Below are positions 1 through 46,587 of a DNA stretch of 46,587 bases, piece by piece. Every line of letters starts with the position of its first letter. Within the stretch, counting starts at the first letter, position 1. The notes beneath the pieces are model-generated. The model had not been told where the DNA came from. It did no database searches and was given only the letters and a program-made list of their open reading frames with translations. Source of the DNA: Pseudobdellovibrionaceae bacterium. Its GTDB lineage: Bacteria; Bdellovibrionota; Bdellovibrionia; Bdellovibrionales; Bdellovibrionaceae. The stretch is taken from positions 1-46,587 of the forward strand of contig JABWCN010000035.1 of NCBI GenBank assembly GCA_013359135.1, given 5' to 3'. A program made the position numbers and the translations under genes.

Positions 1-1
1 A

Positions 2-184
2 TCTACAAGCTCTTCTGTTTTAACCACGGATAAATTAAATCAATTTGGCCAAAAATTAACAACTCAAATTTAGGGAATTATTTTTTGGAATTGGTATAAG
101 TGTTCAAAAACAGCGAATGAATTATCCGGACAAACGGAGTCATTAAAAGTTTCAATTGAAGAGTTAACAAGAATACTAAACTAA
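2..184 (+). pseudogene. C-terminal remnant of a methyl-accepting chemotaxis-like protein (partial, in-frame stop)
   Basis: Read in one frame from base 2, the plus strand encodes a Ser/Thr-rich stretch, an in-frame TAG at 71-73, and then a segment ending at TAA 182-184. The last part (…TANELSGQTESLKVS… then IEELTRILN) looks like the extreme C-terminus of chemotaxis receptors, which typically ends in an A/E-E-L-x-x-Q-x-E-x-L-x-x-x-V pattern. Either this is the tail of a decayed receptor, or the upper part is out of frame and the gene is longer. The window starts inside it, so its full extent is unknown. Its 3' end overlaps the 3' end of kdpE by about 9 nt (convergent). Confidence 0.35.
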
Positions 185-856
185 ACGATAACCAACACCA
201 GGTTCTGTTAGAATATGTCTTGGTTCAGAAGGATTTTTTTCGATTTTTTTTCTTAGTTGATTTATGTAGATGCGTAAGTAATGAGTTTGATCTTCAGAAG
301 CACTTCCCCAAATTTGCTTTAGCAACTGCATTTGTGGTATCACTTTTCCATGATCTCGGGTTAAGCGAGATAAAACTTCATATTCTGTATTTGTGAGTTT
401 GATTTCATGTCCAGATACTAAAATTTTTATTAGTGATAAATTAATTTCTAAGTCGTCAGAGATAAAAATGGGGGTTGCTTCAATCATGCCAATATTTCTT
501 AGTGCCACACGAACTCTGGCTAAAAGCTCTTTGTTGCCAAATGGTTTGGTCAGATAGTCGTCAGCTCCAGCATCTAAAAGTTTAACCTTCATTGATTCAT
601 CATTTGCAGCTGTTAATACGATAGTTGGAACTCGGCTCCAACTACGAAGATCCTTTAATAAATCAAGGCCATTAGTATCTGGTAATCCTAGATCCAATAA
701 AATCAGATGAGGATGAAATTCAGTGATCAGTTTAATTCCTGACTTGCCATCACTTGCTTCTCCAATTTTATAACCACTATTGGTCAAGTTTATTTTTAGA
801 GTATTCCTGATGGCGCTTTCATCATCAATAATCAAAATACGAACTTCTTGATTCAT
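176..856 (-). CDS. kdpE: KdpE, two-component response regulator of the kdp operon
   Basis: OmpR/PhoB-family response regulator of about 226 residues. The receiver domain begins with ILIIDDE (acidic pocket D11-D12). The phospho-acceptor is D55 (LILLDLGLPD), and the conserved K lies in LTKPFG. The C-terminal winged helix ends in YLRIYINQLRKKIE and the typical GVGYRLV. The frame is open further upstream to 916, but ATG 856 is preferred: it follows an AGGAGA ribosome-binding site 9 nt upstream and begins exactly at the receiver domain. Five bases separate it from the kdpD stop, so it is the last gene of kdpFABCDE. Its known family role is to activate kdp transcription on K+ limitation. Confidence 0.95.
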   Translation of the reverse strand: MNQEVRILIIDDESAIRNTLKINLTNSGYKIGEASDGKSGIKLITEFHPHLILLDLGLPDTNGLDLLKDLRSWSRVPTIVLTAANDESMKVKLLDAGADDYLTKPFGNKELLARVRVALRNIGMIEATPIFISDDLEINLSLIKILVSGHEIKLTNTEYEVLSRLTRDHGKVIPQMQLLKQIWGSASEDQTHYLRIYINQLRKKIEKNPSEPRHILTEPGVGYRLV

Positions 857-861
857 TTGTC

Positions 862-3561
862 TTATTCTCCTGGAGCTTGAGGCTGTATATCCAGAGGTAG
901 TTCTATCACAAAACAAGCGCCATGACTAACTCCTGAGGAGACGTTAAATGCCTTTACTGAACCTTTATGAAGTTCAACAATACTTTTTACAATCGATAAA
1001 CCAAGACCTGTGCCTCCAGTTGGGCTATCGGGAGCACGGTAGAATTTTTCAAAAATTTTTGGCATCGATTCCTCTGGTATTCCAGGTCCATTATCCATGA
1101 TTTCTATGATAAAATGACTACTGCTTTTTTTCAAAGTTATTTTAATTTCAGATTTGGCAGGTGTATACATGGCTGCGTTTAATAGGATATTTGCAATTGC
1201 ATGTTCCATAAGCGTATAATCAATTTTAGCTAAATAAAGCTCATTCAGAAAAGTTACTTTTAGTTGATGCTGACTCAAAGGTTTTTCAAGCTTTTTTACT
1301 ACAACATTAAGTAGATCATTAAAGTCGTTCCATTCTAGCTTTAAAGATAATACTCCTGAATTAAGTCGACTCATATCTAATAAATTTTCAATAACTCGGT
1401 TTAATCTATCTCCGGCATCATTTAGGCTCACTGAAATTTCTTTTATATAATTCGGATTTTTTATAAGATCTTCATTTTCAAGTGCTGCGGCCGTTCCAAG
1501 AATGGCAGTCAAAGGCGTTCTCATTTCATGTGAAATAGAATTTAAGAGGGTTTGGTGTAATTCTTCAGAATCTTTTATTCTTTGTGCTTCAGCTAGTCTT
1601 TTATTTAAAAAATGTCTTTCAATGCTAGATCCTAATTGTTGAACGATAGAAAAAAGTAAATTTTCTTTTTCGATATCTAGCTTTCTCGATTTTTTTAAGG
1701 GTTGAAAAACGAAAACACCAACTGTCTCAGAAACACCAGAAAGAGGTAAAAATAAGGCTCTTGATTGAGACAAGGTATCAGTGGACCATCCAGCTATTTT
1801 TTTATTTTTAAAGCACCATTGAGCTACGGCTTGGTCCTTTTCATTGAGCCTTATAGAATAGATTCTAGCTTCATTAAATTCTAATTTTCCTTGAGTTGAT
1901 TTTAGAATGATCCCACAATTCGCTTCTAAATGATTACCAACCTTGGTTATGACTTGATTTAAGAAGTCTGTCTTTTCATTGGCATTAGCAATAGATCTTA
2001 AAACTTCATAAAGAAATTGAGTTCGCTCTTCGCGTTCACGAATGGTTTTTTCATGAAAGCGTATCCGCTGTGTCAAAAATCCAGTAATCAGAGAAACAAC
2101 AAAAAAGGAAACACACATAAGAAGATCTTCAGAGTTATTGATAGCATAGGTCATTTTTGGAGGAATAAAAAAATAATCCCAAATAAATGTACTCATACTT
2201 GCTGCTAAAATAACAGCTCCTAAAGAACCAAACATTCCAACTATAATGACAGATAGTAAAAATACAAATCCAACAGCCTTATAGCCGATAAAATTTTCAA
2301 GTATTGCTCCCAGCATACTCATGCCAATTAAATAACAGAATGTATACCAATATTTAATAAGACTCGTCTTAGGGTGATAATAGGAAATTTCATCAATAAG
2401 GTCTGGTCGTACCTGGTGAAGCTTTTCTTGGCGGATAATATGTATGTCTACTTCAAGATGATTGCGAACCATTTGGTCAAGCAAATTGCCACGCTCTAAA
2501 ACATCTCTAAACCATCTTCTGGTTGGACGACCAACAATTAATTGCGTGACATTTTTTTGTCTACAAACTCTTTTTATGGCTGAAGGTAAATCTATATCTG
2601 TAGTTGTAATGACTTCGGCATTTAGTTCTCTGGCAAGATTTAAATTCTTTATTAATTGGCTTTGATCAGCATCATTGAGCGTTATTCCTGTATTTACATG
2701 AAGTGCAATCCATGGTGCCTCTAAATTATAAGCGAGTCTTCTGGTAGCTCGAATTAACTTTTCAGAGTAGGGACTGTGACTGACAGCCACAAGAAGTCTT
2801 TCATTTGTTTGCCATAGTGAACCGTCATTTTTAGTACTGATAAACTTTTGTAAATCCTGGTCAACTCTTTCGGCAGTCATCCGTAAGGCAATTTCTCGTA
2901 GAGCTGTTAGCTTGTCTTCTTTAAAAAAATTTTTCTCTGCTTGAATAGCTTTTTCACCAGGATAAACTTTTCCTTGTTTCAATCTTTTTAGAAGTTCTGA
3001 AGGAGCAATGTCAACCAGCTCAACAAGGTTGGCCCTTTCTAAAATACTATCAGGTACTGTTTCTCTAATGGTAATTCCGGTGATAGCCTCAACTGAATCT
3101 TTTCTACTTTCTAAATGTTGTACATTAAAGGCTGTATAGACATCAATTCCAGCCTCTAGGATTTCAATAACATCTAAATATCTTCTTTCATGTCTTGAGC
3201 CAGGAATATTCGAGTGAGCAAGTTCATCAACAATAACTAATTTTGGTTTTGCTTTCAGAATAGCATCTAAATCCATTTCCTCAAGGAGGGTTCCGCGATA
3301 CTCAAATTTTTTTTGGGGTATTATTGGTAGTCCTTTGACTAATTCTAGAGTGTCTGCACGTCCATGGGTTTCAACAACACCTATGGCCACATCAATGCCT
3401 TCTTTTAATTTTTGATGAGCTGCTTGTAGCATCGCGCAGGTTTTGCCAACTCCTGCGGACATACCTAAAAAAATACGTAGCTGACCAGAATTTTCTTTTT
3501 GGGTTTGTTCTTTAATAGCATTGAGAAGTGCATCTGGATTGGGGCGATTATCTTCGTTCAC
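862..3561 (-). CDS. kdpD: KdpD, K+-responsive sensor histidine kinase
   Basis: Full-length (899 aa) KdpD. The N-terminal cytoplasmic KdpD domain has a Walker A motif (GMSAGVGKT) and the DELAHSN motif. It is followed by a universal-stress-protein-like domain (about residues 250-380), a cluster of four transmembrane helices (about 400-500), a GAF-like region, and the kinase core. The phospho-accepting histidine is H678 (SISHEMRTPL), with an N box (NILLNAAMYTP) and G boxes (DNGPGIP, GTGLGLSIV). It autophosphorylates and transfers phosphate to KdpE. The gene starts 13 nt after kdpC and runs into kdpE with a 5-nt gap. No key residue appears to be missing. Confidence 0.97.
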   Translation of the reverse strand: MNEDNRPNPDALLNAIKEQTQKENSGQLRIFLGMSAGVGKTCAMLQAAHQKLKEGIDVAIGVVETHGRADTLELVKGLPIIPQKKFEYRGTLLEEMDLDAILKAKPKLVIVDELAHSNIPGSRHERRYLDVIEILEAGIDVYTAFNVQHLESRKDSVEAITGITIRETVPDSILERANLVELVDIAPSELLKRLKQGKVYPGEKAIQAEKNFFKEDKLTALREIALRMTAERVDQDLQKFISTKNDGSLWQTNERLLVAVSHSPYSEKLIRATRRLAYNLEAPWIALHVNTGITLNDADQSQLIKNLNLARELNAEVITTTDIDLPSAIKRVCRQKNVTQLIVGRPTRRWFRDVLERGNLLDQMVRNHLEVDIHIIRQEKLHQVRPDLIDEISYYHPKTSLIKYWYTFCYLIGMSMLGAILENFIGYKAVGFVFLLSVIIVGMFGSLGAVILAASMSTFIWDYFFIPPKMTYAINNSEDLLMCVSFFVVSLITGFLTQRIRFHEKTIREREERTQFLYEVLRSIANANEKTDFLNQVITKVGNHLEANCGIILKSTQGKLEFNEARIYSIRLNEKDQAVAQWCFKNKKIAGWSTDTLSQSRALFLPLSGVSETVGVFVFQPLKKSRKLDIEKENLLFSIVQQLGSSIERHFLNKRLAEAQRIKDSEELHQTLLNSISHEMRTPLTAILGTAAALENEDLIKNPNYIKEISVSLNDAGDRLNRVIENLLDMSRLNSGVLSLKLEWNDFNDLLNVVVKKLEKPLSQHQLKVTFLNELYLAKIDYTLMEHAIANILLNAAMYTPAKSEIKITLKKSSSHFIIEIMDNGPGIPEESMPKIFEKFYRAPDSPTGGTGLGLSIVKSIVELHKGSVKAFNVSSGVSHGACFVIELPLDIQPQAPGE

Positions 3562-3574
3562 TCAAGCCTCACAA

Positions 3575-4141
3575 TTATTTTCCGTTAAGATTATCTAAAG
3601 CTATGTTTAAAGAAAGTACATTCACTTTTGGATCTCCAAATAGTCCCAACTGTCTTCCCTCAGTAAATTGTTCTATCAAAATTTTTACTTTTTCTAAATC
3701 TAAATTTCTGGCATGGGCTACTCTTTTTAATTGATATAGTGCAGCTTCGACACTTATGTGAGGGTCTAATCCACTGCCAGAGGCAAAAAGTAAGTCTTGT
3801 GGTGGTTCTTCCGCTTGCTCAGGATGAAGTGATTTCAACTTAAGTTTTCTTTCTTCCACTAGTTTTTTTAAGTCTTTGGTTGTTTGGCCAAGATTAGATC
3901 CTCCTGAGGGGAGTGGATTAAAATTGATGGCAGATGGCCTTGACCAAAAGTATTCGTTTTTTTCAAAACTTTGCCCTATGAGTGAGGAACCTACTCTGAC
4001 TCCATTAACAAAAATCCAATTACCATTAGATTGTTGAGGAAACACCCACTGTGCGAGGCCAGTCATTAGAAATGGATAAAATATTCCAAGTAAAAATAAC
4101 ATAAATATTTTAAAACGGATGGCAATAAATAAATTTTTCAT
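3575..4141 (-). CDS. kdpC: KdpC, K+-transporting ATPase subunit C
   Basis: A 188-residue protein with one N-terminal membrane helix (FKIFMLFLLGIFYPFLMTGL) and the conserved KdpC periplasmic domain. Family landmarks visible are GSSLIGQSF, YFWSRPSA, GGSNLG, and DLLFASGSGLDPHIS followed by AALYQLKRVA. The C-terminus ends in the usual LGDPKVNVLSLNIAL-type motif, here GLFGDPKVNVLSLN. KdpC is a structural subunit that stabilises the KdpA-KdpB complex. The size is normal for the family. It lies 14 nt after kdpB and 13 nt before kdpD, all on the minus strand. Confidence 0.97.
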   Translation of the reverse strand: MKNLFIAIRFKIFMLFLLGIFYPFLMTGLAQWVFPQQSNGNWIFVNGVRVGSSLIGQSFEKNEYFWSRPSAINFNPLPSGGSNLGQTTKDLKKLVEERKLKLKSLHPEQAEEPPQDLLFASGSGLDPHISVEAALYQLKRVAHARNLDLEKVKILIEQFTEGRQLGLFGDPKVNVLSLNIALDNLNGK

Positions 4142-4155
4142 GATTAAGTCCTTTT

Positions 4156-6243
4156 TTAGATAAGTCCTATAGTTGAGATCAGTAAATCAATAAATTTGAT
4201 ACCAATAAAAGGTACAATGATACCACCTAAACCATAGATTAATAAATTTCTTCGCAAGATTTGAGACGAACCTTTTGCACGATAATTAACTCCTTTGAGA
4301 GCTAAAGGAATTAAAGCAACAATAATGAGGGCATTAAAAATAATAGCGCTCAGAATAGCACTTTGGGAAGAGTGAAGTTGCATAATATTCAAAACCCCAA
4401 GTGGCCCAGTACCATCACCTTGAGTTATGTACAGACTACTAAATAAGGCTGGCAAAATAGCGAAGTACTTTGCTACGTCATTAGCAATACTAAAAGTAGT
4501 TAAAGATCCACGAGTCATTAATAATTGCTTACCAATCTCGACAATTTCGATGAGTTTCGTTGGGTTACTATCAAGATCAACCATATTACCAGCCTCTCTT
4601 GCTGCTTGCGTCCCTGTGTTCATTGCAACTCCTACGTCAGCTTGTGCTAATGCGGGAGCATCATTGGTTCCATCACCAGTCATAGCAACAAGGTGCCCTA
4701 TACTTTGCTCTTCTCGGATTCTATTGAGTTTTGTTTCCGGAGTAGCTTGTGCCATAAAATCATCAACACCGGCTTCAGCAGCAATGGCAGCTGCTGTTAA
4801 AGGATTATCTCCTGTGATCATTACTGTTCTTATTCCCATTTTTCTAAGTTCAGCAAAACGTTCTTTGATTCCACCCTTAACAATGTCTTTAAGTTGAATA
4901 ACACCTAAAATTTCTTTATCTTCAGCTACCACTAAAGGAGTTCCTCCTTTTTTGGCAACGTTATCAACAATGTCATCTAAATCTTTCGGAATGATGCCAC
5001 CAATACTTTGTATGTGTTGTTTAATAGAGTCACTGGCTCCTTTGCGAATATTTTTTTCACCGGAAACACTTTGAAAATCAATACCACTCATGCGTGTGTT
5101 TGCTGAAAAAGGTATGAATCTAACTTCTTTTGGTTGAAGACTTTCAGCGCGAAAGGCGAATTTCTCCTTAGCTAGAACGACAATAGAACGTCCTTCTGCC
5201 GTTTCATCTGCTAAAGAGGCGAGTTGTGAAGCTTCTGCAAGCTTGGTTTCTGTGATTCCTGTCACTGGTAGAAAGGCAGTAGCCATACGATTTCCTAGAG
5301 TAATAGTACCTGTTTTATCTAACAGCAAGACATCGATATCTCCAGCAGCTTCAACAGCACGACCACTAGTAGCTAAAACATTTCTGCGAATAAGACGATC
5401 CATACCACTGATCCCAATAGCGCTTAATAAGCCACCAATCGTTGTTGGTATCAAGCAAACTAGTAATGCGATCAACACAGGGACAGTCACAATACTGGAT
5501 AAATCTTGATTGGCGGCAGTCGCTGCATAATCTGCAAAAGGCTTTAATGAAATCACAGCAAGAACAAAGATAATTGTTAGTCCGGATAGAACTATGCTTA
5601 AGGCAATTTCATTTGGGGTTTTTTGTCTTTTTGCCCCTTCAACCAGTGAAATCATTCGATCAAGAAAACTTTTTCCTTGCTCTGCTGTGATTCTAATTTT
5701 GATGAGATCACTAATGACTTTGGTACCCCCAGTGACAGCACTGCGATCACCACCAGATTCTCTAATAACGGGTGCTGACTCCCCTGTGATGGCTGATTCA
5801 TCCACACTCGCGATACCTTCAATCACTTCACCATCTCCAGGAATAGTATCACCGGCCTCACAAATAACGATATTTCCTTTTTTTAAATCGGCAGCACTTA
5901 TTTTTGATTCTTTGTTATCAGTAACAAGTCTTGCCATGGTTTGAGTTCGAGTCTTTTTTAAACTTTCGGCTTGAGCTTTTCCTCGTCCTTCAGCAATAGC
6001 TTCTGCAAAGTTAGCGAACAAAACAGTGAACCATAGCCACAAAGCGATCTGTAATTCAAAAATTTTGGAACCAGGTCCGATGTTAAAAAGCACATAAATA
6101 CTAGTCAAAATCGCACCTATGAGAGTTACAAACATAACGGGATTTTTTATTTGTACTTTTGGATGGAGTTTCACAAAAGATTGTTTAAGAGCCGGAATAA
6201 CGAGTTTTGAATCTAAAAGTGGGTTTTGTTTGTTTTCTTTCAT
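4156..6243 (-). CDS. kdpB: KdpB, P-type ATPase subunit of the K+ uptake system
   Basis: A 695-aa P-type ATPase. The phosphorylated aspartate is D309 in [10 protein letters not shown]. The actuator motif is TGESAPV, and the hinge and nucleotide-domain motifs [10 protein letters not shown] and [10 protein letters not shown] are intact. The N-terminal and C-terminal membrane segments ([20 protein letters not shown] and others) match KdpB. It hydrolyses ATP to energise K+ import through KdpA. Nine bases separate it from kdpA upstream. Long open frames on the opposite strand inside this gene (for example around 4427-4897) are shadows. Confidence 0.98.
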
Positions 6244-6252
6244 AATATCCCC

Positions 6253-7944
6253 TTAAAAAGTTTGGCCTTTGATCATCATCAGATGTTCAATGATGGGTCC
6301 TAAAGAAAGGCTTGGCAAAAATGTTAATGCACCTACAATCATAATAACCCCAATAAGTAAAATGGCGAAAAGAGCTGTGTCAGTTTCAAAAGTTCCTGAA
6401 GATGGAGGCGCATATTTTTTCTGACTTAAGCTACCAGCTATGGCAAGGATTGGCAGAATGATGATAAATCGGCCGATGAGCATCACTATGGCTAGCATTA
6501 AATTATAATAAATGGAATTAGCGTTGAGTCCAGCAAATGCACTCCCATTGTTGGCAGCAGCTGAGGTAAAGGCGTAAAGAACTTCTGAAAAACCATGAGG
6601 CCCTTTGTGAGTAAGGCTAGATAAAGCCAAAGGTGTCGTAACTGAAATGGCTGTGCCAATCAAAATCGAAGCACATGGAGCGATGATGGCTAAAATGACC
6701 ATCATCATTTCAGGGGCCTCAATTTTTTTACCAAGATATTCAGGTGTACGTCCCACCATCAAGCCTGCAATAAAGACTGTGAGCAGAACAAATAGTAACA
6801 TTCCGTAAAGTCCGGCTCCTACTCCGCCAAAAATAATTTCTCCTAACATCATATTAAGCATAGCAACTCCACCAGAGAGGGGAGATAGCGAGGAATGCAT
6901 AGTATTGATGGCCCCACAGGAAGCCGAGGTTGTGATAGAAGAGAATAAAATGCTATTGAAAACGCCAAAGCGAATTTCTTTACCTTCCATAATAGCATTT
7001 TGGCTTAAGATAGGGTTGTAAGTGTATTCGGAATATAAAGAGATAGAAGTCATAATGATAAATAAAGTCAACATACTCGTAAATAAAATCCAACCATGTC
7101 TACGTGCTTTGGTCATGATCCCGAAGGTGTAGGTTAAAGCACTTGCTATGGCAAAAATAGAAAGCATTTGGACAAAATTTGAAAGAGGTGTTGGATTTTC
7201 AAAAGGATGAGCTGCATTAGCATTAAAGAAACCACCACCATTCGTTCCAAGCATTTTTATAGAAATCTGTGAAGCAGCTGGGCCTAGAGGTATTGTTTGT
7301 TTATGTCCTTCTAAAGTGACGATGTCAGCGAAGGGGGTGAAATTTTGAATGACACCTTGGCTGACTAAAAAAAGGGAATATATAACAGAGAGAGGTAGTA
7401 AAATATAGATAGTTCCACGTGTGGTATCAACCCAAAAATTTCCGATTGTACCTACCGATCGACGAGCAATACCTCGGATTAGGGCTATGGCAACAGCTAT
7501 TCCGCAAGCAGCACTCAAGAAATTTTGAACACTAAGAGCTGCCATTTGAGTTAGATAGCTCATAGTGATTTCACCGGAATAACCTTGCCAGTTGGTATTG
7601 GTGACAAAACTCACAGCTGTATTTAAGGCTGAGTGCCATGAAATATTGGGGAGATTTTGTGGGTTTAATGGTAGCCATACTTGTGTCATTTGAAAAAGCA
7701 TTAGAACAATGATTCCTACAAAATGGAAAAGCGCAAAAAACATAGCATATTTTTTCCAGGTCATTTCCTCATTTGGATTAACCCCTGCAGCTTTGTATGT
7801 AAGTGATTCAAGCCAAGATAAAGGTTTATGTAGCCATGTTTTTTCTCCCCCAAAAACCTTGGCCATAAAACTTCCAAGGGGGGGAGTGATGGCTATAAGT
7901 GATGAAACAAAAACAACAAATTGTATATAGTCATTTACTTTCAT
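6253..7944 (-). CDS. kdpA: KdpA, K+-translocating subunit
   Basis: A 563-aa polytopic membrane protein of about 10 transmembrane segments. All four selectivity-filter-like loops of KdpA are recognisable: TNTNWQGYSGE, LGTNGGGFFNANAAHPF, SASCGAINTMHSS and AAANNGSAFAG. It forms the K+ pore derived from the K+-channel superfamily. The start ATG has an AAAGGA ribosome-binding site and lies 9 nt after the kdpF stop. Length and motifs are typical of a functional protein. Confidence 0.98.
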   Translation of the reverse strand: MKVNDYIQFVVFVSSLIAITPPLGSFMAKVFGGEKTWLHKPLSWLESLTYKAAGVNPNEEMTWKKYAMFFALFHFVGIIVLMLFQMTQVWLPLNPQNLPNISWHSALNTAVSFVTNTNWQGYSGEITMSYLTQMAALSVQNFLSAACGIAVAIALIRGIARRSVGTIGNFWVDTTRGTIYILLPLSVIYSLFLVSQGVIQNFTPFADIVTLEGHKQTIPLGPAASQISIKMLGTNGGGFFNANAAHPFENPTPLSNFVQMLSIFAIASALTYTFGIMTKARRHGWILFTSMLTLFIIMTSISLYSEYTYNPILSQNAIMEGKEIRFGVFNSILFSSITTSASCGAINTMHSSLSPLSGGVAMLNMMLGEIIFGGVGAGLYGMLLFVLLTVFIAGLMVGRTPEYLGKKIEAPEMMMVILAIIAPCASILIGTAISVTTPLALSSLTHKGPHGFSEVLYAFTSAAANNGSAFAGLNANSIYYNLMLAIVMLIGRFIIILPILAIAGSLSQKKYAPPSSGTFETDTALFAILLIGVIMIVGALTFLPSLSLGPIIEHLMMIKGQTF

Positions 7945-7953
7945 AAAAATCCT

Positions 7954-8037
7954 TTAAAATTTTTCGGGGTTAAATAAAGCATAGGTAAGATATATAAGAA
8001 CAGCGCCGCCGATGATTCCTGTAATAGCAAAATCCAA
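7954..8037 (-). CDS. kdpF: KdpF, small membrane subunit (27 aa, TTG start)
   Basis: A very short gene immediately upstream of kdpA. A strong AGGAGGA ribosome-binding site precedes a TTG start at 8035-8037. The translated peptide is one hydrophobic helix (ITGIIGGAVLIYLTYALF) ending in NPEKF. This matches the single-helix KdpF family, which typically ends Y-x-x-Y-A-L-x-x-P-E-x-F and lies first in kdpFABC operons. It stabilises the KdpABC complex. It is too short for standard gene callers. TTG is the only in-frame start that fits the ribosome-binding site. Confidence 0.85.
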   Translation of the reverse strand: MDFAITGIIGGAVLIYLTYALFNPEKF

Positions 8038-8050
8038 AGTTTCCTCCTGA

Positions 8051-8079
8051 ATAACCATATAGGTTATCTTGAAAATATA
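8051..8079 (-). promoter_or_regulatory. Putative kdp promoter -10 and leader inverted repeat
   Basis: On the minus strand, TATATT (8079 to 8074) is a reasonable -10 about 37 nt before the kdpF start. The corresponding -35 position reads ACAACG, which is poor and fits activator (KdpE)-dependent transcription. Between it and the ribosome-binding site lies a perfect inverted repeat ATAACC-ATATA-GGTTAT (8051-8067), which could be an operator half-site pair or a leader hairpin. Only the sequence symmetry is observed; function is inferred. Confidence 0.35.
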
Positions 8080-8144
8080 GTCCCTCCAGAAAAAGTCGTT
8101 GTGATATACAGTATTCTTTTTATGGTTGTTACCAGGAGGATAAA

Positions 8145-8245
8145 GTGATTAAGCGTAAAAAAGATGTAAAAAAATGAGTTTTCATGATTGGAACGAGCAT
8201 GAGTTGAATGAAGTTGCAGAATGTAACTTGAAAAAAGTAAGATAA
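8145..8245 (+). other. Possible tiny-ORF pair with a strong ribosome-binding site
   Basis: A strong AGGAGG (8135-8140) is followed at normal spacing by GTG 8145, which opens a 10-codon basic peptide (VIKRKKDVKK, stop 8175-8177). Its stop overlaps an ATG (8174-8176) opening a 23-codon peptide, MSFHDWNEHELNEVAECNLK followed by KVR, ending at 8245. The junction is a run of seven A's, so a -1 slip would fuse the two into about 33 residues. I recognise no family. This may be a leader peptide, a small protein, a remnant of a larger gene, or chance. It is divergent from kdp. Confidence 0.2.
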
Positions 8246-8298
8246 CTAGACCAAGTAAATACTTTAAACTTTATCAGAATAGGGTTATCTTCATCTGA

Positions 8299-8922
8299 TT
8301 ATGTAAAAGCATCTAGAACAATATAAAAAATATATCCTATGTTTTGATTTCCCACCTTTGATGAAGTCACCATCTTTATGGAAACCTGCTTAGGATTAAT
8401 CATGTTAATTAATGAAAAGGGTTGTTCAGAACTCGTTTGTAAAGCAATATAGTAACTTTGATTTTCATAAACATAAGCAAGTTTGTATTTATCAACTATT
8501 TGTTCGCCAATTTGAAGCTTTTGAAAAAAAGCCCATTCTTTTTGAGTCGAGGTATCAATCAGTAGGATTGGTTCCTGAGTGAATTGAAAAAAAGAAATTC
8601 TAAAATTTTTTAATTTTTGATTTACAAAAAATTTTAGATCTTCAGGAAGTGTTTGATTTTTTTCAGTCAAGCTACATAAAGTTTTCTCCTGACTTTGTCT
8701 CAAACAAATAAAACCTTGATGCTTTAGTTGTTTAATTCGTACTTGTCCAGAGGGTTCAATATGACTTACAGACTCAGAGATGCGTTTAACTTCTGGAATA
8801 AACATTCCTTTGAAAGTCAGAGTTTTATTTTGAGGGACAATCATCTCCCAATCTATTCTGGGGTTTGCCCAAAGCGAGATACTTACTAAAAACAAGATAA
8901 GAAAAATTTTTGTTATTATCAT
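8299..8922 (-). CDS. Exported protein of unknown function
   Basis: A 207-residue protein with a clear Sec signal peptide (IITKIFLILFLVSISLWA, cleavage near residue 19). The mature part has mixed beta-type composition, two cysteines close together (C73 and C82 region, FICLRQSQEKTLCSL) that may pair, and no motif I recognise. It is probably periplasmic. It stands alone on the minus strand, upstream of kdp and divergent from the exported gene at 9076. The lack of lipobox and membrane segments argues against lipoprotein or integral-membrane status. Confidence 0.7.
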   Translation of the reverse strand: MIITKIFLILFLVSISLWANPRIDWEMIVPQNKTLTFKGMFIPEVKRISESVSHIEPSGQVRIKQLKHQGFICLRQSQEKTLCSLTEKNQTLPEDLKFFVNQKLKNFRISFFQFTQEPILLIDTSTQKEWAFFQKLQIGEQIVDKYKLAYVYENQSYYIALQTSSEQPFSLINMINPKQVSIKMVTSSKVGNQNIGYIFYIVLDAFT

Positions 8923-9075
8923 GACTTACTCCGATAGAGACACTTTATTAGTGTGTGATTCTATTAGCATTCTGGATTGTAGTCAAAATGAAAGCCAGTA
9001 AGGATAGATAGAATTATTTTTATCTCATAATGAGAAATTATTTAAGTTGGAATCAGTCTTGAATCTAAAAAGATT

Positions 9076-10359
9076 ATGATGAATTTTTTAGAGACTCTTA
9101 TTGATAAAATGCTAATGAGACTAAGACAATGGCAATTCTTTTTTTTAGTGTCGGCAATATTTGTTCATCAGGTTCAAGGAACAGAACGCATGTTTCCTGG
9201 GGAATTAGAACATGTAAAAAATTTTGGAGAAGGTCGTTTCAATTCGAGACAGATCGAAATACCAGCAATATTAACAAGTCCTATCACAGTTAACACATCC
9301 AATGGACAAGTTCTTCTTCCGGATGGGACTCGCTTTGATCTTTATAGTAATATGGATTTTATGTTAAAACCAAGTGTCCCAGAACAAACAGAGGACCCAT
9401 TTTTACAGACAATACTTGAACGTTTTAAGATGATGACATTTTTTCAGTTAATGGAAAATCGATCGCAAACTAATGAAGATTCTGCGAGTCTACCAAGGGA
9501 AGAACGTCGGTCTTATAAAGAAAAAATAAAAATCAAAAGTTCAATTGATAAAAAATTAAAAGATCAAGAAATGGAAATAGAAATAAAGGCTGAAGATTTA
9601 AAGAAAATTAAAGTGGATGGTGAGTTAGACTTACCAGTAACTTTGGAATCTGATTATGATGGATCAGAAACCTGGAATCCTAACCAAAATTATTCAGAGG
9701 GCTCTACAGAAGGCATTTTTAATGGAAATTGCAAAGTCTGTCAAAAAAATCCACAGTTTAAAATGGGTGAGATTCTTTTTCACACAAAAGCGCAACAAAT
9801 TAATGATTATTTTGAAAGACTTCTGTCTCCTTGGGATTTAGAAGTAAAGTCACGAATAAATCAATCTATTAAGTATGCAAAAGAGCATCGAAAATCACAG
9901 TCAATAGGTTATTGTTATCGCTATGTGAAAGAAGCTCTTTTGCAATCCGGACTAACCAAGAAAAGATTAGAGGGTGTTTATCCCAAAAACTCAGATGAGG
10001 TTTTAAAAAAAGAAGGTTATAAAAATTTGCTTGATCCCAAACAGCTAGAAAAAACAAGATTGCAAAATGTGAATTTTTCTAAGCTGATAGATCATCCTAA
10101 TTTAGCTCCGAAAGGAGCTATCTTGGTGTATGGACCTACTGATAAAAATAAAATTGTGAAGTATTGTGATAGAGATAAGGCGAATCGTGTTATTCCAAGT
10201 ACCTGTAAATGGGGACAAGATGCAGGACATATTGAAATCAAAACTGAGGACTCTGGAAAAGGTGGTTTTGTAAGTGATTATTTTCATCAGAGAGCAAGAA
10301 CGGGTGATAGCATGCGAAATAAAGATCGTGTTTTAGTTGGAATTTACTACAAACTATAG
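9076..10359 (+). CDS. Exported protein with a probable CHAP/NlpC-P60-like cysteine domain
   Basis: A 427-aa protein. A hydrophobic segment (residues about 20-34) acts as signal peptide or anchor; the start could equally be a later Met (residue 12 or 14). The middle (about 135-190) is charged and Lys/Glu-rich. The C-terminal ~150 residues have the order seen in papain-like CHAP/P60 domains: a Cys at a helix start (GYCYRYVKEALLQSG, C280), then KGAILVYG, then GHIEIKTED (H385) and GGFVSDY. A further CxxC (NCKVCQ) precedes it. If the assignment is right, the protein is a candidate peptidoglycan or peptide hydrolase. No close family was recognised. Its 3' end overlaps the convergent gene below by 6 nt. 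Confidence 0.7.
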   Translation: MMNFLETLIDKMLMRLRQWQFFFLVSAIFVHQVQGTERMFPGELEHVKNFGEGRFNSRQIEIPAILTSPITVNTSNGQVLLPDGTRFDLYSNMDFMLKPSVPEQTEDPFLQTILERFKMMTFFQLMENRSQTNEDSASLPREERRSYKEKIKIKSSIDKKLKDQEMEIEIKAEDLKKIKVDGELDLPVTLESDYDGSETWNPNQNYSEGSTEGIFNGNCKVCQKNPQFKMGEILFHTKAQQINDYFERLLSPWDLEVKSRINQSIKYAKEHRKSQSIGYCYRYVKEALLQSGLTKKRLEGVYPKNSDEVLKKEGYKNLLDPKQLEKTRLQNVNFSKLIDHPNLAPKGAILVYGPTDKNKIVKYCDRDKANRVIPSTCKWGQDAGHIEIKTEDSGKGGFVSDYFHQRARTGDSMRNKDRVLVGIYYKL

Positions 10360-11349
10360 GGCAGCATGTCTGATTTCAGGATTGAACCAATCATCTTTAT
10401 TGTGATAAATGAGGTTAATTTTTTGAGAGATGGGTGTTCCTTTAAATATAGCGCTATAATACTTTAGCCAATTTTCGATGCTTTCATCATCAAAAGAAGC
10501 TTTTTTCAAGTCGTGTATAAATTTGTCTGCAAAGATAAGAGCGGATGGGTATTTTAATGAAAGTTTGTTGGCTACTAAATATTGATCAAGTACAAACAAA
10601 CCTGGTTTCCAACAGCCGCATCTAAAAATATTAAAAATTAAGTCTACATCGCTATCTGTGAGATCAAAGACCACAAGATTTTTTTTAATTTGCTCAAAAG
10701 AAATATCATTAATTTTTTTTACTAGCGGATTAAGTGAATTAAATTGAGTCTGTTGAGTCCAGTAGAATACTAGATTAACAAGAACTTTTTGTAATCCTTC
10801 TTTATTTTGTTCTGAGTCTTTGGCGTTAATTTGAGTCAAAAACTCTTTAGTAGTTAACCAGTTAGCAGGGTTTATAGTCAAGCAAGTGAGTAAGGAGTTG
10901 AAGTTATCATTTTTATTTTTTGTAAAAATTCTGAAGTGGAAATACTCTTTATAGGAGTTAAAACCATATGGAATAAACACTAAAGTTTGGAAAATTAAAC
11001 CAATAATAGCTCCAGAAGATAGAGCTACAATTTCTTTAAATGTAGAAGTCACTTTAGGCCCTGCTAGTAAGTTTAGAACAAGGACAAATATCAGAGAAAA
11101 AAAAGGCAAATGAGTTAGGTTCAATGAAAAGAATTTTCTTTTTCTACTAAAAATCATTTTTGAACCAAATGCAAAGCAAGTTAAAAATGTGAATAAAAAA
11201 ACCAATGTCAGAGATAAATTTTTACTTGTCATGGTTTGTGTTAAAAATAAAAAAGTTACCGATGAAATAAAACTGGTAAATCTTCCTACAGCTTCACTGA
11301 ATTTGTACTTAAAGATCAGATAAAAATTTAATCCTAAAAGTAAAAACAT
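10354..11349 (-). CDS. Membrane protein of unknown function
   Basis: A 331-aa protein. The first ~145 residues hold about five hydrophobic segments (LLLGLNFYLIF, FISSVTFLFLTQTM, LTLVFLFTFLTCFAF, PFFSLIFVLVLNLLA, GAIIGLIFQTLVFI). The C-terminal half is soluble and helical, likely cytoplasmic. I recognise no domain. It starts 8 nt after the ppsR-like gene and is the last gene of the nrdR-nusB operon. Its 3' end overlaps the exported gene at 9076-10359 by 6 nt. Operon membership does not reveal a function. Confidence 0.75.
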   Translation of the reverse strand: MFLLLGLNFYLIFKYKFSEAVGRFTSFISSVTFLFLTQTMTSKNLSLTLVFLFTFLTCFAFGSKMIFSRKRKFFSLNLTHLPFFSLIFVLVLNLLAGPKVTSTFKEIVALSSGAIIGLIFQTLVFIPYGFNSYKEYFHFRIFTKNKNDNFNSLLTCLTINPANWLTTKEFLTQINAKDSEQNKEGLQKVLVNLVFYWTQQTQFNSLNPLVKKINDISFEQIKKNLVVFDLTDSDVDLIFNIFRCGCWKPGLFVLDQYLVANKLSLKYPSALIFADKFIHDLKKASFDDESIENWLKYYSAIFKGTPISQKINLIYHNKDDWFNPEIRHAAL

Positions 11350-11357
11350 AGTCTCTC

Positions 11358-12200
11358 CTAAAATAAAACAGAATCAGGCAAACCAAGCCTACTACTAATA
11401 ACTTTTACAATTTCACTGGCCGTTTCTTCAAGAGCACGGTCCGTAACATTGAACACAGGCCAACGTTTGTTTTGTTTAAAAACTTCCATTGCATAATCAA
11501 TTTCTTTAGAAATTAAAGAGAGCGAGGCGTAAACACCCCCAGGATCTTGTCCGAATTTTTCAAGTCTATTTTTTCTAATTCTTCTTAATGACTCTATATC
11601 TATAATTAGTCCGACAATCCTTCTTTGATCAATCTTAAATACTTCTTCTGGAATAGGGGTATTAAGAACCATTGGAATATTAGCAACTTTCCAGCCTTTA
11701 TGGCTTAAAAAAATACTTAATGGGGTTTTGCTGGTTCTACTAATCCCAACGAGTACGATATCAGCTTTGTCCAGATCACTTAGTGTTTTACCATCGTCGT
11801 GTTTCACTGTGTATTCGATGGCTTCGATTCTCTTAAAGTAACTTTCGTCAACCGCTCTTAGTGCTCCAACTTGTGATTGAGAAGCTGCTCCAAAATAAGT
11901 ATCAAGAGTTCCAAGAAGAGGACCAAGAAGGTCAAAAGAAATTACTCCTTTTTCAGTAGCCCTTTCTTGGATTTTTTTTCTCATACTTGGTGATGCCACA
12001 GTGTAGATAATAATACCTTTAGCTTCGGCACATTCTTCAATGATATTTTCAATATAATGTTCAGAACGAACGTTTTTATTTCTAATTATTTGAATATCAC
12101 TTTGAGGGTATTGCACGAGAGCTGCCCTTGTCATTGTGGCAGCTGTTTCACCTGTCCCATCAGAAATAATATAAATAGTGTATTTTTTTAACTCACTCAT
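11358..12200 (-). CDS. ppsR: Bifunctional kinase/pyrophosphorylase regulating PEP synthase or PPDK (DUF299/PpsR family)
   Basis: A 280-aa protein with the DUF299 hallmarks: an N-terminal IYIISDGTGETAATM, a central P-loop-like GISRTSKTPLS (about residues 150-160), YLA-type region replaced by WKVANIPMVL, and LRRIRKNRL. Known members phosphorylate a threonine of pyruvate phosphate dikinase or PEP synthase with ADP, and remove it with phosphate, so they switch glycolytic/gluconeogenic flux. The target enzyme is not in this window, so PEP synthase and PPDK remain equally possible. It overlaps the upstream gene by 4 nt (ATGA) and is 8 nt from the downstream membrane-protein gene. Confidence 0.92.
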   Translation of the reverse strand: MSELKKYTIYIISDGTGETAATMTRAALVQYPQSDIQIIRNKNVRSEHYIENIIEECAEAKGIIIYTVASPSMRKKIQERATEKGVISFDLLGPLLGTLDTYFGAASQSQVGALRAVDESYFKRIEAIEYTVKHDDGKTLSDLDKADIVLVGISRTSKTPLSIFLSHKGWKVANIPMVLNTPIPEEVFKIDQRRIVGLIIDIESLRRIRKNRLEKFGQDPGGVYASLSLISKEIDYAMEVFKQNKRWPVFNVTDRALEETASEIVKVISSRLGLPDSVLF

Positions 12201-12718
12201 AATAAACCGTTTTGTAGTTCTTTAACTATTGATTCCATTTTAATTCTTAGCCAAGGATCAGCTTGTTTTGTCATTAATACCATTGCTGTTGTTTCTGAGG
12301 TTTTAATTAAAATCGAACTTAAGTTAAGCGATAACAAAGAGCTAAATCCAAGCGATTTGAGAAAATTTTGCTTAGATGAGGTGTAGGGCTTAAAAAGTTG
12401 AAGTGAGGGTAAGTTGATAGATCCTTGGTGGTTAGTTTTAACCTCATTAGTTTTATCAAATATGAAATTGTGTTTTAGATCCCATAGCTCAGTTTTTTTA
12501 TTAAGTTCAAATAAAAATCCAATCTCAAAAAAAACCTTTAAACGATAGAAAATGGTAGTTAATTTTTCATTTTCACCATTTGGAAGTAGACAAGAAATGC
12601 CACGTAGATAAATTTCTTTATCTGGGTATTCGAAATTCATGACTTCTTCGTTAAGTGTTTTGATTTGTTCTTGATTTAAGTTAAAAATTTTTTCTGCTAA
12701 ATTAAAATTGTGATTCAT
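12197..12718 (-). CDS. Conserved-operon protein of unknown function
   Basis: A 173-aa soluble protein with no signal peptide and no recognised motif. The C-terminal half (FLKSLGFSSLLSLNLSSILI then TTAMVLMTKQADPWLR) reads like a small alpha/beta or GAF/roadblock-like fold, but this is only an impression. It is translationally coupled to the ppsR-like gene by a 4-nt overlap and follows the 151-aa gene after 27 nt, so it belongs to the nrdR-nusB operon. The start has only a weak ribosome-binding site. Confidence 0.7.
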   Translation of the reverse strand: MNHNFNLAEKIFNLNQEQIKTLNEEVMNFEYPDKEIYLRGISCLLPNGENEKLTTIFYRLKVFFEIGFLFELNKKTELWDLKHNFIFDKTNEVKTNHQGSINLPSLQLFKPYTSSKQNFLKSLGFSSLLSLNLSSILIKTSETTAMVLMTKQADPWLRIKMESIVKELQNGLL

Positions 12719-12745
12719 ATGCTAATAGAATCACTCATTGTAGGA

Positions 12746-13201
12746 CTAGTTTTCAACTACAATAGAGAAATCCTCATCAGAGCTAACCAAACGCCAAGCT
12801 TCCATAAACTCATTTATACCTAAGTTAGAAGGCAAAAAAATCCTCATGCTAGGTTTTTTCAAATCAAAGTATAGCTTTTGAATTTCTTTACACCAGGATT
12901 TAACATCTTGATTAAAGACTAGCATAACTGTCCAACGATTCGGAAGACTAAGATCCGAGGCAATCATAATAGGACTTTTTGCAGGAGATTTAGGTGAGGT
13001 AAGCTTTAGTTCTGTTTCTGTAATAACATCTTCAAGTTCCGAACTAAGATTTTTAGCTACTCTTCTTGAAGTTTTTCCAAGCAGAAAGTTGTTATACCAA
13101 TCAATGTTAATTGAAATTTTTGAATTTTCAAAATTAGGAACGATCCAAAGATCTGCTCCAGGGTTATAAGCTTGGTTCGAGGATAAAACAATTACTGCCA
13201 T
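12746..13201 (-). CDS. Conserved-operon protein of unknown function
   Basis: A 151-aa soluble protein. It begins MAVIVLSSNQAYNPGADLWI and contains an alternating beta pattern (IMIASDLSLPNRWTVMLVF). It has no signal peptide, membrane segment or motif I recognise. It overlaps the end of nusB by 10 nt, so its translation is likely coupled to nusB. Its position between nusB and the ppsR-like gene gives no firm functional hint. Confidence 0.7.
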   Translation of the reverse strand: MAVIVLSSNQAYNPGADLWIVPNFENSKISINIDWYNNFLLGKTSRRVAKNLSSELEDVITETELKLTSPKSPAKSPIMIASDLSLPNRWTVMLVFNQDVKSWCKEIQKLYFDLKKPSMRIFLPSNLGINEFMEAWRLVSSDEDFSIVVEN

Positions 13202-13602
13202 TCTTCTCTACTAATTTGGTCAAGTATTCCGTTAATAAAACTTGCTGATTCTGAAGTACCATAAGCTTTTGCAATTTCTACGGCTTCATTAATTATAATT
13301 TTAGCTGCAATGGGTTCTGGACTTAATTTAATTTCAAAAGCAGAAATTCTTAGAATATTCCTGTCAACTATAGCCATTCTTTCAACTTTCCAGTTACGGC
13401 TTACTGAAGAAATCTTTTCATCGATACGTACTTTATTTTCATTCACACCTTTAATTAAAGACTCGGCGTACTTGACCGTGTCGATGGTAAAATTGTTATC
13501 GTAGATTGCAAGGAAAGTATTTATCGAAATTTGTGGGGCAAATTCTGATTGAAATAAAATTTGCAAAGCAAGTTCTCTGGAATGTCTTCGTTCTGATTTC
13601 AT
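13192..13602 (-). CDS. nusB: NusB, transcription antitermination factor
   Basis: A 136-aa all-helical RNA-binding protein of normal NusB length. The N-terminus RRHSRELALQILFQSEF and the C-terminal motif AIVDRNILRISAFEI…PIAAKIIINEAVEIAKAYG followed by SFINGILDQI are diagnostic. With NusE it binds BoxA RNA in rRNA antitermination. It overlaps nrdR by 4 nt upstream and the 151-aa gene by 10 nt downstream. The nrdR-nusB order is common in many bacteria. Confidence 0.96.
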   Translation of the reverse strand: MKSERRHSRELALQILFQSEFAPQISINTFLAIYDNNFTIDTVKYAESLIKGVNENKVRIDEKISSVSRNWKVERMAIVDRNILRISAFEIKLSPEPIAAKIIINEAVEIAKAYGTSESASFINGILDQISREEWQ

Positions 13603-14117
13603 AGGATCACTTTCGCTGTAGGATTGAAGGCAGTTAGAGGTAATTGGTCTTGAGAGTTGTCAACAAAGTCAACCAGTTCAGCGTCTTCCAAAGTCTCAAC
13701 AAATTCTTGAACATCTTTAAATGTTCTATAGACACTAGAGAACCTAACATAAGCTACATCATCAAGTTGTTTTAGTTCAGCCATGACTTTTTTTCCAATG
13801 ATTCGTGATGAAATCTCATTTTCACCTCGATTTATAATCCAGGCAGAAATTCTTTCAACAACAGATTCAAGTTGGGAAAGGCTAACTGGTCTCTTTTGAC
13901 AAGCAGCTTGAAGTCCTTTGAGAATTTTCTCTTTACTGTAGTTTTCCCGACGACCATCTTTTTTTATGATTAAAGGAAAGTTGAGCATTAGGGTTTCCAC
14001 AGTGGAAAAACGAGCCTTACATTCAAGACACTCACGGCGTCTACGAATTGATCCATCTTTTTGGACTCTGGTATCTAAAACTCTGTCATCATTGTGACCA
14101 CAATATGGGCATTTCAT
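13599..14117 (-). CDS. nrdR: NrdR, repressor of ribonucleotide reductase genes
   Basis: A 172-aa NrdR. The N-terminal zinc ribbon carries C3, C6, C30 and C33 (MKCPYCGHNDD, RRRRECLECKARF). It is followed by an ATP-cone domain beginning LIIKKDGRRENYSKEKILKG and containing VAYVRFSSVYRTFKDVQEF. NrdR senses (d)ATP through the cone and represses nrd genes. The length is slightly above the usual 150-160 residues because of a C-terminal tail (VDNSQDQLPLTAFNPTAKVI). It is the first gene of the minus-strand operon. I saw no convincing NrdR box in its own upstream region. Confidence 0.96.
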   Translation of the reverse strand: MKCPYCGHNDDRVLDTRVQKDGSIRRRRECLECKARFSTVETLMLNFPLIIKKDGRRENYSKEKILKGLQAACQKRPVSLSQLESVVERISAWIINRGENEISSRIIGKKVMAELKQLDDVAYVRFSSVYRTFKDVQEFVETLEDAELVDFVDNSQDQLPLTAFNPTAKVIL

Positions 14118-14275
14118 GGAGAGAATTTATAGCAAAGTAAATTTAAGAAAGCGAAAGAAAAATTCAGAAAATCACTATCCCTAGAAAAAACACATTGCGT
14201 TAGGTAGCTTAGACAGTGGGTGGTCAGTCGCTATAGACTGTGTTTAAATGGCAAAAGAGATAGGTAGGTCTTTTG

Positions 14276-14938
14276 ATGGAAGTATTTAATTTGAGAGTAA
14301 TATCTAGGGTGGGGTTGGTTTTATTTTTCGGATCTTTGGCTTGGTCACAGACACCTGTTGTTGGTAAAGGTGTAAAAAAAACAGGACGAGAACAAGCACA
14401 GGAGTATTTTAAATCTGACGCTGAAAAAAACAAGGAAAGCTCGAGCTCAAAATCAGTGGCTTCATCTGATCATTATCTGGCCCTCCATTTTGGGAATTTT
14501 ATTCAGGGTGATGCCTGGAGTTGGGGGCAAAAGGAGAAGCAAAAAAAGACTGGTGGGGCTTCTGCTGGTGTGACCTATCGTTATGAGGAATGGGGTCAGA
14601 CAGACTTGAATATTAGAATCGATTATAATGAATACAGTGTACTGAATGAAAAACCACAGAAGTTATCTTTTATGCCAGTAATTATTTTTCCAGAAGCAAG
14701 CTCTAAATTTCCCTTGTATTTTGGAGCTGGAGCTGGTCTAGGTATTTACTTCAAACAACTTCCTGATGAGAGCAATGTGGCCTTTGACTATCAGCTTTTT
14801 ATGGGCGCTAGATTTTTTAACGTTTATGGAGCTACAGGATTTTTTATAGAAACAGGAATTAAAAATCATTTGCACTTAACTTCCGATGGCCAATTTAATG
14901 GAACTTATTTAGCACTTGGGGCGGTATTTACATTTTGA
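14276..14938 (+). CDS. Outer-membrane beta-barrel-like protein
   Basis: A 220-aa protein with a signal peptide (VISRVGLVLFFGSLAWS). A charged linker (about residues 30-65) is followed by alternating amphipathic beta strands rich in Gly and aromatics (SAGVTYRYEEWGQTDLNIRI, YFGAGAGLGIYF). It ends with a terminal Phe in LALGAVFTF, the classic Bam-recognised C-terminus. It is probably an 8-stranded barrel of the OmpA/OmpW size class with unknown function. A TTG three bases upstream is also possible as start; ATG 14276 is preferred. Its stop overlaps the TTG start of the following gene. Confidence 0.75.
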   Translation: MEVFNLRVISRVGLVLFFGSLAWSQTPVVGKGVKKTGREQAQEYFKSDAEKNKESSSSKSVASSDHYLALHFGNFIQGDAWSWGQKEKQKKTGGASAGVTYRYEEWGQTDLNIRIDYNEYSVLNEKPQKLSFMPVIIFPEASSKFPLYFGAGAGLGIYFKQLPDESNVAFDYQLFMGARFFNVYGATGFFIETGIKNHLHLTSDGQFNGTYLALGAVFTF

Positions 14939-16221
14939 AATTTCACAAGCACTTAATTGAAAAAATTATTGAAACTTTGGTAGTCATCTTTTCTTCTGAT
15001 GTTAACTCAGCAAAGTCAGTTTATGCTGATAAGGCCATAGAGAAGCAGCTTAAGAGTAATAGGAAGTGGGGATCCCGCGACAGAAAGCTTTTTGCTGAAT
15101 CAGTCTATGATCTAGTTAGGTTTAGGAGACGTTATTGGAACTTGGCACAAATGGCTGATACGGATTTTCTTAATCCTGAAAAGGTTTCTGAGTTTGAGAT
15201 ATGGAAAATGTGGCTTTGCTATATTTTTGATCGCGGCTGGGAAATCCCTGACTGGATTTACGAAGATTATGGTTATATTTTAGAGGATTTTCCAGAGTCA
15301 TTTTTTTCTTCTCAAGAGGATTGGAATGAAGCTAAGAAAGAACTAAATTTTGCTCAATTTCAATCCTATCCTGATTGGTTGGTGGAGCATTTTAAACAGC
15401 AACTTTCGGATCAAGCTGAGCCTTTGTTGCGCTCCTTAAATGAAATGGCTACGACTTATTTGCGAGTTAACACCTTGAAAACGACACCAAAGGAGTTAGT
15501 CCAAATTCTTGAAAAGGAAGGTGTCAATATTCGTCAAATTAAGCGAATTGATTCTGCTGTAGAACTTGTAGAGCGCAAGAATGTGTTTATGACGAAAGCC
15601 TTTAAAGAGGGGTTGTTTGAGGTACAAGATGTTAGTTCTCAGCTTATTGGAGAATTAGTTGAGGTGGAACCTGGAATGAGGGTCGTTGATGCTTGTGCTG
15701 GTGCCGGTGGTAAGAGTTTACATTTGGGCACCTTGATGAAAAATAAAGGAAAAATTATTAGTCTAGATCTGCATGACTGGAAGCTTAAAGAACTTCGTCA
15801 AAGAGCTACTCGTAATGGAATTGATATTATTGAAGTAAAAGTTATAGAAAACTTAAAGACAATTAAAAGAATGGAAAATAGTTTTGACAGAGTTCTTTTA
15901 GATGTTCCTTGTAGTGGGTCAGGAGTAATTCGAAGAAACCCTGACAAAAAATGGAAGTTAACTCTAGAGGAAATTCAAAGGCTTGTTGAGTTGCAGTGGG
16001 AGATTTTAACCCAGTATCAGTGCTTAATGAAAAAAGATGGCAAGCTGATTTATGCGACTTGTAGTGTGTTCCCGGAAGAAAACGATTTGCAAATTCAAAA
16101 ATTTATTAAAAAGTTTCCAGAGTGGAAAGTTGAAAAAGAAATAAAAATATTTCCACATGTTCAAGGTTTTGATGGCTTCTACGGTGCCCGCTTGGTTAAA
16201 GAGCATAGTCCATCTATTTGA
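14935..16221 (+). CDS. RsmB/Nop2-family RNA (cytosine-5) methyltransferase
   Basis: A 428-aa protein. The N-terminal helical domain (about 1-150) resembles the NusB-like region of RsmB. The catalytic domain carries motif I VVDACAGAGGKSLHLG, DVPCSGSGVIRRNPD (C326) and YATCSVFPEEND (C376), the two-cysteine signature of RNA m5C methyltransferases. C376 is expected to be the nucleophile and C326 the product-release cysteine. The likely substrate is 16S rRNA C967 (RsmB), but related enzymes modify tRNA. The start is TTG, overlapping the preceding stop by 4 nt (TTGA), so the two genes are coupled. Confidence 0.88.
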   Translation: MKFHKHLIEKIIETLVVIFSSDVNSAKSVYADKAIEKQLKSNRKWGSRDRKLFAESVYDLVRFRRRYWNLAQMADTDFLNPEKVSEFEIWKMWLCYIFDRGWEIPDWIYEDYGYILEDFPESFFSSQEDWNEAKKELNFAQFQSYPDWLVEHFKQQLSDQAEPLLRSLNEMATTYLRVNTLKTTPKELVQILEKEGVNIRQIKRIDSAVELVERKNVFMTKAFKEGLFEVQDVSSQLIGELVEVEPGMRVVDACAGAGGKSLHLGTLMKNKGKIISLDLHDWKLKELRQRATRNGIDIIEVKVIENLKTIKRMENSFDRVLLDVPCSGSGVIRRNPDKKWKLTLEEIQRLVELQWEILTQYQCLMKKDGKLIYATCSVFPEENDLQIQKFIKKFPEWKVEKEIKIFPHVQGFDGFYGARLVKEHSPSI

Positions 16222-16227
16222 TGGACT
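16207..16227 (+). terminator. Hairpin at the end of the RNA methyltransferase gene
   Basis: A perfect 8-bp inverted repeat, AGTCCATC-TATTT-GATGGACT, spans the stop codon. It is not directly followed by a T run (the nearest lies at 16248-16256), so it would be at best an imperfect terminator or a 3'-end stabiliser. Confidence 0.3.
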
Positions 16228-16397
16228 TACTTATACCAGTAAAAATAATTTTTTTTATCTATAAGGTGTATTTATAAAAGAAATGGCTTTTATTTACAGC
16301 TGACTTAGTCATTTTAGTGAAAGTAATTTTTTATCTTTACCGTTATGACAATATTTAATAGATCTCTCTGAAACAATAAGCATCAGGGGGGGAATTG

Positions 16398-17360
16398 ATG
16401 TTTCATTATAAGTTCGATCAAAGATCGAAGAGTTCGTGTATTAATCTATCCAACAAATTTTTGTTAAGTAGTTTATTAGTTTTTTTGAACTTAATAACTT
16501 CTAAAAGTTTAGCTGCCAGTAAACCTGAGCTTACAATTCAAAGCTATCGTGTTTACGACAGTACAGATTTGTACCCAAATCATAATTTTTACAACCAACT
16601 TTTAGATTGTGCTGGCGTTGGTGATTCTAACTTAAATTCAGGATTAAGTAATAATGTTAATGGAGATAATCCATCTCTTATTAATCCTATTGCTATTAAT
16701 AATCCAGGATTAAACAATACTGGCGGGGTTAATAATAGTGGAACAGGGGCTATTGTTTTAGATCCCATGGGTAATGGATCTAATCAATCAGGATTATATA
16801 ATGGAAATTTATCTGCAACACCAGGAAGTATCAGTTACAACCCTGGTATTGTTACTGAGGATAAAAAAATTTCTCTTGAGCAGATAGTTAATATAGGAAA
16901 TTTAATATGGAATATTGTAGATATGGGCAGAGTCAATGCAAGAATTCAGACATACAGAGCTCATGCCCTTCCAAAAGGAGTTGCTTGTTGGACAGATCTT
17001 GAAAATTGGCAGATTCCAACTTCTAAGGTTTTTACTGTTGAGTATAAGAATATGATTGGACAAGTTGTTGCAAATTATTCTTATCGAATTAGTTATATCT
17101 ATGGAGGTAATGTTAATGGTGTTGGTAAGTATATTGCAAATTTAACTGTTTCTCCAGTAGACTTTAGAGTGAAGTGGGGATTTAACTTTTCATCTGAAGT
17201 ACAGATTCCTGCGCCATTTAATTTAGGTTCAAAACAGAACCCTCTAGCTGCAATGCAAGTTTTTGTATACTGGAGTATTGGAAATGCTCTTAAGGTTGAG
17301 CAACGATCTTCTTTGTACTATGTTACTGGAGACGGAAAAATTAAACTAACTGAGGAATGA
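16398..17360 (+). CDS. Exported protein with an Asn/Gly-rich low-complexity segment
   Basis: About 320 aa. The signal peptide is late, after a ~20-residue polar N-terminus (FLLSSLLVFLNLITSKSLAA). Residues about 75-150 are strongly enriched in Asn, Gly, Ser and Pro (NNPGLNNTGGVNNSGTG and similar), with no cysteines, and look disordered. The C-terminal ~170 residues are beta-rich (FTVEYKNMIGQVVANYSYRI, SPVDFRVKWGFNFSSEV). ATG 16398 follows an AGGGGGG ribosome-binding site; a TTG precedes it by one codon. No family recognised. It is probably periplasmic or surface-associated. A 15-bp ATCTCA-TTT-TGAGAT hairpin begins at the stop codon. Confidence 0.72.
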   Translation: MFHYKFDQRSKSSCINLSNKFLLSSLLVFLNLITSKSLAASKPELTIQSYRVYDSTDLYPNHNFYNQLLDCAGVGDSNLNSGLSNNVNGDNPSLINPIAINNPGLNNTGGVNNSGTGAIVLDPMGNGSNQSGLYNGNLSATPGSISYNPGIVTEDKKISLEQIVNIGNLIWNIVDMGRVNARIQTYRAHALPKGVACWTDLENWQIPTSKVFTVEYKNMIGQVVANYSYRISYIYGGNVNGVGKYIANLTVSPVDFRVKWGFNFSSEVQIPAPFNLGSKQNPLAAMQVFVYWSIGNALKVEQRSSLYYVTGDGKIKLTEE

Positions 17361-17495
17361 TCTCATTTTGAGATGACTAAAATTTGAGTTGTTGATGACA
17401 AAACTTTGTTTTTTCTTAGGACTGAGTTAGATTGAAACAATAAACTTGAAGTCATTGTTTTAGACTTGGCACTGCATATGCAATTTGTATCTAGC

Positions 17496-17996
17496 ATGAA
17501 GTTGATAAATATCATTTTTTCTTTGTGCATATTCAGTTTTATCTCTCAATCTAAAGAGATTTGTCAGATTAAAATTGCAGAGCCAAGTCGTGAGTTTTTG
17601 ATAAATAAACAGGTGAATGAAAAGCTAAAGCCTCATCAAAAATTAAGTCATGTTCTTATGGAGTATGAGTCGGACGACTCAAATTTAGTTTCTACAAAAA
17701 ATCAAAAAAAATTGAAGATTCTTTTTTTCACATTAGATGGTAAAAAGTTTGAATCTGTGTATGATCCTTATCATAGAGAAAAAAAAGTTTGGAAGATAAA
17801 TTCATCCAAGACACAAATTTTTCCAGAACTTTTTAAAAACTATTCGGATGTAATCCCTTTTCAAGAAAATTTGGCAATTAGATTCTATGATACCAATGAC
17901 AAGAACTTTTTTTTAATCAGTTATTCAAATAAAGACTGTTCTGATTCAAATTCTAAAATTAAACCTAAGCTTTTTCTTGGATCAAGAGCTAACTAA
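17496..17996 (+). CDS. Exported protein of unknown function
   Basis: About 166 aa from the preferred Met. The frame is open from 17466 (TTG), and a second ATG lies at 17478. ATG 17496 gives a normal signal peptide (KLINIIFSLCIFSFISQS) directly after the Met, but no start has a convincing ribosome-binding site. The mature part is Lys/Ser-rich with two cysteines, C28-equivalent (EICQIK) and one near the C-terminus (NKDCSD), which may form a disulfide. No recognised domain. Confidence 0.6.
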   Translation: MKLINIIFSLCIFSFISQSKEICQIKIAEPSREFLINKQVNEKLKPHQKLSHVLMEYESDDSNLVSTKNQKKLKILFFTLDGKKFESVYDPYHREKKVWKINSSKTQIFPELFKNYSDVIPFQENLAIRFYDTNDKNFFLISYSNKDCSDSNSKIKPKLFLGSRAN

Positions 17997-18072
17997 TTTT
18001 CAAAGTAAAGTCTTATATCTAATAGTGCTTGCTAAAAGTTTTCACTAGTCACGCATCTACTTTATTTCAAAT

Positions 18073-19347
18073 CTATTTTTTTAACCATTGAGTATATTCT
18101 TTAATATTTTTTTCAAAACCATGATCCGTTGGTTCATAGAAATCGTTTTCAAGAGTTATTTCTTTGGGTAGATAATGTTGTTTGACCCAGGATTTTGGAA
18201 AATCATGAGGGTAATGATAGGTTTCTTTTCCCAGTGGTTGAGCGCCTGATCGTAGGTGGCTTGGAACTTCAAAGTGAGGGTGATTTGTTAAAAATAATTT
18301 GGCTTTTTTTAAGGCTAGATACGAACGATTTGATTTGGGACAAGAACAAAGATAAGTTACTACTTGTGCAAGTGTTATTTCACCTTCTGGTAAACCTATA
18401 AGCTCCAAAGCCTGGAGTCCATTAATTGCTATATTCAATGCCCTTGGGTCAGCATTTCCTATATCTTCGGAAGCTAGAATTACCAAGCGTCGAGCAATAA
18501 ATAGAGGATCTTCTCCTGAAGACAGCATTTTAACCATATACAAAAGGGCAGCATTAGAGTCACTGCCACGAATACTTTTAATGAAAGCTGATATGTGATC
18601 GTAGTGCTGATCAGAGTGTTTGTCATAAAAAAGAACAGGAGAAGTGGTTATTTTTTCTATATCTTCAAGGCTGAACGAACTGTTAACATCTGAGTGGTAA
18701 AGCATCTCTAGTGTGTTATAAAGCTGTCTTACATCTCCATTCACATTTTTGATAAGTTTCTCTAAGACGGTATTATTTAAAAAGGACTCGGGAGTCATTT
18801 TTAAATAAGTACAAGCTTTGAGATAAAGTTTATATAAAATATCTTCAGTTAGTTTGTGGAATTGTATGATACGACACCGGCTAAGAATAGCTTTATTTAA
18901 TTCATAGAAAGGATTTTCTGTTGTCGCACCTACAAAGCAAAGATCACCACTTTCAATAAAAGGTAGTAAAACATCTTGCTGTGCCTTATTAAGGCGATGA
19001 ATTTCATCAATAAAAAGAATAGTCTTTTTCTGATAAATTTTTCGTCTATTGCGACCATCTTCGCCTAATTGTTTAATCTCCTTGCTGCCCGTTTCTACAG
19101 CATTAATTTTTATAAATGTAAATTGACTCTGATTTTCCAAAAGCCTTGAAAAGGAAGTTTTGCCCGTTCCAGGGGGGCCCCAAAGAAGTAAGTTAGGAAG
19201 AAAGGATTTTGATAACCAGTTTTCAATTGGAAGAACTTTGGGTGTTGTTATGCCAGTTTCAAAAAACTCTTTAAAGCTCTTAGGTCTGAGTTCTTCGGAA
19301 AGAGGTCTGGCTAGTTCATCATTATGACTGCTATTAAATAAGTCCAT
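18073..19347 (-). CDS. rarA: RarA/MgsA, replication-associated recombination AAA+ ATPase
   Basis: A 424-aa protein of the clamp-loader-related RarA family. The N-terminus ARPLSEELRPKSFKEFF is typical. The AAA+ core has Walker A GPPGTGKTSF, Walker B FIDEIHRLNKAQQD and sensor 1 GATTENPFYELNKAILSRC. The C-terminal tetramerisation region has SGEDPLFIARRLVILASEDIG and GLPEGEITLAQVVTYL. It acts at stalled or gapped replication forks. The SD and ATG lie in a hairpin (see 19342-19374). It stands alone, downstream of the GNAT gene. Confidence 0.94.
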   Translation of the reverse strand: MDLFNSSHNDELARPLSEELRPKSFKEFFETGITTPKVLPIENWLSKSFLPNLLLWGPPGTGKTSFSRLLENQSQFTFIKINAVETGSKEIKQLGEDGRNRRKIYQKKTILFIDEIHRLNKAQQDVLLPFIESGDLCFVGATTENPFYELNKAILSRCRIIQFHKLTEDILYKLYLKACTYLKMTPESFLNNTVLEKLIKNVNGDVRQLYNTLEMLYHSDVNSSFSLEDIEKITTSPVLFYDKHSDQHYDHISAFIKSIRGSDSNAALLYMVKMLSSGEDPLFIARRLVILASEDIGNADPRALNIAINGLQALELIGLPEGEITLAQVVTYLCSCPKSNRSYLALKKAKLFLTNHPHFEVPSHLRSGAQPLGKETYHYPHDFPKSWVKQHYLPKEITLENDFYEPTDHGFEKNIKEYTQWLKK

Positions 19348-19374
19348 GTCCCTTGTTATAATAAGGACATGGAC
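19342..19374 (-). promoter_or_regulatory. Perfect 10-bp inverted repeat enclosing the rarA start codon
   Basis: GTCCATGTCC (19342-19351) and GGACATGGAC (19365-19374) are exact reverse complements separated by 13 bases. The downstream arm on the mRNA contains the rarA ATG (19347-19345) and part of its AAGGGA ribosome-binding site, so an RNA hairpin would hide the start site. The upstream arm contains another ATG that opens a 4-codon frame (M-S-L-L-stop). As DNA, it could be an operator. Confidence 0.5.
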
Positions 19375-19403
19375 GTTGCAAGTGAATTCAACCCTATATT
19401 CTA

Positions 19404-20123
19404 CTACAGGGTAGTTACACTTGGCTGTATTTGGTAATCTTGGCTCAATGAGGTACGAAAGTTATGTTCGTGACTGTGGTTAATTTGTTTTAGACTTTTT
19501 TTGAACTCTTCAATTTGTTGAGCTCCTTTTTTGTAGGGAGGATTTGCATACTTTAAAAACGTGATATGGTCATTAAAGTTAGATGCAAAACGGTCACTCA
19601 CACCTGGTATTTTTTCGTAGTCAGTGTAATCTAAAAAAAACTTAGCTTGTTTGGTACAATTCCCAGCACTTCCTATAATAGTCATTTCTGAACGATTCCA
19701 TACATTTTCAATCAAAGCCATTGATGCGTACATAAGCGTTCTACCTAGGTTAAGTTTTCTAACTCTAGAATCAATCATTAGTCTGTTTATCTCTAGAATT
19801 TTTTCTGGAGTAGTATTTAATAATTTAATCAAAGAATTATAATCATCATAGCCTAATACTGATAATGCCACTGTTTTTCCTGATGGGGGAGTGACTCTAA
19901 CGGTTCCTAATATTTCTTCTCCTGCAGTGGCGATAATATGATAGCTTTCAAAATCGGTATACTGTATGTCGCCAAAATCGCTGCCTAATTGACTAAAATT
20001 TTGCCTGAATCCAGAATCAAAAAGGACATAGCTCCTGAAAAGACAAATCTTTTGTAGCAAACTGGCATTCACTTCATTGCCTTTGAAGTAGTGCCATCTT
20101 AGTTGGCTAAGTGAGAATTCCAT
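19404..20123 (-). CDS. GNAT-fold acyltransferase related to FeeM/LuxI-type synthases
   Basis: A 239-aa protein. FRSYVLFDSGFRQNF near the N-terminus, then YHIIATAGEEILGTVRVTPP, then EINRLMIDSRVRKLNLGRTLMY, correspond to the beta-strand/pyrophosphate-loop layout of the N-acyl amino-acid synthase (FeeM) and autoinducer-synthase branch of the GNAT superfamily. The R/Q-x-x-G-x-A loop is replaced by R-K-L-N-L-G-R-T. The substrate is unknown. The start lies 25 nt inside the preceding diiron-protein gene, so the two are almost certainly co-translated and act in one pathway. Confidence 0.75.
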   Translation of the reverse strand: MEFSLSQLRWHYFKGNEVNASLLQKICLFRSYVLFDSGFRQNFSQLGSDFGDIQYTDFESYHIIATAGEEILGTVRVTPPSGKTVALSVLGYDDYNSLIKLLNTTPEKILEINRLMIDSRVRKLNLGRTLMYASMALIENVWNRSEMTIIGSAGNCTKQAKFFLDYTDYEKIPGVSDRFASNFNDHITFLKYANPPYKKGAQQIEEFKKSLKQINHSHEHNFRTSLSQDYQIQPSVTTL

Positions 20124-20857
20124 TGAGTTCTTTCTAGAAGGGAGTGGCTTATTTTGATACAGTGATTTAGAAAACCAGCATAGATTGTTAAAGCATCAGA
20201 TCCAGTTTTTACCATTTCAGATAGGCTTGCTTTGGCAGCCAAACACTTTTCCATCAAATCTATATTAAATTTAGTATGTCCTTGATCTAGTAGAACATGT
20301 TCAGCTAAGAAGCTGATTCCTGGTTCAAAGTCATCACCCAGTATAAATAAAAGATTGTCAATCATTCTGGGGCCATAAACTACAGAAATTCTTTCAATTT
20401 CAAATTCAATAGCAGTTTGGCAATAGGGATGTTGACTGTTAATCACATTTTCGTGAAGGTCTACGTAATATTGAGTTTCAGGTAAAGTTCCAATTTTAAA
20501 AAGATCATTTAGAGTCAGCGTATCATTGTAAACTTTATTCCACTTTTCAATAAGGAAATTCACATCGGTAACTAACATTTTATCATGATCAGCTTCTTGC
20601 TTAGAATGGTACTGTAGTTTTTCGCCGACTTCAGTGAAGTTTTTATTAGTGCAATTTTCTCCTGCACGTTTAATCCAGTCTTCCACTCGTTCTGTCATTT
20701 GAATACTCATAGCTGTCCAAACTAACAGAAAGGCATGGAGTTTCTTAGGATCACTTTCTGTCATAAAGTAATTTATCCCAGAGCTCTTTAAAAACGAGAC
20801 TCTTGTAGAGTGTATTTGTTGATTGTATTTTTTAAAATCTTCTGAATCTTTTTTCAT
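20099..20857 (-). CDS. Haem-oxygenase-like diiron (HDO/TENA-PqqC fold) protein
   Basis: A 252-aa all-helical protein. Metal-ligand candidates match the haem-oxygenase-like diiron oxidases (UndA, SznF, CADD): E88-x-x-H91 in the helix YHSKQEADHDK, E151/E155 in AIEFEIERISVVYG, and H187-x3-D191-x2-H194 in EHVLLDQGHTKFN. Such enzymes activate O2 to oxidise amino acids, fatty acids or cofactor precursors. The start has a good ribosome-binding site (TAGGAGA). It overlaps the GNAT gene by 25 nt. The metal content and reaction are inferred from motif spacing only. Confidence 0.78.
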   Translation of the reverse strand: MKKDSEDFKKYNQQIHSTRVSFLKSSGINYFMTESDPKKLHAFLLVWTAMSIQMTERVEDWIKRAGENCTNKNFTEVGEKLQYHSKQEADHDKMLVTDVNFLIEKWNKVYNDTLTLNDLFKIGTLPETQYYVDLHENVINSQHPYCQTAIEFEIERISVVYGPRMIDNLLFILGDDFEPGISFLAEHVLLDQGHTKFNIDLMEKCLAAKASLSEMVKTGSDALTIYAGFLNHCIKISHSLLERTQWNSHLAN

Positions 20858-21027
20858 GGGTTCTCCTATTTTTTAAACTATGTTAGTAGAATGGTTGATT
20901 TAATAAAAGTAAAAAGGAGTTTATAAATTAAAGCAATCTACTTTGTATAATACGCGTAGTCAGGTCGAAATTGAAGAAAGGATATCAATTGATTTTTAAG
21001 GTAAAACTAATTTTATGTTAAGTGTGT

Positions 21028-22404
21028 TTAAACTCTAGGCATTAATATTTTTATAAGAGTGCCTTGAGTATCAGGAGAAAATTTTGATTTAGGATAGCTT
21101 TCAATAGTTAAAGAACCATTCATGTCTAACAAAAACTTATGTGCTAATGGAAGACCTAAACCTGAGCCTTTTTCTCCTGAAGTTCCAAGGGTTGTTGTGC
21201 GCTCATTCCAGTTAAAAAGCTTAGGAATCTTTTCTGAATCAATTCCACATCCCCAATCTCTAATATTAAAAATAACTGAATCTTTAGTGCATGAAAGTTT
21301 TAGCTCTATTTTTGAGTTTGGTACTGAAAACTTAATTGCATTAGTTAGAAAATTAGCAATTACCTGAAAAATAAAAATGTCTTTATCAACTTTTATTTTA
21401 ATTGAATCTTCAGATGTTTCTTTCTCTATAGAAATTGAAATGTTTTTACTCTTTGCAATATCAAGAATAAAGCTTTTAGCTTCCTCTAAAGTTTCAATCG
21501 CCTCAATATCTATAGGATTAGTCTTTATTTTTCCATCAATGGAAAACTTAACAACATCTCTTAAGTTAGTAAAAATTCTTTGTAAGTTAAGAGAATTTTT
21601 TTTAAGTGTTGCGATTTTAGCATCTGTAAAGTCTTCTGGTTTATTGTGCAGTTTTGATATAAAGGAAATATTTTGTATGGGGTTAGCTAAATCATGAGAT
21701 AATGCAAAAAATACTGTTTCTATGATTTTTTTTGATTCTAAAAGCTCGTTATTTTTTTTCTCTCGCTCGGATACAGCTACCCAGCTATTAATAAAAATCC
21801 CTGAATATGGTATAAGAAATAGAATAAGCTTTAAGCTTGTCAAATTATGCGGTTGTATGGGGGCAATCTTGGGTCCTAAGTTATAATCTAGAACAATGAG
21901 GATGATGTACATTAAAAGTGGGATAAATACTGAAATGATTATTTTGATATACTCCTTAGTCGAAAAATAAACAAAAGGGAAAATAGCTCCCAATAGTAAA
22001 GAGGCTGAAATAAATGTTGATTCCCCCAAATAAAAGCCACAGTATGCGACAAGTAAGCACCCAATAGATGCAGTACTTAGTCTAGACAAGTTAGTCCATC
22101 CAAGAGCATTAAATCCAAGAGAACTAAGCAGAAAACAAAAACCTGAGATGATTAATCCGTTACCAAGATGGGTGTCATCGAAGAAGATGTAAAAGGTGAA
22201 TCCCAAAAGTAGGTCTAGGAAAAAGAAAAACAAGCCATTAGTATTAGCTTGCCTAACGTAAATCTCATCTGTCTTTGAAACTTTATTAGTTCCGAGTTTA
22301 ACCAGATGAGAGAAAAAAATAAAAACTCTTTTTTTTGCTAGTGATGACATTCCTACATTGTCTATCGGAAGGAATTTGAAAAAAAGAGAAATAAATTTAG
22401 TCAT
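21028..22404 (-). CDS. Membrane sensor histidine kinase
   Basis: A 458-aa kinase. Six to seven hydrophobic segments occupy about residues 55-210 (GLFFFFLDLLLGFTFYIFF, GLIISGFCFLLSSLGF, SIGCLLVAYCGFYLG, IIISVFIPLLMYIILIVL and others), with no large extracytoplasmic domain. The kinase core has H237 (FFALSHDLANPIQN), N box VIANFLTNAIKFS, and G boxes RDWGCGID and GSGLGLPLA. It lacks a receiver domain and no response regulator is adjacent. The input is therefore probably membrane-borne or hydrophobic. No ribosome-binding site is visible. It lies on the same strand as, and 170 nt upstream of, the diiron-protein gene. Confidence 0.88.
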   Translation of the reverse strand: MTKFISLFFKFLPIDNVGMSSLAKKRVFIFFSHLVKLGTNKVSKTDEIYVRQANTNGLFFFFLDLLLGFTFYIFFDDTHLGNGLIISGFCFLLSSLGFNALGWTNLSRLSTASIGCLLVAYCGFYLGESTFISASLLLGAIFPFVYFSTKEYIKIIISVFIPLLMYIILIVLDYNLGPKIAPIQPHNLTSLKLILFLIPYSGIFINSWVAVSEREKKNNELLESKKIIETVFFALSHDLANPIQNISFISKLHNKPEDFTDAKIATLKKNSLNLQRIFTNLRDVVKFSIDGKIKTNPIDIEAIETLEEAKSFILDIAKSKNISISIEKETSEDSIKIKVDKDIFIFQVIANFLTNAIKFSVPNSKIELKLSCTKDSVIFNIRDWGCGIDSEKIPKLFNWNERTTTLGTSGEKGSGLGLPLAHKFLLDMNGSLTIESYPKSKFSPDTQGTLIKILMPRV

Positions 22405-22459
22405 TTTTATAATAATTCGTCTTGTTATGATATTTATTTATTGAATCTAAGAAACTTAT

Positions 22460-22478
22460 TTATAGTAATATACTATAA
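22460..22478. promoter_or_regulatory. 19-bp palindrome in the kinase-methyltransferase divergent region
   Basis: TTATAGTA-ATA-TACTATAA is a perfect 8+3+8 palindrome. It overlaps a consensus -10 hexamer TATAAT (22474-22479) positioned to serve the methyltransferase gene at 22512. It has the size and symmetry of a dimeric-regulator operator that could control both divergent genes. Confidence 0.5.
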
Positions 22479-22511
22479 TAATACACATGCAAGATTTTTC
22501 TTGGAGGACCT

Positions 22512-23375
22512 GTGGCTGAATTAAACAATGAGACAAAGACAGAAGTTAAGACTGATATTGAGACAAAGATTAAGAAGGAAGAAAATTTCAACAGTCGCAA
22601 CTCGAGTAAAGATTCGTTTTTAACAATACTTAAAAAGAACGATTACACAGTTACTAAAGATCCATATATGGAGGTTCTTGATGATCCTAGTTTACCGTTG
22701 CTGCGAAGATTAGAGGTTATTATGGCTTTAGATAAAGTTAATAAACAGTATGGAGTTTATCAGAGTTTTATTAAAGGATTTGAGAGGTTTTTTAATAAAA
22801 AATATATCTCATCAGAAAAGGTTTCTTTATTTGAGGTCGGGAGTGGCTTGGGAGGGCTATCAAGAGAGATCGAATTTTGGGGAAGAAAGCGTGGAGTCTC
22901 TTTCGATTTGAATTTATATGATACTCAAGAGGATGTATTACAAGTGGCTGAAGAGTTGCTGGCTAGTCAAGGTGTTAATGTAGCAAAGCATATTGCTTCA
23001 GGAAATTACTTGCAGGACTATGCAGATAACAGCTTCGATTATGTAATTTCGTTACATGTGATTCATCATATTAGACCGGTAAATGAGGCCGCGAAAGCTT
23101 TGAAAGAAATGATGAGAATTGCGAAAAAAGGAGTTTATGTTGTAGATTTTCATAAAAAGTGGGGATCTGTCACTTTATTCAAAGTTTGGAATAGCCTATT
23201 TGGTATCAACCAAGATTTAAGTGAAGATGGTATAAAAAGCATGCAAAGAGCATATAGTCCTGAAGAACTGGAGCGATTAATTCATAATGAAGATCCATCA
23301 TTAGCCAATCAGTTGCATTTTAAAAGTCATTTTTTGAAACCTTATTGGGAGTTCGAGTTTGTTAAAAAAGAGTAA
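22512..23375 (+). CDS. Class I SAM-dependent methyltransferase
   Basis: A 287-aa protein with a GTG start after a GGAGGA ribosome-binding site. The first ~35 residues are charged (Lys/Glu/Thr). Motif I is LFEVGSGLGGL (residues 106-114), motif II NLYDTQEDVL, and the post-I/motif IV region is DNSFDYVISLHVIHHI. This is the small-molecule (UbiE/Methyltransf_11) type, with the acceptor unknown. It is divergent from the histidine kinase and its last 34 nt overlap, on the opposite strand, the end of the TlpA-like gene. Confidence 0.85.
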   Translation: MAELNNETKTEVKTDIETKIKKEENFNSRNSSKDSFLTILKKNDYTVTKDPYMEVLDDPSLPLLRRLEVIMALDKVNKQYGVYQSFIKGFERFFNKKYISSEKVSLFEVGSGLGGLSREIEFWGRKRGVSFDLNLYDTQEDVLQVAEELLASQGVNVAKHIASGNYLQDYADNSFDYVISLHVIHHIRPVNEAAKALKEMMRIAKKGVYVVDFHKKWGSVTLFKVWNSLFGINQDLSEDGIKSMQRAYSPEELERLIHNEDPSLANQLHFKSHFLKPYWEFEFVKKE

Positions 23376-23893
23376 AGTCTAAATTCTAGAGTTGGACTGA
23401 TGCCAGTTGTTCTCCAAGTTATATAACCTTTTGTATCTATCAGAATAATTGTTGGGGTGCCTTGGATTTGAAAACTTTTACTTAACTCGCCGGTGATATC
23501 TGAAGCTATTGGAAATTTATATTGGCGCTGAACTGAAATTTTTCTAATCACATCTTCGGTTTCGAAACTAGAAATGGCGACAATATTATTAATAAATTGG
23601 GGATTTTTAGAAAGCCAGTTGTTAATTCGATTAAGTTCTAATTCACAAGGAGCACACCAAGTAGCCCAAAAAATCAAAACTACTGGTTTTGTTTGGTTTG
23701 ACAGTGAGAAGGATTTTTCAACTGAATTTAACAGCGTATTTATGTGAGTATGTGAGATTTTTTTACCCTGACTCTGGAAGTTATTCATAACATCTGGGAG
23801 TTTTTTCCATAGCAAGAAACCGATTAAGAGAATCAAAATACTGTTGAAGATTGTGTCCCAACTGGGTCTAAATTTAATTGGCGAGATTTGCAT
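23342..23893 (-). CDS. TlpA/ResA-like membrane-anchored thioredoxin
   Basis: A 183-aa protein with a single N-terminal anchor (TIFNSILILLIGFLLW) and a periplasmic thioredoxin fold. The redox motif is WATWCAPCELELNR, and the cis-proline loop is QGTPTIILID. It is expected to reduce or exchange disulfides in periplasmic proteins, for example in cytochrome maturation. It is the third gene of the trx-osmC-tlpA operon, 15 nt after the OsmC gene. Its 3' end overlaps the convergent methyltransferase gene by 34 nt. Confidence 0.88.
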   Translation of the reverse strand: MQISPIKFRPSWDTIFNSILILLIGFLLWKKLPDVMNNFQSQGKKISHTHINTLLNSVEKSFSLSNQTKPVVLIFWATWCAPCELELNRINNWLSKNPQFINNIVAISSFETEDVIRKISVQRQYKFPIASDITGELSKSFQIQGTPTIILIDTKGYITWRTTGISPTLEFRLYSFLTNSNSQ

Positions 23894-23908
23894 ATGGCTA
23901 TCCTAGCG

Positions 23909-24352
23909 TCATTTACTAAACGCAGCAGCACCTGTTTTAATTTGCTTATTGTTTAGCGTAATCGTGTAATTGATCGGTAAACTTTTAGAGAGCATTGCAG
24001 AGACTCCGCAGTATTTTGTTTGAGATAATTCTACAGAGGTTATTAAAATTTGTTCATCAACAGGACCATTAACTATAAACTCAATATTGGCCTCTTTGAA
24101 TACGATAGGGTGGCCATCAGAACTTGGACTAATTTCGACGTTAATTTTAAACTCGGTAAATTGCTGCTTATGTTTTTTAAGTAGAGCAACAACATCCATT
24201 GCAGTACAGCCTCCTAAACCCGTAGCTACAAGTTCTTTAGGCGTCATTCCATGAGATTTTCCCAAAGGAGCTTTTGCATCTATGCTTAAGGTATTATTTT
24301 CGCAAGTGGCATGAAACTCCATGCCACCTATCCAGTTAAGTTCAGTTTTCAT
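23909..24352 (-). CDS. OsmC/Ohr-family protein
   Basis: A 147-aa protein with both OsmC-family cysteine motifs, GLGGCTAMDVVALLKKH and QTKYCGVSAMLSKS. The N-terminus (SHGMTPKELVATGLGGC) is also typical. OsmC proteins reduce organic hydroperoxides; the YhfA-like subgroup, which this resembles, is less defined. A weak internal membrane segment is absent, so it is cytoplasmic. It sits between thioredoxin (35 nt upstream) and the TlpA-like gene, which could supply reducing equivalents. Confidence 0.92.
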   Translation of the reverse strand: MKTELNWIGGMEFHATCENNTLSIDAKAPLGKSHGMTPKELVATGLGGCTAMDVVALLKKHKQQFTEFKINVEISPSSDGHPIVFKEANIEFIVNGPVDEQILITSVELSQTKYCGVSAMLSKSLPINYTITLNNKQIKTGAAAFSK

Positions 24353-24387
24353 TTTTATATTCCTTTTTACTAAATAGCAGTTCTATA

Positions 24388-24744
24388 TTAGTTTTTAAAT
24401 CCAAAAATATCGTTGATAGCTTGTTCTAGGTTTTCCTTTGGGACAAAGCCAGAAGCCATGGAGGGTTCACCTTCTTTAGGAATAAATAAAAGTGCGGGAA
24501 TTCCTCTAACCCCGAAGAGAGCAGCAAGTTCTGGGGTCGCTTCAGTGTCGACTTTAAAAATATTTACCTTTCCCTTATAATCTTGAGCTAGTTCATCTAG
24601 AACTGGCGCTAAGGCTCTGCATGGTCCACACCAATCAGCATAGAAATCAACAATGGTAGGTAATTCACCGTTAAATTTCCAGTTGGAATTCTTTTCAAAA
24701 TCAAAAATTTTTTGTTTAAATGCTTCAATGTTTAACACTTCCAT
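24388..24744 (-). CDS. trx: Thioredoxin
   Basis: A 118-aa cytoplasmic thioredoxin with the canonical WCGPC active site (VDFYADWCGPCRALAPVL), conserved partner residues KVDTEATPELAALFGVRGIPAL (cis-Pro in GIP), and normal length. It has a good ribosome-binding site (AAGGAAGG). It is the first gene of a three-gene minus-strand operon and is divergent from the ArsR-type regulator. The 41-nt shared region holds an operator-like palindrome, so the regulator probably controls this operon. Confidence 0.94.
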   Translation of the reverse strand: MEVLNIEAFKQKIFDFEKNSNWKFNGELPTIVDFYADWCGPCRALAPVLDELAQDYKGKVNIFKVDTEATPELAALFGVRGIPALLFIPKEGEPSMASGFVPKENLEQAINDIFGFKN

Positions 24745-24767
24745 ATTGACCTTCCTTTGATATTAAT

Positions 24768-24787
24768 ATATTATGATATTGTAATAT
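24768..24787. promoter_or_regulatory. Operator-like palindrome between trx and the ArsR-type gene
   Basis: ATATTA-N8-TAATAT with an inner symmetric ATAT core (16 of 20 positions are symmetric). It overlaps a -10-like TATGAT (24772-24777) and the regulator's own start codon (24786-24788). The outer half-sites with N8 spacing resemble operators of persulfide-sensing ArsR proteins, which is inference. The position would allow repression in both directions. Confidence 0.5.
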
Positions 24788-25106
24788 GTCAAGATCTAAA
24801 AAATACCCAGCTCAAATTTCATTAACTAAAATTAAAACTTGTTGTGGAGAGATTTGCTTAATTTTAAAAGCACTATCTCATCCACAAAGACTTCTCATTT
24901 TGGGACATTTGGTAAACGGACCTAAAACAGTTTCTGAATTAGGAAACTTAACTGGAGTTTCCCAGTCACAGCTTTCACAATTTTTGATTCGTATGAAAGC
25001 AGAAGGACTACTGACTTCTGTACGAAAAGGTAAATTTCAATTTTATGAACTAGCTGACTCAAGGCTTTATCAATTGTTACTTACTATTCAGAAAGAATAC
25101 GGTTAG
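24786..25106 (+). CDS. ArsR/SmtB-family transcriptional regulator
   Basis: A 106-aa winged-helix protein. The core ILKALSHPQRLLILGHLVNG, the recognition helix TVSELGNLTGVSQSQLSQFLIRMKAEGLL and the wing VRKGKFQFYELAD are diagnostic of ArsR. An N-terminal CCGEIC cluster (C19, C20, C24) could bind metal or sense thiols. The alpha-3 CVC motif is absent. There is no ribosome-binding site, and the -10-like TATGAT ends 8 nt before the ATG, so the mRNA is likely leaderless or nearly so. The neighbours (thioredoxin, OsmC, TauE) suggest a sulfur- or thiol-stress role. Confidence 0.92.
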   Translation: MSRSKKYPAQISLTKIKTCCGEICLILKALSHPQRLLILGHLVNGPKTVSELGNLTGVSQSQLSQFLIRMKAEGLLTSVRKGKFQFYELADSRLYQLLLTIQKEYG

Positions 25107-25203
25107 AAAAATGTGTTCTGAAACATATAAAATAAAAATAAGATAATATAGAATAGCTTCATGATGGGTTGGTCTCACTGATTTTTAGAAAAAGGACTTA
25201 TAA

Positions 25204-26013
25204 ATGGAATTTACTGGTTATTTTGCAAGTATTCTTATGGGATTAACTCTAGGGCTTATTGGTGGCGGAGGGTCCATTTTAACAGTGCCTATTCTTGTGT
25301 ATTTATTTTCAATTGTCCCAACGCTTGCAACTACGTACTCTTTATTTATAGTTGGACTCACTGCTTTTTTCGGTGGACTTCGTTATTACAAAAAAGGAGA
25401 AGTGGATTTAAAAACAGCTTTTCTCTTTGCAATTCCGAGTTTTTCAGGAGTTTATTTGACTCGTCATTTTTTATTACCAGCTTTACCAGATCCTGTATTT
25501 GATTTAATTCAGATCCCAGTTTCTAAATCATTACTAATAATGGTTTTATTTTCTATTTTGATGGTTTTTGCATCTTTTTCGATGATTAAAGAAAAAAAAC
25601 AGTCCCAACAGCTAGACGAGACAGGGTCTCAGCAAAAAATCTTATTAGTTTTTTTAAAAGGACTTTTTGTTGGGGGTGTCACGGGTTTTGTGGGTGCAGG
25701 TGGAGGATTTTTAATCATTCCTGCTTTAGTATTACTTATTGGTTTGCCAATGAGAAGAGCTGTGGGGACCTCACTTTCTATTATAGCATTCAATTCACTT
25801 TTAGGTTTTATTGGTGATATCAGGCATCAAGTTTTGATAGATTGGAAGTTACTAATGACACTCTCAACACTAGCTTTGTTAGGCCTTCAGTTGGGTATAA
25901 GGTTAAATAATAAAATTCCTGAAAAAACATTGAAAAAAAATTTTGGATATTTTGTTTTAATTATGGGTAGTTTGATTCTATTTGATCAAATTCGAAGGCA
26001 AATTCAACATTAG
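25204..26013 (+). CDS. TauE/SafE-family (DUF81) sulfite/organosulfonate exporter
   Basis: A 269-aa integral membrane protein of about eight helices in two homologous halves. Each half begins with a Gly-rich segment typical of TauE/SafE: LGLTLGLIGGGGSILTVPIL and GVTGFVGAGGGFLIIPALVL. Family members export sulfite, sulfoacetate or related anions. It follows the ArsR-type gene after about 97 nt on the same strand, an arrangement seen in persulfide/sulfite detoxification loci. The substrate is not determinable from sequence. Confidence 0.9.
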   Translation: MEFTGYFASILMGLTLGLIGGGGSILTVPILVYLFSIVPTLATTYSLFIVGLTAFFGGLRYYKKGEVDLKTAFLFAIPSFSGVYLTRHFLLPALPDPVFDLIQIPVSKSLLIMVLFSILMVFASFSMIKEKKQSQQLDETGSQQKILLVFLKGLFVGGVTGFVGAGGGFLIIPALVLLIGLPMRRAVGTSLSIIAFNSLLGFIGDIRHQVLIDWKLLMTLSTLALLGLQLGIRLNNKIPEKTLKKNFGYFVLIMGSLILFDQIRRQIQH

Positions 26014-26237
26014 ATAGAACTCCGTTAATTATTACTTAGAAGTGTAGGTATATAGAAAGTAGTCGGTGTTATTGCTAATTTGAAATAAATCCAATTTAGC
26101 AAAAACTCTAAACATGATTTGTATCAGGTCATGGATTATAATTTTTTGTACTTTTGTTATAAATTTAATTTTTTCTGTTCTAAATCATTTATTTTTTAAA
26201 ACTTTCATGACAATACTTGAGCTCTAAGGAGAAAAAT

Positions 26238-27674
26238 ATGAAAGTTCAAGATTTAGAAATAGTAGAAAATAAAACCTTTGATGAAATTAAAATCGGTGAC
26301 ACCGCGGCCTTTAATAAAGTTTTAACAAAAAATGATATTGAGTATTTTGCTGTGATTACAGGAAACGCTAATCCCGTTCATTTAAATGAAGACTATGCTC
26401 AAAAAAATTTAGAGAATCACAAAATTGTTGGACATGGAGCTTGGGTCATTTCTTTAATATCAAATTTGTTGGGAAATCATATACCTGGTCCAGGTACTGT
26501 CTATGTTTCACAAGAAAGTCAGTTTCATCATAGGGTAGAGGTTGGTGATACTTTAACTATATCCATCACTGTTAAAGAAAAAAAAATGGAAGGTGGTTTA
26601 GTTATATTTGAAGCAAAAGCTGTTAACCAAAATGGTGAGTTAGTCTTAAGTGGAACATCTGTAGTGAAAGCTCCTAAGAACAAGATGGTTGGCCCAAGGG
26701 TAAAGCTTCCAGAAATTTCTTTAAAATCCAATGTGGACTATTTTGCAAGTTTGATAAGTAAATGTGATCAATTAGAACCTGTTGTTTTTTCTATTTGTCA
26801 CCCTTGTGATCAAACGTCTTTACAAGGACCAATCGATGCTTATAAGGCAGGTTTGATAACACCTATTTTAGTTGGACCAAAACATATTATTGAAAATGTA
26901 GCTAGAGAAAATAACATTGATATTTCTGGTGTTGAAATTATTCATACTGAAAATGCTCATGAATCAGCACTAAAGTCTGTCGAGCTTTGTCGTACGGGTA
27001 GGGCTGAAGTGTTAATGAAAGGAAGTTTGCATACAGATGAAATGATGCATGCTGTAGTTCAAAGAGATACAGGGCTTAGATCTTCACGTAAGATTTCACA
27101 CGTATACGCAATGAGTGTACCAACTTACCCAAGACTTCTGTTGATAACAGATGCGGCTGTGAATATCTATCCTACTCTTGAAGACAAAGTTGATATAATT
27201 CAAAATGCTATTGATTTAGCCATCGTTCTTGGTGTGGAAACCCCTAAGGTCGCAATTTTATCTGCAGTTGAAACTGTTAATCCTAAAATTCAATCAACTA
27301 TTGATGCTGCCGCACTTTGCAAAATGGCTGACAGAGGACAAATCGTTGGAGGTATTTTAGATGGACCTTTGGCTTTTGATAATGCAGTAAGTATTGAGGC
27401 TGCAAAAATAAAAAAAATCGTATCTAAAGTTTCAGGACAAGCTGATATTTTAGTTGCTCCAGATCTTGAAGCTGGAAATATGATTGCAAAACAACTAGAT
27501 TATTTAGCTGGTGCTGCTACTGCTGGGATTGTTCTAGGGGCAAAAGTACCTATTGTGTTAACTAGCAGAGCTGAAAGCCCTAAAGCAAGAAAGACCTCAG
27601 CGGCATTGGCAGTTTTAGTAGCTCACAATAGAAGAGATCGTAAAAGAAAAGAACTAGCATTAGGTAAAATATAA
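26238..27674 (+). CDS. Bifunctional MaoC-like enoyl-CoA hydratase/phosphate acyltransferase
   Basis: About 478 aa. The N-terminal MaoC/hot-dog domain (about 10-150) has the hydratase motif TGNANPVHLNEDYA. It is fused to a PTA_PTB phosphotransacylase domain (about 165-475) with LMKGSLHTDEMMHAVV, SHVYAMSVPTYPRLLLITDA and a GGILDGPLAFDNAVS loop. The C-terminal domain exchanges acyl-CoA and phosphate, making acyl-phosphate for the kinase encoded 27 nt downstream. ATG 26238 follows an AAGGAG ribosome-binding site; the frame is open 21 nt further upstream. Acetyl versus butyryl preference is unclear. Confidence 0.93.
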   Translation: MKVQDLEIVENKTFDEIKIGDTAAFNKVLTKNDIEYFAVITGNANPVHLNEDYAQKNLENHKIVGHGAWVISLISNLLGNHIPGPGTVYVSQESQFHHRVEVGDTLTISITVKEKKMEGGLVIFEAKAVNQNGELVLSGTSVVKAPKNKMVGPRVKLPEISLKSNVDYFASLISKCDQLEPVVFSICHPCDQTSLQGPIDAYKAGLITPILVGPKHIIENVARENNIDISGVEIIHTENAHESALKSVELCRTGRAEVLMKGSLHTDEMMHAVVQRDTGLRSSRKISHVYAMSVPTYPRLLLITDAAVNIYPTLEDKVDIIQNAIDLAIVLGVETPKVAILSAVETVNPKIQSTIDAAALCKMADRGQIVGGILDGPLAFDNAVSIEAAKIKKIVSKVSGQADILVAPDLEAGNMIAKQLDYLAGAATAGIVLGAKVPIVLTSRAESPKARKTSAALAVLVAHNRRDRKRKELALGKI

Positions 27675-27701
27675 GACTCGAGTAGAAGTGAAGGAAAAAT
27701 T

Positions 27702-28883
27702 ATGAAAGAAGCTATATTAGTCATAAATGCGGGATCATCGAGCATTAAGTTTTCAGTTTTTTTTAATGAAGAAGGCGAATTAAATTTGCAATCTAGAGGA
27801 CAAATCGATGGAATTGGAGTGAGTCCAAAGTTTATCGTAAAAGATGATTCTAATAAAATTCTTGAGAGTAAAGAATGGATGAATGAAAAAGCCATTAATC
27901 ATGAATTTCTATTGAAATTTTTAATTGATTGGCTCAATCAAAATTTAAAAGGTGCAAAAGTTAAAGTTGCTGGCCATAGAGTAGTTCATGGAGGAAGTGA
28001 TTTTACTAAGTCTGTTTTGGTAACAGATGAAATTATTTTTAAACTTGAAAAATTAATCCCATTAGCACCACTTCATCAACCTCATAACTTAGCTGCTATA
28101 AAAGCTTTAAAAAAAGTTTATCCGGACCTAGCTCAGATAGCTTGCTTTGATACTTCTTTTCATACGACAAATCCAGATGTTTTAAGACATTTTTTCATTC
28201 CTAGAGAGTTAGAAAAAGAAGGAGTAAAAAAATATGGTTTTCATGGGCTTTCTTATGAATATATAGCTAACACATTAAAAGAATCATACCCTGACATAGC
28301 TAATAAGAAAGTAGTTATTGCTCACCTTGGTAGTGGATCAAGTATGTGTGTTATTAATAAGGGATTTAGCGTGTTTACTTCCATGGGGTTAACGGCACTT
28401 GAGGGCTTGCCTATGGGAACTAGACCTGGAAACTTGGACTCTGGTGTAATTTTATATCTAATGAGAGAGAAAAAAATGACGGCAGATCAAATTGAAAGTT
28501 TCCTTTATAAGAAATCAGGATTATTAGGTCTTTCAGAGATTAGTAATGATATGAGAGTTTTGGAAGAAAGTTCAGATCCAAAGGCTAAAGAAACTATCGA
28601 GGCATTTTCTTGGAGAATATGTCAAATGGTAGGAAGTCTAGCGGCAACTGTCGGAGGCATAGATGCGTTAGTTTTTACAGCTGGGATTGGTGAGAATTCT
28701 TCGACGCTAAGAGCTTTAGTTTGCGAAAAACTAGCTTGGATTGGTCTAAAAATAGACGAAAAACTTAATCAAACTAAAGGAACAATCTGTATAAATACAG
28801 AAGAAAGTAAAGTGAAAGTCCTTGTTATTCCAACAAATGAAGAACTTATGATTGCAAAACATAGTCTTGAAGTCTTGGAGTAA
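27702..28883 (+). CDS. ackA: AckA, acetate kinase
   Basis: A 393-aa ASKHA-fold kinase with the two acetate-kinase signatures: ILVINAGSSSIKFSVF at the N-terminus, and HRVVHGG plus GFHGLSYEYI, GSGSSMCVI and MGTRPGNLDSGVI in the core. C-terminal AGIGENSS is intact. It makes ATP and acetate from acetyl phosphate. It is co-transcribed with the MaoC-PTA gene, giving an acyl-CoA to ATP substrate-level phosphorylation pair. Transcription likely ends at the strong hairpin 28945-28977. Confidence 0.96.
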   Translation: MKEAILVINAGSSSIKFSVFFNEEGELNLQSRGQIDGIGVSPKFIVKDDSNKILESKEWMNEKAINHEFLLKFLIDWLNQNLKGAKVKVAGHRVVHGGSDFTKSVLVTDEIIFKLEKLIPLAPLHQPHNLAAIKALKKVYPDLAQIACFDTSFHTTNPDVLRHFFIPRELEKEGVKKYGFHGLSYEYIANTLKESYPDIANKKVVIAHLGSGSSMCVINKGFSVFTSMGLTALEGLPMGTRPGNLDSGVILYLMREKKMTADQIESFLYKKSGLLGLSEISNDMRVLEESSDPKAKETIEAFSWRICQMVGSLAATVGGIDALVFTAGIGENSSTLRALVCEKLAWIGLKIDEKLNQTKGTICINTEESKVKVLVIPTNEELMIAKHSLEVLE

Positions 28884-28944
28884 AAGATAGGGACTAGGTG
28901 ATTTCTTAGGTGTATCCTAAAGTTGTTTATTTTTAAAAATTGTG

Positions 28945-28977
28945 AAATCCTCAAGTTACAACTTGAGGATTTTTTTT
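28945..28977 (+). terminator. Strong intrinsic terminator of ackA that also holds the KirBac ribosome-binding site
   Basis: AAATCCTCAAGTT (28945-28957), a 2-nt spacer AC, and AACTTGAGGATTT (28960-28972) form a perfect 13-bp inverted repeat followed by a T run to 28977. The next base begins ATG of the K+-channel gene. GAGG (28965-28968) in the 3' arm lies 9 nt before that ATG and is its only plausible Shine-Dalgarno site, so the hairpin would also mask translation start. Confidence 0.85.
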
Positions 28978-29844
28978 ATGGCACCAAAAAGGTCGTTAAA
29001 TAAAAATGGTACAGATAATATCAACCGAAAGAGTTTGAGAAAAAATGTCTCCGATTTGTATCACTCTTTAATGTCAATGCGCTGGTCAGATTTTTTTGTT
29101 CTGACTATTTGTGTGTATATTGTCATTAATCTTTTTTTTGGAACTCTTTATTTTTTACTTGGCCCCGAAGGATTATCTGGGCTGGTACATACCAACGGAC
29201 TTGATTTTTTTGAAGAATGCTACTTTTTCAGTGTGCAGACTTTTTCTACTATTGGTTATGGCAGAGTTTCACCGGTTGGGTTAGTTCAGAATATTTTAGT
29301 AGCTATAGAGGCTTTTACGGGGATGTTAAGTATAGCGGTTATGTCAGGGCTTTTGTTTACTAAATTTTCACGACCAATTTCTAAAGTTATATTTAGTGAA
29401 GTGGCTTTAATTACTTCTCATAGAGGACAGAGGTGCTTGGTTTTTAGAATGGCGAATTCAAGATTAAATCAAATCGTTGAAGCCACTGTGACGGTATCAA
29501 TATTGATGTCGACAAAAACTCCTGAAGGACAATACCTTAGAGTCCAGCATGACTTGAACTTGATTCGTAGTCGCAGCTTATTTTTTACTATGAGTTGGTT
29601 AGTAGCACACATTATTGATGAAAAAAGTCCACTTTTTAATAAATCAACGGAAGATTTAGATGCCGTTGACGCTGAAATCATAGTTTCAGTTTTAGGCTTT
29701 GATGAGACTTATGGACAAACAATTCATGCAAGAACCTCTTTTGTTGCTCAAGAATTAGTATTTGATAAGCAGTTTGTAGATATTATTAGTAGAACTGATG
29801 GACTGTTAAATATTGATCTAGATAAAATTTCTACTGTTCACTAA
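28978..29844 (+). CDS. KirBac-type inward-rectifier potassium channel
   Basis: About 288 aa. A short basic N-terminus and slide helix (LRKNVSDLYHSLMSMRWSDFF) precede TM1 (LTICVYIVINLFFGTLYFLL), a pore helix with selectivity filter TFSTIGYGRVSP, and TM2 (ILVAIEAFTGMLSIAVMSGLLF). A ~170-residue cytoplasmic immunoglobulin-like Kir domain follows (FRMANSRLNQIVEATVTVSI, then HIIDEKSPLFN). ATG 28978 is chosen because the longer frame from GTG 28942 would run through the terminator stem, and because KirBac N-termini begin with such a basic stretch. Translation is likely limited by the hairpin over its ribosome-binding site. Confidence 0.9.
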   Translation: MAPKRSLNKNGTDNINRKSLRKNVSDLYHSLMSMRWSDFFVLTICVYIVINLFFGTLYFLLGPEGLSGLVHTNGLDFFEECYFFSVQTFSTIGYGRVSPVGLVQNILVAIEAFTGMLSIAVMSGLLFTKFSRPISKVIFSEVALITSHRGQRCLVFRMANSRLNQIVEATVTVSILMSTKTPEGQYLRVQHDLNLIRSRSLFFTMSWLVAHIIDEKSPLFNKSTEDLDAVDAEIIVSVLGFDETYGQTIHARTSFVAQELVFDKQFVDIISRTDGLLNIDLDKISTVH

Positions 29845-29998
29845 ATTTTAAGTAATGCTATTGAGTAAGTATAGAATGATGGACGTTTTTCAACACTTTT
29901 TTTTATAGTGTCTATTAATTTGACAACTTAGTGTGAATTAATTGCATATCGGGTTGGTTTCAAAACTGCTACTAAGTTGATAAATGAGGTAGTCAAAG

Positions 29999-30778
29999 AT
30001 GAACACTTTTTTAAAGCATAAATTAGCTGAAATTAAACAGATGAATCCATCATTCTCAATTCGTGCTTTTGCAAAAAAAGCAGCTATCAGCCCCGGAGCC
30101 ATGAGCGAAATTGTTCAAGGTAAGCGTAAAATCACTCAAAAAATGGCAGAAAAAATTATTAACAATTTGAATTTAAACCCCACAGAAAGAAATTTATTTT
30201 TAGCTGAAATTGGATTAAGTAAACTATCAGATTTAGGAATTAAAAAAGTTTCTTTTTTATCAAGAAGCCAGCTACAGTTTATTACAGAGGGATATCATTT
30301 TGCTTTACTTTCACTGATGAAAACAAAAGACTTTAGAAATGATATTTCATGGATAGCACAGAGATTAAATATATCTGTTGAACGTGCACAATTAGCAGTA
30401 AACAGATTAGTCCAGGCTAATTTAATTCGTATAGAAGATGGAAAAATGTTGAAAACAAAAACTATGATTTCAACTTCTGATGACGTAAAAGACAGTTATG
30501 TACAAGCATCACATTTAGATACTTTGAAGTTAGCCAAGAATTCATTGTTGACTGATCCAGTAAATATAAGAGATTTCACCTATTTCACTTTTCCAGCCGA
30601 TCCAGAATTGATTCCTTTGGTTAAAGAAAAAATTAGAGCTTTTCAAGATGAAATCTATGCTCTTTTTGAAGGTCGTGAAAATACTGAGGTTTATCGTCTT
30701 GCGATTCATTTTTTTCCTCAAACTAAAAAAGTTTCCGATAACCACCAAAAAGGAGACTCTAGTGAAAGGATTGCATAA
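29999..30778 (+). CDS. TIGR02147/DUF4423-type DNA-binding regulator (copy A)
   Basis: A 259-aa protein. The N-terminal ~65 residues form an HTH of Cro/XRE type (FSIRAFAKKAAISPGAMSEIV, QGKRKITQKMAEKIINNLNL). The rest matches the DUF4423 layout: ITEGYHFALLSLMKTKDFRNDISWIAQRLN, AQLAVNRLVQANLIRIEDGKM, and a late FTYFTFPADPELIPLVKEKIRAFQDE. This family is expanded in Bdellovibrio and Fibrobacter, usually next to exported proteins. The ribosome-binding site is GAGG. The last 17 nt overlap the next gene, so it is coupled to the two exported proteins downstream. Confidence 0.88.
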   Translation: MNTFLKHKLAEIKQMNPSFSIRAFAKKAAISPGAMSEIVQGKRKITQKMAEKIINNLNLNPTERNLFLAEIGLSKLSDLGIKKVSFLSRSQLQFITEGYHFALLSLMKTKDFRNDISWIAQRLNISVERAQLAVNRLVQANLIRIEDGKMLKTKTMISTSDDVKDSYVQASHLDTLKLAKNSLLTDPVNIRDFTYFTFPADPELIPLVKEKIRAFQDEIYALFEGRENTEVYRLAIHFFPQTKKVSDNHQKGDSSERIA

Positions 30779-31262
30779 AATTGTCACTGGTATAACTTTA
30801 CTTTTTTCTTTCGCTACGTGGAGCCAAGAGAGAGGTGGTAACGGTGGTGATTTCACACGTGAAGAGCTTGTTAATTTCATTGAAAAGGCATCTGAAGTAG
30901 TAAATTACGCTGCATTTTCTGATGATCATGAAAAAATTGGTTCACTTTCAACTATAGCAGCTCAGGTTTTTAACTTAAAAGACCAAGAGTTTCCAGAGTT
31001 TACTCAAAGTGTTTTGATTATTCCAAGTTCTTTATTTATTCAGGGAAAAAAATCCTCGTGTTTAGTCTCAACGAATTCATTTATTCGAAGTGTAATTGAA
31101 AAACAAACAGGAATAGAAGTCTTTAGTAAAATTGTCTTTTATGAAGATCTTTCTCCGTTGCAGAAGCAGAGTGTTGATACAAGTTTAAATCGGGCATTGA
31201 ATGGTAAAGAACGATGGATTTCAAATTATTGTCTTTATGGAAGTAAGGAGAGCAGAAAATGA
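30762..31262 (+). CDS. Small exported protein of the GGNGGD type
   Basis: About 166 aa. GTG 30762 follows AGGAG at ideal spacing, inside the end of the regulator gene. This start gives a proper signal peptide (HKIVTGITLLFSFATWS) with the mature protein beginning QERGGNGGDFTREELVNFI, an N-terminal pattern frequent in Bdellovibrio exported proteins. The frame is open from 30648, but that would place the whole extension inside the regulator. The mature region has two cysteines (SSCLVS and NYCLYG) and no known domain. Its stop overlaps the next gene's ATG by 4 nt. Confidence 0.75.
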   Translation: MKGLHKIVTGITLLFSFATWSQERGGNGGDFTREELVNFIEKASEVVNYAAFSDDHEKIGSLSTIAAQVFNLKDQEFPEFTQSVLIIPSSLFIQGKKSSCLVSTNSFIRSVIEKQTGIEVFSKIVFYEDLSPLQKQSVDTSLNRALNGKERWISNYCLYGSKESRK

Positions 31263-32545
31263 AATATATTAGCCTTTGCCTTTTTACACTCCTACTTTCT
31301 TTTAATTATTCCTTTGCACAAGGGTTTGATAAAAATGAGTTTAAACGTTTGGCACATGAGTTGGTTAGTGATTTAGAAAAATTTTATGGATCATCCTATG
31401 TGGATCAGGGGTTTGAGTTTGACCTTAAAAAATATCATGAAATTATTGAGCATACAGAAATTAAAGGTGTAGAACAGAAGCTTTTCAATGAGTACTATGA
31501 AATGACTTCAGACGGTAAAGAAGTTAGAATTAATGAGCCTGCTGATGCCATTAACTATTTTCCTGGCAAAAATCTTATTTATTATTACAAAAGTGTTTGG
31601 GAGAATAAATATTCAGAAAAAAAAATCGAATCTTTGAAGCTAATGATTCACCATGAATTTGTTCCCTATTTTATCAAACGTGCAGATAGAAGTTATCAAT
31701 TTAATAAAAAAGTTAAAGAAATGTTTGAAAGTAAGCTTCAGTTACTTGATTTAGAAGAAGGATTCTATGAACCCATTTATTTTGGAGATCCCCTTCAACA
31801 ATTATTAGTTAAAAATAGTTGGTATTATGTTCAAGTTGATAAACCAAATGGGCATATAATTCTTAACGTGGTAGAAAACCCTCGTAGAGATGCTTGGGCT
31901 TTAGATGCTTACGTACTTCCTCCAATGCTGTTTAAGGTACCAAGGCAAACTAAGTTTTTCTGGATTCCAACTCCTGGTGATTTACCTATTAAAGAAATAG
32001 AGCTTAATATTGACCCAAGTTTTGAAGCTTATCCTTTTGTTCGTATGATTTCAAGACAATCATTTGGAATGGGATTGGTCCAAGATAGAAATACAATTTC
32101 AGCTGATGGGAAACTGAAATCGACTAATACTTTTGAAAAGCAAGTGATTTTTTCGAAAGTAAAAGATTTAAGTAATATTAATTGGGAGCGACCTAAATCT
32201 TTCATAGTTTATGGATTTGATATTCGTGAAAAAATATCATGTGATGGTGTGCAAGAAAAATTGAGACTTGATCTCATTAAATTTTGTGACCAAATTGAGG
32301 AAAAATACAAAGTTAGAATTAACAAAGAGGAATGTCGAAGACAACAACCTGTGATTACAGATCTTAAGACACATGCTTTATATAAAAAATTTAGTTGTGC
32401 TTATTCGGGAGAACTAAGTATTCCTATGCCTCAAAATTTTTATCCCATTAGTTATGATTATTATCGTCTTGTATTGTTTAGATGGAATAGTATGTTGATG
32501 AGAAGTATGAATCCAAATCTAAATTCCTTGCAAATCGGATTTTGA
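31259..32545 (+). CDS. Exported protein of unknown function
   Basis: A 428-aa protein with a signal peptide (KYISLCLFTLLLSFNYSFA). The region SLKLMIHHEFVPYFIKRADRSYQFN resembles the H-E-containing 'L-x-x-HE' helix seen in other Bdellovibrio exported proteins, but the motif is not a complete HExxH zinc site. Later beta-rich segments (FIVYGFDIREKISCDGVQEK) and four cysteines near the C-terminus suggest disulfides. It is the third gene of the TIGR02147-A operon (4-nt overlap), so its expression is probably tied to that regulator. Confidence 0.72.
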   Translation: MKYISLCLFTLLLSFNYSFAQGFDKNEFKRLAHELVSDLEKFYGSSYVDQGFEFDLKKYHEIIEHTEIKGVEQKLFNEYYEMTSDGKEVRINEPADAINYFPGKNLIYYYKSVWENKYSEKKIESLKLMIHHEFVPYFIKRADRSYQFNKKVKEMFESKLQLLDLEEGFYEPIYFGDPLQQLLVKNSWYYVQVDKPNGHIILNVVENPRRDAWALDAYVLPPMLFKVPRQTKFFWIPTPGDLPIKEIELNIDPSFEAYPFVRMISRQSFGMGLVQDRNTISADGKLKSTNTFEKQVIFSKVKDLSNINWERPKSFIVYGFDIREKISCDGVQEKLRLDLIKFCDQIEEKYKVRINKEECRRQQPVITDLKTHALYKKFSCAYSGELSIPMPQNFYPISYDYYRLVLFRWNSMLMRSMNPNLNSLQIGF

Positions 32546-32631
32546 GGTATTTTATTTCTTAGGAAAAGATTTATTCTATTTTCCGTGTTCTAAATCAGTT
32601 AATCTAATTTAAAGGTAATTAAGAGTAATCC

Positions 32632-33660
32632 TTATTTTACAAGTGATGGATTAAAAATATAAAAATGAGTGCAGCTGTTTTTATATTTTCTTATTTCTGC
32701 CTCAAAATTTTTAATCAGCTCATCAGATTCTTTTTTTATTTCAATTTCTGATAAATTTCCCGATAAGGTACGAGTAAACTTAGATAAATCGCCAGATAGC
32801 GTCCAATCGTTTAAAAATGAAGTTTCCGTAGGGTATATAAGAGAAGAGGGTAGGTTTCCATCAACTCTAATCAACGTGTCAAAGATTGAAGATAGAACAG
32901 GAAAAGTTGTGTAGTCAGGATAAAGTCTTTTAATTATTTTTTCAATTTTTCCTTTGAAGGTCAGTTCAATAAAATGCGATACATTAACAGTTTTGACAGA
33001 TATTGCTCTCATTGTGGCTAGTGATTGTATTAAAGTTTCTAGGCAGTTTTTAGGAGGATTTGAATCTAGATGTAATGCCCAATGATCTAGTTTTTCTTTG
33101 ACGAGTTGCCATTCATCCTTGCTAAGTGGGTTATGAAACTCACCAACGACGTAATGAACCTTTCCTAGTCGATCCGCTGATCGTTTCCAGAATTCAGAGA
33201 TAAATATTTTTTGAATTCCTGTAGAGTTTGTGAATTCATACAGATAAGCACCGTCCTTTTCTATGGATACAATTCCAAGGTGGTCAATTTTACTTCTAGT
33301 GCCCATCTGGACTAATACGAGTTTAATTTCAGGATTTTGCTTTGCCCATAAAATCAAATGTCCTAATTCGACTTCTACAGTTTCCAAACCTTTTGCTGTT
33401 GATTCACTCAACCAGTCCTTAGTTTCAATATTAGGGCTGTCGACCTTTTCATAGTTTCCAACGACAGGGACTCCTGCAATTGGAGAAATGACTTTAATTG
33501 GTTCAAACTGGTTGTTACCATTATCAAATTTCTCTGGTGTAAAGATGGTACCAACAGGAAGTTTTCTAGTGAGCGAACCAGCAGTTCCAATGGTAAGAAA
33601 GTTTTTTACCCCATAGCGACCCAAGGCACGCATTAAATCGGCAGATAAACTTCCATACAT
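32632..33660 (-). CDS. Nucleoside-phosphorylase-like protein, C-terminal part (probably split by a frameshift)
   Basis: A 342-aa frame starting ATG 33660, with only a poor ribosome-binding site. It begins in the middle of a phosphorylase/MTAN-like fold: MYGSLSADLMRALGRYGVKN then FLTIGTAGSL then PVGTIFTP resembles the GxGxPS…ELIxxYGVKxIIRIGTCGA core. LETVEVELGHLILWAKQ resembles the VEMEAxxL substrate-binding segment. The open frame extends upstream of the ATG (NNGQTLWLFKA) to about 33714 and overlaps the end of the gene at 33693-34406, which supplies the missing N-terminal half. The C-terminal ~120 residues have no recognised domain. Confidence 0.6.
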   Translation of the reverse strand: MYGSLSADLMRALGRYGVKNFLTIGTAGSLTRKLPVGTIFTPEKFDNGNNQFEPIKVISPIAGVPVVGNYEKVDSPNIETKDWLSESTAKGLETVEVELGHLILWAKQNPEIKLVLVQMGTRSKIDHLGIVSIEKDGAYLYEFTNSTGIQKIFISEFWKRSADRLGKVHYVVGEFHNPLSKDEWQLVKEKLDHWALHLDSNPPKNCLETLIQSLATMRAISVKTVNVSHFIELTFKGKIEKIIKRLYPDYTTFPVLSSIFDTLIRVDGNLPSSLIYPTETSFLNDWTLSGDLSKFTRTLSGNLSEIEIKKESDELIKNFEAEIRKYKNSCTHFYIFNPSLVK

Positions 33661-33692
33661 AGCCTTAAATAGCCAAAGGGTTTGTCCATTGT

Positions 33693-34406
33693 TTAAAGTA
33701 TTATTTGGATAGGTCTACCTTCAAGATCTGATTGTTGATCTGTTAGGGGTGTTTTTTTCGGTTTTAGTACTCTGTAAGCTTTTGGGATGAACTTTAAATT
33801 TGAAATAGGATGCTTTAGTATCAATCCTAAAACAGCTGCTTCTGAAAAACCATAGACAACTAAACTAGGTGGAGGTCCTAATTCTGTAAAAAAATTCGTC
33901 AAGTCTTTTTCCCAATTTTTATTTTTTCCTATTGTTATAATTTTATTATCAGGAACATTTAACATTTTAAAAAAACTTTGAATGTGAATCTCTCGATCAT
34001 AGCCATTGACTCTATAGATTAAGTATCCTTGTTCGCCTTTGGAGTTAGTAACTTTGCGTATTTTGTGAAAACCAACTTTCTTCTCGATAAGCTCTTCAAG
34101 TTGTAAACCATTTTTTTTTGCAGTCTCAAGAGCTTCAGGACCGTTACCCAGGGCTATGGTTATAAACCCGAAATCTTTTTTTATGAGAGAATTTAAAAAA
34201 ACTTCACCTAAGTTATCTTTTAGATACGCGACTGGATTTTTAATTGTGTGTTCACCTGTAAGTTTCATATTGTTAACATGTTGCAGGTAGCCTCTAGTGA
34301 TATTGGAAGTTGCTGTGTATAAACTAGAGCACTGATTTGCAAACCCTTTCAAACTACAAAAAGTGACTAGGATAATAATAGTAGTTACGTTTTTAAAGAA
34401 TCTCAT
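33693..34406 (-). CDS. Exported N-terminal part of the same phosphorylase-like gene
   Basis: About 237 aa. ATG 34406 has a good ribosome-binding site (AAGAGGA) and gives a signal peptide (FFKNVTTIIILVTFCSLKGFA). The open frame reaches 34490. Segments FITIALGNGPEAL and SLVVYGFSEAAVLGLIL look like strands of the same fold. It ends EGRPIQIIL-stop (33693-33695), exactly where the strand before the glycine-rich core should continue. That continuation exists one frame away in the following gene. It is therefore either half of a disrupted gene or a stand-alone truncated protein. Confidence 0.55.
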   Translation of the reverse strand: MRFFKNVTTIIILVTFCSLKGFANQCSSLYTATSNITRGYLQHVNNMKLTGEHTIKNPVAYLKDNLGEVFLNSLIKKDFGFITIALGNGPEALETAKKNGLQLEELIEKKVGFHKIRKVTNSKGEQGYLIYRVNGYDREIHIQSFFKMLNVPDNKIITIGKNKNWEKDLTNFFTELGPPPSLVVYGFSEAAVLGLILKHPISNLKFIPKAYRVLKPKKTPLTDQQSDLEGRPIQIIL

Positions 34407-34671
34407 TGCTTTTCCTCTTGTTGTTGGTAATAAACAGCTTTTTTTAAACATGAAAGTAATTGATCTTCTTTTTTTAATAAAAGTTTTCACATAGATAGTG
34501 CTCCAAAGGCTGGAACACTCTAAAAAAAATACTGTCCAAATATAAGACAGAGGTTATTAGCTATTTGATCTATAGAAAATAAATTTTGTTTATGCTAATC
34601 TTCTTGAAAGTTAAGAGAGCCTTGCAGACAAGGTGATTTAGGTCTTATTTTAGTTTTTAAAGGATTATTCA

Positions 34672-35481
34672 ATGAAATACAATTGGTTGTTAAGTGTGGC
34701 CCTTATTTTTAGTTTTTTTAGTGGATCGCTTTATGGTCATACTTTAGTGATAAGTGATATTGATGATACGATTAAAAACTCTTTTGTTTTAGATAAAATG
34801 GAAATGGTTGAAAATACTTTTAAATCTGATGTTCCTTTTAAAGGTATGGCCGAATTATATAATATATTAAAAGCAAAAAATCCAACTACTGAGTTTGTAT
34901 ATCTTTCAAATGCTCTTGATTTTATTTCTGAAACATCACATAGGACACTTTTGCTTAAGGGACACTTTCCTGAAGGAAGATTGATTCTTAGAAAAAGCCT
35001 AACAGACAAAAAACATAAGTTGAGAGTTATTACCAAATTAATTTTGGATGAAAAGCCAGATAAAGTCATTTTAATTGGTGATAATGGTGAGAGTGATGTT
35101 AGTATTTATGACCAAGTTAAAAAGTTGTTCTCAGACTTAAATATCATTGTTGCTATTCATACCGTTTACAATAGTGGTGGAAGTAATAATAAAGGAGCTG
35201 CTCTTTTTGTAGACCAAGTCCCCTTTGTGACTGCCATAGATCTGTCGCAAGAGTTTTTAAATTTGGATTTGATTTCATTAGAACACTTTCAAATTTTTGC
35301 TGCCTTTTATGTAAATCATCTGCAAAATGAAAAGGCATCTATTCACGGTAGTTTTGTTCTTCCTCTCTGGGTTCGATGTAGTGATTTTGTTTTAAAATCG
35401 ACGACCGTTAGTAATGCTTCTGAAATTCATCCTCTATTAAGTGATTATTACTCATTTTTAGTATCTAGATGTAGTTATTGA
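34672..35481 (+). CDS. Exported App1-like (DUF2183) HAD phosphatase
   Basis: A 269-aa protein with a signal peptide (NWLLSVALIFSFFSGSLYG). The HAD motif I begins right after cleavage: LVISDIDDTIK (D29, D31, T33). FVYLSNALDF is motif II-like, and KVILIGDNGESDVSIY is the App1-type motif. App1-family enzymes dephosphorylate phosphatidate; a periplasmic enzyme could act on host or own lipids. The AAAGGA ribosome-binding site supports the ATG. It is divergent from the phosphorylase-like gene. Confidence 0.82.
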   Translation: MKYNWLLSVALIFSFFSGSLYGHTLVISDIDDTIKNSFVLDKMEMVENTFKSDVPFKGMAELYNILKAKNPTTEFVYLSNALDFISETSHRTLLLKGHFPEGRLILRKSLTDKKHKLRVITKLILDEKPDKVILIGDNGESDVSIYDQVKKLFSDLNIIVAIHTVYNSGGSNNKGAALFVDQVPFVTAIDLSQEFLNLDLISLEHFQIFAAFYVNHLQNEKASIHGSFVLPLWVRCSDFVLKSTTVSNASEIHPLLSDYYSFLVSRCSY

Positions 35482-35785
35482 TTAATAATAAAGGAAATGC
35501 ATCTTCATTTGTTCAGTATTCTCCTAGTGAGTGGTCTACTCTTAAGTGTGGGTTATTCTATGTAAGCATAGGAGAGTTTTGGGATAAGATATTTTTTTAC
35601 TTTCCATAAGACGAAGTTTGCTTTTAGCTATGGATCTTAAATATTTACTGTCTGAGTGCATAAAAAGTAATAATTAGCTTGGGAAAAGTGGAAAAACGAA
35701 TAAAATTTCCAAATAGACTTTAGAACATGTTTAAAAATACATAATATTTTTTTAAAAAATATTATCTTCCAAGGGGGGAAGATTT
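35482..35785. other. Gene-free stretch with hairpins and an AT palindrome
   Basis: No plausible coding frame. The first part can fold: CTATG-TAAG-CATAG (centre about 35562) flanked by ACTCT/AGAGT and followed by TTTT, a possible weak terminator for the App1-like gene. Near the end, ATAATATTTTTT-T-AAAAAATATTAT (35741-35765) is a perfect 25-bp palindrome that stops just before the ribosome-binding site (AAGGGGGGAAGA) of the next gene. Confidence 0.4.
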
Positions 35786-37579
35786 ATGAACCAATGGAAT
35801 GGTTTGGCTTCTTATTGTTTTAAGAAGAAGTCACAATATTTATTAGCTTTAGCTTTTTCATTTTCCGGAATCACGTCACTAGCACAGGTGATAGATCAAG
35901 AGAAAAACGACCTACAAATGCTTGAAAAAAGAGTTAGCGAAATACAGTTGGATGAGGATGATTTACTTCAATCCAAATCCGTCACGCAAGACTTTATTTC
36001 TCTTGGTAAATCAATTTCAGATCTTAGGATCTTTAAGGCAGTTGCTGACAGTAAACAGAAGCATTGTGTGGATTTTAAAAAAATGGAGTTTGCAGGTAAA
36101 TATATACTCACATTTGATGAAAATGGTAAACAGTGTCGTATCTATGATTTGTCATTTCCTAATTTGAAAGCTTTTTTTACAAGGAAAAAGGTTACTTCAG
36201 TCCCTGCTGTTGTTCCTAAAGCCAAAGATTACTTAAATTGGCTTAATGGCACGAGTGAGGATGTTTTGTCTGATCAAAAAAACTTAAGTATTTATGAGTT
36301 GGCCAAATCAAGTTGGGTTAATGCACTGAGATTTAAAAAACCACTTGAAATTATTCCTGGTTCAAAGAAATTTGTTTTTGAAAATGGTTTACCCTTAAGT
36401 TTTTCACTGTCTGATTTAGAGGTGGGAGCTCAATTTTCTTTTTCTGAAACTGATGTTGCTGAAGTTCGCAACTTGTTAGCGGATTATAAATCAAGCATGG
36501 CCTCTGCTATGGGACAAGGAAATGGAGCTGAGTTTATTCCTGAGGCTTTAAATAAAGTTGTTGAAAAACCGGAATCACTTTTAAATGGTGTGCAGTTTGT
36601 ATGGAATGATGTTAGTAAGGCTTATGAAGTTTTTTTAACTGGGGATTTTTTGCCAATAAATGGTCCAGTGGCTTTGATTGACTTTCAAACTCAATATAAA
36701 TTTGCTTTAGAGAAAATGTTCAGAAATGTTCTTTCTTCTGCATTGTATCGCCTAGCATTTAGGATCCCTAATAAAATGGTTTCCTCTGTTGTTGCCGTTG
36801 TAATTGATGATGCTTTTGAACAGTTAGAACTAGCCTATAGTTATCAATTGGTTCAATTAGAAGAGGCTTTAAAAACTTTGTCATTAGATTCTAGAGCACC
36901 TGTTGCAGAGACTATTATGCCAAATAAAGCATTAGATTTATTGTATGGGCAACAATCTAGTTTATTTTCAGCCTATATCACGTCTGTTGTTCAAAAAAAG
37001 GAGATGGATTGGGAGAATTTCCAGAAGTTAGGAAAGACAGCTCGTTATAATGTTGAAAAACAACGAGATGTAATGATGGGACGTTTGAATTCCAGACTAG
37101 TTTTAGAGAAAAAATGCGATATTGAGTTTTTTAAAGACTATTTCGCTATTTGCTCGAAAGAGGGAAAAAAAATTGCCCTTTATTCTTTGATTTCAGACCA
37201 TTCTTTTGCTTTTAAAAATTTAGGGGCACCTGCGGTTTATAATTTCAACCGTCCTTTTCAGGTAACTCTGATGAGGGGTGGAGCTTGGGTTTTATCAGCA
37301 GCATTAAGGATCGTTGGACTTCCCATACCTAGAAGTATTATTTATCGTTTAGATGGTATTTTGAAAAGATATAGAAATGCAGGCATTTTAGATGAGGCTC
37401 TTCTTAGAAGTCATTTTGGTTATCAAAAAAGTCTTGGAATTTTAAACTCTGAAAATGGTTCGATGTTAAATTGGTTATTTGTACAAAACTTAAATCCATT
37501 TCTACCAAAGTCTGAAGCTTCTGAGTTATCTTTGATTGCTAAAAACAGACAAATTTTGGGAATTAATGAAGTTCAGTAA
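35786..37579 (+). CDS. Large exported protein of unknown function adjacent to a subtilase
   Basis: A 597-aa protein with a signal peptide after a basic N-terminus (SQYLLALAFSFSGITSLA). The mature part is mixed helical; residues about 300-400 (YKFALEKMFRNVLSSALYRL, FEQLELAYSYQLVQLEEALK) look like long helices or a coiled-coil. A few cysteines occur in KHCVDFKK, KQCRIYD, KKCDIEFF and FAICSKEG. I recognise no domain. The strong AGGGGGG ribosome-binding site and the upstream palindrome suggest regulated high expression. It ends 23 nt before the exported subtilase, so the two are likely co-transcribed. Confidence 0.75.
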   Translation: MNQWNGLASYCFKKKSQYLLALAFSFSGITSLAQVIDQEKNDLQMLEKRVSEIQLDEDDLLQSKSVTQDFISLGKSISDLRIFKAVADSKQKHCVDFKKMEFAGKYILTFDENGKQCRIYDLSFPNLKAFFTRKKVTSVPAVVPKAKDYLNWLNGTSEDVLSDQKNLSIYELAKSSWVNALRFKKPLEIIPGSKKFVFENGLPLSFSLSDLEVGAQFSFSETDVAEVRNLLADYKSSMASAMGQGNGAEFIPEALNKVVEKPESLLNGVQFVWNDVSKAYEVFLTGDFLPINGPVALIDFQTQYKFALEKMFRNVLSSALYRLAFRIPNKMVSSVVAVVIDDAFEQLELAYSYQLVQLEEALKTLSLDSRAPVAETIMPNKALDLLYGQQSSLFSAYITSVVQKKEMDWENFQKLGKTARYNVEKQRDVMMGRLNSRLVLEKKCDIEFFKDYFAICSKEGKKIALYSLISDHSFAFKNLGAPAVYNFNRPFQVTLMRGGAWVLSAALRIVGLPIPRSIIYRLDGILKRYRNAGILDEALLRSHFGYQKSLGILNSENGSMLNWLFVQNLNPFLPKSEASELSLIAKNRQILGINEVQ

Positions 37580-37602
37580 AATTTTAAATTTAGGAGATTA
37601 AG

Positions 37603-39093
37603 GTGTTAAATCAAATTATTAAAAATAAACTATTTCTATCACTGTCACTGTCTGTTTTACTTGTAGCTCCTTTAAGTTCAAAAGCTGCTCGTGTTGCTGT
37701 GACCGATTCTGGAACCGATTTTTCCCATGAATGGCTTAAAGACAGAATTCTTTTTAACTCTTCGGAGAGACAAGGAAATCTTGTTGATGATGATCGTAAT
37801 GGAAAAGTTGATGATCTCGTTGGTTGGAACTTTGTAGAAGATTATCGAAAAATTTTTTTTCCTGAACATTTGAAAATTGTTGATGACAAACTTTTTCAAA
37901 TTTTTGAAGTCATTTCTCGAATTCAAGGTGGTACAGCAACTGATGATGATAAAAAATTTCTAAAAGAGAATATTCAAGACTTAGATGCCGCCAAAAAACA
38001 AGCTGTGATCGCAAAGCTTAATTTTTATGGACAGTATGCTCATAGTACCCATGTCTCTGGAATTATAGCTTCTGTGTCTCCAGAATCTCGAATTATGTCT
38101 AACCGGGTGTTTCCAGATACTCCTCCTGTTGATGAAACAAGCAGTGAGGATCATTCAGAAATGCTGAAACTAGGAACGAAATCATTTGAGCAGGTATTAG
38201 ATTTTGGAATTAATATTAGTCCAAAGCCAAAGTTTGGAGTTGTAGATATATTTTACAAAATTATAGCTGCAGTTAATAATGGAAGCTTTGAACGAGTGGC
38301 TCAGTACACATTTGAAAGAAAAATTGATATTGCAAACTATAGTCTTGGGGCTAGCTTACAAAATATTGCTAAGCTAATTTTAGGAGTTAAAGGGGTAAAA
38401 GCTCCTACGGCAGAACAGCTTTCAATAGAAACCAAACGAGTCTCTGCTCAATTTGAACCTATGGGGCAAAAGTGGATGAAGCTAGCACCGCAAACCTTAT
38501 TTGTTATTGCTGCTGGTAATGATAATTCAAATAATGATATTCTTCCTGTTTTTCCGGCTAATGTGAAAGCTGATAATTCATTAGTTGTGGCTGCGACCAA
38601 AGGTAATAGTGCTTTAGCTGATTTTTCTAATTATGGTGAATTGTCTGTCGATATTGCAGCTCCTGGTGTTGCGATCGTTAGTTCTGTGCCTTCGTTAGAT
38701 GGAAAAAAACTTTTACCAATGTCTGGGACTTCTATGGCAGCTCCTTACGTGACAGGAGTTGCTGCAAAAGTTAAAGACTTGAATCCTAGTTTAAGTTCAT
38801 TAGCTATCAAAACACTTCTCATGGCAACAGTAGATAAGAAGGAGTGGCTAAAAACTAAAGTGATTAGTTCAGGTGTAATTAACCCACAGAGAGCTTATTT
38901 TGCAGCTGAAAAATCAAAAGTGTTAGTTTTATCAGAAGCCATTGAGTTATCAAAAAAAGAAGTTCAAGACCTGCCGCTACAAACGGTGACTACCCTAAGA
39001 CCCAACGATAAAAAAAATATTTATGGTGTTAAAGTAGACAGTGTGGTTCTAACTGATGAAATGAAGAGTTTAACACGTGATCTTGTTTTTTAA
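37603..39093 (+). CDS. Exported S8-family serine peptidase (subtilase) without propeptide
   Basis: A 496-aa protein with a GTG start (AGGAGA ribosome-binding site) and a signal peptide (LFLSLSLSVLLVAPLSSKA). The catalytic triad is D35 (RVAVTDSGTDFSHEWL), His in GQYAHSTHVSGIIAS, and Ser in MSGTSMAAPYVTGVAAK; the oxyanion Asn is in FVIAAGNDNSNN. The D lies only about six residues after the predicted cleavage, so there is no room for the usual I9-type intramolecular-chaperone propeptide. An insert of about 100 residues separates D and H. The C-terminal ~75 residues follow the core. The adjacent 597-aa exported protein is a candidate partner. Confidence 0.9.
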   Translation: MLNQIIKNKLFLSLSLSVLLVAPLSSKAARVAVTDSGTDFSHEWLKDRILFNSSERQGNLVDDDRNGKVDDLVGWNFVEDYRKIFFPEHLKIVDDKLFQIFEVISRIQGGTATDDDKKFLKENIQDLDAAKKQAVIAKLNFYGQYAHSTHVSGIIASVSPESRIMSNRVFPDTPPVDETSSEDHSEMLKLGTKSFEQVLDFGINISPKPKFGVVDIFYKIIAAVNNGSFERVAQYTFERKIDIANYSLGASLQNIAKLILGVKGVKAPTAEQLSIETKRVSAQFEPMGQKWMKLAPQTLFVIAAGNDNSNNDILPVFPANVKADNSLVVAATKGNSALADFSNYGELSVDIAAPGVAIVSSVPSLDGKKLLPMSGTSMAAPYVTGVAAKVKDLNPSLSSLAIKTLLMATVDKKEWLKTKVISSGVINPQRAYFAAEKSKVLVLSEAIELSKKEVQDLPLQTVTTLRPNDKKNIYGVKVDSVVLTDEMKSLTRDLVF

Positions 39094-39152
39094 TTAAATA
39101 ATTTTTAAGATAGACCACATGATTTAGATGTTACAATTTTTAGTAAACTAAT

Positions 39153-39180
39153 GGAAAAGCCCTCAAGTGAGGGCTTTTCC
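39153..39180. terminator. Bidirectional intrinsic terminator
   Basis: GGAAAAGCCCTC (39153-39164), loop AAGT, GAGGGCTTTTCC (39169-39180) is a perfect 12-bp stem. It lies between the convergent subtilase gene and the exported gene at 39245, with A/T tracts inside the outer stem that serve either direction. Confidence 0.85.
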
Positions 39181-39244
39181 AATTAAGGTATAAAAAAACT
39201 ATGAGCTGCATCGCTAGAGCTTGTCCTCATTTGAGCGACAGACC

Positions 39245-40234
39245 TTAATCAATTACAAAAAATGGAACTAATTTAAGAGCGATAATTGCCGGAGTATAAA
39301 TTCCTCCTGTATTTGTTGGAAAACCCATTATTTGATATAAAATGTATAAAGTATTTCCAACTGTTGCCGAGGTATTTTTTTTGAAAAAATACTTTAAGAG
39401 GTCTGTATTTTTACTTAGTACTTTATGAAATTCTGGTTCAGATATTGCCATGTACACACGAATTTCTTGTCTTATTTCTGGAGGTAGTGTGCGAACTACG
39501 GCTAAATAATTTTCATAAGAGATGTCTTCAATTAAACTATTTTTAGGAAATTTTTCAAATATGTGATTATATTTTTTGAAAACTGATTGTGGAGGAGGGG
39601 TAGTTTCTTTAATTTTGCATTGCTTGTCACCTGAGTCGGTAGTTGCATCAATGACCTCAGAATTTTTAATCAGAACGGTAAGTACACAGGGATTTCCTGC
39701 GGTGATGGTATCTGCTGTTAACTTGTAATGTTTTTGTTCTTTAGAAGCTTCTACTAATTCCCATTTTTCAACAGAAAAATTTAAACCCAATATGGAATTG
39801 ACAGAATCTGATTTTGCTAAAACTGCTAAATCTTCTAGGTTTTGATAGTTACCTCTTTTAGTCGGTTTACATCCGGATATAATACTCAAAGCAGTCACTT
39901 TTACCTCATTGATTGGTGTGGTATGAGTATTCCAAACTGTGATATCCAATTCACAAATTTGGTTTTCATTTGAAAAACTTTTTAAGTGATAATGATAACC
40001 TTTTGCATCTATACCTTTAAGATTCAGTGTTTGTAGCACTGTGTTTTTATCGTTAAAGCTAGAGACCAAAATATGTTGAATTTTTTCATTTTTAGCAATA
40101 GCTAGAGCATTTTCGTATCCAAAGGCAACTGGTGGTTTTGGCGCTCCTCCAGCTACCCTTTGAGCCCACAGTGATGTTGTCATCAAGAACCCAGTAATAT
40201 ATACAGCTATAGACATAAGACCTGATAGTTTCAT
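39245..40234 (-). CDS. Exported protein with a duplicated ~75-residue domain
   Basis: A 329-aa protein with a signal peptide (GLMSIAVYITGFLMTTSLWA). Two tandem segments align: ENALAIAKNEKIQHILVSSF … QICELDITVWN … SGCK, and EDLAVLAKSDSVNSILGLNF … PCVLTVLIKN … DKQCK. Each has a Cys pair, consistent with a disulfide in a small beta domain. The C-terminal ~110 residues (Pro-rich linker then helical) are unrelated. The function is unknown. It is divergent from TIGR02147 copy B, which probably regulates it. Confidence 0.72.
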   Translation of the reverse strand: MKLSGLMSIAVYITGFLMTTSLWAQRVAGGAPKPPVAFGYENALAIAKNEKIQHILVSSFNDKNTVLQTLNLKGIDAKGYHYHLKSFSNENQICELDITVWNTHTTPINEVKVTALSIISGCKPTKRGNYQNLEDLAVLAKSDSVNSILGLNFSVEKWELVEASKEQKHYKLTADTITAGNPCVLTVLIKNSEVIDATTDSGDKQCKIKETTPPPQSVFKKYNHIFEKFPKNSLIEDISYENYLAVVRTLPPEIRQEIRVYMAISEPEFHKVLSKNTDLLKYFFKKNTSATVGNTLYILYQIMGFPTNTGGIYTPAIIALKLVPFFVID

Positions 40235-40379
40235 AAAATTTCCTTGTTAAAAGTTAAGTTCAAATTTAACGCCAATATATTTTGAAGTTTTACTGTTGTA
40301 TTCAGTTTTGTTGTAAAAAAGATCAATTATTTGTGACTTTTAGTAAAGTATCTATGTAACTATCCGAAAATACTTATAT

Positions 40380-41198
40380 ATGACAATTTTTGATTACTCT
40401 GACTATAAGACTTTTTTGAACGAAAAACTGCTTCATTTTCCAAATAAAGGTCATGGGCAATTGAGTAAAATTGCAAGAGCTTTAAACATACATACAAGTT
40501 TAGTCAGCCAAATTATTCATGGAGAGAAACATTTTACGTTTGAACAAGCCTGTGACTTATGTAGTTTTTTTGGTTTTACAGAACTTGAATCTGACTATCT
40601 AGTAGCCTTAGTTTTAAAAGAAAGGGCTGGAACTCCAAAGGCTCAATTAAAATGTAACCGCGATCTTGATTTAATAAAAAAACGTGCACAGACTCTAACG
40701 GGACGATTAAAAAAAGATGCAATCCTTTCAGACGCAGATAGTGCTTTGTTTTTTTCGCATTGGCATTACGCTGCTGTGAAAATTGCTGTTTCATTACCTA
40801 ACTATAACAAACCAGAATTGTTAGCTGAAAATCTAAAAATTCCTTTATCACAAGTGAATAAAATTTTGGAATTTTTAGTTCGTACCCAGTTATTATTCTA
40901 CGAAAAAGAAGAATACAAACAAGGACCATCTCGTCTTCATATAGGAGCGGAGTCTCCATTTGTTAGTCGACATCATCTTAATTGGCGAATGAAATCAGTA
41001 GAAAAAATGGGTAATTTTAGAGAGGATGATTTTTGTTTTACTATGCCTACGAATCTTTCTATTAAAGATGCTAAAAAAATTAGACAGCTACTTGTTGATA
41101 CTGTTGATCAGTGTGTTACAACTGTTGATAACTCAAAGCCAGAGCAAATGTACTGTCTAAATATTGATTGGTTTAAAATAACCGATAAAGATATTTGA
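40380..41198 (+). CDS. TIGR02147/DUF4423-type DNA-binding regulator (copy B)
   Basis: A 272-aa protein with the family-typical start MTIFDYSDYKTFLNEKL, an HTH (LSKIARALNIHTSLVSQIIH, GEKHFTFEQACDLCSFF) and the DUF4423 core (FFSHWHYAAVKIAVSLPNYN, LAENLKIPLSQVNKILEFLV, then DDFCFTMPTNLSIKDAKKI). No ribosome-binding site precedes the ATG, so it may be leaderless. It is divergent from the exported duplicated-domain protein and ends 14 nt from the convergent umuC gene. It is clearly homologous in layout to copy A at 29999 but diverged. Confidence 0.9.
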   Translation: MTIFDYSDYKTFLNEKLLHFPNKGHGQLSKIARALNIHTSLVSQIIHGEKHFTFEQACDLCSFFGFTELESDYLVALVLKERAGTPKAQLKCNRDLDLIKKRAQTLTGRLKKDAILSDADSALFFSHWHYAAVKIAVSLPNYNKPELLAENLKIPLSQVNKILEFLVRTQLLFYEKEEYKQGPSRLHIGAESPFVSRHHLNWRMKSVEKMGNFREDDFCFTMPTNLSIKDAKKIRQLLVDTVDQCVTTVDNSKPEQMYCLNIDWFKITDKDI

Positions 41199-41212
41199 AA
41201 ATAAAAGACTAC

Positions 41213-42499
41213 CTAACAAACTTCAATTAGCTCACTCCAACTTGTGGTATATTTAGGGGATTTCATTTGTGATAGCATTTTCCAAAATTGATCAATCCCA
41301 CAGGCCGCATATTTTACAGTTCCCCTGCCATGAAATTTATTAATAGAATCAATTACTCGCATTAAATTTTCTTCTTTAAAGGAATCGTATTTAGAAAAAA
41401 AATCTGTCTGTAAATTTTCTTTCTTATTAAAATTACTCAAAGTAATTCCACATTTTTTATATTCATATCCAGGTTTGTAGATTTGTTCAAAAAGTTGAAA
41501 GCCACAATTAATTAACTTAGATGTTACGGCTGTTCCACTAAGAAGATCCATACTGGCTGAATTTTGATACTGAGGTGTATTTTTAAAAGGATTTGTTCTT
41601 AAAAAAATCGAAATTCTTTGGCATAGTAGGTTCTGTTTGCGTAGTTTTTCTGCTGCTGATGAGATATGATTGGCTAGTGATTCTTTAATTTCACTAGCCA
41701 AGGTGACTTGTTTACCAAAAGATCTGGAAGAAATAATTTGTTGTCTTTCCTCTTGATCATTAGAAAGTTCAATGCAAGAAAGTCCACGGAGTTCTTGAAC
41801 AATGCGACTCCCAACAATTGTTAATATTTTTCTGATAAATTCAGGATCTGATTGTTTTAGTTCGTAGGCTGTATTGATTTTGTGACTGTATAATTTTCTT
41901 GCAGACTGATAACCTACTCCCCAAATTTTATCCACTGGAAAATTTTTAAGAACGAAGTCACAGGCATCTGGATCCATAAGGTTAGTCACACCTTGTGTTT
42001 TGATTTTATTTTTTTTTGCGTTGTAATTGGCAATTTTTGCGAGAACTTTACTTGGTGCAATTCCTATGCAAGTAGGGAGGCCAGTATGTCTAAGAATAGT
42101 TTGACGTATTTCTTGGGCATACTGTGTAATCTTTTTTTGTTCAGAACCTGTCAAATCAAGAAAAGCTTCGTCAATGGAGTAAACTTCTACTTTAGGAGCG
42201 AATAAGTGTAGTATGTCCATCATTCTAGAGCTCATATCACCATAGAGAGTGTAGTTAGATGAAAAAACCTGAACTTGATTTTTTTTAAGTGTTTCTTTGA
42301 GTTGAAAATAAGGCCCCCCCATAGGAATGCCCAAGGCTTTAGCCTCATCATTAATAGCGACAATACAGCCATCATTATTTGATAAGACTACAATTGGCTT
42401 TCCATTTAAAGCAGGGTTAAAAACTCGCTCACAAGAGCAATAGAAAGAGTTTGCGTCAACCATTGCAAAAATTTTATCTGTCTTGATATCTATGCTCAT
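41213..42499 (-). CDS. umuC: UmuC-like Y-family translesion DNA polymerase
   Basis: A 428-aa Y-family polymerase. The N-terminal palm has MVDANSFYCSCERVFNPAL and the catalytic acidic motif VEVYSIDEAFLDLTG. The helix-hairpin-helix thumb region is FPVDKIWGVGYQSARKLY. The UmuC-specific C-terminal domain (EYKKCGITLSNFNKKE) is present. Length is normal for UmuC. It follows umuD after 28 nt in one operon and would be the Pol V catalytic subunit when paired with cleaved UmuD. Confidence 0.95.
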   Translation of the reverse strand: MSIDIKTDKIFAMVDANSFYCSCERVFNPALNGKPIVVLSNNDGCIVAINDEAKALGIPMGGPYFQLKETLKKNQVQVFSSNYTLYGDMSSRMMDILHLFAPKVEVYSIDEAFLDLTGSEQKKITQYAQEIRQTILRHTGLPTCIGIAPSKVLAKIANYNAKKNKIKTQGVTNLMDPDACDFVLKNFPVDKIWGVGYQSARKLYSHKINTAYELKQSDPEFIRKILTIVGSRIVQELRGLSCIELSNDQEERQQIISSRSFGKQVTLASEIKESLANHISSAAEKLRKQNLLCQRISIFLRTNPFKNTPQYQNSASMDLLSGTAVTSKLINCGFQLFEQIYKPGYEYKKCGITLSNFNKKENLQTDFFSKYDSFKEENLMRVIDSINKFHGRGTVKYAACGIDQFWKMLSQMKSPKYTTSWSELIEVC

Positions 42500-42527
42500 A
42501 AGTTCTTTCTATGACTAATAGGTATTT

Positions 42528-42923
42528 TTAAATATGTTGATGTAAGTGGTAAGTTAAAACACCAAAGATTTGAAAATCATCTTCCTTCGAAATAAAAATA
42601 GGTTTGTATTTTGGATTCGCAGGGAGAAGTACAGGAGCTCCGTTTTGATATGAGAGTTTTTTTAAAGTAAATTCGCCGTTAAGTGAAGCTACCACCACAT
42701 GACCAGAAACAGCGAAGATAGAACGATCGATAACTAAAATATCTCTAGGGAAAATACCTGCACCTATCATTGAGTCTCCTTTGGCTCGCATAAAAAAAGT
42801 GGCCGAAGGTTTTTTTACAACCAATTCATGAAGGTTTAATCCTGGCTCTAGATAGTCGGTAGCTGGGGAGGGAAAACCACAGGAAATTTCACCTAAAAAA
42901 ACGATACTAGATGTTTTTTGCAA
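42528..42923 (-). CDS. umuD: UmuD-like self-cleaving S24 peptidase
   Basis: A 131-aa LexA/UmuD-type protein. The cleavage site is C15-G16 (ISCGFPSPATDYLEPGL), the nucleophile S51 (AKGDSMIGAGI) and the general base K88 (GEFTLKKL). It begins at a TTG (42923-42921) with an AGAGG ribosome-binding site; no ATG is available before the catalytic domain. RecA-stimulated self-cleavage activates Pol V. It is the first gene of umuDC, transcribed from the promoter at 42961-42988. Confidence 0.93.
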   Translation of the reverse strand: MQKTSSIVFLGEISCGFPSPATDYLEPGLNLHELVVKKPSATFFMRAKGDSMIGAGIFPRDILVIDRSIFAVSGHVVVASLNGEFTLKKLSYQNGAPVLLPANPKYKPIFISKEDDFQIFGVLTYHLHQHI

Positions 42924-42945
42924 AGGAACCTCTTTGAAGAAAAAA

Positions 42946-43014
42946 GATGATTACTTGATGATTACATTGAGGATAAGGTTTTTGTCAATAAATATGTAAA
43001 TTATGTGTAAATTA
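42946..43014 (-). promoter_or_regulatory. umuDC promoter with two sets of 11-bp-period direct repeats
   Basis: On the minus strand, TTGACA (42988 to 42983), a 16-bp spacer and TGTAAT (42966 to 42961) form a near-consensus promoter. Plus-strand GATGATTAC(T/A)T occurs twice in tandem (42946-42967), overlapping the -10 and start. TGTAAATTA occurs twice (42995-43003, 43006-43014) just upstream of the -35. Both have an 11-bp repeat period. No obvious LexA palindrome was found. Confidence 0.6.
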
Positions 43015-43078
43015 AAATTTTAGCCAAAATTAAAAAATTATAGATGATAGTAAGAAAACACATTATCTTTTTAAAATT

Positions 43079-43789
43079 ATGTGCGCTCAGTTTGCTTTAA
43101 AAATAAAAATGAAAGAGTTAATAAAAAAAGAAATCAGAGTACCTGAAGGGATAGTGGCCATTGAGGAGCGGTACTTACCTTATCAAAAAGCTCCGGTCAT
43201 AGCCAGAAATTATCATCGTGGTGGAATTCTTCAATTATCACCAATGTCATTCTCCTTAGTTCCAAGCTGGTCACAAGAGGAAAAGGTTAAATTTGCTACA
43301 CATAACGCACGTATTGAAACAGTTACTCAAAAGCCGACATGGAAAAATGCCTTTATTAATCAACATTGTTTGGTACCAATGTCCGCTTTTTTTGAGTCGG
43401 TGTATGAGGGCCCGGAAGCTGGTAATATGATTTCTTTTGAGAGAACGATAAAGTCACCAACAAAGCAAGAAGCAGAGGCTGAGGAGGGGGAAGATTCTGT
43501 ACTATATGCTGCAGGAATTTTTGATCTTTGGAAGGATCCATTAAATCAAAAAGCAAGTCTATTTTCCTTTGCTATTTTAACAACAGAGCCTAGTGATTAT
43601 ATCAAAGAACATGGACATGACAGATCTCCTTTATTTTTAGATTTCGAAAATGGTAAAACTTGGATAGGAATGGTGGATTCACCACAAAATATGGTGGATT
43701 TTTTATTAACTCATAAAACGACACCAGCATTAAATGTGAAAATAGAGCGTCCCTTGAAAGTAGGATGGGAAAATAAAAAATCGCTCTGA
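43079..43789 (+). CDS. SRAP/HMCES-family abasic-site DNA-protein crosslinking protein
   Basis: A 236-aa protein of the SOS-response-associated peptidase (YedK/HMCES) family. The catalytic Cys is at position 2 (MCAQFALKI), exposed after Met removal. Other active-site segments are HNARIETVTQKPTWKNAF, CLVPMSAFFESV and EHGHDRSPLFLDF. It forms a thiazolidine with abasic sites in single-stranded DNA. An acidic insert (KQEAEAEEGED) lies in the middle. It is divergent from umuDC and shares a 155-nt regulatory region, so both probably respond to DNA damage. No ribosome-binding site is evident. Confidence 0.93.
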   Translation: MCAQFALKIKMKELIKKEIRVPEGIVAIEERYLPYQKAPVIARNYHRGGILQLSPMSFSLVPSWSQEEKVKFATHNARIETVTQKPTWKNAFINQHCLVPMSAFFESVYEGPEAGNMISFERTIKSPTKQEAEAEEGEDSVLYAAGIFDLWKDPLNQKASLFSFAILTTEPSDYIKEHGHDRSPLFLDFENGKTWIGMVDSPQNMVDFLLTHKTTPALNVKIERPLKVGWENKKSL

Positions 43790-43810
43790 TATAACAAAGC
43801 TTAATTGTAA

Positions 43811-44344
43811 TTAACTAAGAGGTTTTGGTACCATTATTAAGTCTAGTGAACTAGGCCCTAAGTGTAAAAGTAAAGCTTGCTTTGTATTCCAGTTAAAAGA
43901 GTGAGAGGTTATAGTGGAGTTTTTAAAAGAGTTTAGTTGCTCACATTGAATTACGACAGCCCAAAGTGGATATTTTTTTCTTATTTTTAAAAAAAGTTGT
44001 AACTCAGATTCTGGCATAGCTTCATCAAGCAAAGAAATAATTTCAGTTGAAGAGTTTGGATGATCTACATTTTTAATTTGAAGTCGTGGTGTGCTAAAAA
44101 AAGGAGAAAAATCTTTATGTTTTTGATTTGAAAGATAAAGAACTTCATCATGTATTTCTCGAAACTCAAGACAAGAAAAATGGCAATCTTTGAACTGTAG
44201 GTAGGTAAATTCACTAGAGAATGGGATGAGATATTGAATATAGCCTCGTTCTTTGATCAAATCATTCGTTATCAAGGTGAATCCCAAAGAAGAGAGCTGT
44301 TGAATAAAGCCATGGGTGAAAGTGTAACTAACAAGAGAGTTCAT
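43811..44344 (-). CDS. Protein of unknown function
   Basis: A 177-aa soluble protein with no signal peptide and no recognised domain. It begins MNSLVSYTFTHGFIQQLSSL and has a few cysteines in KDCHFSCLEF. The beta/alpha pattern LWAVVIQCEQLNSF is not diagnostic. It is convergent with the SRAP gene (gap 21 nt) and divergent from the terminase-like gene. It is not obviously part of either unit. Coding is supported by length, normal composition and a fitting gap in gene layout. Confidence 0.55.
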   Translation of the reverse strand: MNSLVSYTFTHGFIQQLSSLGFTLITNDLIKERGYIQYLIPFSSEFTYLQFKDCHFSCLEFREIHDEVLYLSNQKHKDFSPFFSTPRLQIKNVDHPNSSTEIISLLDEAMPESELQLFLKIRKKYPLWAVVIQCEQLNSFKNSTITSHSFNWNTKQALLLHLGPSSLDLIMVPKPLS

Positions 44345-44454
44345 AAAGCAACCTACTGTGAGTGGTGTTGGATATAATTTTAAATCTTAATCAGATATAC
44401 TGGCAATCAAAAATAACATTTAAATCTTTAAATAACTGGAGTAGTATTATCTTC

Positions 44455-44778
44455 ATGAGAATAAGACAAATGGGGTTTTCCTCTAGATTAAAAGCCCACA
44501 GGCATTTACTAACTCTTGAAACATTAAAATTTATTGTGGAGTTTTTAAAAGATAACAATGCAAAGCAAGCAGCATTTCGCTCTGGTATTCCAGAAACTTA
44601 TGCTGCAAGACAAGGTCAGTGGTTGAAAAAGCATCCTATGGTCAAGCTAGCTTTAGAAAAAGACATAGATGAACAAGATAAAAAAAAACTTGAGAGAAAT
44701 TTAAATGAAATTAATAAATTGATGGAACAAAGTAAACAAATTCTAGGATTGGAAGACTTAGAAACGGGACAACTATGA
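44455..44778 (+). CDS. Small protein resembling phage terminase small subunit (Terminase_2-like HTH)
   Basis: About 108 aa from ATG 44455 (the frame is open from GTG 44362; ATG 44470 is also possible, and none has a strong ribosome-binding site). The segment RHLLTLETLKFIVEFLKDNN then AKQAAFRSGIPETYAARQGQ followed by WLKKHPMVKLAL matches the layout of terminase small subunits (helix-turn-helix with N-A-x-Q-A-A-x-x-A-G and a later x-P-x-V). The C-terminus is charged and coiled-coil-like. No other phage gene is near, and it overlaps the ABC ATPase gene by 4 nt, so it may be a domesticated DNA-binding or adaptor protein. Confidence 0.6.
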   Translation: MRIRQMGFSSRLKAHRHLLTLETLKFIVEFLKDNNAKQAAFRSGIPETYAARQGQWLKKHPMVKLALEKDIDEQDKKKLERNLNEINKLMEQSKQILGLEDLETGQL

Positions 44779-45542
44779 ACGCCGCATTGATTGAGTGTAA
44801 AGATGTGACCATTGAACTTGGTGGTGAAGTCATTCTTAAAGATGTGAATTTATCGATTTATCAGGGTGAAACTGTGGTGTTGATAGGAACTAGCGGTGGA
44901 GGTAAATCGGTACTCTTAAAAACCTTAGCAGGACTGATCAATCCAGTTCAAGGTTATGTGACCTGTTGGGGTAAAAAATGGACAGAACTATCGGTAATTG
45001 GTAAACATGACCTGTACAGTCATGTGGGTATGCAGTTTCAAAAAAGTGCTTTATTTGATGAGCTTTCAGTTATTGAAAATGTAGCATATCCATTAAGAGA
45101 ACATACGCGAATGAGTGAGGACGAAATTCAAGCTCGTGCTCTTGAGTGTCTAAAGCAGGTGAGTCTTGAAAAAGCTAGGAATATGGAAACATATGACCTT
45201 TCTGGGGGAATGAAAATTAGATTAGGAGTTGCTAGATCTATTGCATTGAAGCCCGAGATTTTATTTTTAGATGACCCTACGGCAGGTCTTGATCCAGTGA
45301 ATTCAGATGAAATGGCAGAACTCCTTCTGAATATAAAAAAAAATATAAATTCAACAATGATCATTGTGACCCATGATATTTCTAGAGCCTATCAGTTGGC
45401 AGGAAGAATTTTCCTTATAGGCAATAGAATGGTTAAGGAAACTGGATCTGCTCAGCAAACCAGAGACAGCAAAGATCCCAGTGTACAGCAATTTATTCAT
45501 GGTTGGTTAAAAGGTCCGCTCACTGATGGTAATCAAAATTAG
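44775..45542 (+). CDS. MlaF-like ABC transporter ATP-binding protein
   Basis: A 255-aa ABC ATPase: Walker A GTSGGGKSVLLKTLAG, Q-loop MQFQKSALFDELSVIENVAY, signature YDLSGGMKIRLGVARSIALK, Walker B ILFLDDPTAGLDPV and H-switch IIVTHD. The ENVAYPLREHT stretch is characteristic of MlaF-type ATPases of the phospholipid-trafficking family. The permease (MlaE-type) is not in the window; the partner is elsewhere. It is coupled by a 4-nt overlap to the terminase-like gene, which is an unusual partner. Confidence 0.9.
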   Translation: MNAALIECKDVTIELGGEVILKDVNLSIYQGETVVLIGTSGGGKSVLLKTLAGLINPVQGYVTCWGKKWTELSVIGKHDLYSHVGMQFQKSALFDELSVIENVAYPLREHTRMSEDEIQARALECLKQVSLEKARNMETYDLSGGMKIRLGVARSIALKPEILFLDDPTAGLDPVNSDEMAELLLNIKKNINSTMIIVTHDISRAYQLAGRIFLIGNRMVKETGSAQQTRDSKDPSVQQFIHGWLKGPLTDGNQN

Positions 45543-45579
45543 CTATTGCGATCATTATCTTTAAAAGATATATAGGGTC

Positions 45580-46428
45580 ATGATTAAAATTGGTGATTAC
45601 AATAGATTAAAAATTGCAAGAAAATCAGATTTTGGCCTTTTTCTACAAACTCAAGAATTAGTTCAGGATTTTGGACAAGACATTTTACTTCCTAAAAGAT
45701 TTGTCACGCCAGAAATGGAAGTGGGAAGCGAGATCGAAGTTTTTATTTCCTATGATTCTGAAGATAGATTAGTAGCTACATTGGAGAAACCATTTGCCAA
45801 GATTGGAGAATTTGCGGTTCTTGAAGTTCATAGTGTCAATCAAATTGGAGCCTTTTTAAGTTGGGGTTTGAGCAAAGATTTATTTTTACCTTATTCCGAA
45901 TTTTTGTGGGATGTTAAATCTGGGGAAAAGGTGGTTGTCTATATTTATCTAGATAAAACTCAGCGAATTGCGGCTACAATGAGAGTCGAGAAAAGGTTGA
46001 AAAAAGTTGTTGAAAAAGAAGAGTATAAGATCAACCAAATGGTTGATCTTATACTTATTGATCGAACTCAGCTTGGCTATAAGGCGATCGTGAATCAAAA
46101 ACATCTTGGTATGCTTTATACTAACCAGGTTTTTCAAAAATTGACTTATGGGCAAAAATTTTCCGGTTATATCGGAAAAATAAGGGATGATGGTAAACTG
46201 GATCTTTTGATGCAATCGATGGGACATCATGGTGCAGATGATATTGGACCTAAAATTTTAGAGTTATTGAAAAATAATAACGGTTTTTATCCTTTGACTG
46301 ATAAAACTGAACCAGATGAAATTTATCGACTTTTTGGAGTGAGTAAGAAAAAATTCAAAATTGCCTTAGGACAATTATACAAAAACCGTCAGATTAAAAT
46401 TGAAGATAACGGAATCAAAATAGTTTGA
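45580..46428 (+). CDS. CvfB-like S1-domain RNA-binding protein
   Basis: A 282-aa protein with the YitL/CvfB layout. It has S1-like OB folds (KIGDYNRLKIARKSDFGLFL; ILLPKRFVTPEMEVGSEIEV; a second unit GAFLSWGLSKDLFLPYSEF; and a third GYKAIVNQKHLGMLYTNQVF). A C-terminal winged-helix domain follows, in the region GFYPLTDKTEPDEIYRLFGV and KFKIALGQLYKNRQIKIED. Family members affect virulence and RNA stability in Gram-positives, but their exact role is unsettled. It follows the ATPase by 37 nt on the same strand. Confidence 0.88.
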   Translation: MIKIGDYNRLKIARKSDFGLFLQTQELVQDFGQDILLPKRFVTPEMEVGSEIEVFISYDSEDRLVATLEKPFAKIGEFAVLEVHSVNQIGAFLSWGLSKDLFLPYSEFLWDVKSGEKVVVYIYLDKTQRIAATMRVEKRLKKVVEKEEYKINQMVDLILIDRTQLGYKAIVNQKHLGMLYTNQVFQKLTYGQKFSGYIGKIRDDGKLDLLMQSMGHHGADDIGPKILELLKNNNGFYPLTDKTEPDEIYRLFGVSKKKFKIALGQLYKNRQIKIEDNGIKIV

Positions 46429-46587
46429 AAAGATGTTAAAAATGAGACTGATTTTGAATTTTTGTAGTGCTAGCTAATTTTTGTGATAATTTGTAGAAGT
46501 TGGGATTTGATCTGACAGTTGCCCTTTTGTTTTGCAAAGTTAAATTGTCTGTCAGTTCAAGTTCTGGCTAAGGTTTTTTTCTTCCCA

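Follow-up and report, generated by a model that had tools for sequence, protein, structure and literature searches.

What do two overlapping genes in a Pseudobdellovibrionaceae genome make together, and might the cell use the product as a signal? The genes lie on a 46,587-nt stretch of DNA (GenBank assembly GCA_013359135.1, contig JABWCN010000035.1), here called the window; it forms contig C76 in a genome of 3.84 Mb (G000). A sequence-only reading of the window had assigned one gene product to the haem-oxygenase-like diiron oxidases (HDOs) and the other to the GNAT acyltransferases, and had proposed an oxidised and N-acylated amine or amino acid, possibly a signal, as their product. To our knowledge, no autoinducer synthase has been established for Bdellovibrio-like predators, and we know of no characterised pathway that pairs a FeeM/LuxI-like GNAT with an HDO. 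Our own search, outside of which lay most of the subscription literature, found no paper treating the two together. The analysis described here suggests, with slightly more confidence than doubt on our part, that the genes belong to a three-gene module in which a two-enzyme synthase would produce an oxidised N-acyl amide signal and a dedicated kinase would serve as its receptor.

Results and Discussion

Gene organization of the locus

Both open reading frames described by the sequence-only reading were present on the minus strand, overlapping by 25 nt (Table 1), and the same 25-nt overlap occurs in an orthologous locus from another genus (L004; HDO 1461-2219, GNAT 733-1485). The overlap likely reflects translational coupling of the two genes. 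A separate promoter is possible in the gap between the kinase and HDO genes; a sigma-70 promoter scan of this gap returned no convincing site and no excess over shuffled sequence. A homologous contig was found in a MAG from the same taxonomic order, the Bdellovibrionales. Divergent from the kinase gene lies a class I methyltransferase gene (22512-23375), which found no counterpart when the other five genomes from the genus were compared and does not accompany the trio elsewhere.

Table 1. Positions of the kinase-HDO-GNAT genes and flanking features in the window
Feature	Position	Strand	Length	Description
rarA-like gene	18073..19347	(-)		Replication-associated ATPase, named by eye; conserved chromosomal flank, outside the module
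GNAT gene	19404..20123	(-)	239 aa	ORF, 20123->19404; putative FeeM/LuxI-like N-acyltransferase
HDO 3' end / GNAT 5' end overlap	20099..20123	(-)	25 nt	Exact
HDO-like gene	20099..20857	(-)	252 aa	ORF, 20857->20099; predicted haem-oxygenase-like diiron oxidase/oxygenase
Kinase-HDO intergenic gap	20858..21027		170 bp	
Membrane histidine kinase gene	21028..22404	(-)	458 aa	Upstream of the HDO gene; assigned from HATPase_c match, TM scan and synteny

The oxidase

The HDO-like protein carries the motifs E88xxH91 and H187xxxD191xxH194, as had been claimed for it. When it was aligned with 12 relatives that are 14-53% identical to it, the few invariant columns included E88, H91, E155, H187, D191, and H194. 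Since the motif residues are invariant across relatives as divergent as these, they are not there by chance. The six residues are predicted to form the 3H/3C metal-ligand set of the haem-oxygenase-like diiron oxidases. This ligand set is the one described for the HDO superfamily, whose characterised members oxidise amino acids or fatty acids using O2 and belong mostly to natural-product pathways (PMC13108848).

In a Pfam search, the window HDO scored 15.0 bits against PF14518, which is under the cut-off of 28.9. We therefore based its assignment on profile-profile comparison, on its relatives, and on the ligand motif. Comparison of the window subfamily profile with PF14518-type HDOs (hhalign) gave a probability of 99.0% and an E value of 5.9e-18, and an orthologue (L037) scored over the cut-off of DUF3050 (26.8 versus 22.2 bits), a family that we take to be a member of the haem-oxygenase clan. 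A broad profile of HDO relatives matched PDB entry 3DDE (1.5e-33), the mangotoxin HDO MboA (9YPI; 1.2e-12), and pABA synthases. Searches of the PDB with single sequences or with narrow subfamily profiles gave nothing significant; it took broader profiles to connect the two proteins with known HDOs and GNATs. Taken with the invariant ligands, the PF14518 and DUF3050 profile matches support the UndA/SznF-like diiron-oxidase family to which the protein had been assigned. The AlphaFold model of the HDO (two-sequence alignment) was all-helical with a mean pLDDT of 46, and that of the GNAT (single sequence) had a pLDDT of 32. Both models were too poor to confirm the folds, a check that the sequence-only reading had called for, so the two folds rest on sequence evidence.

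The acyltransferase

The sequence-only reading had likened the GNAT to N-acyl amino-acid or autoinducer synthases, and profile searches support a FeeM-type assignment. In the Pfam search, the window GNAT scored 21.5 bits against FeeM (PF21926), under the cut-off of 27, and its orthologues L004 and L037 (53-57% identity) passed at 28.1 and 28.5 bits. The GNAT profile matched FeeM-type proteins with a probability of 92.5% (E 5e-7; hhalign). PF00765, the LuxI autoinducer synthase family, gave no match to the window GNAT at E<=1. Residues R30, R76, E111, and R114 are invariant in the orthologues. E111, which 4 orthologues have without exception, falls on the EIS motif when PilZ-FeeM proteins are aligned with it, and is a candidate counterpart of the catalytic Glu (E95 in FeeM, E103 in Nas354). 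FeeM-type GNATs acylate amino acids, though what they do physiologically is described as unclear (PMC4897644).

These family assignments bear on a reading in which the locus serves the membrane, the GNAT being an OlsB-like aminolipid N-acyltransferase, the HDO a lipid hydroxylase, and the kinase a sensor of membrane state. Acetyltransf_5 (PF13444), which presumably also covers OlsB, does match the GNATs, and HDO genes elsewhere in the phylum adjoin genes that look acyltransferase-like by eye. However, Acetyltransf_5 is a poorer fit than FeeM to the window GNAT as well as to L004 and L037, and no PlsC-type O-acyltransferase, i.e., no counterpart of the OlsA partner in the ornithine-lipid system OlsBA, is conserved at the trio loci. 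We regard an aminolipid function as improbable.

The phylum shows an expansion of FeeM-type proteins about 410-450 aa long, with up to nine matches in one genome (G230) among the matches listed. The window genome also has a FeeM-type gene at G000:C70:28147 (L061 3995-5299), which adjoins a methyltransferase gene weakly similar to that at 22512-23375 of the window.

The sensor kinase

The gene upstream of the HDO gene was missed by the sequence-only reading, and we consider it the strongest clue to function. Judging by its domains, its product is a histidine kinase. HATPase_c matched over its cut-off (71.6 bits, 8.9e-20; Pfam), while the HisKA match was weak (15.0 bits versus a cut-off of 26.9) and the His box, SHDLANP, was read directly. 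A TM scan of the N-terminus found a multi-TM sensor domain with 5-6 hydrophobic segments at residues about 50-215. No solved relative of this domain was found in the PDB, and no response regulator adjoins the trio.

Strong matches to the N-terminal domain occur in only four of 369 genomes of the phylum (G000, G217, G230, and G046), and in the first three of these the kinase gene flanks the HDO gene, in tandem or divergent orientation. The fourth (L051 5608-6963) is a solo kinase that shares the layout and 46% identity with that of the window but has no HDO or GNAT gene beside it; it is possibly an eavesdropper or a remnant. Since a kinase of the same layout occurs there apart from the enzymes, such kinases may sense something else, or may eavesdrop.

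Distribution of the trio

In G033, the kinase, HDO, and GNAT genes occur in the same order as in the window, a contig end removing the N-terminus of the kinase. G217 has the HDO and GNAT genes with the kinase divergent, and G230 has an HDO gene with a divergent kinase, after which the contig ends (L002 and G230:C124 are one contig and were counted once). These three genes are the only close neighbors common to the compared loci. Absence of linkage in all relatives was the outcome that the sequence-only reading had named as counting against the pair. We found the two genes linked wherever both were assessable, i.e., in G000, G033, and G217, and in G062 with a different HDO.

Synteny of the block up to rarA extends to G063, G061, and G062, but in all three the trio is missing from beside rarA, which makes it an accessory module within the genus. 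The rarA flank carries different genes in genus members, and this gives some room to the idea that the proximity is incidental, with unrelated functions sharing a hot spot for accessory genes. Against this, the same three genes occur as a group in three families, where their flanks differ and two orientations are seen, the overlap of the enzyme genes is kept in L004, and HDO and FeeM genes lie close together far above expectation (see below). Incidental proximity therefore seems to us very improbable.

Elsewhere in G062 lies a GNAT gene, split by a contig break, whose product is 60% identical to that of the window. A different HDO (16% identical, over the PF14518 cut-off with 37 bits) is encoded before it, and a different multi-TM kinase after it. 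This one case, inferred across two contig ends, suggests that oxidase and sensor were replaced together. No relatives were found on plasmids or viral contigs.

Oxidase-acyltransferase pairs elsewhere in the phylum

Pairing was also counted with window-type loci excluded, using the 150 best PF14518 places and the 150 best FeeM places in 369 genomes. Among these best 150 of each, HDO and FeeM genes lay within 1.5 kb of each other in at least four genomes, versus 0.07 expected (Poisson about 1e-6, a value that is indicative only, since placement was modelled as uniform and window-type loci were excluded), and within 3 kb in at least five.

Several such pairs stand beside a second kind of transducer. 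In G360, G200, G039, G316, and G202, the gene next to the HDO-FeeM pair encodes a protein whose N-terminal domain is common to these loci and which also has an adenylyl/guanylyl cyclase domain and, in most cases, a GAF domain. PilZ, FeeM, the shared N-terminal domain, GAF, and cyclase form one polypeptide of 1157 aa in G097, with an HDO-like gene at the end. In G096 and G100, a long protein combines FeeM and the shared N-terminal domain and is followed by an HDO-like gene; the cyclase domain is confirmed for the G097 fusion, and the fusion in G096 and G100 is known for the N-terminal domain and FeeM. G295 has this N-terminal domain as well, there as part of a histidine kinase whose gene diverges from an HDO gene. 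The HDO-like protein of G097 is without the Asp of HxxxDxxH and so is perhaps not a diiron enzyme of the normal kind. The Asp is lost from the HDO motif at L073.

Among 18 further HDO loci, about six have CADD-like genes, some of them adjoining folate genes. Among 11 others, a GNAT or GNAT-like gene is adjacent in L106, L107, L109, L111, and L112, and in L108 one lies at a distance of 1.5 kb; the majority of these GNAT assignments score below the Pfam cut-off. By eye, the acyltransferases of L106-L108 have VR.TPP-like and E[IF][SN]R signatures in common with the window GNAT. A rule that an HDO always stands next to a GNAT was ruled out, as several HDOs are CADD-like or lie in other clusters.

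Other arrangements of HDO genes were observed as well. At L109 (4249-6611) and L112 (4029-6554), the HDO and GNAT-like genes lie downstream of a putative SAM-dependent protein, a further HDO-GNAT arrangement. A 226-aa protein that looks GNAT-like by eye adjoins an HDO in G009 (L110 5070-6428) and is fused to a related HDO in G217 (L035 6913-8280); profile comparison was not significant for either the split or the fused form, and the protein was left without a family assignment. At L026 (3536-6679), an HDO that is 37% identical to that of the window is encoded directly upstream of genes that by eye are cytochrome P450-like and OafA-like acyltransferase genes. In L029, L030, L031, L033, and L036, the HDO gene belongs to a conserved cluster in which, by eye, we recognized KAS III, SDR, alpha/beta hydrolase, hexapeptide acyltransferase-like, ACP, acyl-CoA dehydrogenase-like, and biotin carboxylase-like genes. 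The set has the look of a natural-product cluster of the fatty-acyl kind.

Proposed function

In the mechanism that we propose, the GNAT would take a fatty acyl group from acyl-ACP or acyl-CoA and attach it to an amino acid or amine. Either before or after this step, the diiron HDO would carry out an O2-dependent oxidation of the amino-acid part or, with lower likelihood, of the acyl part. The oxidised N-acyl amide would be a diffusible signal, and the neighboring multi-TM histidine kinase would read it. We infer that both enzymes are catalytically active and work on one molecule, and that this product is the signal and the kinase its receptor; a single product of both enzymes, an oxidised N-acyl amide, is the most economical reading. 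The product is read as a signal because there are two outputs, kinase and cyclase, because one sensor domain is common to both, and because a synthase is fused to a cyclase. Likewise, the earlier suggestion that the product is possibly a signal gains support from the sensor kinase or adenylyl cyclase that repeatedly neighbors such pairs. Since the kinase-HDO-GNAT set recurs in related genomes, it probably represents an undescribed way to make and sense a chemical signal. Counting against this proposal are the solo kinase of G046, the pairs that have no transducer close by, the want of a response regulator beside the trio, and the Asp lost from the HDO-like protein of G097.

Conceivably, the pair makes a metabolite other than a signal, for instance an oxidised N-acyl amino acid that serves as an antibiotic, a surfactant, or a metal chelator, and the kinase senses an outside cue and only regulates the pathway. 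FeeM-type synthases do yield N-acyltyrosine surfactants and antibiotics (PMC4897644), known HDOs act mostly in natural-product pathways (PMC13108848), and the HDO-acyltransferase pairs at L106, L107, and L111 have no transducer nearby. However, two kinds of transducer recur beside such pairs, one of them fused to the synthase, and no other gene, e.g., for a transporter, is conserved with the trio. We consider a non-signal product unlikely, albeit a serious contender.

If the signaling module is real, it would bring a new signal chemistry together with a candidate receptor, and would suggest what FeeM-type synthases do, as well as some members of the HDO superfamily, which is large and uncharacterised. 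More tentatively, and with somewhat more doubt than confidence, we suggest that the Bdellovibrionota have an undescribed class of cell-cell signaling, in which a GNAT-diiron oxidase pair would make an oxidised N-acyl amino-acid signal for interchangeable transducers, i.e., the multi-TM kinase, or a cyclase or kinase that carries the shared N-terminal sensor. In some lineages synthase and cyclase would be fused, and in others solo kinases would act as eavesdroppers.

Comparison with known systems

Each of the two enzyme families is known, and it is their combination with dedicated transducers that appears to be new. The window HDO shares with the HDOs of PF14518 (UndA, CADD/pABA synthase, MboA, AetD, and SznF) the 3H/3C pattern ExxH...E...HxxxDxxH and a predicted all-helical fold, but its subfamily is divergent (15 bits versus 28.9) and is paired with a LuxI/FeeM-like GNAT. 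SznF presumably has an extra Glu at the position seven before its equivalent of E88, whereas the window HDO has L81 there and thus no acidic residue. The window GNAT resembles the FeeM-type synthases, including the PilZ-containing Nas343 and Nas354 (PMC4897644), in its VRxTPP and EINRL motifs and in having orthologues over the Pfam cut-off; unlike Nas343 and Nas354, it is without a PilZ domain, and its gene overlaps an oxidase gene. With the LuxI-type synthases it shares a LuxI-like N-terminal half, the PDB profile matches to LasI and other AHL synthases being weak and non-significant, and it differs from them in being without a PF00765 match and in having an oxidase and a kinase in place of a LuxR partner. 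No adjacent LuxR-type regulator was conserved among the trio loci or found among the neighbors that were read. Kinases of the CqsS/LqsS type, which function in quorum sensing, are multi-TM proteins encoded beside the gene for a PLP-enzyme signal synthase. At the window locus, a GNAT and an HDO take the place of the PLP enzyme, and the likeness is one of layout: a multi-TM sensor followed by a kinase, encoded beside a putative signal synthase gene.
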